DNA of 64,000 bases from Glutamicibacter creatinolyticus. Its GTDB lineage: Bacteria; Actinomycetota; Actinomycetes; Actinomycetales; Micrococcaceae. Under the pieces are notes generated by a model that was not told where the DNA came from, ran no database searches, and was given only the letters and a program-made list of their open reading frames with translations. The stretch covers positions 1,054,001 through 1,118,000 of the forward strand of contig NZ_CP034412.1 of the NCBI RefSeq assembly GCF_006094275.1, written 5' to 3'. A program made the position numbers and the translations under genes. Of the stretch, positions 1 through 64,000 are shown piece by piece. The number at the start of each line of letters is the position of its first letter. The stretch's first letter is position 1.

Positions 1-1640
1 CTGTGGCGCTGCACCGCGCCGCCTACCTGCTCTACGAGTACCGGGAGCGGCTGAAGAACGCCGGGGTGCTGATCGTGGGCCCCTCCACCTCCTTCATGCG
101 CTACATCGAACGCGTGCTGCCCTCCCTGGGGGAGACCGGCGTGGTGATGGCCAGCGTCGGGGAACTGTACGCCGGGGTGCCCACGGTGCCGGAGCTGAAC
201 CGCACCACCGCCCGGGTCAAGGGCGAGCTGTCGATGGCCAGGGTGATCGCCCAGGCGGTGCGCAACCGCCAGCGGCTGCTGCCCGAGGACCGCACCGTGG
301 TGGTCGAGGGCACCCGGCTGACCCTGACCCGCAAGATGGTGCGCAACGCCCGGGACCGGGCCCGGCATTCGCGCCGGCCGCACAACCAGGCCCGCGAGAC
401 CTTTGTGAAGGTCCTCGTCGAGGAGCTGGCCGAACAGATGAAGCGGGTGCTGGAGGAGTCGGCCGGGCAGATCAGCGCGGCGGACCGCAGCTACCTGCCG
501 CAGGAGGTGCGCGACTCGCACGACGTGCGCGTGGCGCTGAACCTGTGCTGGATGCCGATGACCCCGCAGCGCCTGCTCTCCGAGTTGTTCGCCAAGCCCT
601 ACCTGCTGGAGGCCGCCGCCCCGCACCTGGACGCCGCCGAGCGCGCCGCGCTCTACCGTCCGGCCGGTTCGCCGTTCACCGAGGCCGACGTGCCGCTGCT
701 GGATGAGGCCGCGGAACTGCTCGGGGAGTTCACCGACCCGCGCGACACCCCCGACGCCGCCCAGTTCGACCGGGACGTGGAGAACGCGAAGGCCGCCTTG
801 GCGAACATGGACGTGATGCTCAAGAACGCGGGGATCGACGGGATTGTCACCGCCGAACAGGTTGCCGGGCTGAACCAGGAGACCGGGGCGCGGATGACCG
901 CCGCCGAACGCGCGGTCGCGGACCGCACCTGGGCGTACGGGCACATCGTGGTCGACGAGGCCCAGGAGCTCTCCCCGATGCAGTGGCGCCTGCTGATGCG
1001 CCGCTGCCCGATGAAGTCCTTCACGATCGTGGGGGACATCGCCCAGACCTCGGCGGCCTCCGGGGCGCTGAGCTGGGGGGAGGCGCTGGAGCCGTTCTTG
1101 GGGCAGCGCTTCCGGCTGGAGGAGCTGACGGTGAACTACCGCACCCCGGCGCAGATCGCGGACGCGGCCACCGCCGTCGCCCAGGCTGCCGGGCTGCGCA
1201 TCACCACCCCGCAGGCGGTGCGCGAGGGGGACTGGCCACCGCTGTTCACCCACACCGATGCCGAAAACCTGCTGCCGCAGCTGCTGCGCATCCTGCCAGG
1301 GGAGCTGGAGTACTCCCAGGGCGGGCTGCAGGCGGTCATCGTCCCGCAGGAGAAGGTCGCCCAGTACCGTGCGGCGCTGGCCGAGGTGTACGGCCAGCGG
1401 GTCGGCTCCGGTTCCGGGGGCATGGTGCAGAACATCGTGGTGATTTCCGCCCGTGAATCCAAGGGCCTGGAGTTCGACGGGGTGCTGATCGTGGAACCGG
1501 CCGCGCTGATCAGCGAGGTCGACGGCGGGGTGGGGGACCTGTATGTGGCCATGACCCGCACCACCCAGCGCCTGCACGTGCTCTACAGCCAGGAGTTGCC
1601 CGCCGGGCTGGACACCGCCGCCGCCGCGGCCGTGAACTGA
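1..1640 (+). CDS. helD: HelD-like UvrD-family ATPase (RNA polymerase recycling factor), 5'-truncated
   Basis: This is the C-terminal part of a superfamily 1 (UvrD/PcrA-like) ATPase; the reading frame is open from the first base, so the N-terminal coiled coil and Walker A lie upstream. The first residues (ALHRAAYLLYEYRERL) match what normally follows the Walker A loop in HelD proteins. Further motifs are VVDEAQELSP (Walker B), GDIAQT, NYRTP, and ESKGLEFDGV followed by LYVAMTRTTQRL near the end. HelD proteins bind RNA polymerase, release it from DNA or stalled complexes and, in the HelR subgroup, can protect it from rifampicin. The substitution pattern (Q-E instead of Q-D in the Walker B region) fits HelD rather than a repair helicase. 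HelD versus HelR cannot be decided without the N-terminus. Confidence 0.88.
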   Translation, partial: VALHRAAYLLYEYRERLKNAGVLIVGPSTSFMRYIERVLPSLGETGVVMASVGELYAGVPTVPELNRTTARVKGELSMARVIAQAVRNRQRLLPEDRTVVVEGTRLTLTRKMVRNARDRARHSRRPHNQARETFVKVLVEELAEQMKRVLEESAGQISAADRSYLPQEVRDSHDVRVALNLCWMPMTPQRLLSELFAKPYLLEAAAPHLDAAERAALYRPAGSPFTEADVPLLDEAAELLGEFTDPRDTPDAAQFDRDVENAKAALANMDVMLKNAGIDGIVTAEQVAGLNQETGARMTAAERAVADRTWAYGHIVVDEAQELSPMQWRLLMRRCPMKSFTIVGDIAQTSAASGALSWGEALEPFLGQRFRLEELTVNYRTPAQIADAATAVAQAAGLRITTPQAVREGDWPPLFTHTDAENLLPQLLRILPGELEYSQGGLQAVIVPQEKVAQYRAALAEVYGQRVGSGSGGMVQNIVVISARESKGLEFDGVLIVEPAALISEVDGGVGDLYVAMTRTTQRLHVLYSQELPAGLDTAAAAAVN

Positions 1641-1759
1641 CCCGCGCTTCGGCATGGGGATGCGCAGCGGGAGCACGTTGCGCATCCCACGTCCGGGTTC
1701 CGGCGCAATCTGGGCGGATCAACTGAGCACCACGCCCGGATTTTGCTAACGTTGGGGTT

Positions 1760-3079
1760 GTGTCTGAAATGAAGCAGAATCCCGCCCTCGCGGGACAACG
1801 TATTGATCCGTCGTTCGATAACATCTGGCAGGAACTGAAGTGGCGCGGGCTGGTCCACGTCTCCACCGATGACGCCGCGCTGGAAGAAGCGCTTGCCAAC
1901 GAGACGGTCACATACTATTGCGGCTTCGACCCGACCGCGGCGTCCCTGCACCTGGGCCACCTGGTGCAGCTGCTGAACATGCGCCGCCTGCAGTTGGCCG
2001 GCCACAAGCCGCTGGCGCTGGTGGGCGGTTCCACCGGGTTGATCGGCGATCCCCGCCAGAGCGCCGAACGCGTACTGAACACCCGGGAGACCGTGGCCGA
2101 ATGGGTTGCCAGCCTGCAGTCCCAGGTCTCGCGCTACCTCTCCTTTGAGGGGGAGAACGCGGTGCGACTGGTCAACAACCTGGACTGGACGCAGAACGTC
2201 AGCGCCCTGGACTTCCTGCGCGACATCGGCAAGTACTTCCGGGTGGGCACCATGATCAAGAAGGAAATCGTCGCCGCCCGCCTGAACTCCGATGAGGGCA
2301 TCAGCTACACCGAGTTCAGCTACCAGGTCCTGCAGGGCTTCGACTTCCTGGAGCTGCACCGCCAGTACGGCTGCACCCTGCAGACCGGCGGCTCGGACCA
2401 GTGGGGCAACCTGACCAGTGGCACCGAGCTGATCCGCAAGGTCGAGGGCAAGCACGTCCACGCCTTCGGCACCCCGCTGATCACCAACTCCGACGGCACG
2501 AAGTTCGGCAAGTCCGAGGGCAATGCCATCTGGTTGGATCCGGAAATGTGCAGCCCGTACACCTTCTACCAGTTCTGGCTGAACACCGCGGACGCCGATG
2601 TGATCGACCGGCTGAAGGTCTTCACCTTCCTCACGCGTGCCGAGATTGAGGAAATGGCGACCGAGGTGGCCGAGCGCCCGCACCAGCGCAAGGCACAGCG
2701 CACCCTGGCCTGGCTGGTCACCAGCCTGGTCCACGGCGAGGACGCGACCGAGAAGGTCATCGCCGCCTCGGCCGCGGTCTTCGGCAACGGCGAATTGGGC
2801 GAGATCGATCTGCCGACGCTGCAGGCGGTCATCGCCGAGCTGCCCTCGGCCAAGATCAAGGCCGATGAGCTGGGCATCCTCAACGTGCTGCAGACCAGCG
2901 GGCTGAGCAAGAGCCAGTCCGAGGCCCGCCGCACCGTTGGGGAAGGCGGCGCCTACGTGAACAACCACAAGGTCCAGGGGATCGACTCGGAACTTAGCGT
3001 TGATGACTTCCTGCACCAGCGCTACGCGATCATCCGCCGAGGCAAGAAGAACATGGCAGTCCTGGAGCTGGAGGGCTAA
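1760..3079 (+). CDS. tyrS: Tyrosyl-tRNA synthetase
   Basis: Class I aminoacyl-tRNA synthetase that charges tRNA-Tyr in the cytoplasm. The protein is 439 residues, usual for bacterial TyrRS. The HIGH-type motif is HLGH at residues 64-67 and the KMSKS-type loop is KFGKS at about 248-252; the specificity region GGSDQWGN is present, and an S4 RNA-binding domain forms the last 70 residues. The start used is GTG at 1760 (SEMKQNPAL); ATG at 1769 is an alternative with no better ribosome binding site. In M. tuberculosis tyrS (Rv1689) also opens the block that continues with the TPR protein, HAD phosphatase and tlyA; here an rRNA operon separates the two. A strong terminator follows at once. Confidence 0.97.
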   Translation: MSEMKQNPALAGQRIDPSFDNIWQELKWRGLVHVSTDDAALEEALANETVTYYCGFDPTAASLHLGHLVQLLNMRRLQLAGHKPLALVGGSTGLIGDPRQSAERVLNTRETVAEWVASLQSQVSRYLSFEGENAVRLVNNLDWTQNVSALDFLRDIGKYFRVGTMIKKEIVAARLNSDEGISYTEFSYQVLQGFDFLELHRQYGCTLQTGGSDQWGNLTSGTELIRKVEGKHVHAFGTPLITNSDGTKFGKSEGNAIWLDPEMCSPYTFYQFWLNTADADVIDRLKVFTFLTRAEIEEMATEVAERPHQRKAQRTLAWLVTSLVHGEDATEKVIAASAAVFGNGELGEIDLPTLQAVIAELPSAKIKADELGILNVLQTSGLSKSQSEARRTVGEGGAYVNNHKVQGIDSELSVDDFLHQRYAIIRRGKKNMAVLELEG

Positions 3080-3109
3080 CCACCCGCCCCGCAGGAGCAT
3101 TTCAGGGAA

Positions 3110-3155
3110 ACCGTCGAGAAAGTCTGTGAAGCACAGCACTTTCTCGGCGGTTTTC
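3110..3155 (+). terminator. Rho-independent terminator of tyrS
   Basis: Arms 3110-3123 (ACCGTCGAGAAAGT) and 3138-3151 pair over 14 bp with one T-G wobble. The intervening bases extend the stem with CTGTG(3124-3128)/CACAG(3132-3136) around an AAG loop. A run of four T follows. It isolates tyrS from the rRNA promoter about 70 bp downstream. Confidence 0.9.
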
Positions 3156-3224
3156 TGCGTCTACGCCCCCAGAGCGCCTGATTTTCCCCGGCATTCCGGG
3201 GTTTTTGTTGCACAAGCCCTCGAT

Positions 3225-3253
3225 TTGCGTGTGTGGTGGAACCTGCGTATAGT
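3225..3253 (+). promoter_or_regulatory. Candidate rRNA operon promoter
   Basis: The best hexamers upstream of the 16S gene are TTGCGT (3225-3230) and TATAGT (3248-3253), separated by exactly 17 bp. This is a sigma70/HrdB-type layout and would start transcription near 3260, leaving a leader of about 245 nt before 16S. The element lies between the tyrS terminator and the boxA-like leader, the expected place. The rest of the 3254-3505 leader is GT-rich with no gene. Confidence 0.6.
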
Positions 3254-3313
3254 TTTTATCTGTTGCCAGCGGGAAACACACACCGGAAACGGGATGTTTA
3301 CCCTGGAGCTGTT

Positions 3314-3348
3314 GTTGTTTGAGAACTCAATAGTGTGCCAAGTTTGTT
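3314..3348 (+). promoter_or_regulatory. BoxA-like antitermination/processing element in the 16S leader
   Basis: The segment contains TTGTTTGAGAACTC followed by AATAGTGTG. This is the conserved leader element of actinobacterial rrn operons (known from mycobacteria), which carries the NusB/S10 boxA region. A diverged copy lies in the 16S-23S spacer at 5171-5203. Confidence 0.7.
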
Positions 3349-3505
3349 GATACCAAATTATTTTTGTTTGGTGAATACGAAACATTTATTTGCTTGATTG
3401 CCCGCACCCCCGTGTGTGGTGGTTGAGTGTTTTTTATTCGCCGGGATTGCATCACTTGGCCACCGTGTGGTCCGTGTGGTGGTTGGTGGTGTGCTTTTCT
3501 TGTTT

Positions 3506-8440
<4,935 letters not shown>

Positions 8441-8446
8441 CACTAT

Positions 8447-8565
8447 GTTACGGCGGTCATAGCGTGGGGGAAACGCCCGGTCCCATACCGAACCCCGGAA
8501 GCTAAGGCCCACTGCGCCGATGGTACTGCACTCGTGAGGGTGTGGGAGAGTAGGACACCGCCGGA
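8447..8565 (+). rRNA. rrf: 5S ribosomal RNA
   Basis: About 119 nt beginning GTTACGGCGGTCATAGCG and ending ACACCGCCGGAC; the two ends pair as the terminal helix. The conserved CCGAACCCCGGAAGCTAAG core is present. It sits six bases after the 23S 3' end, the standard third gene of the operon. Confidence 0.96.
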
Positions 8566-8585
8566 CTTAATTTGATGAAGGGTTT

Positions 8586-8637
8586 GAGGCTCTAACCAGT
8601 GATGGTTGGAGCCTCACCTGTTTAAGCCGTGGGGCTT
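8586..8637 (+). terminator. Tandem hairpins ending the rRNA operon
   Basis: First hairpin: GAGGCTCTAACC (8586-8597), loop AGTGAT, GGTTGGAGCCTC (8604-8615), 12 bp with one wobble. Second: AAGCC (8624-8628), loop GTGG, GGCTT (8633-8637). There is no long T tract, so termination efficiency is uncertain. The remaining 8638-8848 holds another small hairpin, GCGACGC/GCGTCGC (8746-8764), and the leader of the next gene; no further gene seen. Confidence 0.7.
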
Positions 8638-8848
8638 TAGCCGTCCTCCACACCTACGACTGCACGATACGCATCCTGAGTGTCTGGCCACATTTCCCCC
8701 GCTTTCAAGCCACGGGCTTTTCACGTCGCCTAGACTTGAATGAGCGCGACGCCTGCAGCGTCGCAAAGATACTAAATAGTGAAGTGACTCGACGTGCGAG
8801 CACGAAGGTTGCGGTGTTGGAATAGGGCCGCTGAGAGGAAAACTTTTC

Positions 8849-11182
8849 ATGTCTAACGAATCCCATCGCAACTCGGGCAACGACCGAGGAAATTTCCGAA
8901 ACAATCATTCGGGACGAAACCAAGAGCATCGCGGCGGCTTCCGCCGTGATGGCGACCAGCGCAAGGACAACCGTCGAGGCGAAGACCGCCGTGACGGTTT
9001 CCGGCGAGACGATAGTGATCGCGGTGGCTACCGCGGACAGCGAGACTCTAATCGCGGAGACTTCCGCCGTAACGATGACAACCGCGGTGGTTACCGCGGC
9101 GATCGTGACCGCAACCGCGGGGATTTCCGCCGCAATGATGACAACCGTGGTGGCTTCCGCGGGGATCGTGACCGTTCTGATTTTCGTCGCGATAGCGACA
9201 AGCGCGACAATTTCCGCCGCAATGATGACAACCGTGGTGGCTTCCGCGGGGATCGTGACCGTTCTGATTTCCGCCGCAACGACGACAACCGCGGCGGTTA
9301 CCGCGGGGACCGTGACCGCAGCCGCGGGGACTTCCGCCGTACCGACGAGAACCGTGGCGGTTTCGGCGGGGACCGCGATCGCAATCGTGGAGGGTTCCGG
9401 CGTAATGATGATAACCGCGGTGGTTATCGCGGGGACCGTGACCGTACTGACTTCCGCCGCAATGACGACAACCGTGGTGGCTTCCGTGGGGACCGTGAGC
9501 GTTCTGATTTCCGTCGTGATGGCGACAAGCGCGACAATTTTCGCCGCAATGATGACAACCGTGGTGGCTTCCGCGGGGATCGTGACCGTTCTGATTTCCG
9601 TCGCGATGGCGACAAGCGCGATAATTTCCGCCGCAATGACGACAAGCGCGGTGGCTTCCGCGGGGACCGTGAGCGTTCTGATTTCCGTCGCGATGACGAC
9701 AAGCGCGGTGGCTTCCGCGGGGACCGTGAGCGTTCTGATTTCCGTCGCGATGACGACAAGCGCGGTGGCTTCCGCGGGGACCGTGAGCGTTCTGATTTCC
9801 GTCGCGATGACGACAAGCGCGGTGGCTTCCGCGGGGACCGTGAGCGTTCTGATTTCCGACGCGATGACGACAAGCGCGGTGGCTTCCGCGGGGACCGTGA
9901 GCGTTCTGATTTCCGTCGCGATGACGACAAGCGCGGTGGCTTCCGCGGGGACCGTGAGCGTTCTGATTTCCGTCGCGATGGCGATAAGCGCGATAATTTC
10001 CGCCGCATTGACGACAACCGTGGCGGCTTCCGCGGGGACCGTGAGCGTTCTGATTTCCGCCGCAACGACGAGAACCGTGGCCAGTTCCGCAAGGGTGACG
10101 AGCGCGGGCGGGAGACCTCCCGTGGCCGCTCCGAGGGTGGGGCGCCCAAGGGCAAATTCCAGGATGACGAGCGCGGCGTTCGCAAGCACAACCCCGGCGA
10201 TCTGCGCATCTCCAACCGTCCGGACCGCACTGCCTCTCCGGACATCGACGAGGACGTGACGGGCAAGGAGCTGGATCGCGTGGCTCGCGCCCAGCTGCGC
10301 TACCTGGAGGAACGCAGCCAGAGCTGGGTTGCCAAGCACCTGGTCATGGCCGGACGTCTGCTTGAGGTCGATCCTGAGCTGGCCTATGAGCACACCCTGG
10401 CGGCTTCCCGCCGTGGCGGTCGCGTGGCCGTGGTGCGCGAGGCGGTGGGGATCGCCGCCTACCATGCTGGCAAGTATGCCGATGCCCTGCGCGAACTGCG
10501 CACCCACCGCCGGATCAGCGGCTCGGACTACAACCTGCCGCTGATTGCCGACTCGCTACGCGGTCTGGGCCGGGCGGAGAAGGCCATTGAAATGGCGCAC
10601 GACGAGGAGTTCGCCGAGCTGGACACCGCGGTCAAGGTGGAGTTGCACATTGTGGCCGCCGGCGCCTACGCCGACCTGGGGAAGATGGACGCCGCGCTGG
10701 CCGAGCTGGAGGCGCTGCCGCAGCTGGACTTCAACCGTGCCTTCAAGTTCACCCCGCGCCTTTTCAGCGCCTACGCCGACCTGCTGCAGGAAGCCGGCCG
10801 GGCCGAAGAGGCCAAGCGCTGGCGCGCGCAGATCGCCGTGGCGGAGCGGGCGCTGGGCGTTGAGGAGGACAGCGACGATTCGTTCATCTACGACCTGGCC
10901 CCGGAAATGGATGAGGAAGAGGCCCATCCGCGGGCCAAGGACCTGATCGAGCCGGGCGCTGACGCAGAAGCCGAGGAAGCCGACTCCGATTCGGACGTCG
11001 TTGCCCAGATGGACGCTTCCAACGAGGATGACGAAACCGTGCAGGAGCACGCCGCGACCGGCATCGACGAGGAGGATGACCTGTCCGAGGTGTCCTTCGA
11101 TGACGCGCAGGCCGAGGACGATGACGCGCAGGAACGCACCATCCACGCCGATGGGGACGAGAGTCCAGCGCAGGACAAGTAG
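8849..11182 (+). CDS. TPR-type protein with a giant Arg/Asp/Gly-rich repeat N-terminus
   Basis: 777 residues in three parts. Residues ~20-440 are low-complexity repeats rich in R, D, G, N and F/Y with RGG/RGD-like steps; five consecutive 57-bp copies encode DDDKRGGFRGDRERSDFRR units (9692-9976). Residues ~469-675 form an all-helical TPR-like domain (HLVMAGRLLEVDPELAYEH, ALRELRTHRRI, ADLGKMDAALAELEAL). Residues ~675-777 are an acidic, disordered tail. The start is ATG 8849 with AGAGGA (8835-8840) upstream. The gene occupies the place of the TPR-type Rv1691 protein before the HAD phosphatase in M. tuberculosis. The helical core is conserved in Actinobacteria without known reaction; the repeat domain is the unusual part. 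RNA binding or condensate formation is inferred from composition only. Confidence 0.85.
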   Translation: MSNESHRNSGNDRGNFRNNHSGRNQEHRGGFRRDGDQRKDNRRGEDRRDGFRRDDSDRGGYRGQRDSNRGDFRRNDDNRGGYRGDRDRNRGDFRRNDDNRGGFRGDRDRSDFRRDSDKRDNFRRNDDNRGGFRGDRDRSDFRRNDDNRGGYRGDRDRSRGDFRRTDENRGGFGGDRDRNRGGFRRNDDNRGGYRGDRDRTDFRRNDDNRGGFRGDRERSDFRRDGDKRDNFRRNDDNRGGFRGDRDRSDFRRDGDKRDNFRRNDDKRGGFRGDRERSDFRRDDDKRGGFRGDRERSDFRRDDDKRGGFRGDRERSDFRRDDDKRGGFRGDRERSDFRRDDDKRGGFRGDRERSDFRRDDDKRGGFRGDRERSDFRRDGDKRDNFRRIDDNRGGFRGDRERSDFRRNDENRGQFRKGDERGRETSRGRSEGGAPKGKFQDDERGVRKHNPGDLRISNRPDRTASPDIDEDVTGKELDRVARAQLRYLEERSQSWVAKHLVMAGRLLEVDPELAYEHTLAASRRGGRVAVVREAVGIAAYHAGKYADALRELRTHRRISGSDYNLPLIADSLRGLGRAEKAIEMAHDEEFAELDTAVKVELHIVAAGAYADLGKMDAALAELEALPQLDFNRAFKFTPRLFSAYADLLQEAGRAEEAKRWRAQIAVAERALGVEEDSDDSFIYDLAPEMDEEEAHPRAKDLIEPGADAEAEEADSDSDVVAQMDASNEDDETVQEHAATGIDEEDDLSEVSFDDAQAEDDDAQERTIHADGDESPAQDK
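9692..9976 (+). repeat. Five 57-bp tandem repeats inside the RGD/TPR gene
   Basis: Copies start at 9692, 9749, 9806, 9863 and 9920; each encodes 19 residues and they are almost identical at DNA level (one copy has CGACGC for CGTCGC at its junction). Diverged copies flank the array on both sides from about 8990 to 10090. The unit is a multiple of three, so copy-number change keeps the frame. Confidence 0.95.
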
Positions 11183-11213
11183 CGCTTCAGCGCACTAGGA
11201 GGGAACTGGCCAG

Positions 11214-12224
11214 ATGCTGATTTCGGGTTTTGACTCGGTCCTGTCCGACCTGGATGGGGTGGTGTACGCTGGGGCTGAGGCCGTGACCGGCGCCGTGGAG
11301 TCGCTGAACGCGTTGGCGGAGGTGGAGGTCCCGCTGGCCTTCATCACCAACAACGCGGGGCGCTCCCCAATGGCCGTGGCGGCACACCTGCGCCAGCTGG
11401 GCGTGAAGACGTCGGCGGAGCACGTATTCGGTTCGGCCGATGCCGGCGCGGAGTTGCTGGCCCAGAAACTGAACCCGGGCAGCAAGGTGCTGGTGGTCGG
11501 TTCCCCCTACCTGCGTGAGTGCGTGGCCGTGCGCGGCATGGAAGTGGTGGAGTCCCATCAGGACGAGCCGGCCGGAGTGATCCAGGGGTTCTACCCCGAG
11601 GTTTCGTGGACCGACCTGGCCGAGGCCAGCTATGCGATCGCCCGCGGGGCGACGTGGGTGGCCACCAACACGGATCTGACGATCCCGCGGTCCGAGGGCC
11701 TGGCCCCGGGCAACGGCTCGCTGGTCAACGCCGTGCAGGCGGCGGTGGACGCCGAGCCGGAGATCGCCGGCAAACCGCAGTCCTACCTGTTCACCCGTGC
11801 CGCGGAACGGCTGGATTCAACCAAGCCGCTGGTGGTCGGGGACCGGCTGGACACCGATATCCTGGGCGCCAACCGCGCCGGGTTCAGCAGCGCCCTGGTG
11901 CTCACCGGGGTCGATAGCCCGCGCAGCGCCCTGGCCGCCCCGGCCGATCAGCGCCCCACCTACCTGATCCGGTCGCTGGATGACTTTTACCGGCCCTACC
12001 CGACCACCCAGGTGCTGGGCTTCGGGGTACAGGTCGGGGAGGCGGTGGCCAGCGTGCGCGAGGACAAGATCGAGGTGACCGGCACCGAATCGGACCTGGA
12101 TGGCTGGCGTGCGGCGTGCCACGCCTGGTGGCTGGCCCATCCGCGGCAGACTGGGTGTGTAGAACCGCAGATCCAATTCACCGCACGCGGGCTGGATGAA
12201 CTGCACCGCGCCGCGCGGAGGTAA
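11214..12224 (+). CDS. HAD-IIA family sugar/glycerol phosphatase
   Basis: 336-residue haloacid dehalogenase hydrolase of subfamily IIA. The nucleophile motif is DLDGVVY near residue 13, motif II is ITNNAGRS, and the C-terminal Mg-binding motif is VGDRLDTDILGANRAG (about residues 205-220). The counterpart in the same place in M. tuberculosis, Rv1692, is a D,L-glycerol-3-phosphate phosphatase involved in glycerophospholipid recycling; that substrate is inferred here. Start ATG 11214 is fixed by a strong AGGAGGGA (11197-11204). Residues after ~260 form an extra C-terminal domain typical of the actinobacterial version. It is followed after 3 bp by the next small gene, so 11214-13207 reads as one operon. 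Confidence 0.9.
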   Translation: MLISGFDSVLSDLDGVVYAGAEAVTGAVESLNALAEVEVPLAFITNNAGRSPMAVAAHLRQLGVKTSAEHVFGSADAGAELLAQKLNPGSKVLVVGSPYLRECVAVRGMEVVESHQDEPAGVIQGFYPEVSWTDLAEASYAIARGATWVATNTDLTIPRSEGLAPGNGSLVNAVQAAVDAEPEIAGKPQSYLFTRAAERLDSTKPLVVGDRLDTDILGANRAGFSSALVLTGVDSPRSALAAPADQRPTYLIRSLDDFYRPYPTTQVLGFGVQVGEAVASVREDKIEVTGTESDLDGWRAACHAWWLAHPRQTGCVEPQIQFTARGLDELHRAARR

Positions 12225-12227
12225 GAG

Positions 12228-12416
12228 ATGAACCATCCGATGCCGACCCCCGGGCCCCTGGCCCGACCCGCCGCCGCCCAGGTGACTGAGCAGGTCGTGG
12301 AGGAACGCCTGGCCTCGCTGGCCTCCCTGGACATCGCCGAGCATGCGCGGGTCTATGAGCAGCTGCTGCATGATCTGCAGCAGGACCTGAACCGCACCGG
12401 GGGCGGGACGCAGTGA
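12228..12416 (+). CDS. Small conserved helical protein between HAD phosphatase and tlyA
   Basis: 62 residues, no recognised domain. The middle (VEERLASLASLDIAEHARVYEQLLHDLQQDL) is predicted to be two amphipathic helices, and the N-terminus is Pro-rich. Start ATG 12228 follows GGAGG (12217-12221); its stop overlaps the GTG of tlyA as GTGA. M. tuberculosis has a similar short gene, Rv1693, in the same position, so it is probably real and translationally coupled to tlyA. Function unknown. Confidence 0.75.
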   Translation: MNHPMPTPGPLARPAAAQVTEQVVEERLASLASLDIAEHARVYEQLLHDLQQDLNRTGGGTQ

Positions 12417-13207
12417 GCCGCCTGGACCAGGAGCTGGTCGCCCGTTCCCTGGCTCGATCCCGCACCGACGCCGCCCGGCTGATCGCCGAGGGGCGGGTGC
12501 TGCTGGACGGGCAGCCGGCCACGAAGGCCTCCAAGAAGGTCGATCCTTCCGCGACGCTGCAGCTGCTGCCCGGCCAGGGGGAGGAGTACGTCAGCCGGGC
12601 CGGGCACAAGCTGGCCGGGGCGCTGGAACACTACCCGGACATCGACCCGCGGGGCCTGCGCTGCCTGGACGCCGGGGCCTCCACCGGCGGGTTCACCGAT
12701 GTGCTGCTGCGCCGCGGGGCCCGGCACGTGGTGGCCGTCGACGTCGGCCACGGTCAGCTGGTGGACCAGATCCGCTTTGACCAGCGGGTCAGCGTGCACG
12801 AGGGGCTGAACGTGCGTTACCTGGAGCCGGCGCAGATCGGGGGAGTTGTCGACCTGGTGGTGGCTGACTTGTCTTTTATTTCGCTGCGCCTGGTGATCCC
12901 GGCGCTGGCGCAGGCAACACGCCCGGGCGGGACCCTGTTGTTGATGGCCAAACCCCAGTTCGAGGTGGGCCGGGAGCACCTGGGCAAGTCCGGGGTGGTC
13001 ACCTCCGCACGCCTGCGGCGCACCGCGGTGGAAAACGTGGTGGCCAGCGCGCGGGAAGCCGGACTTGAGCTGCAGGGGCTGGCGCGCAGCCCGCTGCCCG
13101 GGCAGGATGGGAACGTGGAGTTCTTCCTGCGCCTGGGCCGGCCCGACACCGGGCAGCCACAATCCCCGCCCGATGCGCGGATGTGGGAGCTGGTTGACTA
13201 TTCTTGA
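12413..13207 (+). CDS. tlyA: TlyA family rRNA 2'-O-methyltransferase
   Basis: 264 residues. An S4 RNA-binding domain occupies residues 1-60 (RLIAEGRVLLDGQPATKASKKV), followed by a Rossmann FtsJ-like methyltransferase with the SAM motif LDAGASTGGFTDVLLRRGA (about 83-101). TlyA 2'-O-methylates C1409 of 16S and C1920 of 23S rRNA in mycobacteria and is needed for capreomycin susceptibility. The Lys-Asp-Lys-Glu-type catalytic residues appear present (K61-like region, D in VVADLSFIS, K in MAKPQFEVG). Start GTG 12413 overlaps the preceding stop. Confidence 0.93.
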   Translation: MSRLDQELVARSLARSRTDAARLIAEGRVLLDGQPATKASKKVDPSATLQLLPGQGEEYVSRAGHKLAGALEHYPDIDPRGLRCLDAGASTGGFTDVLLRRGARHVVAVDVGHGQLVDQIRFDQRVSVHEGLNVRYLEPAQIGGVVDLVVADLSFISLRLVIPALAQATRPGGTLLLMAKPQFEVGREHLGKSGVVTSARLRRTAVENVVASAREAGLELQGLARSPLPGQDGNVEFFLRLGRPDTGQPQSPPDARMWELVDYS

Positions 13208-13310
13208 ACACAACGCGTCGAAGCGACGGGCTGGATCGGTGCGCACCTAGCCGCCGGTGCATCCTGCGCGCTTCCACCCCGAGAATTCGAGCCTGAGGGG
13301 GCATCCGATA

Positions 13311-14348
13311 TTGCGCCGCATCCTAGTTTTCACCCACACGGGCCGTAAGGACGCGATCGCCGCGGCCATCGAAACCTCCCACCAGCTGGCCAATTCCGGC
13401 ATCGTGCCGGTAATGCGCCGCCAGGACCAGCACGCGGTCATCGGCGCCAACGGGGACAACCAGGGCGAGGATGCGCTGCACGTGGAGATCCTGGGCGAGG
13501 ACTGCCAGATGCAGGACATCGATCTGGGGGTGGTGCTTGGCGGCGACGGCTCGGTGCTGCACGCCGCGGAGCAGGTGCGGGAGGCCGACCTGCCGCTGGT
13601 GGGCGTGAACCTGGGCCACGTCGGCTTCCTGGCCGAAAGTGAACGCACCGAGCTGGCCAATTCGGTGGCCCAGCTTGCCGCCGGGCGCTACACCGTGGAG
13701 CAGCGCATGGCCATCGAGGTCAAGGTGTGGCTGGACAACGTGTGCCTGGCCGAGACCTGGGCGCTGAACGAGGCGGCGGTGGAGAAGGCCAACCGTGAGC
13801 GGATGGTCGAGGTCGTCATCGAGGTCGACGGCCGGCCGATCTCCACCTTCGGTTGTGACGGGGTGGTGATGGCCACCCCCACCGGCTCCACCGCCTACGC
13901 CTTTTCCGCCGGCGGTCCGGTGGTTTGGCCGGAGGTCGCGGCATTGATCATGGTGCCGATCAGCGCCCACGCCCTGTTCGCCAAGCCGCTGGTGATCTCC
14001 CCGGACTCGGTGATGGCGGTGGAGATGCTCACCCGCACCGACGCCGAGGCCGTGCTGTGGTGCGATGGCCGGCGCACCATTGACCTGCCGCCCGGGGCCC
14101 GGGTGGAAGTGACCCGCAGCGCCCAGCCGGTGAAGCTGGCCCGGCTGAACACCACCCCGTTCTCCGAACGCCTGGTCAACAAGTTCGAGCTGCCGATCCA
14201 GGGCTGGCGCGGACCGGCCCGCCCGTCGGAACGCCGCACCGCCACCACCGCGCTGCCGGTGGTCAAGCCCGAACTGCGCACCGTCGAGCCGCACAACAAG
14301 GACGAGCCGGGCATCCCGATGGTGGCCCGCGACGATCCGCGCCCCTGA
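13311..14348 (+). CDS. nadK: NAD kinase
   Basis: Cytoplasmic ATP/polyphosphate-dependent NAD kinase making NADP. Motifs: GGDGSVLHAAE (ATP/NAD binding, catalytic Asp), NLGHVGFLAE, NEAAVEKANRERM, and the glycine-rich PTGSTAYAFSAGGP. The frame opens at GTG 13257, but TTG 13311 with AGGGGG (13296-13301) nine bases upstream places the first residue just before the conserved ILVFTHTGRKDA strand; I therefore use 13311 (345 residues). The C-terminal ~45 residues are a poorly conserved tail. Neighbours tlyA and recN keep the Rv1694-Rv1696 order. Confidence 0.94.
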   Translation: MRRILVFTHTGRKDAIAAAIETSHQLANSGIVPVMRRQDQHAVIGANGDNQGEDALHVEILGEDCQMQDIDLGVVLGGDGSVLHAAEQVREADLPLVGVNLGHVGFLAESERTELANSVAQLAAGRYTVEQRMAIEVKVWLDNVCLAETWALNEAAVEKANRERMVEVVIEVDGRPISTFGCDGVVMATPTGSTAYAFSAGGPVVWPEVAALIMVPISAHALFAKPLVISPDSVMAVEMLTRTDAEAVLWCDGRRTIDLPPGARVEVTRSAQPVKLARLNTTPFSERLVNKFELPIQGWRGPARPSERRTATTALPVVKPELRTVEPHNKDEPGIPMVARDDPRP

Positions 14349-14697
14349 CATCCGGCCGTGCCCGCACGATGGCGGCGGGCGCCCCCCCAGATCGCCGTAA
14401 TCCCCGTCCGGTATCCAGTGGGCTTGGGTCCACGCCGCGGCGGGGGATAGTGGGAGCCAGTTGCAGGAGCGGCCACCTCCCACCGGTGAACGCCGACAGC
14501 GGGCCGGGGGCCGGGGGCTGCGCGGCCACCAAGCTGACCCCAGCCCCGCGGGTCATCACCCCGCGGGCCACCAACGGGGTCTGCGCGCCGGGTTCGAACA
14601 CGATGTTCGAACAAGAGGATTCGAATATGTGTACGATGGTGACGGTAATCTAACGCAAGAACATGAACGCATCAGCTCAATCGATCGGGAGTGCGCG
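14349..14697 (+). promoter_or_regulatory. nadK-recN intergenic region with LexA-like boxes
   Basis: 349 bp, no convincing gene (the frames inside are shadows of G/C-rich sequence). Near recN it carries TCGAATATGTGTACGA (14621-14636), which matches the actinobacterial LexA consensus TCGAAC-N4-GTTCGA at 12 of 16 positions, and a longer palindromic stretch GTTCGAACACGATGTTCGAA (starting at 14592) whose half-sites are perfect but spaced by five rather than four bases. recN is a classic SOS gene. LexA binding is inferred. Confidence 0.6.
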
Positions 14698-16458
14698 ATG
14701 ATTCAGGAAATTTCGATCTCCAACCTCGGTGTCATCACCCAGGCCACCCTGCCGCTGGGTCCGGGCCTGACCGTGGTCACCGGCGAGACCGGTGCGGGCA
14801 AGACCATGGTGATTACCGCGCTCTCCCTGTTGCTGGGCCGCCGTGCCGACGCCGGGGCCGTGCGCACCGGGGCAAAGCACGCACTGGCCGAGGCCGTGGT
14901 GCACCTGGAGCCCGATCACCATGTGCTCGATGCTGCCGCCCAGGCCGGCGCATTCATTGAACCGGCCGGGGAGGGCGGGCAGCGCAGCGAGCTGCTGTTG
15001 AGCCGTTCCCTCTCCGCCCAGGGCCGTTCGCGCGCCACCGTGGGCGGGCGCAGCGCGCCGGTGGGCCTGCTGGCCGAGCTGGGCTCGGAGCTGGTGGCGG
15101 TGCACGGCCAGTCCGACCAGATCCGGTTGAAGGAGGCCGGCGCGCAGCGCGACGCCCTGGACCGCTTCGCCGGTGATGACTTTTCCCGCACCCTGGCCCG
15201 CTACCAGCGCAGCTACCGCCAGTGGCGCGAGGTCAGCCGTGAGCTGGCCAGCCTGAAGCAGGATTCGCGGGACCGGGTGCGGGAGGCGGAAAACCTGCGC
15301 CTGGCGCTGGAGGAGATCGACGGGATCGACCCGCAGTCGGGGGAGGATGAGCAGCTGCGCGAGGCCGCCACGAAGCTGGGCAACGTCGAATCGCTGCGCA
15401 ACGCCGCCGTCCAGGCCCACGGCATCCTCGACAGCGAGGATTTTGAGACCCCGGGCATCAACTCGCTGGTGGAAAGCGCGCGCGGGGTGCTGGCCGCCGC
15501 CGGGGGAGACGACCCGGCCCTGCAGGGGTTTGCGGACCGCGCCGCGGAACTGGGCATCTTGGCCTCGGAGCTCTCCAGCGACATCTCGGCCTACCTGGCG
15601 GACCTGGACGAGGAGGGCCCCGAACGCCTGGCTCAGGTGGAGGCGCGGCGCGCGGAGCTGGGCAAGCTGCTGCGCAAATACGCCCCGAGCCTCGATGAGG
15701 TGCTGCAGTGGGCCGACGCCTCCCGGACCCGGCTGGAGGAGCTGGGCGGGGATGACACCCGCATCACGGAACTGCAGGAGCGCAGCACCAAGCTGGGCAA
15801 TGAGGTTTCCTCGCTGGCCGCGGAGCTGACCCGGGCCCGCACCAAGGCCGCCAAGCTGCTGTCCAAGCGGGTCAGCCAGGAACTGACCGCGTTGGCAATG
15901 CCCGACGCGAAACTGGTCGTGCAGCTGGAGGCGCTGGAGGAGCCCGGGGCGTACGGGCAGGACTCCATCGCGATGCTGCTGGCCCCGCACGCCGGGGCCG
16001 CACCCCGCCCGCTGGGCAAGGGCGCCTCCGGCGGTGAGCTCTCCCGGGTGATGCTGGCGATCGAGGTGGTGCTCGCGGCCGTGGACCCGGTGCCGACCTT
16101 CGTGTTCGACGAGGTCGACCAGGGCGTGGGCGGCAAGGCCGCGGTGGCCATCGGCGAACGCCTGGCCATGCTGGCCCGCCACGTACAGGTCATCGTCGTC
16201 ACCCACCTGCCCCAGGTGGCCGCCTATGCCGATCGCCACATCCGTGTGATCAAGAACTCCGATGCGACGGCGAACACCGGCAAGGGCTTCACCGCCTCGG
16301 ACGTCGTGGCCCTGGATGAGGCCCAAAGGGTGCGGGAACTGGCGCGAATGCTGGCCGGGCAGGAGGAGTCGGACACCGCCCAGGCGCACGCGGAGGAGCT
16401 GTTGGGTGAGGCCCGGCAGCTGGTAGATTCGCTGTCGAAGGCGGCGGCCAAAGCCTAA
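14698..16458 (+). CDS. recN: DNA repair ATPase RecN
   Basis: SMC-like ATPase acting in double-strand break repair. The start is ATG 14698 (IQEISISNLGVITQ) with GGGAG at 14687-14691; the upstream in-frame extension to 14461 is not coding. Walker A GETGAGKT is at residues 29-36, the ABC signature is LGKGASGGELSRVMLAIE, Walker B is FVFDEVDQGVGG, and a coiled coil spans about residues 160-400. Length 586 is normal. The preceding LexA-like boxes suggest SOS induction. In M. tuberculosis two genes (Rv1697 and mctB) separate recN from pyrG; they are absent here. Confidence 0.96.
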   Translation: MIQEISISNLGVITQATLPLGPGLTVVTGETGAGKTMVITALSLLLGRRADAGAVRTGAKHALAEAVVHLEPDHHVLDAAAQAGAFIEPAGEGGQRSELLLSRSLSAQGRSRATVGGRSAPVGLLAELGSELVAVHGQSDQIRLKEAGAQRDALDRFAGDDFSRTLARYQRSYRQWREVSRELASLKQDSRDRVREAENLRLALEEIDGIDPQSGEDEQLREAATKLGNVESLRNAAVQAHGILDSEDFETPGINSLVESARGVLAAAGGDDPALQGFADRAAELGILASELSSDISAYLADLDEEGPERLAQVEARRAELGKLLRKYAPSLDEVLQWADASRTRLEELGGDDTRITELQERSTKLGNEVSSLAAELTRARTKAAKLLSKRVSQELTALAMPDAKLVVQLEALEEPGAYGQDSIAMLLAPHAGAAPRPLGKGASGGELSRVMLAIEVVLAAVDPVPTFVFDEVDQGVGGKAAVAIGERLAMLARHVQVIVVTHLPQVAAYADRHIRVIKNSDATANTGKGFTASDVVALDEAQRVRELARMLAGQEESDTAQAHAEELLGEARQLVDSLSKAAAKA

Positions 16459-16539
16459 CCGCCGCCGCTGCGCCCCCGCCATCCGGGTGTGGCGATGGTG
16501 ACAAGTGGATGGTCAGGTGCAGGATTGGTGATAGGATGA

Positions 16540-18228
<1,689 letters not shown>

Positions 18229-18259
18229 CACCAACCCCGGCACCCCCGGGCAGAGCCAA

Positions 18260-18307
18260 CCAAGGGCCGGTACCGCTGCATGAACTTGCCGCGGTACCGG
18301 CCCTTGG
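18260..18307 (+). terminator. Long perfect hairpin after pyrG
   Basis: CCAAGGGCCGGTACCGC (18260-18276) pairs with 18291-18307 over 17 bp without mismatch; the loop is 14 nt. There is no T tract. It probably ends or attenuates pyrG transcription before the NUDIX gene. Confidence 0.7.
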
Positions 18308-18391
18308 GCTTACACTGCGAACAACACCGCGGCCGCCGGCATCAGCAGCCCTGCCGGCCGGCATTGTCATCCAGATGGAAGGACCCTCTTC

Positions 18392-19039
18392 GTGCCCCAC
18401 AACCAGCACCCCAGCGACGAATTCTCCCCGCGCACCGTGGTCTCCTCGCAGACCGTCTATGACGGGCTGATCTGGGATGTGCTGCACGATGAGGTGGATC
18501 TGGCCCCCGGCGGGCCGCGCATCACCCGCGACTACGTCTCCCACCCCGGGGCGGTGGCCGTGGTGGTCCTCGATGAGCAGGACCGGGTGCTGCTGATCAA
18601 CCAGTACCGCCACCCGGTGGGCATGACCCTGTGGGAGCTTCCGGCCGGACTGCTGGACGTGGAGGGCGAAGCCCCGCTGCGCGCCGCCCAGCGTGAGCTG
18701 TGGGAGGAGGCCGATCGCACCGCCGCGCAATGGGCGGTGCTCACCGACGTGTTCCTCTCCCCGGGCTCCTCCTCCGAGGCGATGCGCATCTTCCTGGCCC
18801 GCCAGGCCAGCGAGGTGGCCACCGCGGAGCGTTTCGAGCGCACCGATGAGGAAGCGGAGATGCGTTCGGACTGGGTGCCGCTGGATGAGGCGCTGCAGGC
18901 GGTGCTGGGCGGGCGGATTCACAACCCCTCCGCGGTGGTCGGGATCCTGGCCGCCCACGCGGCCCGCGCCCAGGGCTACCGCCACCTTCGCCCGGCCGAC
19001 GCCCCCTTTACGGCGCACCCGGGCCTGCGGGACAGCTAG
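18392..19039 (+). CDS. NUDIX hydrolase, ADP-ribose pyrophosphatase type
   Basis: 215 residues; the counterpart at this position in M. tuberculosis is Rv1700, an ADP-ribose pyrophosphatase. The NUDIX box reads GLLDVEGEAPLRAAQREL then WEEA; like the mycobacterial family it has one extra residue between the Gly and the first Glu, and the usual final Gly is Asp here. Start GTG 18392 follows GGAAGGA (about 18377-18383). It hydrolyses ADP-ribose to AMP and ribose-5-phosphate in the cytoplasm, if the family function holds. It is 3 bp from xerD, suggesting cotranscription. Confidence 0.88.
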   Translation: MPHNQHPSDEFSPRTVVSSQTVYDGLIWDVLHDEVDLAPGGPRITRDYVSHPGAVAVVVLDEQDRVLLINQYRHPVGMTLWELPAGLLDVEGEAPLRAAQRELWEEADRTAAQWAVLTDVFLSPGSSSEAMRIFLARQASEVATAERFERTDEEAEMRSDWVPLDEALQAVLGGRIHNPSAVVGILAAHAARAQGYRHLRPADAPFTAHPGLRDS

Positions 19040-19042
19040 CCG

Positions 19043-20110
19043 ATGTCCCGCCCCCCGCTCAGCCCGGCCCCGGACGGTGCCGCTCCCGTAACCGGGCAGG
19101 ACGTCCCCGCCCCACTGCAGCGCGCCCTGACCCGCTATCTGCAGCACCTGTCCCTGGAGCGCGGCCTGGCCGAGAACACGCTGGCGGCCTACCGCCGCGA
19201 CCTGACCCGCTACGCCCAGGCGCTGAGCCGCCAGCGGATCGGCGATCCGGCGGGCATCACCCCGGAAGCGGTCAGCGGCTACCTGCAGCAGCTGGCCCAG
19301 GGCACCGGGGGCACGCCGGGGCTCAGCGCCCGCACGGTCGCCCGGCACACGGTGGCGATCCGCCAGCTGCACAAGTTCTGGGAACTGGAGGGGCTGTGCG
19401 TGCCCAACCCGGCCCGCGACATCCAGCCGCCCAGCTTCGGTTCCTCCCTGCCCAAGGCCATCTCCATTGCCGAGGTCAGCACGATCCTGGAATCGGTGGC
19501 GACCGACACCCCGGCGGGGCTGCGCGACCGGGCACTGCTGGAGTTCCTGTACTCCACCGGCGCGCGCATCTCCGAAGTGGTCGCATTGGACGTGGACGAC
19601 GTGCACTTCGCCGCCGGCCTGCAGCCCGATGCCGACCTGCAACCCTCCACTGAGCTGCAGGCAGCCCCGAATCCCGGCAGCGCACCGGACTCCGCCGGGC
19701 AGAGCGTGGTGCGCCTGTTCGGCAAGGGCTCCAAGGAACGGGTGGTGCCGATCGGATCCTACGCGCGCAAGGCGCTCAGCGACTACCTGGTGCGTGCCCG
19801 CCCGGGGCTGGCGGCCAAGGGCAGGGGTAATCCGGCACTGTTCCTGAACCAGCGTGGTGGGCGGCTCTCCCGGCAGTCCGCGTGGATGATCCTGTCCAAG
19901 GCGGCCGAGCGGGCCGGGGTGCCCACCGAGGTTTCCCCGCATACGTTGCGCCACTCCTTCGCCACCCATCTGCTGGAGGGCGGGGCCGACGTGCGCGTGG
20001 TGCAGGAGCTGCTCGGCCACGCCTCGGTAACCACCACCCAGATCTACACCAAGGTCACCGTCGATGCGCTGCGCGAGGCGTACCTCTTCGCCCACCCCCG
20101 GGCGCGCTGA
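19043..20110 (+). CDS. xerD: Tyrosine recombinase XerD-like
   Basis: 355-residue site-specific recombinase that resolves chromosome dimers at dif with XerC. N-terminal SAM-like core-binding domain ([30 protein letters not shown]), then the catalytic domain with Arg in STGARISEV, Lys in [39 protein letters not shown] with the nucleophile Tyr. It is about 50 residues longer than usual because of an Ala/Pro/Gln-rich insertion of roughly 33 residues between the first catalytic Arg strand and the GKG hairpin. Position after the NUDIX gene matches Rv1701. Confidence 0.94.
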
Positions 20111-20164
20111 AGCCGTCCCGCCACCGCCCATCCAGAAACCCAGCCGTCCTCCAGGAGCCAGCCC

Positions 20165-20698
20165 ATGACCAGCAGCGCCGACGCCAGCGTCAACCGGACC
20201 CAGCCGCAACCGGTGGTGCTGGTCCTGCTGCTGCGTGAGGGCCCCACCGGCCGCGAAGTGCTGCTGGGACGCAAGCTCACCGGGTTCGGGGCCGGCAACG
20301 TCGTCGCCCCGGGCGGGAAGATCGAGCCGGGGGAGAGCCCGGTGCAGGCGGCGGTGCGGGAACTGGCCGAGGAGACCGGCATGCGCGTGGCGGCGGGCGA
20401 CCTGGCCCACCGGGCGAACATCGCCTTCCGCTTTCCCGCCAGTCCGCGCTCGGACATGGACTGCAGGGTGTTCGTGGCCACCGTGTTCGGCGGGCAGCCC
20501 GCGGCCAGCGGGGAGCTGGACGCCCGCTGGTACCCGGCCCAGGCGTTGCCGGTCCGGGACATGTGGCAGGACGCCGAGCGCTGGCTCCCGCTGCTGCTGG
20601 ACGGGCAGCGGTTCACCGCCACCGTGCAGATGGCCCCGGACAACCTGGGCGTGGCCAACCTGCGGGTGCAGCAGTGGAACGGCGACGCCCCGGCCTGA
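20165..20698 (+). CDS. MTH1-like NUDIX hydrolase (8-oxo-dGTP diphosphatase type)
   Basis: 177 residues. The box [18 protein letters not shown] followed by AEETGM is a perfect NUDIX signature, and the preceding [19 protein letters not shown] strand is typical of MTH1/NUDT1-type sanitising enzymes. Probably removes oxidised purine nucleotides; the exact substrate is inferred. ATG 20165 follows AGGAG. It marks the end of the conserved block before the accessory insert. Confidence 0.85.
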
Positions 20699-20809
20699 AC
20701 CGCGGCCGGACCCCGAAAGCCAGCGCCCAGAAGTCAGCGTCCGAAAGACCAGCGCGCCCACGGCCGGTTCGCGTGGCCGGTCCGCGCTGCGCTCCTGATC
20801 GGGTGTGGC

Positions 20810-21076
20810 CTACCGCCCGGGCGTGTTCCCTGCGCGCGCCGGCGCAAGGGACCGATCCGCGTCGCCCGGAGCATCCGGCTCCCACACCAGCAGGTCCCCG
20901 GGCTGGCAGTCCAGCTCCCGGCACAACGCCTCCAGCGTGCTAAAGCGCACCGCCTTGGCCCGTTCGTTCTTCAGCACGGCCAGGTTGGCCGGGGTGATGC
21001 CGATGCGTTCGGCCAGCTCACCGACCGCCATCTTGCGCCGGGCCAGCATCACGTCGATCTGCACGCGGATCGCCAA
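20810..21076 (-). CDS. XRE-family helix-turn-helix regulator
   Basis: 88 residues of the short Cro/CI (YozG-like) type: LARRKMAVGELAERIGITPANLAVLKNERAKAVRFSTL holds the HTH. Start TTG at 21076 abuts the stop of the upstream DUF2975 gene (TGATTG), so the two are translationally coupled. XRE plus DUF2975 pairs are common in Firmicutes and Actinobacteria; targets unknown, probably autoregulation. Confidence 0.85.
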   Translation of the reverse strand: MAIRVQIDVMLARRKMAVGELAERIGITPANLAVLKNERAKAVRFSTLEALCRELDCQPGDLLVWEPDAPGDADRSLAPARAGNTPGR

Positions 21077-21574
21077 TCAGATCACCCCGCCCAGCTCGGT
21101 GCGCAGCCGTTGCGCCTCCAGGTCGGTGCTGGTCGCCTGCGCGAGCAGCTGGCGCAGCACCAGCACGATCAGCGCGATCCCGGCCACCAGCACACCCAGC
21201 CCGCCGGTCAGCAGCACCAGTCCCGGGGCAACCGCCTCCCCGGGGGCCATCACCGCAGCCAGCGCGAAGGTGCCCAGCGCACCCACGCCGATGGTAGCGA
21301 TGATCACGTCCACGTATTTGAAGGCCGCCGGGTTGAACACGGTACCGCGCCGCACCCGGGTCGCCAGCTTCCACACGCACACGATGCACAGCTCCACGAC
21401 CAGCCCGACCAGCACCAGGTAGCCCAGGAACGCCGGGCGCAGATAGCCGAATTCACCGCTCGGCCCGCCCTCATCCCAGGCCGCCACCGGGACGATGAAC
21501 CCCTGCAGGAACAGGGCCAGGCCCATCGCGCCGACCAGCACTATCCGCAGCGCGGCGATACTCATTCTGCCCAT
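21077..21574 (-). CDS. DUF2975 membrane protein
   Basis: 165 residues with four predicted membrane helices (about residues 7-30, 45-68, 88-112, 118-142) and a C-terminal cytoplasmic tail. The pattern and pairing with a short XRE regulator fit DUF2975. Function unknown; a membrane sensor or partner of the regulator is a guess. ATG 21574 is preceded by AAAGGAG on the minus strand. Confidence 0.8.
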   Translation of the reverse strand: MGRMSIAALRIVLVGAMGLALFLQGFIVPVAAWDEGGPSGEFGYLRPAFLGYLVLVGLVVELCIVCVWKLATRVRRGTVFNPAAFKYVDVIIATIGVGALGTFALAAVMAPGEAVAPGLVLLTGGLGVLVAGIALIVLVLRQLLAQATSTDLEAQRLRTELGGVI

Positions 21575-21776
21575 CGCGGGCTCCTTTCACCATCATTCAC
21601 CGAGGTGCCGAACTCTGTCCGAAGCGGCGGCCCGGGAAGCGCGGTCCGCGCGACCGCCTCAGGCAACCATCCAGGCATCTATTGAGGTTCGGCTACTTCC
21701 TATCGAAAAACAATAGATCGTGGGCGGGCTTCGCGCAACCCGGTTCCGCCCGCACCCCTAAGAACCGGCGCAAAAA

Positions 21777-21821
21777 AGCCCGTGGGGTTGCACCTGGGTA
21801 TCAGGTGCAACCCCACGGGCT
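21777..21821 (-). terminator. Terminator of the prpC end of the methylcitrate operon
   Basis: Perfect 20-bp inverted repeat (21777-21796 with 21802-21821, loop GGTAT). On the minus strand it is followed by six T (plus-strand A at 21772-21777), so it acts on the gntR-prpDBC transcript. The rest of 21575-21890 holds the promoter side of the DUF2975 gene and no other gene. Confidence 0.92.
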
Positions 21822-21890
21822 GTGCTCGCGGCATTCCGGCGTTCCGGCATTTCGGCCGCCGCAGGCCGGAGGGCCAACTAGGGCACGGTG

Positions 21891-23030
21891 CTAGAGTTCG
21901 CGCTGTTCCGGCCCGTTGTAGGCCGACAGCGGGCGGATCAGCGAGTTCGCGGCGCGCTGCTCCATGATGTGGCTGGTCCAGCCCACAATGCGTGAGGCGA
22001 TGAACAGCGGGGTGAACATCTCGGTGTCGAAGCCCATCAGGTGGTAGGTGGGTCCGGCCGGGTAGTCCAGGTTCGGCTTGATGCCCTTGGCCTCGTCCAT
22101 CGCCGCTTCCAGCCCGTCGTACAGCCCGAGCATCTCCGCCCGGCCGTAGTGCTCGATCATCCGGTCCAGGGCCGCCTTCATGGTCGGCACCCGGCTGTCC
22201 CCGTTCTTGTAGACCCGGTGGCCGAAGCCCATGACCTTCTTCTTCTCGGCCAGCGCCTGCTCCATCCAGGCCTTGGCGCGCGCGGCGGCGGCCTCGCGCG
22301 ACTCGTCCTTGTCGATGCCGATCTCGTCGAAGGTGTGCATGACCGCCTCATTGGCCCCGCCGTGAAGCGGGCCCTTCAGCGCGCCGATCGCCCCGGTGAC
22401 CGCCGAGTGCAGGTCCGAGAGCGTGGAGGTGATCACCCGGGCGGTGAAGGTCGAGGCGTTGAAGGAGTGCTCGGCGTAGAGCACCATGGAGACCCGGAAC
22501 GCGTCAACGACCTCGGGGGCCGCCTCCTCGCCGAAGGTCATCCACAAGAAGTTCTGCGAGTAGTCCAGGTCTTCGCGCGGCTCGATGGGCTCCAGCCCGC
22601 GGCGGCGGCGCTGGTCGTAGGCGACCACGGCGGGGAAGGCGGCGAACAGCTCCTTGGCCTTGCGCAGCTCCGCCTCGGGGGAGGAGTCCTCGGCCAGCGG
22701 GTTGTTCGCCCCCAGCACGGAAACCGCGGTGCGCCCCACGTCCATCGGGTGGCAGTCGGTGGGCAGCAGGTCGATCGCCGCCTTCACCCGCGGATCCAGC
22801 GAGCGGTTGGCCCGCTCGTAGGCGCAGAACTCGGTCAGCTCACTCTCGCTGGGCAGTTCCCCGCTCCACAGCAGCAGGGCGACCTCCTCGAAGGACTTGG
22901 TGGCCGCCAGATCCTGGACCGGGTAGCCGCGGTAGAGCAGCGAGTTGGTGTCCGGGTTGACCTTGGAAATCGCGGTGTAGTCCACCACGACCCCGGCCAG
23001 GCCCTTCTTAATTTCCTCGGTAGTGGTCAT
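21891..23030 (-). CDS. prpC: 2-methylcitrate synthase (citrate synthase family)
   Basis: 379 residues condensing propionyl-CoA with oxaloacetate. Citrate synthase motifs include GPLHGGANEAVMHTF (catalytic His), FGHRVYKNGDSRVP and a late Asp in AGPTYHLMGF. I use ATG 23030, preceded by AGGAG, rather than TTG 23036. Specificity for propionyl-CoA is assigned from its place after prpD and prpB; it could have residual citrate synthase activity. Last gene of the gntR-prpD-prpB-prpC operon, closed by a 20-bp terminator. Confidence 0.93.
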   Translation of the reverse strand: MTTTEEIKKGLAGVVVDYTAISKVNPDTNSLLYRGYPVQDLAATKSFEEVALLLWSGELPSESELTEFCAYERANRSLDPRVKAAIDLLPTDCHPMDVGRTAVSVLGANNPLAEDSSPEAELRKAKELFAAFPAVVAYDQRRRRGLEPIEPREDLDYSQNFLWMTFGEEAAPEVVDAFRVSMVLYAEHSFNASTFTARVITSTLSDLHSAVTGAIGALKGPLHGGANEAVMHTFDEIGIDKDESREAAAARAKAWMEQALAEKKKVMGFGHRVYKNGDSRVPTMKAALDRMIEHYGRAEMLGLYDGLEAAMDEAKGIKPNLDYPAGPTYHLMGFDTEMFTPLFIASRIVGWTSHIMEQRAANSLIRPLSAYNGPEQREL

Positions 23031-23074
23031 ATTCAAACTCCTGTCGTTTTCGGTGCAGGTGCGCGGCGGCGGTG

Positions 23075-24004
23075 CTACAGGTCCGCGTTGTTCGATTCGA
23101 TGTCCAGCCCCGGGACCTGGAAGTTGAAGATCCCGGTGTCGAATCGGTTGTACGCCTCGTAGTCGACCAGCTCGTACAGACGTGACCTGGTTAACATCCT
23201 ATCCACTTCGCGCTGCTGGGTGCCCTCCTCGGCGATTGCGTTAAGCACCCGCTCGGCCGCACCCATCGCGCTGCGCAGCAAGGTGACCGGGTAGATCACC
23301 ATGGCCACCCCGGCGTCGGCCAGCTGCTGGCGGGTGAACAGCTCGGACTTGCCGAACTCGGTCATGTTCGCCAGCACCGGCACCTGCACCGCGTTGCACA
23401 CCGCCTCGAATTCGCCCAGGTCCTTCATCGCCTCGGGGAAGATGGCATCCGCCCCCGCGTCGACCATCGCCTTGGCCCGGTCGATCGCCGCATCCAGGCC
23501 CTCCACGGCGCGGATGTCGGTGCGCGCCATGATCAAGAAGTTCTCATCGATGCGCGCGTCGGCGGCCGCGGCGATGCGCTTGAGCATGGTGCCGGTGTCC
23601 ACCACGTTCTTCCCGTCCAGGTGCCCGCAGCGCTTGGGGTTGAACTGGTCCTCGATGTGGCACCCGGCCAGCCCCGCGTACTCCAGCTCCTGGATGGTGC
23701 GGGCCACGTTCATCGGCTCCCCGAACCCGGTGTCCGCATCCACTATCGCCGGCAGGTCGCTCATTCGCGCGATCTGCCCGGCCCGGGTGGCCACCTCGCT
23801 CAGGCTGGTCAGCCCGATGTCCGGCAGGCCCAGCTCGTTGGCCAGCACCGCCCCGGAGATGTAGATCCCGTCGAACCCCTTCTCCGCGATCAGCCGCGCC
23901 GAGAGCGGGTTGAACGCGCCGGGGAACTGGCGGGCGGCCCCGGCGGTGAGCATTTCACGCAGCGCGATCCGCTTCTGGGCGGGGGTGCGGGTGGAGTACA
24001 GCAT
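23075..24004 (-). CDS. prpB: 2-methylisocitrate lyase
   Basis: 309 residues of the isocitrate lyase/PEP mutase family. It cleaves 2-methylisocitrate to pyruvate and succinate. Motifs: DADTGFGEPMNVARTI (metal site), HIEDQFNPKRCGHLDGK with the catalytic Cys, ARTDIRAVEG. The ATG overlaps the prpD stop as TAATG, showing tight coupling. Length fits PrpB rather than AceA. Confidence 0.95.
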   Translation of the reverse strand: MLYSTRTPAQKRIALREMLTAGAARQFPGAFNPLSARLIAEKGFDGIYISGAVLANELGLPDIGLTSLSEVATRAGQIARMSDLPAIVDADTGFGEPMNVARTIQELEYAGLAGCHIEDQFNPKRCGHLDGKNVVDTGTMLKRIAAAADARIDENFLIMARTDIRAVEGLDAAIDRAKAMVDAGADAIFPEAMKDLGEFEAVCNAVQVPVLANMTEFGKSELFTRQQLADAGVAMVIYPVTLLRSAMGAAERVLNAIAEEGTQQREVDRMLTRSRLYELVDYEAYNRFDTGIFNFQVPGLDIESNNADL

Positions 24005-25521
24005 TAGAACAGGCCCTTCGGTGCGTTGGCGGCGTCGATGACCCCGGGGGCGGCCAGGATGTTCAGCTGGTCCAGCTCCCCGGTGCCCAGTTCGTCCAGG
24101 CGCTGCACGGCGGCCAGGAAGCGTTCGATCTCCGCCTCCTGGACCAGCCCCTGGGCCAGGGTGCGGAACTTGTGGATGTACTGTTCGCGGGCGAACGGGC
24201 GGGCGCCCAGCGGGTGGGCGTCGGCCACGGCGATCTCATCGGTGATCACGGTGCCGTCGGCCAGGGTGATCTCAACGGACCCGCCGAACGCCTTCTCGGC
24301 GATGTCCAGCGAGTGGTAGCGCCGGGTCCATTCGGGGTCCTCCTCGGTGGTGACCTTCTGCCACAGCTCCACCGTGTCCGGGCGCGCCGCGCGCTGCGGG
24401 GCGTAGGAGTCCACGTGGTGCCAGGCCCCGTCCTGCAGGGCAACGGCGAAGATGTACGGGATCGAGTGGTCCAGGGTTTCGCGCGAGGCGCTCGGGTCGT
24501 ACTTCTGCGGGTCGTTCGCGCCCGAGCCGATCACGTAGTGGGTGTGGTGGCTGGTCTTGATCAGGATCGATGCCACGTTCTTCGGGTCGGTGGCCTCCGG
24601 GTGCTCGCGGTGCAGCTTGCGGGCCAGGTCGATCCACGCCTGGGCCTGGTACTCGGCCGAGTGCTCCTTGGTGTAGGTGTCCAGGATCGCGCGCTTGGCT
24701 TCGCCGGGCTGCGGGAGCGGCACCTCATAGGCGGCGTCGGGCCCGTCCAGCAGCCAGGCGATGACCCCGTCCTCGCCCTCGTAGATCGGCACCGGGGAGG
24801 TCTGTCCGCGCATGGCGCGGTCCGCGGCCTCCACCGCCATCTTCCCGGCGAAGGCCGGGGCGTGCGCCTTCCAGGTGGAGATTTCGCCCTTGCGGGACTG
24901 GCGGGTGGCGGTGGTGGTGTGCAGGCCCTGGCCCACGGCCTGGAAGATCGTCTCCACATTCAGGCCCAGCAGGGTGCCGATGCCGGCGGCGGCCGACGGG
25001 CCCAGGTGGGCGACGTGGTCGATCTTGTGCTTGTGCAGGCAGATCGCCTTGACCAGGTCCACCTGGATTTCATAGCCGGTGGCGATCGCGCGGATCAGGT
25101 CGTGCCCGGAGGCGCCGGTGTGCTGGGCTACGGCCAGGATCGGGGGGATGTTGTCACCCGGGTGCGAGTAGTCAGCGGCCAGGAAGGTGTCGTGGTAGTC
25201 CAGTTCACGCACCGCCACCCCGTTGGCCCAGGCGGCCCATTCGGGGGAGACCTTCTGCTCGATGCCGAACACGGTCGCCCCGGCCCCGCCGTTGGAGGGG
25301 GCGTGGGTCAGCGCCTGGGCGCGGGCGGCGATGATCGGGCCGCGGTTCAGCGAGGCGACGGCGACCGAGGCGTTGTCGATGATCCGGTTGATGATCATCT
25401 CCTTGACCTCGTCGGTGACCTCCACCGGGTCGGCGGCAACCACCGCGATCTTGTGGGCCAGCTGGTCCTCGCGGGCCAGGTTTTCCTCGGAACGGTACAC
25501 ACGCACGGGATGATTAATCAT
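24004..25521 (-). CDS. prpD: 2-methylcitrate dehydratase (MmgE/PrpD family)
   Basis: 505 residues of the iron-independent MmgE/PrpD family, dehydrating 2-methylcitrate to 2-methylaconitate. Recognisable segments: [48 protein letters not shown]. Its start lies inside the last codons of gntR (8-nt overlap) and its stop overlaps prpB, so all genes are one coupled transcript. No separate acnD/prpF is present, as expected for PrpD-type cycles where an aconitase finishes the isomerisation. Confidence 0.95.
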
Positions 25522-26191
25522 GGTTGCCTTTCAGCTCGGTTGCATGCTTGATGATGTGGTCAAAACTTTGGTGCAGATGCACGGTGGTGGCCGCCGCGGC
25601 CAGCTCCGCATTGCGGGCCGCGATCGCCCGGGCGATCTGGGCGTGCTCCGCGGCCGAGGCGCGCAGCCGGGCCGGGTGGTCCTTGGCCAGGCGCCGCACC
25701 CGCTGCAGGTGCACCCGCAGGTTGCGCAGCGCCGCGCCCAGGTAGCCGTTGTCCGCGGCCTCATCGCCCAGCTCATCCAGGCGCGCCACCAGCCGGTAGT
25801 ACTCATCGGCGCCGATCCGCTCACCGTCGGGTGGTGGTCCGGAGGGGTCAAACCCGGCGGCGGCCCGCTCAAACTGGTCGGCCAGTTCGGCAAAGGCCGG
25901 GGCCAGCTCGCTGCGGCAGGCCAGGCGCGCGGCCTCGCACTCCAGCACCCGGCGCAGCGTGAACAGGTCATCGAGGTGCTCGACGGAGACCTCGGAAACC
26001 ACGGTGCCGCGCCCGCGCTGCTGCACGGCCAGCCCGTCGGCGACCAGCCGGGCCAGGGCTTCGCGCACCGGGGTGCGCGAGACGCCCAGCCGGGCGGACT
26101 GCTCGACTTCGGCCAGCACAGTGCCCGGACTCATGCGCCATTCAACAATGTCCCGGCGCAGGATCTCGTAGGCTTTTTCGCTGGCTCGCAT
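25514..26191 (-). CDS. GntR-family (FadR subfamily) regulator of the methylcitrate locus
   Basis: N-terminal winged helix ([44 protein letters not shown]) and a C-terminal all-helical FCD-like ligand domain with metal-binding Asp/His positions. I use ATG 26191 ([11 protein letters not shown], 225 residues); the upstream frame to 26221 would run through the operator GTGTATACAC. It is the first gene of the operon, overlapping prpD by 8 nt, and two TGTATACA sites lie in the divergent region to prpE. Likely an autoregulating repressor released by a methylcitrate-cycle metabolite (inferred). Confidence 0.88.
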
Positions 26192-26198
26192 GCCCCCA

Positions 26199-26208
26199 GT
26201 GTATACAC
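26199..26208. promoter_or_regulatory. GntR operator 1 (proximal to gntR)
   Basis: GTGTATACAC, a perfect palindrome just upstream of the gntR ATG. TGTATACA fits the FadR-subfamily pattern (GT-N2-AC core). Position suggests autoregulation. Confidence 0.65.
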
Positions 26209-26262
26209 AGATCGGGAACAAGCGGCGAAAGTTCCGGCAATCTTCCGTAAATTTCGGACTTT

Positions 26263-26272
26263 ATGTATACAC
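26263..26272. promoter_or_regulatory. GntR operator 2 (prpE side)
   Basis: ATGTATACAC shares the TGTATACA core with operator 1; the cores are 64 bp apart (26200 and 26264), about six helical turns, which would allow looping. It overlaps the likely -10 region of the prpE promoter. Confidence 0.6.
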
Positions 26273-26433
26273 GACCCTTGAATGTGGGTGAGCTGGATCA
26301 TAGGCTGTAGCCCAAGCGGGGCAGGCGGATGCGGGATCGTCCACCGGGCCCTGCGCTTCAGCGCGGCGGGGAGGTCATCGCCCGGCCGCGCTGAACCAAA
26401 ACCACTGGAAGCACGGGAACCACGGGAACCACC

Positions 26434-26505
26434 GGGCCCACCGGGCCCACCGGAACCGCCGGGCCCACCGGGCCCACCGGAACCGCCGGGCCCACCGGGC
26501 CCATT
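26434..26505 (+). repeat. 27-bp tandem repeat in the prpE leader
   Basis: The unit GGGCCCACC-GGGCCCACC-GGAACCGCC occurs 2.7 times. It lies in the 386-bp gntR-prpE intergenic region, between operator 2 and the prpE ribosome binding site. Read in one frame it would encode collagen-like Gly-Pro-Pro steps, but no ribosome binding site or conserved flank supports a gene. Confidence 0.9.
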
Positions 26506-26577
26506 GGAAGGCAGCCCCCGGCACCGCCCCGCCCCGGCGGGAACCGGCGCCGGGAACACAACACACAAGGAGCACGC

Positions 26578-28485
26578 ATGGCACAGGCATACCGGCAGGC
26601 ATACGCCGCAGCGGTCCAGGACCCCGGGGCGTTCTGGCTCCAGCAGGCCGCGGCCATCGACTGGCGGCACGCCCCGCGCACGGCACTGGATGACTCCCGC
26701 GCCCCGCTGTACTCCTGGTTCCCGGACGGGATGCTGAACCTGACCGTCTCCGCGCTGGACCGGCACGTGGCGGCCGGGCGCGGGGAGGCCGCGGCACTGA
26801 TCTACGACTCGGCGATGCTGGGCACCACCCGGACCTACAGCTACGCGCGGCTGCTGGAGGAGGTCGCCGGCTTCGCCGGGGTGCTCGCCGCCCGCGGGAT
26901 CGGCGTGGGGGACCGGGTGCTGATCTACCTGCCGATGATCCCGCAGGCGGTGATCGCGATGCTGGCCTGCGCCCGGATCGGGGCGATCCACTCGGTGGTC
27001 TTTGGCGGGTTCGCGCCGCGGGAGCTGGCCTCGCGGATCCAGGACGCCACCCCGGTCGCGGTGATCACCGCCAGCGGAGGGATCGAACCCAGCCGCAAGG
27101 TGGAGTACCTGCCGGCGGTGGCCGAGGCGCTGGACCTGGCCCCGGGCAGCGTGCGCGATGTCATCGTCGCCCAGCGTGAGGGCTTCACCCACCAGCTGGC
27201 CGAGTACACCTGGCGCGGGGAAAACTGGCTGGACTGGGACACCCTGGCCGCCGACGCGTCGCCGGCCGAGGCGGTGCCGGTGCCCAGCACCCACCCGCTG
27301 TACGTGCTGTACACCTCGGGCACCACCGGGGCGCCGAAGGGCGTGGTGCGGGACACCGGCGGGTACGCGACCGCGCTGGCGTATTCGATGGGTGCGATCT
27401 TCGACGTGAAGCCCGGGGACGTGATGTTCACCGCCTCCGACGTGGGCTGGGTGGTCGGGCACTCCTACATCGTCTACGCCCCGCTGCTGGCCGGGGCGAC
27501 CACGGTGCTCTACGAGGGCAAGCCGGTGGGCACCCCCGACGCGGGGGTGTTTGGCCGGATCATCGCCCAGCACCGGGTCACCACCATGTTCACCGCCCCC
27601 ACCGCGCTGCGCGCGATCCGCCGGGCGGATCCGGAGGGCGGGCTGCTGACCAGGCACGACCTGTCCAGCCTGCGCGCCCTGTTCGTCGCCGGGGAGCGGC
27701 TGGACCCGGACACCTACCACTATGCGCAGCGGCTGCTGGGCATCCCGGTGGTGGACAACTGGTGGCAGACCGAATCGGGCTGGCCGATCGCCGCGAACCC
27801 GCTGGGGCTGGCGGCCATGGAACGCAAGCCCGGTTCGCCCTCCACCCCGGTGCCCGGGTTCAACGTGCAGATCCGCGACGGGCTGGGCGCGGCGCTGCAG
27901 GCCGGGCAGGAGGGCAACATCCTGATCAAGCTGCCGCTGCCGCCCGGGGCGCTGAGCACCCTGTGGGGCAACGACCAGCGCTTCATCGACACCTACCTGG
28001 CCCAGCAGCCCGGCTACTACCTGACCGGGGACTCGGGGTACATCGATCAGGACGGGTACCTGTTCGTGATGGGGCGCACCGATGACGTGATCAACGTGTC
28101 CGGGCACCGGCTGTCCACCGGGGCGATGGAGCAGGTGCTGGCCAGCCACCCGGCCGTGGCCGAATGCGCGGTCATCGGAGTCAACGACCCGCTCAAGGGC
28201 CAGCGCCCGGTCGGGTACGTGGTGCTCAAGTCCGGGGCGGGGATCGGCGCCGAGCAGCTGCGCGGGGAAGTGGTGGACATGGTGCGCCGGCAGATCGGGC
28301 CGGTCGCGGACTTCCGGGAGGTCAAGATCGTCGCGGCGCTGCCCAAGACCCGCTCGGGCAAGATCCTGCGCAAGACCATGCGCCAGATCGCCGACGGGCA
28401 GGACTACCAGGTGCCCTCCACGATCGAGGACCCGCAGGTCATCCAGGAGCTGATCCCGCTGCTGCGCCCCCAGGGCCCCGCCTGA
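26578..28485 (+). CDS. prpE: Propionyl-CoA synthetase
   Basis: 635-residue acyl-adenylate-forming ligase that activates propionate with ATP and CoA, feeding the methylcitrate cycle. The AMP-binding motif YTSGTTGAPKGVVRDTGGYA is specific for PrpE rather than acetyl-CoA synthetase; WWQTESGW, YYLTGDSGY and the C-terminal acetylation-site motif PKTRSGKILRK are present. ATG 26578 follows AAGGAG (26567-26572). It is divergent from gntR-prpDBC and probably shares its operators. It ends 4 bp from the convergent response regulator gene. Confidence 0.94.
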   Translation: MAQAYRQAYAAAVQDPGAFWLQQAAAIDWRHAPRTALDDSRAPLYSWFPDGMLNLTVSALDRHVAAGRGEAAALIYDSAMLGTTRTYSYARLLEEVAGFAGVLAARGIGVGDRVLIYLPMIPQAVIAMLACARIGAIHSVVFGGFAPRELASRIQDATPVAVITASGGIEPSRKVEYLPAVAEALDLAPGSVRDVIVAQREGFTHQLAEYTWRGENWLDWDTLAADASPAEAVPVPSTHPLYVLYTSGTTGAPKGVVRDTGGYATALAYSMGAIFDVKPGDVMFTASDVGWVVGHSYIVYAPLLAGATTVLYEGKPVGTPDAGVFGRIIAQHRVTTMFTAPTALRAIRRADPEGGLLTRHDLSSLRALFVAGERLDPDTYHYAQRLLGIPVVDNWWQTESGWPIAANPLGLAAMERKPGSPSTPVPGFNVQIRDGLGAALQAGQEGNILIKLPLPPGALSTLWGNDQRFIDTYLAQQPGYYLTGDSGYIDQDGYLFVMGRTDDVINVSGHRLSTGAMEQVLASHPAVAECAVIGVNDPLKGQRPVGYVVLKSGAGIGAEQLRGEVVDMVRRQIGPVADFREVKIVAALPKTRSGKILRKTMRQIADGQDYQVPSTIEDPQVIQELIPLLRPQGPA

Positions 28486-28489
28486 GCGG

Positions 28490-29218
28490 CTAGGCCGAAC
28501 GGTACTCGTATTCGGGCCGGCCGCGGCTGCCGTGGCGCGGCTGCTTGAGCAGCTGGCCGGTGTCGGCCAGGTGCTCCAGGTAGCGCCGGGCGGTCACCCG
28601 GGAAATGCCCAGCGCCGCGGCCAGCTCGGTGGCCGAATAGGCCCGGCCCCGCTGCCCGGCGAGGAACCCGCTGATCTGCTCCAGGGTCTGGCGGATCAGC
28701 CCCTTGGGCAGCTGCTGGGCGCGCTCGCTGGTGCGCAGCGCGGAGAACGCGTGGTCGATGTTCGCCTGGGTCGCCTCCGCCCCGGAGGAGTGCATGCTGG
28801 CCACGAACTGGCGGTGGTTGGCCAGCTTCTCCGCGAACGCCGCGAAGGAAAACGGCTTGATCAGGTACTGGGTGATCCCGCTGGCCACCGCCGAACGCAC
28901 CACCTGCAGGTCGCGCACCGCGGTGATCGCGATGATCCCCACGGTCAGCCCCTGCCCGCGGATCCGGCGGGCGACGTCGATCCCGTGCAGATCCGGCAGC
29001 GTCATGTCCAGCAGCACCAGGTCGTAGGGTTCTGCCGCGTCCCGGGCCTGGGCCAGCAGCGCCAGGGCCTGCTGCCCGTTGCCGGCCACCGCCCCGGTCC
29101 AGTACCCGTCCACCCGGGCGATGAAGTCGCGGTGGGCTGCGGCGGTTTCCGGTTCATCGTCCACCACCAGGACCTTCAGGCCCCGTTCGGCCTGCGGTGC
29201 GCCAGGCGCGCGGTTCAT
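28490..29218 (-). CDS. CitB/DcuR-type response regulator
   Basis: 242 residues. The receiver domain (VLVVDDEPETAAAH, phospho-acceptor Asp in LVLLDMTLPD, Lys in YLIKPF) is followed by a helix-turn-helix domain (ATELAAALGISRVTARRYLEHL) characteristic of the CitT/DpiA/DcuR group. The ATG overlaps the kinase stop as ATGA, so kinase and regulator are coupled. The likely target is the divergent dctA transporter gene, for uptake of C4-dicarboxylates or citrate-like acids. Confidence 0.9.
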   Translation of the reverse strand: MNRAPGAPQAERGLKVLVVDDEPETAAAHRDFIARVDGYWTGAVAGNGQQALALLAQARDAAEPYDLVLLDMTLPDLHGIDVARRIRGQGLTVGIIAITAVRDLQVVRSAVASGITQYLIKPFSFAAFAEKLANHRQFVASMHSSGAEATQANIDHAFSALRTSERAQQLPKGLIRQTLEQISGFLAGQRGRAYSATELAAALGISRVTARRYLEHLADTGQLLKQPRHGSRGRPEYEYRSA

Positions 29219-30954
29219 TGCTCGTCCTTAGTACTCGGTTCGGTGCTCGTTTCGGTGCCCGCGGTGCCCGTGGCGCCGTGGGCGGCGGGCAGCGGCAGGG
29301 TGACGGTGAAGATCGCCCCGGCATCATTATCCACCGTGATGCTCCCGCCCAGGCGCAGCACCGCCTGCTGCACCAGCGCCAGCCCCAGACCGCGCGGCAC
29401 CTGCCCGCCCTTGGTGCTGACCCCGAAGCGCATCAGGTCCTTGAGGAATTCCGGTTCGATGCCCGGCCCGGAGTCCGCGACCGAGATCAGCAGCTCATCG
29501 GGCAGCCCGACCACCTCCACCCAGACCGTGGCGGCGTCGCTGCCCACCGAGACATCCAGCGCGTTATCCAGCAGGTTGCCCACGATCGTGATCAGGTCGG
29601 TCGCCTTGAAGCAGTCCGGCGGCACGGTGCCGGAGGCGGAGATCTCCAAACGCACCCCGCGCTCGTGCGCCTGCGCGGCCTTGGCCACCAGCAGGCTGGA
29701 GAGGTAGGCGTCGTCGATGCTGCCCACCACCAGGTCGGTCAACGCCTGGGAGCCCTGCCGGTCGGCCAGCGCGAAGTCCAGCGCCCGCTGCTCCCGGCCG
29801 TTCTCGATCAGGGTGGCGATCGTGTGCAGCCGGTTGGCGTGTTCGTGGGTCTGGGCGCGCAGCGCGGTGGCGAAGGTCTTCAGCGACTGGATCTCCCCGG
29901 TCATCTCCTGCACCTCGGTCAGGTCCCGCAGCGTGACCACCACGCCGGTGAACGGGGTCGTGGCCAGCCAGCGCAGCGGCAGCATCCGGCGCCGGCGCAA
30001 CAGCTCCGGCTGGGTGGCCCGGGCCGAAACCTTGGAGACCGCGACTACGCTGCTGGCGGTCACGTGGATCTCATCGCGCGCCGAGCGGGCGCTGGAGAGC
30101 AGCTCGCGCAGGCTTTCGGGCACCCCCAGCTGCTCGATCCCAAACCCGTCGGGCGGGGGAGTGGCGGGCAGGCCCAGCAGCCGGGCCGCCTCATCGTTGT
30201 ACAGCACCACCCGTTGGGTGCGGTCCATCAGCAGCAGCCCCTCGCGCACCGAATGCAGCGCGGAGAAGTAGAACGCGTAGAGCCGGCGCATCCCGTGCGG
30301 GCCAAAGCCCAGGGTGGCGCGCTGGATGTACTTGGAGAACCACCAGGAGCTGGCCGCCCCCAGCGCCAGCACCACCGCGCTGGGCCCCAGCAGCTTGGGC
30401 AGCTGGCTGCGGTAGGTGTTCTCCAGGTTCGCCACCGTCACCCCGACCGCCACCCAGCCCAGGGTGCGGCCCTGCTCATCGTTCACCGGGGCGATCGCGC
30501 GCACCGAGGGGCCCAGCGTCCCGGTGAACTGTTCGACGTGGGAGCGCGCCTCGGTGGGGATGGTGCCCAGGTAGGTGCCGCCCAGCTGCCGGGGATCGGG
30601 GTGCGTCAGGCGCACCCCCTCGGGGGTCATGATCGTGATGAAGTCGATGGTGCTGGTCTCCTCCAGCACGCTGGTGGTGAACGGCTGCAGCCGCGTTGCC
30701 GGATCCTTTCCGGCCAGCTCGCTGCGCACGAACGGGTCCCCGGCCAGGGAGAGGGAGACCGTGGTGACCAGGTCACGGCGGTCCTGCAGGATCACCGTGC
30801 GCTGGTGGGCGATGCCGAACCAGGCCAGGGCCAGCACCGCGATGAGCACCAGCAGCATCTGCACCGCGAAGATGCGGGCGGCGAACGTCCACGCGTCGCG
30901 GTTGAGCCGGCGCAGGTCGCCGGCGGCGCGCGGCAGGCCAGGGACAGCGGGCAT
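29215..30954 (-). CDS. CitA/DcuS-type sensor histidine kinase
   Basis: 579 residues from ATG 30954 (MPAVPGLPRAAG), chosen because AGAGG precedes it and because the frame further upstream is only the antisense shadow of dctA. Two membrane helices (about 24-46 and 172-195) enclose an extracytoplasmic PAS-like (PDC) ligand domain containing TIDFITIMTPEGVRLTHPD. A cytoplasmic PAS segment (LMDRTQRVVLYNDEAARLLG), an H-box (RAQTHEHANRLHTI) and a HATPase domain (NLLDNALDVS, DSGPGI, GLGLALV) follow. This architecture senses di- or tricarboxylates in CitA/DcuS. Paired with the response regulator at 28490-29218. Confidence 0.92.
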   Translation of the reverse strand: MPAVPGLPRAAGDLRRLNRDAWTFAARIFAVQMLLVLIAVLALAWFGIAHQRTVILQDRRDLVTTVSLSLAGDPFVRSELAGKDPATRLQPFTTSVLEETSTIDFITIMTPEGVRLTHPDPRQLGGTYLGTIPTEARSHVEQFTGTLGPSVRAIAPVNDEQGRTLGWVAVGVTVANLENTYRSQLPKLLGPSAVVLALGAASSWWFSKYIQRATLGFGPHGMRRLYAFYFSALHSVREGLLLMDRTQRVVLYNDEAARLLGLPATPPPDGFGIEQLGVPESLRELLSSARSARDEIHVTASSVVAVSKVSARATQPELLRRRRMLPLRWLATTPFTGVVVTLRDLTEVQEMTGEIQSLKTFATALRAQTHEHANRLHTIATLIENGREQRALDFALADRQGSQALTDLVVGSIDDAYLSSLLVAKAAQAHERGVRLEISASGTVPPDCFKATDLITIVGNLLDNALDVSVGSDAATVWVEVVGLPDELLISVADSGPGIEPEFLKDLMRFGVSTKGGQVPRGLGLALVQQAVLRLGGSITVDNDAGAIFTVTLPLPAAHGATGTAGTETSTEPSTKDEQ

Positions 30955-31287
30955 GGGCACCTCTTCGTGGGAAAACCGGTCTGTGAACAGATTGCGCCGT
31001 CCGACGGGGCGGATGCAAGACGCCGTGCGCACCGCCACCGCCTCAAGGCCCGCACCCGGGACCCGGTCCCCCGGGGCCGCAGGGTGGGCGGAAAACGCCG
31101 TGCCGCGCGCGCCGCGCGGACCCTGGCCGCCAGCGCCGCGCGGGTTCGCCGGCAAACGTGATGTGAACAATATGAACACAAGGGAGACGGACGTCACTGT
31201 ACCGCGCACCATGGATGTGACGAACTTCCCTCCGCCGGCCACAGTGCCGTGGCGGTGGAGCAAACCCTTGCAGATCCTGGAGTGAAC
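30955..31287. promoter_or_regulatory. Divergent control region between the two-component system and dctA
   Basis: 333 bp without a gene. It contains TGTGAACA (31162-31169) and TGAACACA (31173-31180) as a near inverted pair, plus CTGTGAACAG at 30981-30990 next to the kinase start. These are plausible response-regulator sites; assignment is speculative. Confidence 0.4.
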
Positions 31288-32583
31288 ATGGCTGTCATCG
31301 ACGAAACCCCGCAGGCGCACTCCGCGCCCCCGAAGAAGAAGGACCGCACCCACTGGCTGTACATCATGGTGATCGCCGCCGTGGTGCTGGGTGCCGCCGT
31401 CGGGCTCATCGCCCCGGAGCTGGGCAAGGCGCTCAAGCCGCTGGGCACCGGATTCGTGGCGCTGATCAAGATGATCATCGCCCCGGTGATCTTCTGCACC
31501 ATCGTGCTGGGCATCGGTTCGATCGCCAAGGCCGCGACCGTGGGCAAGGTCGGCGGGCTGGCGATGATCTACTTCCTGGTGATGTCCACGTTCGCGCTGG
31601 CGATCGGGCTGGTGGTGGGCAACATCATCCACCCCGGTGAGGGCCTGGAGCTCAAGCCCTACGACCCGAGCACCGCGGCCGGGGAGAACCCGACCGTCGC
31701 CTTCCTGCTGGGCATGATCCCCGGGGACATCCCGGTGCTGCCCACCCTGGTGCTGGCCATCTTCGTGGGCTTCGCACTGCAGTCCATGGGCAAGAGCGGT
31801 GAGCCGGTGCTCACCGCGATCAAGAACATCCAGCTGGTGGTCTTCCGCATCATGATGATGATCATGTGGGCTGCCCCGATCGGCGCCTTTGGTGCGATCG
31901 CCGCGGTGGTCGGTGCCACCGGGTGGGCCGCGATCGGTTCGATGGCCATCCTGATGGGCGCGTTCTACCTGACCTGCGCGCTGTTCATCGTGGTGATCCT
32001 GGGCAGCATGCTGCGCCTGGTGACCGGGCTGAACATCTTCGCGCTGCTGAAGTACCTGGCCCGCGAGTACCTGCTGATCTTCTCCACCTCCTCCTCCGAA
32101 TCGGCCCTGCCGCGGCTGATCGCCAAGATGGAGCATGCCGGGGTGTCCAAGCCGGTGGTGGGCATCACCGTGCCGACCGGATACTCCTTCAACCTGGACG
32201 GCACCGCCATCTACCTGACCATGTCGGCGTTGTTCATCTCCACCGCGATGGATATGCCGATGAGCCTGGGCCAGCAGATCGGCCTGCTGGTGTTCATGAT
32301 CATCGCCTCCAAGGGCGCCGCCGGGGTCACCGGTGCCGGGCTGGCCACGCTGGCCGCCGGGCTGCAGGCGCACAAGCCCGAACTGCTGGGCGGCATGGGC
32401 GTGATCGTGGGCATCGACAAGTTCATGTCCGAGGCCCGCGCGCTGACCAACTTCACCGGCAACGCCGTGGCCACCTTGCTGATCGGCAAGTGGACCGGCG
32501 AGTTGGACGCGCAGCAGGCCCGCGCAGTGCTCTCGGGCCAGCGTCCGTTCGATGAGCTGAGCCTGAACCCCGACGCCCACTAG
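31288..32583 (+). CDS. dctA: C4-dicarboxylate:cation symporter (DAACS family)
   Basis: 431 residues with eight or more membrane helices. Family motifs: the serine-rich reentrant loop STSSSESALPRL, the NLDGTAIY motif after TGYSF, the second hairpin ASKGAAGVTGAG, and FMSEARALTNFTGNAVAT. It imports succinate, fumarate or malate with protons or sodium. I use ATG 31288 with GGAG at 31279-31282; an in-frame GTG at 31249 adds 13 residues. Regulation by the divergent CitA/DcuS-like system is inferred from position. Confidence 0.93.
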   Translation: MAVIDETPQAHSAPPKKKDRTHWLYIMVIAAVVLGAAVGLIAPELGKALKPLGTGFVALIKMIIAPVIFCTIVLGIGSIAKAATVGKVGGLAMIYFLVMSTFALAIGLVVGNIIHPGEGLELKPYDPSTAAGENPTVAFLLGMIPGDIPVLPTLVLAIFVGFALQSMGKSGEPVLTAIKNIQLVVFRIMMMIMWAAPIGAFGAIAAVVGATGWAAIGSMAILMGAFYLTCALFIVVILGSMLRLVTGLNIFALLKYLAREYLLIFSTSSSESALPRLIAKMEHAGVSKPVVGITVPTGYSFNLDGTAIYLTMSALFISTAMDMPMSLGQQIGLLVFMIIASKGAAGVTGAGLATLAAGLQAHKPELLGGMGVIVGIDKFMSEARALTNFTGNAVATLLIGKWTGELDAQQARAVLSGQRPFDELSLNPDAH

Positions 32584-32651
32584 GGGCAGCGCTGGATGAA
32601 GCCTCCGGCGCCATGGGGACCGGCGCCATGCCGGTGCTCGACGTCACCCGG

Positions 32652-32681
32652 ACAACGCCCCGCCACCCGGCGGGGCGTTGT
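32652..32681 (+). terminator. Terminator of dctA
   Basis: Perfect 13-bp stem ACAACGCCCCGCC (32652-32664) with GGCGGGGCGTTGT (32669-32681), loop ACCC. The 3' arm and tail are duplicated directly downstream (see repeat). Confidence 0.85.
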
Positions 32682-32749
32682 TCCGTTTAACCGGTCCGGC
32701 CACCTGGGCCGGGGCGTTGTTCCGTTTAACCGGTCCGGCCACCTGGGCC
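32672..32749. repeat. 39-bp tandem duplication after the dctA terminator
   Basis: Two copies (32672-32710 and 32711-32749) of a segment starting GGGGCGTTGTTCCGTTTAAC. The first copy includes most of the terminator 3' arm. The rest of 32584-32943 is non-coding and includes the presumed parA promoter side. Confidence 0.92.
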
Positions 32750-32943
32750 GGGTCGTGCAGGGACCGGGGAGGCCGGGCGCGGGTTTGCGGCCGGACTCCC
32801 GCCGCGGCGCCGGGCAGCGCCGCTCTTTGGGATCTTCAGCGTATATACAGCATTTGAGTTAAGGTTCAAGGTCAAGGCTCGCCGTGCAAGAGGGGAAATT
32901 CCCCTAAATGCACCACGTCGGGCGATAACCTGTAGACAAGCAA

Positions 32944-33873
32944 ATGACCGATCCGAATGGGAAGTGTGGTTCGCCAATCGTGAGCGAGGAACAGGGCAAG
33001 ATCCGCGGGGCAGGAATGCTCAAGGAACCAAAGCCGGTGGGACCCACCGGCAAGCCGCTGACCGATTTTCCCGAACCCGAGCCGCTGCCGTCGCACGGTC
33101 CGGCCCGGGTCATCGCGATGGTCAACCAGAAGGGCGGGGTGGGCAAGACCACCTCGACCATTAACCTGGCCGCGGCGCTGGCCGAATACGGCCGCAAGGT
33201 GCTGCTGGTGGACTTCGACCCCCAGGGTGCGCTGTCGGCCGGCTTCGGGATGAACCCGCACGAGCTGGACGTGACCGTCTACAACGTGCTGATGGAGCGC
33301 AACACCGGGATCCGCGACGCGATCCGCACCACCGAGGTGGCGAACATCGACCTGCTGCCGGCGAACATCGACCTGTCCGCCGCCGAGGTGCAGCTGGTTA
33401 ACGAGGTCGCCCGCGAGCAGGCCCTGGAACGGGCGCTGCGCGAGGTGATCGACGACTACGACGTGGTGCTCATCGACTGCCAGCCCTCCCTGGGGCTGCT
33501 GACCATCAACGCGCTGACCGCCGCGCACGGGGTGATCATCCCGCTGACCGCCGAGTTCTTTGCGCTGCGTGCGGTGGCGCTGCTGATGGAGACCATCGAC
33601 AAGGTCAAGGACCGGCTGAACCAGATGCTGGAGGTCGACGGGGTGCTGGCCACCATGTACGACGCCCGCACGCTGCACAGCCGCGAGGTCATCGGCCGGC
33701 TGGACGAGGCGTTCGGGGAGAAGCTGTTTGAAACCGTGATCAAGCGCACCATCAAGTTCGCCGATGCGAACGTGGCCGCCGAACCGATCACCTCCTACGC
33801 CTCGAACCACCCCGGCGCCGAGTCCTACCGCAACCTGGCCAAGGAACTGATCTACCGCGGCGGCGCCCCGTAA
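32944..33873 (+). CDS. ParA/Soj-like ATPase next to scpAB
   Basis: 309 residues. Deviant Walker A KGGVGKTT at 63-70, switch I DFDPQGALSAGFG, Walker B VVLIDCQPSLGLL. The ~55-residue N-terminal extension is Pro-rich and disordered. Corresponds to Rv1708 by position; a role in chromosome segregation or cell-pole placement is inferred. ATG 32944 lacks a good ribosome binding site, so translation may be leaderless or start at GTG 32980. Stop overlaps scpA as TAATG. Confidence 0.9.
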   Translation: MTDPNGKCGSPIVSEEQGKIRGAGMLKEPKPVGPTGKPLTDFPEPEPLPSHGPARVIAMVNQKGGVGKTTSTINLAAALAEYGRKVLLVDFDPQGALSAGFGMNPHELDVTVYNVLMERNTGIRDAIRTTEVANIDLLPANIDLSAAEVQLVNEVAREQALERALREVIDDYDVVLIDCQPSLGLLTINALTAAHGVIIPLTAEFFALRAVALLMETIDKVKDRLNQMLEVDGVLATMYDARTLHSREVIGRLDEAFGEKLFETVIKRTIKFADANVAAEPITSYASNHPGAESYRNLAKELIYRGGAP

Positions 33874-34874
33874 TGACCGCCACGCTCACGCATGCGCCAG
33901 CCGGCGACGAGCGGAGTCAGGAGCCCGCCGCCGGCGGCAGCGGGTTCCACCTGGAGCTGGCCAACTTCAACGGGCCGTTCGACGTGCTGCTGCACCTGAT
34001 CACCAAGCGCGAGCTGGACATCACCGAGGTGGCGCTCGCCGAGGTCACCGACGAATTCATCGCCTACCTGCGCGCCCTGCAGGCCCAGCCCGGCGACGGG
34101 CTGAAGATGCTGGATGAGACCACCGAATTTCTGGTGGTCGCCTCCACGCTGCTGGACCTGAAGGCCGCCCGGCTGCTGCCGCGCGGGGAAATGGCCGACG
34201 ACGAGGACTTCGAACTGCTTGAGGCCCGGGACCTGCTCTTCGCCCGGCTGCTGCAGTACAAGGCGTTCAAGGAGGCGGCCGCGGTGCTGGGCGACCACTA
34301 CGACGCCGAATCCGCGCACATTCCGCGCGAGGTGCCCCTGGAGCCGCAATTCGCGGCGCTGCTGCCCGAGCTGATCTTCAACATCACCCCGCAGCAGTTC
34401 GCCCAGATCGCCCGCCAGGGCCTGGCCCCGAAACCCGAGCCGGAGACCGAAGTGGGGATCTCCCACCTGCACGGGGCGAATGTCACGATCGGCCAGGAAG
34501 CCGAGACCATGCACCGGATGCTCACCGAGCGCGGCTGCCTGGACTTCACCCAGCTGGTGGCCGACGCCGAAAGCCAGCTGGTGGTCGTGGTGCGCTTTCT
34601 GGCGCTGCTGGAAATGTTCCGGCAGAAGGCGATCAGCTTCCGGCAGCCGGCTCCGCTGGCGCCCCTGGTGGTGCAGCTGACCCAGGACGGTGAGCTGGAC
34701 GCGGCGGCCATGGAGGATGACTACACCGGCACCGCAGCCGGGGACAACGCCAAACCCGGTGCCGCCAAGCCCGGAATCACCAAGCCGGCCCAGGGCGCGA
34801 TGCCCGATGACGCCGCGTCCGCCGGTGGTGCCGGGCGCGCGCCGCAGGAGTCGCTGGAGCCGGTCCATGGATGA
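33873..34874 (+). CDS. scpA: Segregation and condensation protein A
   Basis: 333-residue kleisin of the SMC-ScpAB condensin. The conserved N-terminus FHLELANFNGPFDVLLHLITKRELDITEVALAEVTDEFI binds the SMC neck; KLLDLKAARLLP-like helix and a C-terminal winged helix (LDFTQLVADAESQLVVVVRFLALLEMF) follow. The last ~50 residues are low complexity (KPGAAKPGITKPAQG). Overlaps parA by one base and scpB by eight. Confidence 0.95.
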   Translation: MTATLTHAPAGDERSQEPAAGGSGFHLELANFNGPFDVLLHLITKRELDITEVALAEVTDEFIAYLRALQAQPGDGLKMLDETTEFLVVASTLLDLKAARLLPRGEMADDEDFELLEARDLLFARLLQYKAFKEAAAVLGDHYDAESAHIPREVPLEPQFAALLPELIFNITPQQFAQIARQGLAPKPEPETEVGISHLHGANVTIGQEAETMHRMLTERGCLDFTQLVADAESQLVVVVRFLALLEMFRQKAISFRQPAPLAPLVVQLTQDGELDAAAMEDDYTGTAAGDNAKPGAAKPGITKPAQGAMPDDAASAGGAGRAPQESLEPVHG

Positions 34875-35457
34875 GCCGGCCGCGATCGACCAGCTGCCCG
34901 GGGGGCTGCCCGCGGGCCTGGAGGCGGTGCTGATGGTCGCCGATCAGCCCGTGTCAGAACAGCGTTTGGCGCAGATCTTCGAGGTTTCGGAGATCCGTAT
35001 CACTCAGGCCCTTCGGGCGCTGGCAAGCGAGTATGATAGTAGGGATCGTCCGCGCGGATTCGAACTTCGACGCGTCGCCTCCGGGTGGCGCATCTATTCG
35101 CGTCGCGATTATGCCGATTTCGTCTCCAGCTATGTTCTCGATGGGCAAACAGCGCGCCTGAGTCAGGCGGCCCTGGAAACCCTGGCTGTCATCGCCTACC
35201 GACAGCCGGTCTCACGTGGACGGATATCGGCGATTCGAGGGGTCAACGTCGACTCGGTGGTGCGCACACTGCTGAACCGGGGGTTGATCGCGCACTATCC
35301 GGAAGTGGGCGACGGCGGAGCAGCGCTCTACCAGACCACGGAGTACTTCCTGGAGCGGCTGGGCCTGTCCAGCCTGGATGAGCTGCCGCCCCTGTCCCCG
35401 CACCTGCCCGGTGTCGCGGACCTCGAATCGCTGGATTCGGCAACCTTCGACGACTAG
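34867..35457 (+). CDS. scpB: Segregation and condensation protein B
   Basis: 196 residues from ATG 34867, inside the end of scpA. Two winged-helix domains: GLEAVLMVADQPVSEQRLAQIF and ALETLAVIAYRQPVSRGRISAIRGV with NRGLIAHYPEVGDGGAALYQTTEYFLERLGL. It binds ScpA in the condensin complex. The codon use in 34960-35350 looks less GC-biased than neighbouring genes, though the protein is intact. Confidence 0.95.
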   Translation: MDEPAAIDQLPGGLPAGLEAVLMVADQPVSEQRLAQIFEVSEIRITQALRALASEYDSRDRPRGFELRRVASGWRIYSRRDYADFVSSYVLDGQTARLSQAALETLAVIAYRQPVSRGRISAIRGVNVDSVVRTLLNRGLIAHYPEVGDGGAALYQTTEYFLERLGLSSLDELPPLSPHLPGVADLESLDSATFDD

Positions 35458-35552
35458 GTCAACGCCCCGGTGCCGTTGCCCCTGGTCGCGATGCGCCGCC
35501 ACCTGGGCGGGGCAGCAGCACGTGCAACGCAAGAGCAAAGGGAAGATTCGAC

Positions 35553-36626
35553 ATGAACAAGGGTTCATCCACCCCCCGCAACCCGCGTGGGGGCCGGAAC
35601 CGGTCCCAGTCCGGCGGCAAGCCGACCGGCGGCAACCAGTTTGGCGCCCGTTCCGGGGGCAAGTTCTCCGGCAAGCCCGGCGCCTCCGGCAAGCCCGGCG
35701 GCAAGCCGGCAGCCCGGCAGGGGGCCGGACGCAGCAAGAACGAGTCGGCCGCCCCGCGCAAGAACGCCGAACGCGCCTACGGCAAGGACCCGTACAACCG
35801 CACCATCAAGGGCGACTACGCCCGTCCCACCCAGCGTGCCCGGGCCGCCGCCCGCGCCGAGGCGCAGAACCGCCGCGCCGCCCAGGGTGAATCCACCGAG
35901 GGCGTGCGCCTGCAGAAGGTGATGGCCAACGCCGGGGTCGCCTCCCGCCGCGCCTGCGAGGAAATGATCACCGAGGGCCGCGTTGAGGTCAACGGGGAAC
36001 TGGTGGTCGAACTCGGTGCCCGGGTGAACCCGGAACGCGACGTGATCCACGTCGACGGGATGCGCGTGCAGGTGAACACCGCCCACAAGTACTACGTCTT
36101 CAACAAGCCCAAGCACGTGGTCTCCACCATGGAGGACCCGGAGGGCCGCCGCACCATCAGCGACTACTTCAAGAACGAGCACACCAACCAGCGGCTCTAC
36201 CATGTGGGCCGGCTGGACTACAAGACCGAGGGCCTGCTGATCCTGACCAACGACGGGGAGCTGGCCAACCGGCTGCAGCACCCGAAGTACGAGGTCCCCA
36301 AGACCTACCTGGTGCAGGTCGACGGCCCGCTGGCCAAGGGCGTGAGCAACAAGCTGCGCGAGGGCGTGAAGCTGGAGGACGGCTGGGCCTCGGTGGACGA
36401 GTTCCGCATCATCGACATGACCCCCACCCGGGTCATGGTCGAGGTCACCCTGCACTCCGGGCGCAACCGGATCGTGCGCCGGATGTTCGACGCGGTCGGC
36501 CACCCGGTGCAGCGCCTGGTGCGCGTGTCCATCGGCCCGATCCAGCTCGGGGACCAGAAGCAGGGCACCATCCGGCCGCTGGGCAAGCAGGAAGTTGGCC
36601 ACCTGATGGCCATGGTCGGGCTCTAG
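35553..36626 (+). CDS. rluB: 23S rRNA pseudouridine synthase RluB/RsuA family with basic N-terminal extension
   Basis: 357 residues. Residues 1-115 are disordered and rich in Gly, Lys, Pro, Arg and Ser (GGKFSGKPGASGKPGGKPA). An S4 domain follows (VRLQKVMANAGVASRRACEEMI), then the catalytic domain with VGRLDYKTEGLLILTNDGEL (catalytic Asp) and SGRNRIVRRMFDAVGHPVQRL. Equivalent to Rv1711. Which uridine is modified is inferred from RluB. ATG 35553 with GGGAAG upstream. Confidence 0.93.
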   Translation: MNKGSSTPRNPRGGRNRSQSGGKPTGGNQFGARSGGKFSGKPGASGKPGGKPAARQGAGRSKNESAAPRKNAERAYGKDPYNRTIKGDYARPTQRARAAARAEAQNRRAAQGESTEGVRLQKVMANAGVASRRACEEMITEGRVEVNGELVVELGARVNPERDVIHVDGMRVQVNTAHKYYVFNKPKHVVSTMEDPEGRRTISDYFKNEHTNQRLYHVGRLDYKTEGLLILTNDGELANRLQHPKYEVPKTYLVQVDGPLAKGVSNKLREGVKLEDGWASVDEFRIIDMTPTRVMVEVTLHSGRNRIVRRMFDAVGHPVQRLVRVSIGPIQLGDQKQGTIRPLGKQEVGHLMAMVGL

Positions 36627-36707
36627 GACGATTCGAGGCGTCCCACCGGCCGGCAGCGCCCGCCCGGCGGGATGCACAGGCAGGATTGGACAAGCGGAAC
36701 TAGGAAC

Positions 36708-37811
36708 ATGAACACTTCGCATCTCGCCGGCCCGGTGCTGGTGATCGGAACCGGGCTGCTGGGCACCAGCGTCGGGTTGGGGCTGCGCGCCAAGGGCGTG
36801 GGCGTCTACCTGCGCGACATTTCCCCCTCGGCCGCCGGGGTCGCCCAGGACATCGGCGCGGGCACCATCCTGCAGGCCGGGCAGCGCATCGCCCCGGAAC
36901 TGGTGGTTATCGGCGCGCCGCCGGATGTCACGGCGGACCTGGTGGCCCAGGCGCTGCTGGAGTTCCCGACGGCGGTCGTGGTGGACATCGCCAGCGTGAA
37001 GGGTTCGATCCTGCGCGCGCTGCAGGCCGATGCGCGCCTGGATGCGGCCGCCCGCTCCCGCTATGTGGGCACCCACCCGATGGCCGGGCGGGAAAAGTCC
37101 GGTCCGGCCGCCGCCCGCGGCGCGCTGTTCACCTCCATGCCGTGGGTGATCTGCGCGCACCCGGGCAGCTCGGCGCGCGCGGTGAAGACCGCCGAATCGC
37201 TGGCCATCGACCTGGGCGCGGTGATGCACCGCATGGGCACCACCGAGCACGACGAGTCGGTCGCGCTGATCAGCCACTTCCCGCAGGCCGCCAGCTCGAT
37301 GATCGCCTCCCGGCTGCTCAACGCCCCGGCCCACCAGCTGGGGCTGGCCGGCAACGGGCTGCGCGACACCACCCGCATCGCCGCCAGCGACGAGAAGCTG
37401 TGGATCCAGATCTTCTCGCACAACGCCCAGGCGCTGATCCCGATCCTGGGGGCCATGAAGGATGACCTGGACCGGCTGATCACCACCCTGGAAAACCCGC
37501 AGGGCCCCGGCGCGCTGCTGGACCTGTCCCAGCTGATGACCGAGGGCAACGCCGGGCATGCGCGCATCCCCGGCAAGCACGGCGCCCCGCCGCAGGCCTT
37601 CGCGCTGGTCACCGTCGTGGTCGATGACCGGCCCGGGCAGATCGCCCAGCTGCTGAACGAGATCGGGGCGGCCGGGATCAACCTGGAGGACCTGCGCATG
37701 GAGCACTCCGCCGGACACCAGGTGGGCCTGGTGGACGTTTCGGTGCTGCCGGGACGGCGCGATGAACTGATCAACGTATTGACGCACAACGGATGGAAGG
37801 TAGTGCAGTGA
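36708..37811 (+). CDS. tyrA: Prephenate dehydrogenase with ACT domain
   Basis: Tyrosine biosynthesis enzyme converting prephenate to 4-hydroxyphenylpyruvate with NAD. The Rossmann motif VLVIGTGLLGTSVGLGL starts about residue 8 from ATG 36708; I prefer this to ATG 36672, which adds 12 residues. Active-site segments VGTHPMAGREKSG and SHFPQAASSMIASRL (catalytic His) are present, and an ACT domain (VDDRPGQIAQLLNEIGAAGINLEDL) at the C-terminus suggests tyrosine feedback control. Stop overlaps the cmk GTG. This gene is not in the M. tuberculosis Rv1708-1713 block but is common here in Micrococcaceae. Confidence 0.93.
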   Translation: MNTSHLAGPVLVIGTGLLGTSVGLGLRAKGVGVYLRDISPSAAGVAQDIGAGTILQAGQRIAPELVVIGAPPDVTADLVAQALLEFPTAVVVDIASVKGSILRALQADARLDAAARSRYVGTHPMAGREKSGPAAARGALFTSMPWVICAHPGSSARAVKTAESLAIDLGAVMHRMGTTEHDESVALISHFPQAASSMIASRLLNAPAHQLGLAGNGLRDTTRIAASDEKLWIQIFSHNAQALIPILGAMKDDLDRLITTLENPQGPGALLDLSQLMTEGNAGHARIPGKHGAPPQAFALVTVVVDDRPGQIAQLLNEIGAAGINLEDLRMEHSAGHQVGLVDVSVLPGRRDELINVLTHNGWKVVQ

Positions 37812-38482
37812 GCAGCAACGAACACCTGGTGATCGCGATCGACGGGCCCAGCGGATCGGGCAAGTCCTCGGTCTCCAAGGCCGTGGCCCGCACCCTGAAG
37901 GCCGCCTACCTGGACACCGGGGCCATGTACCGGGCGGTGACCTACGCGGTGCTGGCCTCCGGGGCGGACCTTTCCGACGACGCCGCCGTCGCCCAGGCGG
38001 TGCGCGAGGCGGACCTGCAGATCTCCACCGACCCGGACGCCGAACTGGTGGTGATCGCCGGGCAGGATGTGACCACCGCGATCCGCGAACCGCGCATCAC
38101 CGAAAACGTTTCGGCCGTGGCAACCAACCTGGACGCGCGCGCCGAACTGGTCCGCCGCCAGCGCGAGATCATCGCCGCCCACCCGCGCATCGTCGCCGAG
38201 GGCCGGGACATCACCACCGTGGTCGCCCCGCAGGCCCCGGCCAGGATCCTGCTCACCGCCTCCGAGGAGGCCCGGATGCGCCGGCGTGGGCTGGAGCTGG
38301 GCGGCACCCAGAGCCAGGAGCAGCTGGCCACCCAGGTGCTGGCCCGGGACAAGAAGGACTCCACCGTGGTGAACTTCACCCAGGCCGCCGACGGGGTGAT
38401 CACCGTGGACTCCTCGGACCTGGATTTCGAGCAGACCGTCGCCGCGGTGCTTGACGCGGCCGGCTTCGGACGCGAAGACTAG
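37808..38482 (+). CDS. cmk: Cytidylate kinase
   Basis: 224 residues phosphorylating CMP/dCMP. P-loop [32 protein letters not shown], and the CMP-kinase loop [13 protein letters not shown] are all present. GTG 37808 is favoured because GGAAGG (37795-37800) sits seven bases upstream and the codon overlaps the tyrA stop (GTGA). Equivalent to Rv1712. Confidence 0.95.
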
Positions 38483-38651
38483 CCACAACGGCGCCGCCGG
38501 CCCCACCGGCCGCACCCCCGCTGCGGGGCCCGGCATCCGGTGGCGGCGGGGCCGCCGCAGCAGACCGGCGCCCCGACACAGACTTAACCGACCTTCCGGC
38601 CGCTGTCGTGAGACAACCGGCTGGCCGTTCATTGCCTTGAAAGGGAAGATC

Positions 38652-40181
38652 ATGAGCGAGAAACACCTGTCCGACGAAGACTACATCCCGGTCGGCGACG
38701 ACGACATCGTCCAGCGGCTGGACGCGCTCAGCGACGAGGAAGCCGAACAGCGGGCCGAAGCGCTGCGCGCCGGGCTGGCCGAATACGACCTGGACGATGA
38801 GGACGCGGCCCTGCTGGCCGGGCTGGGCACGGAGGAAGACGAGGACGCCGAGATCGGCATCCCTCCGGTGCTGGCCGTCATCGGGCGCCCGAACGTGGGC
38901 AAATCGACCCTGGTCAACCGCATCCTGGGGCGCCGCGAGGCGGTCGTGGAGGACGTGCCGGGGGTGACCCGGGACCGGGTGGCCTACGACGCCGAATGGG
39001 AGGGGCGCGCCTTCTCCCTGGTGGACACCGGCGGCTGGGAGCACGACGCGAAGGGGATCCACGCCTCGGTCGCCGAGCAGGCCGAGATCGCCGCGGACGT
39101 CGCGGACGTGATCCTGTTCGTGGTCGACACCCATGTGGGGGCGACCGCCACCGACGAGGCCGTGGTCAAGATGCTGCGCCGCAAGGGCAAGCCGGTGTTC
39201 CTGGTGGCCAACAAGGTCGATGACTTCAACCAGGAGGCCGAGGCCGCGATGCTGTGGGGCCTGGGCTTCGGCCAGCCCTGGCCGGTCTCCGCCCTGCACG
39301 GACGCGGCACCGCGGACCTGCTGGACGCGGTGATGGAGAAGATGCCGCAGTACTCCGCCTTTGGCGGGGTGATCCCGCGCGGCGGACCGCGGCGCATCGC
39401 GCTGATCGGCCGGCCGAACGTAGGCAAGAGCTCGCTGCTGAACAAGCTCGCCGGCGCCGAGCGCGTCGTGGTGGACAACTACGCCGGCACCACCCGTGAC
39501 CCGGTGGACGAACTGGTCGAGCTGGGCGGGGATGTGTGGCGGTTCGTGGACACCGCCGGCATTCGCCGCCGCCAGCACATGGCCGTCGGGTCGGACTACT
39601 ACGCCTCACTGCGCACCCAGGCCGCCCTGGAAAAGGCGGAGGTCGCGGTGATCCTGCTGGCCGCCGACGAAGTGGTCTCCGAACAGGACGTGCGCATCAT
39701 CCAGATGGCGATCGAGGCCGGGCGGGCCATGGTGGTGGTGTTCAACAAGTGGGACAACCTCGATGAGGACCGCCGTCACTACCTGGAGCAGGAAATCGAG
39801 CGTGACCTTGCGCATATCGACTGGGCACCGCGGGTGAACATTTCCGCGCTGACCGGCTGGCACAAGGACAAGCTGGTCCCGGCGCTGAACACCGCGCTGG
39901 AGTCCTGGGACAAGCGCATCCCCACCGGCAAGCTCAACGCCTTCCTGGGCGAGCTGGTGGCCGCCCACCCGCACCCGGTGCGCGGGGGCAAGCAGCCGCG
40001 CATCCTGTTCGGCACCCAGGCCTCCTCGCGTCCGCCGCGCTTCGTGCTGTTCACCACCGGTTTCCTGGATCCGGGCTACCGCCGGTTCATCGCCCGCCGG
40101 CTGCGGGAAACCTTCGGGTTCGAAGGTTCGCCGATCGAGGTCTCGATGCGCATCCGCGAACGCCGGGGGCGCAGGTCCTAG
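38652..40181 (+). CDS. der: Double GTPase Der (EngA), 50S assembly factor
   Basis: 509 residues from ATG 38652. An acidic N-terminal extension of ~70 residues precedes two tandem GTPase domains: [19 protein letters not shown] and [20 protein letters not shown], then a KH-like domain ([36 protein letters not shown]). The first-domain G3 is DTGGWE, as in actinobacterial Der. Promotes 50S ribosome maturation. Equivalent to Rv1713; ends the conserved block. Confidence 0.96.
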
Positions 40182-40290
40182 AGTCCTCGATTCGATCCCG
40201 CACCCGAATGTGGTGTAGGGTTATCTAGGAGCTTTTCGCAGGTGGCACCGCCGCTTTTCGAAGTGGGGGAGAACGGCTGCGAAAGCATTT

Positions 40291-40367
40291 CGGGCTATGG
40301 CGCAGCTTGGTAGCGCGCCTGACTGGGGGTCAGGAGGCCGTGGGTTCGAATCCCGCTAGCCCGACCA
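40291..40367 (+). tRNA. tRNA-Pro (anticodon GGG)
   Basis: 77-nt cloverleaf with CCA encoded. Acceptor CGGGCTA (40291-40297) pairs with TAGCCCG (40357-40363); discriminator A. Anticodon stem CCTGA/TCAGG with loop CTGGGGG puts GGG at 34-36, reading CCC/CCU. T-arm GTGGGTTCGAATCCCGC is standard. Confidence 0.96.
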
Positions 40368-40375
40368 ACGCTCGA

Positions 40376-40415
40376 GGGCGGAAACCATCTGGTTTCCGCC
40401 CTTGACTGGTTTTTG
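40376..40415 (+). terminator. Terminator after tRNA-Pro
   Basis: GGGCGGAAACC (40376-40386), loop ATCT, GGTTTCCGCCC (40391-40401), a perfect 11-bp stem, followed within 10 bases by TTTTT. Confidence 0.9.
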
Positions 40416-40461
40416 GGCCCCTTCCCGCGCGATTTTTTTCACCCCCCGCCAGGGGTAGGGC

Positions 40462-40802
40462 TATAGGCAATAAAGTGTGTCTGGCCCGGGCGTGTTCCAA
40501 GGCCAGACACCTTCAAGACCAGTGACTAGTAGCTGTTTCGAATCCAGCCTCTTCTGATGAACTGTCCATCTTCGGTACTAGCGCCGGTGCCATAAAGCTC
40601 CGGGCCGATTGGCTCGTCATCTGACACTTGCTCAGCTGCCTGGATGTCGTGCCGTTCTTTTTCATGGGTGAATGGCAGATAATACAAGTATGGGATTGTC
40701 CAGTAAGCTTCACACTTATGGATTGAATACCCATGTGAACCTTGATCCTGTCCCGGCTTTCCGGGGCAGGACCAGGTTTTCAGACACACTTTATTGCCTA
40801 TA
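40462..40802. mobile_element. MITE-like element with 18-bp perfect terminal inverted repeats
   Basis: GGCAATAAAGTGTGTCTG (40466-40483) is repeated in perfect inversion at 40781-40798. Both ends are flanked by TATA (40462-40465 and 40799-40802), a candidate target duplication (TA is also possible because CTATAG is palindromic). The 333-bp interior is about half G+C by eye, well below the surroundings. Subterminal hairpins: GTGTCTGGCC/GGCCAGACAC (40477-40510) and an imperfect one near 40747-40770. No transposase is encoded, so it would move in trans. The family is not assignable from sequence alone. Confidence 0.8.
40526..40789 (-). CDS. Possible small ORF inside the MITE-like element
   Basis: 87 codons starting within the right terminal repeat. 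The C-terminal two thirds (HKCEAYWTIPYLYYLPFTH and onwards) has a protein-like composition with aromatics and acidic residues, unlike neighbouring shadow frames. There is no clear ribosome binding site and no recognisable domain. It may be a remnant of a cargo gene captured by the element, or chance. Confidence 0.25.
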   Translation of the reverse strand: MCLKTWSCPGKPGQDQGSHGYSIHKCEAYWTIPYLYYLPFTHEKERHDIQAAEQVSDDEPIGPELYGTGASTEDGQFIRRGWIRNSY

Positions 40803-40843
40803 GGCCCCCCCGCGGCGAGGCCACCGGCGTGTGGTGCGCCACA

Positions 40844-41661
40844 TTATTCCGGGCCGGGGTTTTCGTCGGCGGGTTGGCCCTGCCGGCGTTGCCCCTCACC
40901 GCGGACCGCCAGGGACTTCAGGTCCCGCACCGCGTAGCGCAGGTGTTCGTATTCCTCATCCAGGAGCACCCGCAGTGCCGCCCCAACGCTGAGCATGACG
41001 CTGTGCTCTGCGTCCCAGGGGTGGCGGCGTGCTGCCTGCAGCGACTGCGCGTCCTGGACCAGCAGGAAATCGCGCACCTGCTGCTGGCGTTCGGCGCGCA
41101 CCTGCAGCACCCGCGAGAAGTCCGGATTCGATTCGCTGAACACCGACTCGTCGTAGCCATCCAGCGCGTACTCGTGGTTCGGCACCCCGATCGGATGGTA
41201 GGGATGCTCCTCACCGAAGATGCGGCCGCGCAACCAGGTGTTGGTGGCCATCACCAGGTGGCGCAGCGTCTGGGCGAAGGACCATTCCCCGTCCACGCTC
41301 AGATCCTGCGTCCCGGCGGGCAGCTCATCCAGGGTACGGCAGGCGGCCGCCCAATGGGCGCTGACCGCATCCCAGGACTGGAGCAGTTCTGCGCCGTGGT
41401 GCGAGCCGCGCAGCTCTCGCCCCGGGAACCGGCGGTTCAGTTGCTGCTCCACGAACCCGGTGACCCCACGTCGTTGAGGAACACGCCCTGACTCCCGGCA
41501 CGGAACCAGGTGCCGTCGATGCGTGCGCCGCCCAGTTCAACGGCGCGCATCCGCACCTCGCCCAGGTCGCAGCGGGTGAACCTGGCCCGACGCAGGTCGG
41601 CATCGGTGAAGTGCGCCTGCGGCAGCTGCCCAAAGGGGCCCAAGCTCCTCGCGTCGTCCAT
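40844..41661 (-). pseudogene. Pentapeptide-repeat/DinB fusion protein, frameshifted
   Basis: Two adjacent frames on the minus strand look like one broken gene. The first (ATG 41661: MDDARSLGPFGQL) gives pentapeptide-type steps FTDADLRRARFTRCDLGEV and RMRAVELGGARIDG, then FLNDV. The second continues GVTGFVEQQLNRRFPGREL and a DinB/DUF664 helical bundle (WSFAQTLRHLVMATNTWL with metal His). Actinobacteria commonly have exactly this fusion, with the join NDV-x-V-x-x-FVE. The break falls in a run of four G (plus-strand C 41464-41467); one more G restores a single frame of about 272 residues. Either a real pseudogene or a homopolymer sequencing error. The DinB part alone could start at GTG 41452. 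Confidence 0.75.
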
Positions 41662-41866
41662 TTCGCACCCCCACCGTCTGCTCTGCGCCGGTGGGGACAT
41701 TCTGCCACCACGGTTTGACCGGCACCAGGAAAAACCGCGGACGGGCCGGTCGGCCAGCTACGTGCGCGCCGGGAATTTCTGCCGATCCGCCACGTGGCGG
41801 GGTGATTTGTTCTAGGCTGGGGCCAACGGCACGATGCGCCGCCGGGCAGTGAAGGAGTGATGCGCA

Positions 41867-42523
41867 ATGACCACGTTGTTTCTCACTGGAGGCGGGCTGC
41901 CGGGATGGATTTGGGACCAGGTGCGCGCCTATGTGCGCGAAGGCACCGAGGTGGTGCAGTTTCCCGACGGCACCGGGACCCTAAAGGAGCATGCCCAGCT
42001 GGTCATCGAGGCCATGCCTCCGGGGGAGGAGCAGGTGACGTTGGTGGCCCACTCGGTGTCGGCGACCGTGGCCGCCCAGGTCGCGTCCATGGTGCCGCGG
42101 CGCCTGGACGGGGTGCTGCTGATTTCCTCGCTGCTGCCCCCGCGCGGAAAGTCCCTGGTCGATGTGCTGCCGCTGGTCGGACCCAAGCTCGTTGCGCCAC
42201 AGCTGGTGAAGAGCGGGCTGAAACTCAGTGAGCGCAGAATTCGGGCGATGCTGCCCGGCGTGGCCGAGGTCGTGATCGACAAGCTGCTGCGTGAGATGGG
42301 CGCGTTCTCCGGGCAGGTGCTGGCCGACGCGACCGGCGAACCGCAGTGGCCCGCCCGCCGCGGCTACGTGCTCACCACCCAGGACACCGCGGTGCCGGCG
42401 GGAATGCAGTCGCGGGTGGCCAAGCGTTTTGATGCGACCATTTACCAGCTGGAGACCGGCCACCTGCCGATGCTCACCAAGGCCCGCGAGCTGGCGCGCA
42501 TCATCGAGCGGTTCAACTCCTAG
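41867..42523 (+). CDS. Small alpha/beta hydrolase
   Basis: 218 residues. The fold begins MTTLFLTGGGLPGWIWDQV (oxyanion region), the nucleophile elbow is VAHSVSATVAA (A-H-S-V-S, not canonical G-x-S-x-G), and the catalytic His is in LETGHLPMLTKA near the C-terminus. Similar short hydrolases act on esters or lactones; substrate unknown. ATG 41867 follows GAAGGAG (41851-41857). Alone between the broken DinB gene and a long non-coding stretch. Confidence 0.8.
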   Translation: MTTLFLTGGGLPGWIWDQVRAYVREGTEVVQFPDGTGTLKEHAQLVIEAMPPGEEQVTLVAHSVSATVAAQVASMVPRRLDGVLLISSLLPPRGKSLVDVLPLVGPKLVAPQLVKSGLKLSERRIRAMLPGVAEVVIDKLLREMGAFSGQVLADATGEPQWPARRGYVLTTQDTAVPAGMQSRVAKRFDATIYQLETGHLPMLTKARELARIIERFNS

Positions 42524-43058
42524 GCGGCGGGGTCGACAGCCGCTAGCGTCCGGCAGCCTCCAGCGGATTCCCCGGTAACGCGGCCCGGCTTTGGCGCGGC
42601 GCGTCCCGGCTGCGGCCGCGGGGCGCAAGGGGAGTGCCGGCACCGCCCTCAGTGGCCGTCCCGGTGGCTGCGCCTCCGGTTGCTATAGCGGCCATGACGG
42701 TACTGCGTCCCTTGTCTCCCTTCGGCAACCGTCCTTGACGGAGGGTGGCCAGAACCTACGGCGGAACCGGAGGGGGCTCCTGGCTTGGTCGAATGACCTG
42801 TTGCTGCGCGACGCATTGACCAACCATGTCTCACCGCGGCCCTGCCCAGTTCGCGCAGGCGCTCGCCGAGCACCGGGATGGTGATTGCCCCGCACCGCGA
42901 GGACTGTTCCACCGAATGCCGCGCGAACCTATCCGCAGCCCCGGAGGGCACGTTGGTGGCCTCCGGCGCGGTAGGGCTGGCAAGGCGAGAGTTTCGAAGA
43001 GGGTAACGAAACCTGTGGCGCACAGCAAAGCTTAAGGTGTTGTCTGCGCCTCCTGGGC
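42524..43058. other. Long stretch without a supportable gene
   Basis: About 535 bp. Several frames of 60-140 codons exist on both strands, but none has a ribosome binding site plus recognisable motifs. The minus-strand frame 42649-43080 has a short segment (RCGAITIPVLGERLRELG) faintly like the C-terminal domain of IclR regulators, so a decayed regulator is possible but unproven. Confidence 0.4.
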
Positions 43059-43087
43059 TTGTGTCAGCACTCACAGGCACTTATAGT
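43059..43087 (+). promoter_or_regulatory. Promoter of the aromatic monooxygenase gene
   Basis: TTGTGT (43059-43064) and TATAGT (43082-43087) are separated by exactly 17 bp. Predicted start near 43094, about 80 nt upstream of the GTG. Confidence 0.65.
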
Positions 43088-43111
43088 GGTTGTGCGATAT
43101 GCGAATATGAC

Positions 43112-43126
43112 GTTCGATAATCGAAC
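43112..43126. promoter_or_regulatory. IclR/PcaR-type operator
   Basis: GTTCGATAATCGAAC, a perfect 15-bp palindrome with central A. It is nearly the PcaR site of Pseudomonas (GTTCGATAATCGCAC as I recall it). It lies downstream of the predicted start point, a repressor position. No IclR gene is adjacent. Confidence 0.6.
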
Positions 43127-43172
43127 AACTCTGATCTTAGGTTTTGCTTTCACAAAGCAGTGAGGAAGAACT

Positions 43173-45077
43173 GTGCAGTTTCACCACAACGGATACGTAT
43201 CGACCGATCCGCGCGTCCAGCCGGCCGCCGGGCTGGGCCTGAACCGGCCCGAGGAGCTGCCGGACCAGATGGACGTGCTGATCGTCGGTTCCGGTCCCGC
43301 CGGCATGATCACCGCCGCGCAGCTGGCCCAGTTCCCGAACGTCAGCACCCGCATCATCGACCGCCGTCCCGGACGCCTGGCCATTGGGCAGGCCGACGGC
43401 ATCCAGGCCCGCAGCGTGGAGACCTTCCAGGCCTTCGGCTTCGCGGAGCGGATCACCGCCGAGGCCTACTGGATTACGGAGATGAACTTCTGGTCCCCGG
43501 ACCCGCAGAACCCGAAGAACATCGTGCGCACCGACCGCACCATGGATGACCCGCACGGCATCAGCGAGTTCAAGCACCTGATCGTGAACCAGGCGCGCGT
43601 GCTGGACTACTTCGCCGAGTACGCGAAGAACTCCCCGGGGCGCATCACCCCGGACTACGGCTACGACTTCAAGTCGCTGACCGTCGAGGAGGGCCAGGAG
43701 TACCCGGTGCGCGCCGTGCTGGAGTACACCGATGGGCCGAAGCAGGGCACCGAACGCGTGGTGCGCGCCAAGTACGTTGTCGGCTCCGACGGCGCCCGCT
43801 CGAAGGTGCGCCGCTCCATCGGCGCCAGCCTCTCCGGGGACCAGGCCTTCCACGCCTGGGGCGTGATGGACACCCTGGCCGTGACGGACTTCCCGGACAT
43901 CCGCATCAAGTGCGCCATCCAGTCCAAGGCCGGCTCGATCCTGCTGATCCCGCGTGAGGGCGGAAACCTCTTCCGGCTCTACGTGGACCTGGGTGAGGTG
44001 CCGCACGATGACAACGGCAAGATCCGCCAGACCAGCCTTGAGGAGATCATCGACCACGCACAGCAGATCCTGCACCCCTACACCCTGGACGTGAAGGACG
44101 TGGCCTGGCACAGCGTGTACGAGGTTGGCCACCGGCTCACCGACCGCTTCGACGACGTGCTGGTCGATGAGATCGGCACCCGGGAGCCACGCGTGTTCAT
44201 TACCGGCGATGCCTGCCACACCCACTCGGCCAAGGCCGGGCAGGGCATGAACGTGTCGATGCAGGACGGCTTCAACCTGGCCTGGAAGCTGGGGCACGTG
44301 CTCTCGGGGCTCGCCCCGGAGCAGCTGCTGCGCACCTACTCCGCCGAGCGCCAGGTGATCGCGAAGAACCTCATCGACTTCGACAAGGAATGGTCGACCC
44401 TGATGGCCAAGAAGCCCGAGGAGTTCGAGGACCCGAAGTTCCTCTCCGACTTCTACGTGCGCACCGCCGAGTTCCCGGCCGGCTTCATGACCGAATACCA
44501 GCCCTCAATCCTTACCGGAGAGGCCGACCACCAGCAGCTGGCCGCCGGCTACCCGATCGGCAAGCGCTTCAAGTCCGCGATGGTCATGCGCTGCGGGGAC
44601 ACCAACCCGGTGCACCTGGGACACCACCATCGGGCCGACGGGCGCTGGCGCATCTACGTGTTCGCCGACGCCGCCGCCCCGGGCGCCGACTCGCCGACCA
44701 CCTCGCTGGCGCAGTGGCTGCGCGAGTCGCCCGACTCCCCGGTGGTGAAGTACACCCCGGCCGGCGCGGACATCGACTCGCTGTTCGACATCAAGGTCGT
44801 CTACCAGCAGTCCTACCGTGACTTCGAAATCACCGACGCCCCGAAGATCTTCCTGCCGAACAACGGCAAGTTCGGTTTGACCGACTACGAGAAGGTCTAC
44901 GCCGCGAAGGCCGATGACGACATCTTCGAGACCCGGCAGATCAGCCGCGATGGCGCCATCGTGGTAGTCCGCCCGGACCAGTACGTCTCGCACGTGCTGC
45001 CGCTGACGGCCACCGATGAACTGGCCGCCTACTTTGAGCCGCTGCTGAAGGCGACCGACGCGGTCGCCACGGCGTAG
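43173..45077 (+). CDS. mobA: FAD-dependent 3-hydroxybenzoate 4-monooxygenase-like (phenol hydroxylase family)
   Basis: 634 residues of the single-component flavoprotein aromatic hydroxylases. FAD motif VGSGPAG at 38-44, the second FAD/NADPH motif near VVGSDGARSKVRRSIG, and GDACHTHSAKAGQGMN from about residue 345; the C-terminal thioredoxin-like domain of phenol 2-monooxygenases is present. The N-terminus MQFHHNGY and segments such as WGVMDTLAVTDFPDIR closely resemble MobA of Comamonas testosteroni, which makes protocatechuate from 3-hydroxybenzoate. Substrate is inferred from that similarity; phenol or another meta-hydroxy aromatic is possible. GTG 43173 follows GAGGAA (43162-43167). No ring-cleavage genes are nearby. 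Confidence 0.88.
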   Translation: MQFHHNGYVSTDPRVQPAAGLGLNRPEELPDQMDVLIVGSGPAGMITAAQLAQFPNVSTRIIDRRPGRLAIGQADGIQARSVETFQAFGFAERITAEAYWITEMNFWSPDPQNPKNIVRTDRTMDDPHGISEFKHLIVNQARVLDYFAEYAKNSPGRITPDYGYDFKSLTVEEGQEYPVRAVLEYTDGPKQGTERVVRAKYVVGSDGARSKVRRSIGASLSGDQAFHAWGVMDTLAVTDFPDIRIKCAIQSKAGSILLIPREGGNLFRLYVDLGEVPHDDNGKIRQTSLEEIIDHAQQILHPYTLDVKDVAWHSVYEVGHRLTDRFDDVLVDEIGTREPRVFITGDACHTHSAKAGQGMNVSMQDGFNLAWKLGHVLSGLAPEQLLRTYSAERQVIAKNLIDFDKEWSTLMAKKPEEFEDPKFLSDFYVRTAEFPAGFMTEYQPSILTGEADHQQLAAGYPIGKRFKSAMVMRCGDTNPVHLGHHHRADGRWRIYVFADAAAPGADSPTTSLAQWLRESPDSPVVKYTPAGADIDSLFDIKVVYQQSYRDFEITDAPKIFLPNNGKFGLTDYEKVYAAKADDDIFETRQISRDGAIVVVRPDQYVSHVLPLTATDELAAYFEPLLKATDAVATA

Positions 45078-45110
45078 CGCTCACCCGCGCACGGTCTCGG
45101 TGCGCTGCCC

Positions 45111-45153
45111 ACGGGGCCGGAACCTGCCAGTTAGCGGCAAGGTCCGGCCCCGT
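45111..45153 (+). terminator. Terminator after the monooxygenase gene
   Basis: Arms 45111-45128 and 45136-45153 pair at 16 of 18 positions; core ACGGGGCCGGA/TCCGGCCCCGT is perfect. No T tract. Confidence 0.75.
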
Positions 45154-45326
45154 TGGCCTTCCCCGACCATCCCCGGCTGTTGGGGCCCGGTCCGCGGGAA
45201 TTCCGGGACGGGCCCGGGGGTTATGCCTAGGACGCAGGCAGTCTTTCGCGCCAGCGGCGCCCGGTGCCCATGGTGGGCGAAGGGACCTGGCGGAAGCTGG
45301 CCGGATAGAAGTACGAGGAGATGCGC

Positions 45327-45470
45327 GTGGAGAAGTTCGAATTCAATCTGCAGCAGGTCAGCCAGGGCGATGAGGTGTGCGTGGACGGGGTCTGTTTCGT
45401 GCAGCCGGCCCAACCCGCCGGTCAGGACGGCGACGGGCAAAAGCCGCAGTCCGGGAGCAGCGACTCCTAG
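45327..45470 (+). CDS. Small two-cysteine protein
   Basis: 47 residues: an N-terminal strand-like segment (EKFEFNLQQVSQGDEV), a CVDGVC pair, and a Pro/Gln/Ser-rich tail. GTG 45327 sits six bases after GAGGAG (45315-45320); ATG 45321 is in frame but abuts that site. The CxxxxC could bind a metal or be redox active. Not recognised. Its TAG shares CTAG with the stop of the convergent DUF488 gene. Confidence 0.5.
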   Translation: MEKFEFNLQQVSQGDEVCVDGVCFVQPAQPAGQDGDGQKPQSGSSDS

Positions 45471-45823
45471 TCCAGCTGGGAGGAGAGATAATCGCGCAGC
45501 ACCAGCGCGTGGTTGGCCTCTTCATTCTTCGCCGCATACAGCAGCGTGACCTTCTCCTGGGCAGCGAAGGTCTCCAAGAACTCGTCAACCCGGGGGTTTT
45601 GATCCAATTCCTGCCGGTAGTGCTCGGCGAACTCGGCAAAATGCTGCGGGTCGTGGTTCCAGCCCTTGCGCAGGTCACTGGAGGGGGCCAGGGACTTCGC
45701 CCACTGGTCGATGTGCGCGTCGACCTTTGTCATCCCGCGCGGCCAGAGCCGGTCCACCAGCACCCGGTAGCCGTCGGAATCGGCCGGTGCCTCGTAAATC
45801 CTCTTAACCTGCAGTTCGCTCAT
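45467..45823 (-). CDS. DUF488 (YeaO-like) protein
   Basis: 118 residues with the signature VLVDRLWPRGMTKVDAHIDQWAKSLAPSSDLRKGWNHDP and CANEEANHALVL-like end (AKNEEANHALVLRDYL). Length and motifs match DUF488; function unknown, sometimes linked to stress or metal response. ATG 45823 follows AAAGGAG. Probably cotranscribed with nothing else: 26 bp separate it from the upstream membrane-protein gene, which could share the transcript. Confidence 0.88.
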   Translation of the reverse strand: MSELQVKRIYEAPADSDGYRVLVDRLWPRGMTKVDAHIDQWAKSLAPSSDLRKGWNHDPQHFAEFAEHYRQELDQNPRVDEFLETFAAQEKVTLLYAAKNEEANHALVLRDYLSSQLD

Positions 45824-45849
45824 GCCTGTGCTCCTTTCGTGCTGCGTGC

Positions 45850-46515
45850 CTATGGCCGCCCGTCGGCGGGATCCTCCGGCTCGGCAGTGCGTTCGCGGAC
45901 ACCGGTGGAATCAGAGTCCCCGGGCACCGGGTCCGGATCAATGCTCGTCGCACCGGACGGGTTCGCCGCGAGCTGGCCCTTGAGCTGCTTCAGCCGGCGG
46001 CCGCGGCCGCGGTACAGCGTCCAGCCGATCACCCCGGCCACAAAAATCACCGCCGCGGCGATCGCCCCGGTCAGCGACGCTCCGCCAAACCAGGTCGCCC
46101 CGGTATCCAGGATCCGGCGGGCCTTGAGCGCCGCGTCGGAGGAATTCAAAAAGATCCCCAGCGTCAGCCAGTTCGGGGCGGCCAGCAGGATCGCGACCAC
46201 CAGGATCGCCAGGCGCCCCCTCCAATGCAGTTTGCGGATCCGCATCTGCCAGGCGACCACCAGCGGCACCAAGGTGAAGATGAAGCCCAGTGAAAGCCCG
46301 GCGATCCATCCGCCACTGGCGGTCCCGTCGTTTTGCGAAACGATGCGCGTCGCCCACCACACCGGCAGGAACAGGGTCGCGAACAGGTAGAGCAGGAACG
46401 CCACCGCGACCCCGACAGCAATCAGGATGGCGCGCCGCTTCCAGCCGTTGCCGCCGGCGCTGTCCGGGCCGGGGTGACGTTCAGGATTTGGTGCCGGTTC
46501 GGTGAGATCTGACAT
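45850..46515 (-). CDS. Four-helix membrane protein of unknown function
   Basis: 221 residues: basic/Pro-rich N-terminus, helices at about 28-52, 70-88, 102-122 and 145-168, then a ~50-residue acidic, Pro/Asp-rich cytoplasmic tail. No domain recognised. It lies in one direction with the DUF488 gene and is divergent from the FHA gene. Confidence 0.65.
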   Translation of the reverse strand: MSDLTEPAPNPERHPGPDSAGGNGWKRRAILIAVGVAVAFLLYLFATLFLPVWWATRIVSQNDGTASGGWIAGLSLGFIFTLVPLVVAWQMRIRKLHWRGRLAILVVAILLAAPNWLTLGIFLNSSDAALKARRILDTGATWFGGASLTGAIAAAVIFVAGVIGWTLYRGRGRRLKQLKGQLAANPSGATSIDPDPVPGDSDSTGVRERTAEPEDPADGRP

Positions 46516-46567
46516 ATTCGAATCATCGCACGGATCGGTGCCTCAGCGTAGGACAAATATCGCCTTG

Positions 46568-46596
46568 TTTGTTATCGATTGCATGTTGAGTAGGCT
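46568..46596 (+). promoter_or_regulatory. Candidate promoter of the FHA/MerR block
   Basis: TTTGTT (46568-46573), 17-bp spacer, TAGGCT (46591-46596). It lies about 100 bp before the ATG of the FHA gene in an AT-richer stretch. Confidence 0.45.
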
Positions 46597-46694
46597 AATC
46601 TGTAAGGAGTTGGGGGAGTTGCCACCAGCTGACGTTGAACCACCTTGTCTTCGGCGTCCCAGCCGCAGGCGCACAGTATTCGGGAGGACATCTC

Positions 46695-47144
46695 ATGTCT
46701 GACAAAGGGCCGACCCACTCGCACTCCGAGTCTGCCTCGGAGACCACGAGCATTGCGCTGCCCACCCAGAGCCGGCCTTCCGAACCCTCGGTGATCTACA
46801 CGCTCAGCGAAGATGAACGTCGCGCCGTGGCGGCCCTGCCCGAGGGGTCGGCGCTGCTGATCGCCCACACCGGCCCGAACCAGGGGGCCCGCTTCCTGCT
46901 GGACAAGGACAAGAACGTGGCCGGGCGGCACCCGAACGCGGACATCTTCCTGGACGACGTCACCGTCTCCCGCCGCCACGCGGCCTTCGAGCGCGAGGGC
47001 ACCGGCTACCGGCTGAACGACATCGGCTCGCTGAACGGCACCTACATCAACGGGGACCGGGTGGACAGCGTCCTGCTGGCCAATGGTGTGCAGGTGCAGA
47101 TCGGAAAGTTCCGGCTGAACTTCTACCAGAGCGTTCCGGCGTAA
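46695..47144 (+). CDS. garA: GarA/OdhI-type FHA domain protein
   Basis: 149 residues from ATG 46695 (GGGAGGA at 46682-46688). The disordered N-terminus contains SETTS (residues 15-19), the phospho-Thr site of GarA/OdhI, and the FHA domain has GRHPNADIFLDDVTVSRRH and LNDIGSLNGTYING. In Corynebacteriales the unphosphorylated protein inhibits 2-oxoglutarate dehydrogenase and phosphorylation by PknB/PknG-type kinases releases it; this role is inferred here. Gene order garA-merR-DUF151-merR equals Rv1827-Rv1830. Confidence 0.92.
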   Translation: MSDKGPTHSHSESASETTSIALPTQSRPSEPSVIYTLSEDERRAVAALPEGSALLIAHTGPNQGARFLLDKDKNVAGRHPNADIFLDDVTVSRRHAAFEREGTGYRLNDIGSLNGTYINGDRVDSVLLANGVQVQIGKFRLNFYQSVPA

Positions 47145-47209
47145 AATCGAAACAGCAGTAAGACTTCACGGATCCGGCCGCGGCCGGAATCCAGCGACGT
47201 AACCGAGGT

Positions 47210-47974
47210 GTGGACCCTTTGCCGATGTTTGATGCAGCACGAAGCCAGCGGATCGAGGCGGTACGCCCCGAGTCACCCCGGGCTGCGGCGTTAAACATCG
47301 GCGAGGTGCTCGCCGAGCTGAAGCGGGAATTCCCGCAGGTCACCGCGTCCAAGATCCGCTTCCTGGAGGACAAGGGACTGATCATCCCGCAGCGCACCGC
47401 GGCCGGGTACCGCAAGTACACCGCGGCTGACGTGAACCGGCTGCGTTTCATCCTCTCCGTCCAGCGCGACCAGTACCTGCCGCTGAAGGTGATCAAGGAC
47501 CACCTGGATGCGATGGACCGCGGGGAAACCCCGGACACCCTGCCCGGCGGCGCCCCGAACGCGCCGCAGCTGGTGAGCAACCAGATGGGCGAGCAGGTCG
47601 AGAACCGCACGCGCCCGGTGTCGATGGCCGAACTGCAGGGCATGACCGGGGCCAGCGCGGACCTGGTCAAGCAGCTGATCAGTTTTGGGCTGATCGAGGC
47701 CGAGGGCGGGCTGTTCGACGCGCACAGCGTGCAGGTCACCCAGTCCGCGGTCAACCTGGCCAGCCATGGGGTCGAGCCGCGCCACCTGCGCCAGTTCCGG
47801 CTCGCAGCCGAACGCGAATACTCGCTGATCGACACGATCGTGGGGGCCGACGCCAAGCGCCAGGAAGTCTCCGCCCGGGCCCGCGCCGCCGAGGAGGCGC
47901 GCAACATTGCCGAGCAGTGCCTGAAACTGCATGATGCCTTGGTGCAGCGTGCTATTTCCCATTTGGATCGCTAG
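47210..47974 (+). CDS. ftsR: MerR-family regulator FtsR-like (Rv1828 type)
   Basis: 254 residues. The HTH (LNIGEVLAELKREFPQVTASKIRFLEDKGLIIPQRTAAGYRKY) is followed by a long helical region and a second helical domain (MTGASADLVKQLISFGL). This arrangement fits Rv1828/FtsR, which in Corynebacterium glutamicum activates ftsZ. GTG 47210 is used; ATG 47225 is an alternative. Position after garA supports the assignment. Confidence 0.88.
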   Translation: MDPLPMFDAARSQRIEAVRPESPRAAALNIGEVLAELKREFPQVTASKIRFLEDKGLIIPQRTAAGYRKYTAADVNRLRFILSVQRDQYLPLKVIKDHLDAMDRGETPDTLPGGAPNAPQLVSNQMGEQVENRTRPVSMAELQGMTGASADLVKQLISFGLIEAEGGLFDAHSVQVTQSAVNLASHGVEPRHLRQFRLAAEREYSLIDTIVGADAKRQEVSARARAAEEARNIAEQCLKLHDALVQRAISHLDR

Positions 47975-48020
47975 TCTGGTCACAAGCGTTTCGCACCCAA
48001 CATGCAAAGGGGGAACGTGA

Positions 48021-48497
48021 ATGTTGGAACTAGAATTCGCCGGGATCCGGATCCAGTTGCCCTCCAACCAGCCCCTGCTGCTGTTGAAGCATCCCGAACG
48101 CAACCTCTATCTTCCGCTGTGGATCGGCGCACCCGAGGCCTCGGCCATCGCCATGTCCGAACAGGGGCTCACCCCGCCGCGGCCCATGACCCACGACCTG
48201 ATGATCAACGTCTTCGAGGCGCTGAAGGTGCAGCTGGACCGGGTGGAAATCGTCTCGGTCGACAACGCCATCTTCACCGCGGATCTGGTGCTCTCCAACG
48301 GAGTGCGGGTCGACTCGCGTTCCTCCGATGCGGTGGCGCTGGCGGTGCGCGCCCAATGCCCGATCATGTGCACCGAGGAAGTGCTGCAGACCGCCGGCGT
48401 CGTGATCGAAACCTCCACCGAGGAGGAGCCCCCGGAGGAGCAGATGCGCGAGTTCCGGGAGTTCTTGGACAACATCGATCCCGAAGACTTCAGCTAG
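48021..48497 (+). CDS. Bifunctional nuclease (DUF151) family protein
   Basis: 158 residues: LLLLKHPERNLYLPLWIGAPEASAIAMSEQG and SNGVRVDSRSSDAVALAVRAQCPI are the family hallmarks; an acidic C-terminal tail follows. Equivalent to Rv1829. DNase/RNase activity is known for a plant homologue; bacterial role unclear. ATG 48021 after GGGGGA. Confidence 0.92.
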   Translation: MLELEFAGIRIQLPSNQPLLLLKHPERNLYLPLWIGAPEASAIAMSEQGLTPPRPMTHDLMINVFEALKVQLDRVEIVSVDNAIFTADLVLSNGVRVDSRSSDAVALAVRAQCPIMCTEEVLQTAGVVIETSTEEEPPEEQMREFREFLDNIDPEDFS

Positions 48498-48549
48498 GGG
48501 CCGCCGGTGGGCAAATGTGCAGGGCGACACGCCCTCAAGTAATAGTTGA

Positions 48550-48562
48550 AGGTCTTTGACCT
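48550..48562. promoter_or_regulatory. Inverted repeat upstream of the second MerR gene
   Basis: AGGTCTTTGACCT, perfect 5-bp arms with TTT spacer, 138 bp before the MerR start. MerR regulators often bind such repeats at their own promoter; no -35/-10 pair with 19-bp spacing could be fitted, so this is tentative. Confidence 0.35.
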
Positions 48563-48699
48563 AACCCCGATATCGCCGTACCGTCAAATCATAGGGATTT
48601 GCCATTCGATTCTGGAAACGGGCTATCATCACTCGCGCGTTGCAACCAGCGATACCGTCCCTGCCGAATGTGAATGCGCTAGATGCAAGGAGTAATTGG

Positions 48700-49293
48700 A
48701 TGGACTCTCGGGATACCGGCCCACAACAACGGGCTCCTGGTGAAGTGCAACGCTCCACGACCCAGGGATTGCTGTTCACCGACGACCTGCCGCAGCTGGA
48801 TGAACACGCCGGCTACCGCGGCCCGATCGTCTGCAAGGCTGCGGGGATCACCTACCGCCAGCTCGACTACTGGGCCCGCACGGGCCTGGTTGAACCCGGC
48901 GTGCGCGGGGCCAAGGGCTCGGGCTCACAGCGGCTGTACTCCTTCCGCGACATCCTGGTGCTCAAGGTCGTCAAGCGCCTGCTGGACACCGGTGTATCGC
49001 TGCAGCAGATCCGCACCGCCGTCTCCCACCTGCGTGAACGCGGGGTGGAGGACCTGGCGCAGATCACCCTGATGAGTGATGGAGCCTCGGTGTACGAATG
49101 CACCAGCGCCGATGAGGTCATCGACCTGGTCCAGGCCGGGCAGGGAGTCTTCGGGATTGCCGTGGGCCGGGTGTGGCGCGAGGTCGAGGGATCGCTCGCC
49201 CAGCTGCCCAGCGAAAACTCCGCCGAAGCGCACCCGCACGATGAACTCGCCGCGCGGCGCGCAGCCAAGGCCGCCAAGCTCAACGCCGGCTAA
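48700..49293 (+). CDS. MerR-family regulator (Rv1830 type)
   Basis: 197 residues from ATG 48700 with AAGGAG at 48687-48692. HTH region CKAAGITYRQLDYWARTGLVEPGVRGAKGSGSQRLYSFRDILVLKVVKRLLDTGVSL, with a conserved C-terminal half (ITLMSDGASVYECTSADEVIDLVQAGQGVFGIAVG) typical of the Rv1830 (ResR/McdR) family that influences cell growth and division in mycobacteria. Targets here are unknown. Confidence 0.92.
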   Translation: MDSRDTGPQQRAPGEVQRSTTQGLLFTDDLPQLDEHAGYRGPIVCKAAGITYRQLDYWARTGLVEPGVRGAKGSGSQRLYSFRDILVLKVVKRLLDTGVSLQQIRTAVSHLRERGVEDLAQITLMSDGASVYECTSADEVIDLVQAGQGVFGIAVGRVWREVEGSLAQLPSENSAEAHPHDELAARRAAKAAKLNAG

Positions 49294-49412
49294 ACGGCCC
49301 AGGCGGCTCGGCCGGTTCCGGGCGTGCCGGGGCCCTGGGAAGCCGTCGCATCGTGCGCTGTGGGACTGGCGCTAAAAACCCCGCTGGATCGGGGCGAACA
49401 AAACTTCAGATA

Positions 49413-49448
49413 CTGAAAAAGGACCACCCTTCGGTGGTCCTTTTTCAG
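49413..49448. terminator. Bidirectional terminator
   Basis: CTGAAAAAGGACCACC (49413-49428), loop CTTC, perfect 16-bp complement ending 49448; A5 and T5 runs on either side serve both the MerR gene and the convergent ATPase gene. Confidence 0.95.
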
Positions 49449-49533
49449 TCTGCGCTGCCGGTGGCCTTCGGTGGCATGGCTGCCTGGGGCGTGGCTGCCT
49501 GTGGGTTGTTCCCTGGGCGTGCGCGTGGTGAGT

Positions 49534-50352
49534 CTAGGCGGGCTGGGCTGCCTTGTCGGTGGCCATGATTTCCTTCAGCAGCCCATCGAACTGGGACACG
49601 ATCGGCCCGGTGGACTTGCTCGGCCACTGGTGCACCGAATAGGCCGCGCCCTGGATCTGCTGCCATTCGGGGTGCTCGGGAATCTCCGGGGTGAGCATTG
49701 AGTCGCCGAACATTTGGCGCATCTCGTTCAGCCGGAAGGTGTGCTCGGCCGAATCCTTGCGCACGCGGTTGGCCACGACCTTGATCGGTCCCAGGGTGGG
49801 GGCGAATTCCTTGCGGAACAGCTCCAGGGCACGCTGGGTGCGTTCGGTGCCGGCCACGGAGAACAGGCTGGGCTCGGCCACCAGCAGCAGCTGGTCCGAG
49901 GCGCTCCAGGCCATGCGGGTCAGTCCGTTGAGCGAGGGCGGGCAGTCGATGAGCACCAACTGGTAGCCCGAAGTGCGGCTGAGCAGCTGGGTCAGGCGGC
50001 GCAGGTCGCGGGTGCGCAGGTCTGGACGGTCGTAGATGCCGGTGTAGGCATCGCCCACGGCCACATCGAGTACGGGGATGCGGGTGCGTGACTTCTTTTC
50101 GGCGGCCTTGGACTGCCAGGAGCTGGCGGCGACATTGTCCTGCAGGCGGGCGCGGCGCACGTTCTTCAGCATCTGCCCGATGGTCTGCTTGTCCTCGGCC
50201 CGAACGCCCAAACCGGTGCTGGCATCAGCATGCGGGTCTAGGTCGATGACGAGGGTGGGGATGCCGGCGGCGAGTGCGGCCGAGGCAAGACCGAGGGTCA
50301 CCGAGGTCTTTCCTACGCCACCCTTGAGGCTGCTGATGCTCACTACGTGCAC
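49534..50352 (-). CDS. ParA/MinD-like ATPase
   Basis: 272 residues from GTG 50352, which gives MHVVSISSLKGGVGKTSVTLGL at the start; the frame is open to 50373. Deviant Walker A KGGVGKTS near 9-16, DLDPHADASTGLGV, and LVLIDCPPSLNGLTRMAW (Walker B). It is a cytosolic positional ATPase; partner and cargo are not encoded next to it. Solitary gene between a terminator and the pyc leader. Confidence 0.87.
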   Translation of the reverse strand: MHVVSISSLKGGVGKTSVTLGLASAALAAGIPTLVIDLDPHADASTGLGVRAEDKQTIGQMLKNVRRARLQDNVAASSWQSKAAEKKSRTRIPVLDVAVGDAYTGIYDRPDLRTRDLRRLTQLLSRTSGYQLVLIDCPPSLNGLTRMAWSASDQLLLVAEPSLFSVAGTERTQRALELFRKEFAPTLGPIKVVANRVRKDSAEHTFRLNEMRQMFGDSMLTPEIPEHPEWQQIQGAAYSVHQWPSKSTGPIVSQFDGLLKEIMATDKAAQPA

Positions 50353-50512
50353 GGAACAGACCACGCCTTTCACTGTTCGCCGATTGAAGGTACCGCGGGA
50401 CTTAATCTCTAATTATCATAGTCGGCTCGAGTCGAAATCCCCGAGTTCGCAACGTCGGTTTTTGCTCTTTATCACGATACCCCGCTTTATAACCACTGAT
50501 CGGAACATGACG

Positions 50513-50529
50513 CTGTGGTCAGACCACAG
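50513..50529. promoter_or_regulatory. FadR-type operator in the pyc leader
   Basis: CTGTGGTCAGACCACAG is a perfect 17-bp palindrome. Its core TGGTCAGACCA (50516-50526) fits the FadR-subfamily consensus TNGTNNNACNA (as for PdhR/LldR). A weak promoter follows (TTGGTC 50540-50545, TAGGGT 50565-50570). The rest of 50353-50700 is AT-rich leader without a gene. Confidence 0.55.
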
Positions 50530-50700
50530 GACGAAATTTTTGGTCAACGTGCCTGCCGTCACTGTAGGGTGTGGAATTAGGTGCTCGACAACGAGCCACT
50601 TCCGACGCCCTGCGCCGACGACGATGCCGGGTAGGTCTTGCTGTACCCAGCTGCCTGCTCCCGTACCGTCTGCGACGCGACGAATCGATGTAGGAACACC

Positions 50701-53700
50701 ATGTTTGAAAAAATCTTGGTTGCCAACCGCGGCGAGATCGCCATCCGCGCGTTCCGCGCCGCCAATGAACTCGAGGCAAAAACCGTTGCCGTCTACCCCT
50801 ACGAGGACCGCAACTCGATCCACCGGCAGAAGGCCGATGAGTCCTACCGGATTGGCGAAGAAGGCCACCCGGTCCGTGCCTACCTGGATGTAGACGAGGT
50901 GATCCGCGTCGCCAAGGAAGCCGGTGCGGACGCGATCTACCCGGGTTACGGGTTCATGAGTGAAAATCCCGAGCTCTCCCGGGCTGCGAAGGAAAATGGC
51001 ATCAAGTTCATCGGCCCCTCCGCCGACGTGCTGGAGCTGGCCGGCAACAAGGTCGCCGCGCTGAAGGCCGCCCGCGAGGCCGGCATCCCGGTGCTGGCCT
51101 CCACCGAGCCGAGCGACGACGTGGACTGGCTGACCGGTCAGGCGGAGAAGATCGGCTTCCCGCTGTTCGTCAAGGCCGTGGCCGGCGGCGGCGGACGCGG
51201 CATGCGCCGGGTAGACCAGCGCGAGGACCTGAACGACGCACTGAACGCCGCCATGCGCGAGGCCGGCACCGCATTCGGGGACCCGACCGTGTTCCTGGAA
51301 CAGGCCGTGCTGCGCCCGCGGCACATCGAGGTGCAGATCCTGGCCGATGAGCACGGCAACGTCGTGCACCTGCACGAGCGGGACTGCTCGCTGCAGCGCC
51401 GCCACCAGAAGGTCGTGGAGATCGCCCCGGCCCCGAACCTGGACGATTCGATCCGCCAGGCGCTGTACCGCGACGCCGTCAAGTTCGCCACCGCCCTGGG
51501 CTACCAGAACGCCGGCACCGTCGAATTCCTGGTCGACACCGTGGGCGAGCGCGCCGGGCAGCACGTGTTCATCGAGATGAACCCGCGCATCCAGGTCGAG
51601 CACACGGTCACCGAGGAGGTCACCGACATCGACCTGGTGCAGGCGCAGATGCGCATCGCCGCCGGGGCCACCCTGGAGGAGCTGGGCATCCGTCAGGAGG
51701 AGATCAAGGTCCGCGGCTGGGCGCTGCAGTCGCGCATCACCACCGAGGACCCGGCCAACGGTTTCCGTCCGGATGTGGGCACCATCACCGTGTACCGTTC
51801 GGCCGGCGGCTCCGGGGTGCGCCTGGATGGCGGCACCGTCTACACCGGCGCGGAAATTTCCCCGCACTTCGACTCGATGCTGGTCAAGTTGACCTGCCGC
51901 GGCCGGGACTTCGCCACCGCGGTGGCCCGCGCCCGCCGCGCCCTGGCCGAGTTCCGCATCCGCGGGGTGGCCACCAACATCTCCTTCATCCAGAACGTGC
52001 TGGCCGATCCGCAGTTCCTGGCTGGCAACGTGGCCACCGACTTCATTGACAAGCGTCCCGAGCTGCTCACCGCGAACCAGTCGCAGGACCGCGGCACCAA
52101 GGCGCTGAACTACCTGGCCGCGGTGACCGTGAACCAGCCCAACGGCCCGCGCATCGAGGGCATCGACCCGCGCAAGAAGCTTCCGGCGTTCCCGGGGGAC
52201 AAGGCCAGCGAGCCGGAGCGTTCACCCTTTGACGGGCCCTCGCAGACCGTGCAGCCGCCGGCCGGCTGGCGCCAGGTGCTGCTGGAGAAGGGCCCGCAGG
52301 GCTTTGCCAAGGCGCTGCGCGAGTCCACCGCGGTGGGGGTCACCGACACCACCTTCCGCGACGCGCACCAGTCGCTGCTGGCCACCCGGGTGCGCACCCG
52401 CGACCTGCTGCACGCCGCCCCGGCCTACGCCCACGTGGTCCCGCAGCTGTTCTCCATGGAGGTCTGGGGCGGGGCGACCTACGACGTCTCGCTGCGCTTC
52501 CTGGGCGAGGACCCGTGGAAGCGCCTGGAGCTGCTGCGCGCCGAGCTGCCCAACATCCCGCTGCAGATGCTGCTGCGTGGACGCAACACCGTGGGCTACA
52601 CCCCGTACCCCACCCAGGTGACCGACGCATTCGTCGCCGAGGCCGCCAAGAGCGGGATCGACATCTTCCGCATCTTCGACGCGCTGAACGACATCGACCA
52701 GATGGCCCCGGCCATCAAGGCCGTGCGCGCCACCGGGACCGCGGTGGCCGAGGTGGCCCTGTGCTACACCGGCAACCTGCTGGACGCCAACGAGAAGCTC
52801 TACACGCTGGAGTACTACCTGGAGCTGGCGCAGAAGATCGTCGACGCCGGGGCCCACATCCTGGCGATCAAGGACATGGCCGGGCTGCTGCGCCCGGCCG
52901 CGGCGAAGCTGCTGGTCTCCGCGCTGCGTGAGCGCTTCGACCTGCCGGTGCACCTGCACACCCACGACACCTCCGGCGGGCAGCTGGCGACCTTGATGGC
53001 CGCGGTGGACGCCGGGGTGGACGCGGTCGACGTGGCCAGCGCCGCGATGGCCGGCACCACCTCCCAGCCCTCGGCCTCCGCCCTGGTCGCCGCGCTGGAG
53101 AACACCGAACGCGACACCGGCCTCTCGCTGGACGCGGTCGCCTCCCTGGAACCGTACTGGGAAGCGGTGCGCGCGATGTACAAGCCGTTCGAGTCCGGGC
53201 TGCCGGCGCCGACCGGGCGCGTCTACCAGCACGAGATCCCCGGCGGGCAGCTGTCCAACCTGCGCCAGCAGGCGATCGCCCTGGGCCTGGGGGAGCGCTT
53301 CGAGGCGATCGAGTCGATGTACGCCTCGGTCAACGCGATGCTCGGCAACCTGGTGAAGGTCACCCCCTCCTCCAAGGTGGTCGGCGACCTGGCCCTGCAG
53401 CTGGTTGGCTCCGGGGTGGCGGCCGACGAGTTCGAGGCCAACCCGCAGAACTACGACATCCCCGACTCGGTGATCCAGTTCCTCTCCGGGGAGCTGGGGG
53501 ACCCTCCGGGCGGCTGGCCCGAACCGTTCCGCACCAAGGCCCTGCAGGGGCGCACCGTGCGCCCGCGCGTGGAGGACCTGGAACCGCAGGACGCCAAGGC
53601 GCTGCAGGGCGACTCGGACACCGTGCGCTCGACCCTGAACCGGCTGCTGTTCGCCGGGCCGACCCGCGACTTCGAGGCCAGCGTCGAGAACTACGGCGAC

Positions 53701-54153
53701 CTGTCGGTGCTGCACACCCGCGACTACCTCTACGGGCTGAGCTCCGACGGGGAGCACGTGGTCTCGCTGGGCAAGGGGGTGCGCCTGCTGGTCAAGCTGG
53801 TCTCCGTCTCCGAGCCCGATGAGAAGGGCATGCGCACCGTGGTGGTCACCCTCAACGGCCAGCAGCGCCAGCTGCAGGCCCGCGACGAGTCCGTGGAATC
53901 CACGGTCAAGACCGCGCCGAAGGCCGACCCGAACAATCGCGCCCACGTCGCCGCCCCGTTCGCCGGCGCGGTCACCGTCGGGGTGCAGGAGGGCGACTGG
54001 GTGGAGGCCGGGCAGGCCGTGGCCACCATCGAGGCGATGAAGATGGAGGCGGGGATTACCGCCAACGTCTCGGGCACCGTCAACGAGATCACACTCAACG
54101 GCACGAGCCAGGTGCAGGGCGGGGACCTGCTGCTGGTGATCAAGCCGGAGTAG
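50701..54153 (+). CDS. pyc: Pyruvate carboxylase
   Basis: 1150 residues from ATG 50701 (AGGA at 50692-50695). Biotin carboxylase domain (1-450: ILVANRGEIAIRAFRA, AVAGGGGRGMR, EMNPRIQVEHTVTEE), carboxyltransferase domain (~550-1000: DTTFRDAHQSLLATRVRT, HTHDTSGGQLATLMAAVDAG) and biotinyl domain with Lys1114 in EAMKMEAG. It carboxylates pyruvate to oxaloacetate, replenishing the TCA cycle and supplying the co-substrate of prpC. A single full-length polypeptide. The FadR-type site upstream suggests carbon-source control. Confidence 0.97.
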   Translation: MFEKILVANRGEIAIRAFRAANELEAKTVAVYPYEDRNSIHRQKADESYRIGEEGHPVRAYLDVDEVIRVAKEAGADAIYPGYGFMSENPELSRAAKENGIKFIGPSADVLELAGNKVAALKAAREAGIPVLASTEPSDDVDWLTGQAEKIGFPLFVKAVAGGGGRGMRRVDQREDLNDALNAAMREAGTAFGDPTVFLEQAVLRPRHIEVQILADEHGNVVHLHERDCSLQRRHQKVVEIAPAPNLDDSIRQALYRDAVKFATALGYQNAGTVEFLVDTVGERAGQHVFIEMNPRIQVEHTVTEEVTDIDLVQAQMRIAAGATLEELGIRQEEIKVRGWALQSRITTEDPANGFRPDVGTITVYRSAGGSGVRLDGGTVYTGAEISPHFDSMLVKLTCRGRDFATAVARARRALAEFRIRGVATNISFIQNVLADPQFLAGNVATDFIDKRPELLTANQSQDRGTKALNYLAAVTVNQPNGPRIEGIDPRKKLPAFPGDKASEPERSPFDGPSQTVQPPAGWRQVLLEKGPQGFAKALRESTAVGVTDTTFRDAHQSLLATRVRTRDLLHAAPAYAHVVPQLFSMEVWGGATYDVSLRFLGEDPWKRLELLRAELPNIPLQMLLRGRNTVGYTPYPTQVTDAFVAEAAKSGIDIFRIFDALNDIDQMAPAIKAVRATGTAVAEVALCYTGNLLDANEKLYTLEYYLELAQKIVDAGAHILAIKDMAGLLRPAAAKLLVSALRERFDLPVHLHTHDTSGGQLATLMAAVDAGVDAVDVASAAMAGTTSQPSASALVAALENTERDTGLSLDAVASLEPYWEAVRAMYKPFESGLPAPTGRVYQHEIPGGQLSNLRQQAIALGLGERFEAIESMYASVNAMLGNLVKVTPSSKVVGDLALQLVGSGVAADEFEANPQNYDIPDSVIQFLSGELGDPPGGWPEPFRTKALQGRTVRPRVEDLEPQDAKALQGDSDTVRSTLNRLLFAGPTRDFEASVENYGDLSVLHTRDYLYGLSSDGEHVVSLGKGVRLLVKLVSVSEPDEKGMRTVVVTLNGQQRQLQARDESVESTVKTAPKADPNNRAHVAAPFAGAVTVGVQEGDWVEAGQAVATIEAMKMEAGITANVSGTVNEITLNGTSQVQGGDLLLVIKPE

Positions 54154-54196
54154 CACCCGCCGCGGGCCGGGACGTACCCCCTTCCCGCCGCGCACC

Positions 54197-54227
54197 GGGC
54201 CGGTCGGCGTTTCGCGCTGGCCGGCCC
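54197..54227 (+). terminator. Terminator after pyc
   Basis: GGGCCGGTCGGCG (54197-54209) pairs with CGCTGGCCGGCCC (54215-54227) with one mismatch and one wobble; no T tract. Confidence 0.6.
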
Positions 54228-54370
54228 GCGCCATGTCACCGGCGCCCACCGCGCACAGCGGCTAGAGTGGATGGGGCCGCAGCGGCCCGCCGCCGTGCCC
54301 GGGCATTTTGGTTGCCGGAGCCGCGGTGCGCGTGCAGAGTTATCAGTGTGACGATCAGGAAGGCCCGTAC

Positions 54371-54967
54371 ATGCGCTGGATTCCCGGTTCTCGTTCCAAC
54401 CCCGACCCCGCAGCCGGCACCGCGCCCGTCAAGGGCCCGGCCTCCGGTGCCGCGGCGGCCGAGGGCGTGCGGCCCCTGGCGCAGGTGGGTGCGCAGGTCG
54501 CGGCGAAGCACCCGAAGCTGCCGGTGGCGCTGTTCCGGCTTGAGCCCGAGGTTGCGCTGCAGCCGCTGCGGCTGAAGCTGGCCTCCGCCCTGGCCGAGGC
54601 CTCGGTGAGCACCAGCTTCACCCTGGGCGGCCCGGGCCGGGTGCAGGCGGTGCTCGATGGCCAGCTGCCGGCCCAGGCCGTGCTGGTCGTGGTGACCACC
54701 AGTGATGACGGGGCACAGGACCGGCTGATGGACCTGGTCGAATGGCTGCTGGCCAACGGGCGCCAGCAGCTGGCTGAGCACCTGATCTTCGCCCCGGTGG
54801 GCCAGCGCCGCCAGCTGGCCGGATCCTTCGCGTTCGCGCATGTGCCGCTGGGCGCCCAGGTGCTGGAACACGCCAGCGGCGGCACGCCGTTGCGAAGGCG
54901 TGCCGCCGCTGCGGGGATCGACCAGCTGCGTGATGCGGTGCTGGATCAGGCCTTGGGCTTGGAGTAG
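54371..54967 (+). CDS. Hypothetical protein convergent with acyl-CoA ligase
   Basis: 198 residues from ATG 54371 (AGGAAGG at 54357-54363). The N-terminal 45 residues are Pro/Ala-rich; the remainder alternates strands and helices (LPVALFRLEPEVALQPLRLKLAS, AVLVVVTTSDDGAQDRLMDLVEWLLANG). No family recognised and no signal peptide. Its last 22 bases overlap the end of the acyl-CoA ligase gene on the other strand. Confidence 0.6.
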   Translation: MRWIPGSRSNPDPAAGTAPVKGPASGAAAAEGVRPLAQVGAQVAAKHPKLPVALFRLEPEVALQPLRLKLASALAEASVSTSFTLGGPGRVQAVLDGQLPAQAVLVVVTTSDDGAQDRLMDLVEWLLANGRQQLAEHLIFAPVGQRRQLAGSFAFAHVPLGAQVLEHASGGTPLRRRAAAAGIDQLRDAVLDQALGLE

Positions 54968-56751
54968 ATCGCCTCCACCACGTCCTGGTAGTCGGTGAGC
55001 ACCTTGGCGCGCTTGATCTTCAGCGACGGGGTCAGGTGCCCGGATTCCTCGGTGAAGTCCTCGGCCACCACGCGGAACTCCTTGATCTGCTCGGCGCGGG
55101 AGACCGACTCGTTGGCCTTGTCGATCACCTTCTGCAGGGCGGTGCGCACCTGCGGCTGCTGGACGACTTCGGCCATCGGCAGGTCGCGGGAGAGCTGGTG
55201 GCGTTCCAGCCAGCCGGGCAGCGCCTCCGGGTCCAGGGTGACCAGTGCGGCGATGAACGGGCGGTTGTCGCCCACCACCAGGCACTGGGAGACCAGCGCG
55301 TCGGCGCGGATCTGGTCCTCCAGCAGCGCCGGGACCACGTTCTTGCCGCTGGCGGTGACGATGATTTCCTTCTTGCGCCCGGTGATCTTCAAGAACCCGT
55401 CCTCATCCAGCTCCCCGATGTCCCCGGTGTGGAACCAGCCATCGGTGAAGGCCTCGCGCTGCAGGTCGGGGCGGTTGTAGTAGCGCGGCATCACGCAGAT
55501 GCCGCGGGCCAAAATTTCCCCGTCCGCGGCGATCTTCACCGCGTTGCCCGGCAGCGGGCGGCCCACGGTGCCGATCTTGATTTGCTTGAGCGTGTTCACG
55601 GTGATCGGGGCGGTGGTCTCGGTCAGGCCGTAGCCCTCCAGCACGGTGACCCCCACGCCGTTGAAGAAGTGGCCCAGGCGCTCGCCCAGCGGGCCGCCGC
55701 CGGAGACGGCGTGGCGCACGTTCCCGCCCATGGCCTCGCGCAGCTTGGAGTAGACCAGCACGTCGAACAGCTTGTGCTTCAGCTTCAGGCCCAGCGGGAT
55801 CTTGCCCTCCTGCTGGGCGCGGGAATAGGCCACCGCGGCGCGGGCGGCGGTGTGGAAGATCTTGCCCTTCCCGCCGTCCTCGGCCTTGAGCATCGCCGAG
55901 TTGTACACCTTTTCGAACACCCGCGGCACGGCCAGGATGAAGTTGGGCTTGAAGGACTGCAGGTCCTCCAGCAGGTGCTTGACGTCCGGGGTGTGCCCGA
56001 CGCGGCAGCCGGCGGCGACCGCGACGATGGAGATGAAGCGGGCGAAGACGTGGGCCAGCGGCAGGAACATGATGGTGGCCGCGCCCGGGTAGACCGCCTC
56101 GGGTAGCTCGGCGACCGCGTTGTCGGCCAGCTCCACGAAGTTGCCGTGGGTTAGTTCGCAGCCCTTGGGCCGCCCGGTGGTGCCCGAGGTGTAGATCAGT
56201 GTGGCGGTGTCGCGCAGCCCCGGTGCGCTGCGGCGGGCCTCCAGCTCCTCGTCGGACACCTGTTGCCCGGCCTGGCGCAGCTCATCGAGCCCGCCCTCGT
56301 ACTGCCAGACGTGTTCCAGCGCCTCCAGCTGCTCCTGGTGGGCGGCCTGGCGCACCACGTTCTCGTGGTTCGGGGTCTCCACCACGATCGCCACCGACCC
56401 GGAGTCGCCCAGGATCCAGGCGACCTGGGAGGGGGAGGAGGTTTCGTACACGGGCACGGTGATGCACCCGGCGAACCAGATGGCGAAGTCCACCAGAGTC
56501 CACTCGTACTTGGTGCGCGACATCAGCCCGATGCGGCTGCCCGGTTCGATGCCCTGGGCGATGAAGCCCTTGGCGATCGCGGCCGCGTCGGCGGCGAACT
56601 GCGAGGCGGTGATGTCCTGCCAGCTGCCGTCGGGGCGGGGTTTGGAGAACAGCGCCGGATTCGCCGCGGAATTCGCGTGCCGCAACAGCAGATCGGTGAT
56701 GTTGGACTGTTCGGGGCTCTTGATGCGAATCGGGGTGCTGAACTCGATCAT
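54946..56751 (-). CDS. Long-chain fatty acid-CoA ligase (FadD15-like)
   Basis: 601-residue AMP-forming ligase. Motifs: YTSGTTGRPKGCELTHGN (P-loop), YGLTETTAP, DGWFHTGDIGELDEDGFLKITGRKKEIIVTASGKNV. It activates fatty acids for lipid synthesis or beta-oxidation at the membrane. Neighbouring PlsC-type acyltransferase, class II DAHP synthase and kinase reproduce the Rv2176-Rv2187 (fadD15) neighbourhood. Confidence 0.94.
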   Translation of the reverse strand: MIEFSTPIRIKSPEQSNITDLLLRHANSAANPALFSKPRPDGSWQDITASQFAADAAAIAKGFIAQGIEPGSRIGLMSRTKYEWTLVDFAIWFAGCITVPVYETSSPSQVAWILGDSGSVAIVVETPNHENVVRQAAHQEQLEALEHVWQYEGGLDELRQAGQQVSDEELEARRSAPGLRDTATLIYTSGTTGRPKGCELTHGNFVELADNAVAELPEAVYPGAATIMFLPLAHVFARFISIVAVAAGCRVGHTPDVKHLLEDLQSFKPNFILAVPRVFEKVYNSAMLKAEDGGKGKIFHTAARAAVAYSRAQQEGKIPLGLKLKHKLFDVLVYSKLREAMGGNVRHAVSGGGPLGERLGHFFNGVGVTVLEGYGLTETTAPITVNTLKQIKIGTVGRPLPGNAVKIAADGEILARGICVMPRYYNRPDLQREAFTDGWFHTGDIGELDEDGFLKITGRKKEIIVTASGKNVVPALLEDQIRADALVSQCLVVGDNRPFIAALVTLDPEALPGWLERHQLSRDLPMAEVVQQPQVRTALQKVIDKANESVSRAEQIKEFRVVAEDFTEESGHLTPSLKIKRAKVLTDYQDVVEAIYSKPKA

Positions 56752-56856
56752 CGGTGTCTCACTCCTGACGTATGTGACCGGGGTAATCGCAGCGAGTAAG
56801 CTACGTCACAGGATATTACTTGATAGTAACCTAGCTGCGACCTGTGGCCAAGTTCG

Positions 56857-57552
56857 CTATACCCTAGCCCCATCATCTCCCGGATCGCGGTCGTTGGGTA
56901 GTCGGTAGAGCAGCAGGCCCACCCCGGCCAGGGTGATCAGCCCCAGCGCGATGAACAGGGCCGTGGGCGCGCCGCGGAAGAAGATCACGCCCAGCAGCAG
57001 CGCCAGCGGGCCGCCGGCCGCGGCCAGCCAGGCCAGGGTCAGCACCGGGTCGCCGGACCCGATCGCCACCGGGTCCTCCGGCACGAACTCCCCGTCCGGT
57101 TCCTCCTGAAGCGCGTAATCGCGCGGGCCGCTGGCCCCGGGGCCGGTGGTGAACAGCCGGCGCAGGCGCTCATCGTGGGATTCGGGCCCCGTGTTGCCCG
57201 CCTTGCCGGCAGGGCCCGGGGTGACGGAGTTGCCGGAGGTGCCGGGGGTGCCGGGATCGGGCTGGCCGCCGGACCCGGTGTCGGTGTCTGCGGGGTCGTG
57301 CTTCCCGGCCGTGTGTCGGTCCGCTTCCCGGGTGGGATCGTCGTTCGAACGCTTCGTCTCCGCCGCGCCGGGATCTGGGTTCCCGCTCGGCGCCGGGTCC
57401 CCGGGTTGATCCCCGGGTTGATCCGCGGGTTGGTCCCCGTCGGACCCGGTCCGGGGTCGACGCGGCAGCGGGCCGGCCGCCTGCAGCCGGGCGACCAGCT
57501 CATCCCACTGCGGGTCCGGGGTGCTGGAGGGTCGTTGGTCCTTTGGGTCCAC
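56857..57552 (-). CDS. Membrane protein with long disordered N-terminus
   Basis: 231 residues from GTG 57552, eleven bases after the lipase stop. Residues 1-130 are rich in Pro, Asp, Gly, Ser and Thr with repeated NQPADQPGDQPGD-like steps; two membrane helices lie at about 172-192 and 197-217. Actinobacterial family without known function. The longer frame to 57774 runs through the lipase gene and is not used. Cotranscribed with the lipase. Confidence 0.65.
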   Translation of the reverse strand: MDPKDQRPSSTPDPQWDELVARLQAAGPLPRRPRTGSDGDQPADQPGDQPGDPAPSGNPDPGAAETKRSNDDPTREADRHTAGKHDPADTDTGSGGQPDPGTPGTSGNSVTPGPAGKAGNTGPESHDERLRRLFTTGPGASGPRDYALQEEPDGEFVPEDPVAIGSGDPVLTLAWLAAAGGPLALLLGVIFFRGAPTALFIALGLITLAGVGLLLYRLPNDRDPGDDGARV

Positions 57553-57563
57553 CGCGCCGCTGC

Positions 57564-58457
57564 CTAGGTCCGGGCCGGGGTGTGGGCGGCGATGAACTGG
57601 GCGGAGCGCTCGAAGATCAACGGCGCGTCGTAGTCCAGGGTGGCCACGTGCAGGCTGTGCGGCAGGTCCACCCGTTGGATCTTCGAGTTCGGCGCCAGCC
57701 CGTCGAACAGGGCGCGCACCGAGGCATCGGAGACCACGTTGTCGCTGGCCGAGCGGAACAGGATGATCGGGCAAGTGATCAGCGGCAGGCGCCGGCGGGT
57801 CTGCTCGAACAACCGGTGCAGCTGGGCGACGGCGGCGACCGGGGTGCGCGGGTAGGCCTGCTCATTGGCCCCGGGCAGGGCGATGTCGTTGCTGATCGGG
57901 GAGGTGGATCGCACCACCCAGCGCAGGTACTTCGTGTACGGCGCCAGCGGGGAGTCCACGACCAGCCCCGGGTTGGTCAGCAGCAGCCCGGCCACCTCGC
58001 GTCGGGTTGCCAGGTGCAGCGCCAGCGCGCCGCCCATCGACAGCCCGGCGACGAACACCGTGCGGTACCTGGCCGCCAGTTCGTCAAACGCCTGCTCGGT
58101 GGCGTGGATCCAGTGCGCGTAGGGCACTTTGACCATGTCCTGCCAACGGGTCTCATGCCCGGGCAGCAGCACCATCTGGGTGTGGTAGCCGGCCTGCTCA
58201 AGGGCCTGGGCCCAGGGGCGCATGGCGGTGCGCGCGCCGGTGAACCCGTGGATCAGTAGCACCGCGACCTCGTCCTTGCGCGGAGCGGGTGCCTGCTGGG
58301 CGCCGTCGCGCTCATCGGGCCGGTCGGCCTGCGCGCCGCCGGAAGCCTGCGCGCCCGCGATGGCCTGGGCATCCGCGGACAGTTGCGCTTCCGCTGGGAC
58401 GTGCCCTTCCGGGGTGGTGGCCGCGTCGCTGTTGTTGGGGCCTGGTTGGGGGTGCAT
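57564..58457 (-). CDS. Alpha/beta hydrolase (esterase/monoacylglycerol lipase-like)
   Basis: 297 residues from ATG 58457 with AAAGGCAGG upstream. A ~55-residue Ala/Gln/Asp-rich leader precedes the fold: VAVLLIHGFTGARTAMRPWA (oxyanion loop), nucleophile in VAGLSMGGALALHLA, Asp in FRSASDNVVS and His in LPHSLHVATLDYD. It hydrolyses acyl esters; context with acyl-CoA ligase and acyltransferase suggests lipid turnover. Not secreted. Confidence 0.87.
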   Translation of the reverse strand: MHPQPGPNNSDAATTPEGHVPAEAQLSADAQAIAGAQASGGAQADRPDERDGAQQAPAPRKDEVAVLLIHGFTGARTAMRPWAQALEQAGYHTQMVLLPGHETRWQDMVKVPYAHWIHATEQAFDELAARYRTVFVAGLSMGGALALHLATRREVAGLLLTNPGLVVDSPLAPYTKYLRWVVRSTSPISNDIALPGANEQAYPRTPVAAVAQLHRLFEQTRRRLPLITCPIILFRSASDNVVSDASVRALFDGLAPNSKIQRVDLPHSLHVATLDYDAPLIFERSAQFIAAHTPART

Positions 58458-58593
58458 CAGCCTGCCTTTCTGCCGCCTCACACCTCGAGACTAGTGCACA
58501 ATTGGTTACAGGGAGCCACGCGGTCGGCGAACACCGCCCCGGCCCTGCGGTAACCTGCGATTCATCACCGACACCCGAAGGAACCCAAGAAAC

Positions 58594-59259
58594 GTGCTGT
58601 ATGACTTCCTCAAGCGGTTCGCGGTCCGCCCCCTGCTGAAGATCTTCTTCCGCATCGACCTGACCGGCACCGAGCACGTGCCGCCCACCGGCGCGGCGAT
58701 CCTGGCCTCCAACCACCTGTCGGTCTCCGACTCGGTGTTCCTGCCCGCCAGCCTGGAACGGCCCGTGGTGTTCCTGGCCAAGGACGAGTACTTCAACGGC
58801 ACCGGGTTGAAGGGGCGCTTCACCGCCTGGTTCTTCCGTTCGATCAACCAGCTGCCGATGGACCGCTCCGGGGGAGCGAAGTCGGCCCAGTCACTGGCCA
58901 GCGCCGCCGGGGCGTTGGCCGAGGGCAAGCTGCTGGGCATCTACCCGGAGGGCACCCGCTCCCCGGACGGCCGGCTGTACCGGGCCAAGCTCGGGGTGGC
59001 GAAGCTGGCCCTGGAAAGCGGGGCGCCGGTGATCCCGGTGGCGATGATCGACACCCACAAGGTCCAGCCCATCGGGCGGCGCATCCCGCGCCCGGGGCGG
59101 ATCGGCATCCGCATCGGCCAGCCCCTGGACTTCTCCGACCGGCGCGGGCAGGCGCAGGATTCGCAGGTCTTGCGCCAGGTGGCCGACGAGATCCGCGAAG
59201 CGATCGGGCAGCTCTCCGGGCAGCAGTACGTCGACGTCTACGCCCCGCGCAAACGCTGA
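58594..59259 (+). CDS. 1-acyl-sn-glycerol-3-phosphate acyltransferase (PlsC family)
   Basis: 221 residues. Acyltransferase motifs: NHLSVSDSVF (HX4D), FRSINQLPMDRSGG, IYPEGTRSPDGRLYRAKLGVAKLAL, and VIPVAMI. It transfers an acyl group to lysophosphatidic acid at the membrane. GTG 58594 is used, with GAAGGA about 12 bases upstream. Corresponds to Rv2182c by context. Confidence 0.92.
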   Translation: MLYDFLKRFAVRPLLKIFFRIDLTGTEHVPPTGAAILASNHLSVSDSVFLPASLERPVVFLAKDEYFNGTGLKGRFTAWFFRSINQLPMDRSGGAKSAQSLASAAGALAEGKLLGIYPEGTRSPDGRLYRAKLGVAKLALESGAPVIPVAMIDTHKVQPIGRRIPRPGRIGIRIGQPLDFSDRRGQAQDSQVLRQVADEIREAIGQLSGQQYVDVYAPRKR

Positions 59260-59407
59260 GCCGCCAGACCGCGGCCGGGTGCGCGGTCTGTCGGCTGCGT
59301 CCAGCGGCGGCGCGGCGGCGTGCGGCGGGCCCGGGGATGGCCAGTGTTACGGGCCGATGTTACATTCGCCGCAGTGCTTTTGGTGCCCGGCCCGTAGACT
59401 TGGAAGG

Positions 59408-60802
59408 GTGACTGAAGTATTCCGAACCCCACTGCCAGGCTCCTCCGTAGCCGGCCCCGCAACCGACCCAGACCTGGACCTTTGGCGCAACCTGCCGATC
59501 GCCCAGCAGCCGACCTGGAGCGAGCACGCGGACTATAGCGCCTCGATTGCCGAGCTGGGTTCGCGACCACCATTGGTCTTCGCCGGCGAGGTCGACATCC
59601 TGCGTGCCCGCCTGGCCGCCGCCGCCCAGGGCAAGGCGTTCCTGCTCCAGGGCGGGGACTGCGCCGAAACCTTCGACGGGGCCACGGCCGATAAGATCTC
59701 GGCCCGGGTGCGCACCATCTTGCAGATGGCCGTCGTGCTCACCTACGGCTCGTCGATGCCGGTCATCAAGATGGGCCGCATGGCCGGGCAGTTCGCCAAG
59801 CCGCGCTCCTCGAACGATGAAACCCGCGACGGGGTGACGCTGCCGGCTTTCCGCGGGGAGATCGTCAACGGGTTTGACTTCACCCCCGAATCCCGCGCCC
59901 ACGACCCCAAGCGCATGGTCACCGCGTACAACACCTCCGCGGCGACGCTGAACCTGATCCGCGCGTTCACCCAGGGCGGGTTCGCGGACCTGCGCAGCGT
60001 GCACTCCTGGAACCAGGGGTTCATGGCCAACCCGGCGCACTCCGCCTACGAGCAGCTGGCCGGGGAGATCGATTCGGCGATCCGCTTCATGGACGCCTGC
60101 GGTGCGGACTTCGAGGCGCTCAAGCGCACCGAGTTCTTCGCCTCCCACGAGGCCCTGCTGCTGGACTACGAGCGGGCGCTGACCCGCACCGACTCGCGTA
60201 CTGGCCTGCCGTACGACACCAGCGGGCACTTCCTGTGGATCGGGGAGCGCACCCGCCAGCTGGACCACGCCCACGTGGACTTCCTCTCCCGGGTGCGCAA
60301 CCCGATCGGCGTGAAGCTGGGGCCGAACACCTCGGTGGAGGACACCCTGGCGCTGATCGAGAAGCTGGACCCGACCCGCGAGCCGGGCCGGTTGACGTTC
60401 ATCACCCGGATGGGGGCGAAGAACATCCGCGAGAAGCTGCCGAACCTGGTGGAGAAGGTCACCGACTCCGGCGCCCAGGTGCTGTGGGTGACCGACCCGA
60501 TGCACGGGAACACCGTGACCAGCCAGAACGGGTACAAGACCCGCAACTTCGACGACGTGATGGACGAGGTGCGCGGCTTCTTCGAGGTGCACGACGAACT
60601 GGGCACCTTCCCCGGCGGCCTGCACGTGGAGATGACCGGCGACGACGTCGCCGAATGCCTCGGCGGCGCGGACCCGATCCGCGAGGAGGACTTCGACAAC
60701 CTCTACGAGTCGGTCTGCGACCCGCGGCTGAACCACCGCCAGTCCCTGGAGATGGCGTTCCTGGTCTCCGCGGCGCTGAAGAAGCGCGGACGCCGCCGCT
60801 AG
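59408..60802 (+). CDS. aroG: Class II 3-deoxy-7-phosphoheptulonate synthase (DAHP synthase)
   Basis: 464 residues from GTG 59408. First step of the shikimate pathway, phosphoenolpyruvate plus erythrose-4-phosphate. Class II motifs: LLQGGDCAETFDG, KMGRMAGQFAKPRSS, RGEIVNGFDFTPESR, GVKLGPNTSVEDTL, ITRMGAKNIREKLP, DPMHGNT, and HVEMTGDDVAECLGG. TAGACT (59395-59400) lies seven bases before the GTG, consistent with a leaderless mRNA. It ends at a shared terminator with the convergent kinase gene. Confidence 0.96.
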   Translation: MTEVFRTPLPGSSVAGPATDPDLDLWRNLPIAQQPTWSEHADYSASIAELGSRPPLVFAGEVDILRARLAAAAQGKAFLLQGGDCAETFDGATADKISARVRTILQMAVVLTYGSSMPVIKMGRMAGQFAKPRSSNDETRDGVTLPAFRGEIVNGFDFTPESRAHDPKRMVTAYNTSAATLNLIRAFTQGGFADLRSVHSWNQGFMANPAHSAYEQLAGEIDSAIRFMDACGADFEALKRTEFFASHEALLLDYERALTRTDSRTGLPYDTSGHFLWIGERTRQLDHAHVDFLSRVRNPIGVKLGPNTSVEDTLALIEKLDPTREPGRLTFITRMGAKNIREKLPNLVEKVTDSGAQVLWVTDPMHGNTVTSQNGYKTRNFDDVMDEVRGFFEVHDELGTFPGGLHVEMTGDDVAECLGGADPIREEDFDNLYESVCDPRLNHRQSLEMAFLVSAALKKRGRRR

Positions 60803-60842
60803 GCGATCACCCCGTGTGCCCTCCCGGCCCACCGGGTTAAGC

Positions 60843-60877
60843 CAGAACATCCCCGAGCACCGCTCGGGGATGTTCTG
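60843..60877. terminator. Shared terminator between aroG and the kinase gene
   Basis: CAGAACATCCCCGAGC (60843-60858), loop ACC, perfect 16-bp complement (60862-60877). Confidence 0.88.
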
Positions 60878-60992
60878 CGTTAAGCCGGATCCACCGAAAC
60901 AAGGAGAACGGATCGTCCGGAACCGGTTCGGGCCGGACGGAACCGAACCGGGCCAGGTGGAAGCGATCCGAACCGGACGGGAAGCCGGCCGG

Positions 60993-63329
60993 TTAGAACA
61001 CGTACAGCGTGATCGTTGCGCCGCGCTCGGCCTGTTGGTTCAGCGGCGTCTGCAGGCGCACCGTGCTGGAGTGCCCGCCGAGCATGTCACGGGTCTCGAC
61101 CTGGAACCCGGCCTGCTCCAGGGCGGACACCGCCTGCTCCACCTCCTGGCCGATCACCGAGGGGATCTGCACGTACTCCGGGCCCTGGGAAAGCTGTACG
61201 CTGATGCTGCCCCCGGCCGGAACCGTGCCCTCGGCCGGGTCCTGGACGGCCACCTGGCCGCGCGGGACGTCGCTGGAATACACCGGCTCGCCGACCTGCA
61301 GGCTCAGGCCCAGTTCCTCAACGGCCCCCCGGGCGGCCTGCTCATCCAGCCCCACCAGGGAGGGCACGTTCACCGGTGCCGGGCCGGCGGAAACCACCAG
61401 GGAGGTCGCGGTCTTGCGGGTCAGCTGCTCCCCGGCGGCCGGCTTGCTGGAGATCACCTGCCCCTCGTCCACGCTCTGTGAGTACTCCTGGCCCACGCTC
61501 GGGGCCGACAGCTGCATCTGCTGCAGCCGCTGGCGGGCGGCGGAGGTGTCCATCCCGGTCACATCGGGCATCTGGAACAGTTCCGGGCCCCGGGAGATCA
61601 CCAGCTCCACCCCCTGGAAGCGCATGATGTTCTCACCCTCGGCGGGGTTCGAGTCGATCACCCGCCCGGGGGCGACCTCGTCGTCATAGGCGTTGTTCAC
61701 CCGCACCGGCACCCCGGCGGATTCCAGGCGCTGCACCGCCTGGGCCTGCACCAGGCCGCTGAGCGAGGGGATGTTCACCACGCTGCCCGGCCCGCGCCCG
61801 AAGAACCACGCCCCGGCCGCGACCAGGGCCACCACGGCCAGCAGCAGCACCGAGACCAGCACCTTCTGCGCCGGGCTCCTGGGCTTGCCCAGCCGGTGGG
61901 TGGGCACCTGCGCCTGCCTGCGCCACTGGCGCTGCGCCCGCTTCAGCTCCCGCTTTGAGGGCGGCTCGTCGGCGGACTCCTCCGCCATGGCGGTGGCCCC
62001 GGAACGTTCCTCGCGGGGCATGGCCATGGTGGCCGGGGCGTGGTGCTGCCCGGAACGCTCGTGGGCGACGGTCGCCGGCTCGCTGGCCTGCCGGTAGGCG
62101 GTGGTGTGCGCTTCGCGCGGATCCCCGCCCGCGTCCGCAGCGGCATCCTCGGTACCGGTCCGCTGCTCCCGGTCCCCGGCCGCCTGCGGCTCGCTCCCGT
62201 GGGCCTCGGTGGCCGGCGTGTCGGCGCCCAGCGCCTGGGTCGGCTGGCCCGCGGCATCGAGCACCGTGGTCGGATCCTGCGCGGCCTGCGGCTCATCGTG
62301 CCCGTCCTGCCCGGCGCCGGCTGCGGCTGCGGCGGCGTTGGGCCGCACCCACCACGGGTCGCGCTGCGCCTCGCGTTCGCGCTGCCAATGATCCAGGCGC
62401 TGCTGCACGGTGGTGGGGTGCTGCACCGCCTCCGGGATGAGATCACCGATCCCGCCGTAGGTGTCCGCTCCCAGATCCAGCTGCTCGTCGCTGAGCGTGG
62501 TGCCGATCTGGATCACCTCGTCAAGCAGGAACCCGGCGTCCTGTGGCCGGTTCTCCGGGTCCTTCTCGGTGCAGAAGCGCACCAGCTCGTCCAGGTCCTG
62601 GGCCAGGCCCGGCACACGGGTGGAGGGCAGCGGGGTTTCGGATTCCAGGTGGTGGCGCATCAGCGCCGGCACGGTCGCATCCGGGTAGGGCAGCTGGCCG
62701 GTGAGCATCTGGAAGATCATCACGCCCACCGCATAGATGTCACTGCGCGAATCCGCCGGCTGGCCGGAGACCAGCTCCGGTGAGGCGTACTGCAGGGTTG
62801 CCAGCAGCGTGCTGGACTGGGTGTGCGCGGTGGCGACCCGGGCCAGGCCGAAGTCGGTGATCTTCACTTCGCCGTTGTCGGCCATCAGCACGTTGCCCGG
62901 CTTCATGTCCCGGTGCACGATGCCTTCGCGGTGCGCGGCGGCCAGCCCGCGGCAGATGCTCTCCAGCACGTTCAGCGTCTGGCGCGGGGTCAACCGCCCG
63001 CGCCGGCTGATCAGCTCGTGCAGGTTCTGGCCGCGCACGAACTCCATCACCAGGTAGACCAGGCTGCCCGAGGCGTTGTGGTCGCGGGTGGAGACCACGT
63101 TCGGGTGGTTGATGTTCGCCGCGATCACCGCCTCGGAGGCAAAACGCTCCCGCACCTGGGGATCACGCGCGTAGTTGTCGTTCAGGATCTTCACGGCCAC
63201 CGGACGGTGCAGCCGCCCGTCAACGGCGCGGTAGATCCGCGACATGCCGCCGTACCCGATCAGCTCATCGAGCCGGTAGCGGTCATCGAGCAGCTGGCCG
63301 GTCAAATGGTCGTGCAATGGCGCGCTCAT
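60993..63329 (-). CDS. pknL: Ser/Thr protein kinase with four PASTA domains (PknL/PknB type)
   Basis: 778 residues from ATG 63329. Kinase domain 1-275: GYGGMS loop (25-30), catalytic Lys47, HRD (139-141), DFG (159-161). A long Ala/Asp/Pro-rich linker (275-480) precedes one membrane helix (about 490-509) and four extracellular PASTA repeats (beginning VVNIPSLSGL, MPDVTGMD, NVPSLVGL, IPSVIGQEV). PASTA kinases sense muropeptides and control growth and division. Next to aroG, as Rv2176 (pknL) in M. tuberculosis, but that protein lacks PASTA repeats. A short leader ORF overlaps the start. The FHA protein at 46695 is a plausible substrate. Confidence 0.92.
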   Translation of the reverse strand: MSAPLHDHLTGQLLDDRYRLDELIGYGGMSRIYRAVDGRLHRPVAVKILNDNYARDPQVRERFASEAVIAANINHPNVVSTRDHNASGSLVYLVMEFVRGQNLHELISRRGRLTPRQTLNVLESICRGLAAAHREGIVHRDMKPGNVLMADNGEVKITDFGLARVATAHTQSSTLLATLQYASPELVSGQPADSRSDIYAVGVMIFQMLTGQLPYPDATVPALMRHHLESETPLPSTRVPGLAQDLDELVRFCTEKDPENRPQDAGFLLDEVIQIGTTLSDEQLDLGADTYGGIGDLIPEAVQHPTTVQQRLDHWQREREAQRDPWWVRPNAAAAAAGAGQDGHDEPQAAQDPTTVLDAAGQPTQALGADTPATEAHGSEPQAAGDREQRTGTEDAAADAGGDPREAHTTAYRQASEPATVAHERSGQHHAPATMAMPREERSGATAMAEESADEPPSKRELKRAQRQWRRQAQVPTHRLGKPRSPAQKVLVSVLLLAVVALVAAGAWFFGRGPGSVVNIPSLSGLVQAQAVQRLESAGVPVRVNNAYDDEVAPGRVIDSNPAEGENIMRFQGVELVISRGPELFQMPDVTGMDTSAARQRLQQMQLSAPSVGQEYSQSVDEGQVISSKPAAGEQLTRKTATSLVVSAGPAPVNVPSLVGLDEQAARGAVEELGLSLQVGEPVYSSDVPRGQVAVQDPAEGTVPAGGSISVQLSQGPEYVQIPSVIGQEVEQAVSALEQAGFQVETRDMLGGHSSTVRLQTPLNQQAERGATITLYVF

Positions 63330-63379
63330 GGTCTGCCCGCACGCGCGATCATCGGGCGGGTACCGGTGCTGTGCGTCAC
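63326..63379 (-). CDS. Possible 17-residue leader peptide of the kinase gene
   Basis: GTG 63379 lies six bases after AAAGGAG and encodes VTHSTGTRPMIARAGRP; its TGA overlaps the kinase ATG (ATGA). The kinase ATG itself has only a weak ribosome binding site, so coupled translation is plausible. Alternatively the kinase starts at 63395 with 22 extra residues, but no Shine-Dalgarno supports that. Confidence 0.4.
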   Translation of the reverse strand: MTHSTGTRPMIARAGRP

Positions 63380-63512
63380 GGGCGGCTCCTTTCATACGTT
63401 GGCACTAGGTTCAATCTACCTAGCGCAGCTGGGAATTTAGCTAGTTAACCACCCGGTGACGGCATCGATATGGCAACAATTGCCCGCTGCGCGCAACTGC
63501 CGGTTAACGAGC

Positions 63513-63547
63513 CGATCCGCCAGAACCGGTGCGGTTCTGGCGGATCG
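63513..63547 (-). terminator. Terminator after whiB1
   Basis: CGATCCGCCAGAACC (63513-63527) pairs perfectly with 63533-63547 (15 bp, loop GGTGC). It lies just past the whiB1 stop on the minus strand; no T tract. Confidence 0.75.
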
Positions 63548-63598
63548 GGTGAAGGCTTGCGCGGGCGATGACCCAGGCACCGCCCCAGCGGCAGGTGC

Positions 63599-63847
63599 CT
63601 AGGAGGCGCGGCGGGCCCGGGCGGCGCGGCGCTTGAGGGCCCGACGCTCGTCCTCACTCATGCCGCCCCACACGCCGGCATCCTGGCCGGACTCGATGGC
63701 CCACTGCAGGCAGGTTTCCACGACTTCGCAACGGCGGCAGACGCTCTTGGCCTCTTCGATCTGCAACAAAGCCGGTCCTGTGTTCCCCACGGGGAAGAAC
63801 AGCTCCGGGTCCTTGTCCAGACACGCCGCGCGGCTACGCCAATCCAT
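63599..63847 (-). CDS. whiB1: WhiB1-type iron-sulfur transcription factor
   Basis: 82 residues from ATG 63847 with AAGGAG upstream. MDWRSRAACLDKDPELFFPVG start, cysteines at 9, 37, 40 and 46 (4Fe-4S ligands, identical spacing to M. tuberculosis WhiB1), GVWGGMSEDERR turn and a basic tail (LKRRAARARRAS). It binds sigma factor region 4 and regulates transcription, NO-sensitive in mycobacteria. The region 63848-64000 is its leader; no further gene is visible before the window end. Confidence 0.95.
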   Translation of the reverse strand: MDWRSRAACLDKDPELFFPVGNTGPALLQIEEAKSVCRRCEVVETCLQWAIESGQDAGVWGGMSEDERRALKRRAARARRAS

Positions 63848-64000
63848 GCTTATTGATGCTCCTTGAAATTGCCGGGAGGTCCATCCGGGTTCCACGTCCG
63901 CAGGGATCGGCTGGCAATGCTGCAACGGCCGGGGGAGTGGAACTCGTGTCGCTGTGTGCGAGACGAACCGAAATCTTCATAGTGTCCGGCAAGCACTGAC

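Follow-up and report, generated by a model that had tools for sequence, protein, structure and literature searches.

The open reading frame at positions 8849..11182 (+ strand) of the DNA analysed (the window: 64,000 nucleotides of Glutamicibacter creatinolyticus) encodes a protein in which a TPR core is flanked by a disordered arginine-rich arm and an acidic tail; the protein has relatives in nearly all sampled genomes of its class, and its gene lies behind an rRNA (rrn) operon. According to the reading that we tentatively favour, to which we give slightly less than an even chance, the protein is an RNA-polymerase- or RNA-associated scaffold of Actinomycetota, of the family of mycobacterial Rv1691/MSMEG_3754. 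Since the place behind the rrn operon is kept in many distant relatives, the protein probably works with the RNA-making machinery. Full-text word searches of the open-access literature found no report on the arm of this family or on its place behind rrn operons, a result that is no proof of absence.

Anatomy of the protein

The gene runs from an ATG start through 777 codons to a stop. The N-terminal Arg/Asp/Gly/Phe arm (467 residues; 8849..10249, +) is a well-mixed polyampholyte with tandem repeats; it ends in a short conserved linker, HNPGDLRISNRPDRTASPDID (10187..10249, +), to which a similar DLRxSNxPxRxxSPxID motif is seen by eye in other genera of the family. The TPR core (10250..10894, +), assigned from its predicted fold and from 177 aligned cores, is followed by an acidic disordered tail (10895..11179, +; 95 residues; 39% D+E; net charge per residue −0.35). 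Composition, predicted disorder, and predicted fold confirm the arm, TPR-like core, and acidic tail of the original prediction, which had put the arm at about 420 residues; the arm exists and is somewhat longer. Differences between the 10-residue units of the arm number 938 at codon position 3 vs. 254 at position 1 and 343 at position 2, and differences between the 9-residue units number 92 at position 3 vs. 11 and 0 at positions 1 and 2. This third-position bias between units of equal length indicates that the frame of 8849-11182 is the one that codes; long open reading frames over the gene, antisense to it or in frame +2, look like by-products.

AlphaFold2 gives, for the whole protein, pLDDT below 50 at residues 1-475 and 671-777, bearing out the disorder predicted for arm and tail. 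For the core alone it gives an all-helical model (pLDDT 92.8; pTM 0.86) that forms an array of antiparallel helix pairs: that is, a TPR fold. No Pfam TPR model exceeds its gathering score (the best, TPR_15, reaches 15.8 bits vs. 26.2 required), and by sequence the core is at most a divergent TPR member. Residues R58, R63, E64, Y71, R88, D101, R104, and G138 show conservation of 1.00 (rounded) in the 177 aligned cores, and, by our own assignment of positions in the predicted core, the groove positions of the TPR A helices hold invariant E64, Y71, D101, and R104 and nearly invariant D142. Pfam and NCBIfam contain no match above curated cut-off for the frame, a PDB sequence search with the protein returns a single match (E 0.46), and the protein has no RNA-binding domain of known fold. 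Neither a Rho ATPase domain nor an RNase E/G catalytic domain is listed for the frame, Rho and RNase E/G being encoded by separate genes (L263 and L266, respectively).

Genomic place and neighbours

The rrn operon of the window comprises 16S (3506-5042), 23S (5303-8440), and, as its last gene, 5S (8449..8566, +; rRNA gene call), and the gap from 5S to the ATG is 282 bp, in agreement with the roughly 280 bp predicted. Among 100 loci with at least 2.5 kb of upstream sequence, 78 have a same-strand 5S no more than 1 kb upstream: 67 of 81 loci of the genome set (window included) and 11 of 19 named contigs, which were drawn from the top 80 of 587 confirmed hits to a pattern, almost all of them near relatives to judge by their titles. 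Loci with 300-2500 bp upstream yield a 5S hit in 30 of 48, and loci of other classes have 5S at most 1 kb upstream in 10 of 16 (17 stretches fetched, core in 16). By Rfam, the annotated gene of Tsukamurella tyrosinosolvens has a 5S 138 bp upstream, and the gene of Nonomuraea gerenzanensis has one about 1.4 kb upstream. The counts of 78/100 and of 10/16 support the suspicion that a position after 5S is meaningful, and the rRNA link is stronger than the original prediction knew. The gene is still present in the 8 of the 100 loci whose upstream stretch is without 5S, including a sibling of the genus (L089/L218); these loci, together with the 10 of 197 class genomes in which the core was not found, show that the gene is not indispensable for rRNA.

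The place behind 5S could be functionless ancestral gene order, irrespective of the role of the protein, and we regard this as a substantial possibility, at clearly under an even chance. The gene forms part of a block that in the window reads tyrS-like frame (1760..3079, +; presumably tyrosyl-tRNA synthetase-like, a name given from resemblance), rrn, TPR, HAD phosphatase (11214..12224, +), and TlyA-type S4/FtsJ RNA methyltransferase (12413..13207, +), and that in Tsukamurella continues after the core with HAD, tlyA, NAD kinase, and recN. Moreover, the gene is kept in 14 of the 100 loci in which 5S is 1-5 kb away, with long open reading frames filling most of the gaps. The gap frame of L077 is transposase-like by eye; that of L125 is probably the arm itself, with its start miscalled. 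Three results argue against this possibility: a control gene behind another rrn operon of this genome has rRNA nearby in only 1 of 30 loci, namely its own, although the control is a single gene and itself rarer (31 of 78 genomes); two f8 genomes carry the gene in two copies, each behind an rrn operon; and in 16 of 86 loci the terminator-like stem and the called start are at most 40 nt apart, which leaves no room for a separate promoter and suggests rrn read-through there.

A terminator hairpin usually follows 5S at relatives' loci. In the window it is a terminator-like hairpin of 14 bp with a weak T tract (8585..8616, +), and a similar hairpin is seen by eye after each of the three remaining 5S genes in the genome. 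The hairpin is absent from the list of a consensus scan, which found neither promoter nor terminator in 8400-8900. By eye, a block conserved in the genus contains a candidate −10 element, TAGACT (8731..8736, +), which reads TAGAAT in several other genera. Between this element and the ATG lies a structured 5' leader with ribosome-binding site (8740..8848, +) that has three hairpins (8746-8764, 8784-8803, and 8811-8831) and that shows covariation within the genus, in a pair count that leaves out the predicted outer stem adjoining the start codon. No Rfam family is listed for the leader at gathering score. A model of the leader (R1, default filters) matches one place in its own genome and, among 64 further loci, matches L082 and L075, both of the genus, and none of the 59 loci from other genera, indicating that the leader is genus-specific in this form. 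We treat the leader as a lead only, because the window leader, folded as a single sequence, does no better than shuffles (z −0.92) and because 12 related sequences can exceed a shuffle control without structure. Although directly behind an rrn operon, the gene in this genus lies past the operon's terminator and has a structured leader and a candidate promoter of its own, so that its dose may be tied in part to rRNA synthesis and may be self-adjusted.

In 136 of 176 loci, some of which have short downstream sequence, the TPR gene is followed in the same orientation by a HAD relative, so that its position after 5S may reflect simple conservation of gene order. This association also raises the alternative, which we consider unlikely, that the TPR core regulates the adjoining HAD phosphatase or serves as its scaffold, that the arm is a solubilising or crowding tail, and that the rRNA place is incidental. 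TPR and HAD share one open frame in four genomes (G445, G536, and G616, of one f6 genus, and G598), with called arms of only 10-28 residues in the fused f6 genus, and Rv1692, by gene order the M. tuberculosis counterpart of the HAD neighbour, is termed a glycerol-3-phosphate phosphatase in an excerpt of PMC12722247. However, the fusion was seen only in those four genomes, the HAD hit is well over 1 kb past the TPR gene in several f5 and f85 loci, the fetched stretch contains no HAD for some f83 and f85 loci, and a metabolic partner would leave unexplained both the class-wide arginine-rich mixed-charge arm and the recovery with RNA polymerase described below.

A class-wide arm of conserved physical character

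The arm is composed of R (28.9%), D (21.6%), G (15.8%), F (7.9%), N (7.7%), E (3.6%), and K (3.2%), with a fraction of charged residues of 0.57. Arginine-enriched mixed-charge domains are defined by high arginine over lysine, near-neutral net charge, and well-mixed charges. The arm has the arginine excess just given, a net charge per residue of +0.07, and a charge segregation of 0.021 vs. 0.074 (sd 0.011) when shuffled, none of 500 shuffles being equally mixed. RGG occurs 18 times, in clusters of RGG/RG, vs. 3.3 (sd 1.7) expected from 1000 shuffles; FRR occurs 22 times vs. 3.1 and GGF 14 times vs. 0.9. RD (24 vs. 29.3 shuffled) and DR (26 vs. 29.0) are not enriched, and the predicted alternation of Arg with Asp/Glu therefore holds at a scale of about five residues, not residue by residue. 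The tandem repeats have periods of 30-144 bp, the longest array comprising 13.5 copies of 57 bp.

Genomes with the core number 18/18 in the genus, 147/149 in the family, and 187/197 in the class; three of the ten class genomes in which it was not found are all the sampled members of one small-genome genus. Among 158 complete relatives (155 distinct cores, 157 distinct arms), the arm is at least 40 residues long in 154, and all 154 of these arms have at least 13% Arg, with medians of 22% R, 18% D+E, 17% G, and 1.7% K. Arm plus TPR core is thus the normal architecture of a class-wide family, which overturns the prediction that the fusion is unusual. Nor are the repeats missing in close relatives: the 14 of 18 genus genes that are intact all carry an Arg/Asp/Gly/Phe/Asn arm, the other 4 being cut by a contig end. 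In family f6 several arms are short and acid-poor (for example, 46-67 residues in L117, L120, L129, L250, and L251), and results on such a short-armed member would bear on the core only. Searches gave no sign of a mobile or phage gene: 19 pattern hits in viral contigs included no relative, PHROGs contained none, and a plasmid collection contained two records with a relative, one of which, filed as a plasmid, is 11.85 Mb long.

These counts refer to related genomes in hand-chosen regions, selected in part for long contigs, and are not independent; the arm and 5S counts exclude frames cut by a contig end and 8 duplicate ids, and the sets of 158 and 100 count one genome twice for two identical copies and another twice for two unlike copies. 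Starts were called by an ATG/GTG/TTG plus ribosome-site rule that is wrong in some loci (for example, L125, L179, L280, and L285).

Called arm lengths range from 4 to 776 residues, repeat units differ between genera, and runs of identical units in the window indicate recent expansion, all as expected if the arm had arisen near-neutrally by repeat slippage in GC-rich DNA and the TPR core alone mattered. We judge this distinctly unlikely: arginine content is kept in 154/154 arms, third-position differences dominate between units, and in 18/18 long, hand-picked arms charge mixing exceeds that in every shuffle (500 for the window arm, 200 for each of the others). Units and length are free to vary, yet charges are mixed in all 18, and we conclude that the property, not the sequence, is conserved.

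Known systems and proposed role

Eukaryotic RGG/RG proteins and the arginine-enriched mixed-charge domains of nuclear speckles are rich in arginine, with Gly/aromatic spacing and near-neutral mixed charges. The arm resembles them in composition only, being bacterial and partnered with TPR instead of RNA-recognition domains. RNase E and DEAD-box helicases bear disordered arginine-rich extensions as tails; the 777-residue protein differs from them in having no catalytic domain and, by eye, in charge pattern. By eye, the RNase E of this genome has long arginine-rich flanks.

A further likeness is to the disordered N-terminal insertion of actinobacterial Rho (M. luteus, M. tuberculosis, and this genome), which is, like the arm, an arginine-rich charged tandem tract. 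The arm differs in being attached to TPR, in a frame that has no Rho domain, and in having more Gly and Phe. The Rho of this genome carries an R/D/N/E/G repeat tract similar by eye to the arm. A search of this genome with the arm matched, at E 1e-3, only the gene itself; the search is insensitive to composition, since it gave no match to Rho. In an excerpt of PMC8828861, disordered insertions of Rho are reported to increase RNA affinity, and in an excerpt of PMC6821194, prokaryotic arginine-rich low-complexity regions are reported to be enriched in RNA-binding and RNA-processing proteins.

The link to Rv1691/MSMEG_3754, a TPR protein of the mycobacterial lprJ-recN region, rests on gene order and annotation: the window has TPR, HAD, and TlyA, and Tsukamurella has the full order from HAD through TlyA and NAD kinase to RecN. 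According to passages of PMC7092591, MSMEG_3754 is on the high-confidence list of an anti-RNAP immunoprecipitation and itself gave no detectable DNA, and the authors allow that it may be RNA-associated. A point against the scaffold reading is that the formaldehyde RNAP pull-down contained 275 proteins, among them metabolic ones regarded by the authors as contaminants. That this TPR protein instead acts like a chaperone of peptides or proteins, is cleared by ClpC1, and has no nucleic-acid role is highly improbable, since the ClpC1 interactome table that lists MSMEG_3754 is long and the available portion of that paper (PMC10433963) gives the entry no follow-up.

In the proposed scaffold associated with RNA polymerase or RNA, the TPR core would bind one specific protein partner in its groove of invariant charged residues, the arginine-rich, charge-balanced arm would make weak multivalent contacts with RNA and acidic partners and would increase affinity for RNA locally, in a manner similar to that of the disordered insertion in actinobacterial Rho, and the acidic tail would tune or compete with arm contacts. 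Gene dose may in part track rRNA synthesis, possibly with self-adjustment. An extended version, speculative and improbable as a whole, posits a phylum-wide scaffold attached to rrn since early Actinomycetota: its expression would be linked to rRNA synthesis, through either terminator read-through or its own leader, its arm would gather RNA polymerase and nascent rRNA in a nucleolus-like body, its groove would recruit a processing or assembly factor, and its leader RNA would be the target of autoregulation.

If the arm binds RNA, the family would be a conserved, uncharacterised scaffold of the RNA machinery in Actinomycetota, encoded behind an rRNA operon in many families, and would offer direct entry to the organisation of rRNA synthesis in high-GC Gram-positives, as well as a natural library of arms that keep a physical property (charge mixing, and arginine over lysine) amid sequence turnover. 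Even if the rRNA link is only positional, the results provide a testable function for a "hypothetical TPR protein" found in nearly all sampled genomes of the class.

Architecture and distribution of the protein

The ORF at 8849-11182 encodes a 777-aa protein comprising an arm (467 residues), a core (~215), and an acidic tail (95). All three parts of the original prediction (arm, TPR core, and acidic tail) are present, as judged from composition and the predicted fold of the core. AlphaFold2 predicts a confident, all-helical fold that matches TPR structures for the core, and leaves arm and tail without confident structure; scores of the core against Pfam TPR models remain below threshold. Arg makes up 28.9% of the arm, Asp 21.6%, Gly 15.8%, and Phe 7.9%; charged residues account for 57%, and the net charge per residue is just +0.07, compared with -0.35 in the tail. 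The words RGG, FRR, GGF, and FRG occur in the arm several-fold above shuffles, and none of 500 shuffles mixes the charges as finely. The DNA of the arm consists of imperfect tandem repeats (longest array, 57 bp x 13.5 copies), and differences among repeat units fall mainly at third codon positions, indicating that the reading frame is maintained.

The core is found in 18/18 genomes of the genus, 147/149 genomes of the family, 119/296 genomes of the phylum (single-sequence search), and 187/197 genomes of the class (profile search); it was not found in G524, G550, and G621, which are all the genomes sampled from a 1.2-Mb genus of family f88. The loci of these genomes and the named contigs (best 80 of 587 confirmed matches) yielded 158 proteins uncut by a contig end, with 155 distinct cores. 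The arm is at least 40 residues long in 154 of the 158, and shorter in four. All 154 longer arms contain at least 13% Arg (median Arg 22%, median Lys 1.7%); the longest called arm, from locus L345 of a later set, has 776 residues. With the core in nearly all class genomes and the arm in nearly all uncut proteins, the fusion, claimed to be unusual, proves ordinary for the family. One contig titled Sporosarcina beigongshangi (L164) has a copy of the locus that is Micrococcaceae-like, at 63% identity, and is probably a misnamed or mixed record.

The repeat units of the arm differ among lineages. The genus has FKRNDDRGGFRNDRRDDNRGG; other groups of the order have GGFKPREDRGGFRGGDD, RPARDGERRPFNNDRGD, and QRRDGDRPSGGY; family f5 has units resembling RRDDRRDDRGGFRRDD; and Nonomuraea has GPRREGGFRDDR. 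Charge mixing is better than in every shuffle in 18/18 long arms picked for the test. Because units differ and the arms are uniformly well mixed, we conclude that a physical property is what the arms keep, namely high Arg and low Lys content, near-neutral charge, and fine charge mixing. The strongest departure is family f6, where several arms have 46-67 residues and few acidic residues.

Position of the gene behind the rRNA operon

The gene follows an rrn operon with 16S at 3506-5042, 23S at 5303-8440, and 5S at 8449-8566, itself preceded by an ORF (1760-3079) that is tyrosyl-tRNA synthetase-like by its sequence. Next downstream are genes for a HAD phosphatase (11214-12224) and a TlyA-type methyltransferase (12413-13207). 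In 100 loci whose upstream sequence spans 2.5 kb or more, a same-strand 5S lies within 1 kb of the gene in 78 (67/81 genome loci, window included, and 11/19 named contigs), lies at 1-5 kb in 14, mostly with long ORFs between, and was not found upstream in eight. The median distance is 121.5 bp (first 70 loci). Outside the class, a 5S lies within 1 kb in 10/16 loci with a recognisable core, including two in which the called start is upstream of the 5S. For Tsukamurella tyrosinosolvens and Nonomuraea gerenzanensis, an upstream rRNA was confirmed with Rfam. For a control gene behind another rrn operon of the same genome, M13-peptidase-like by its sequence, relatives occur in 31/78 class genomes, and rRNA lies within 1.5 kb in 1/30 fetched loci, namely its own; the TPR core occurs in 74 of these 78.

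This position could reflect a conserved gene-order block, for which a functional link is not required: a HAD relative lies downstream in 136/176 loci, and the gene persists without an rrn neighbour, even in a sibling of the genus (L089/L218). At L218 (genome G004), the gene lies near tyrS, with no rrn operon between. Two f8 genomes have two copies of the gene (L123 and L124; L241 and L242), each behind an rrn operon. The 23S-5S spacer is strongly unlike among the four rrn copies of the Glutamicibacter creatinolyticus genome: 8 nt in the window (8441-8448), and ~193, 40, and 3 nt in the other three (L215, L216, and L217 among these loci), with a second, partial 5S copy in L215. The window 5S scores 91.0 bits vs. 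98.7 for the other three, with a one-base length difference.

Terminator hairpin, candidate promoter, and leader

A 14-bp hairpin (8585-8616) follows the 5S, the other three 5S genes of the genome each have a hairpin behind them (by eye), and in 87/103 loci a stem of 9 bp or more is present within 90 nt after the 5S. The gene therefore usually lies downstream of the rrn terminator. Where the stem is at least 10 bp, the gap from stem to called start is at most 40 nt in 16/86 loci (two of these starts being doubtful, with TTG directly at the stem); such a gap is too short for a separate promoter, which suggests rrn read-through into the gene at these loci.

The genus gene has room for its own promoter between stem and start. 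A genus-conserved block there contains a -10-like TAGACT (8731-8736), and a genus-conserved leader of ~109 nt (8740-8848) has three hairpins. Across 12 genus sequences, the hairpins pair in 93% of cells, and 14 cells are changed on both sides vs. 5.4 in shuffles. The covariation score is 0.230 vs. 0.115 shuffled, is reached by 0/500 shuffles, and falls to at most 0.047 with partners slid. The leader model matches its own genome at the window leader only and has 0/59 matches among loci of other genera; single-sequence folding of the leader gave nothing unusual. As a guess, the leader may be an autoregulatory RNA.

Candidate partners and relation to known systems

The most strongly conserved core positions are mostly charged (R58, R63, E64, R84, R88, D101, R104, and D142). 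By our assignment under the usual motif numbering, made on the helices of the predicted core, E64, Y71, D101, R104, and D142 would line the TPR groove, which points to a core that probably binds one conserved ligand. The mycobacterial family Rv1691/MSMEG_3754 is alike by core and by gene order (compared from the gene list). MSMEG_3754 is among 214 high-confidence proteins that came down with RNA polymerase after formaldehyde treatment, the FLAG-tagged protein brought down no DNA, and in the authors' view it may be no more than RNA-associated (PMC7092591).

The arm is similar to the disordered insertion in the Rho of this genome, and may be likened in way of working to RGG domains and mixed-charge domains. 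The N-terminal part of that Rho (L263) repeats an R/D/N/E/G-rich unit in tandem, with nearly identical copies. The protein is a member of neither the Rho nor the RNase E family: neither domain is listed for it, and both genes lie elsewhere.

The main rival to a role with RNA polymerase or RNA is that the core is partnered with the HAD phosphatase, as TPR core and HAD phosphatase are joined in one frame in four f6 genomes (L222, L267, L268, and L269). Based on the groove residues, the Rho-like arm, and the recovery of MSMEG_3754, we judge it roughly an even call that the protein is an RNA-polymerase/RNA-associated scaffold; we are less sure of a specific role in rRNA synthesis. In such a scaffold, the TPR groove would take a protein partner, the arm would contact RNA and acidic partners, and the acidic tail would act as an internal competitor. 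As far as the literature searched extends, three features are new: a mixed-charge arm across the class, the widespread attachment of the gene to rrn, and the genus-specific leader.
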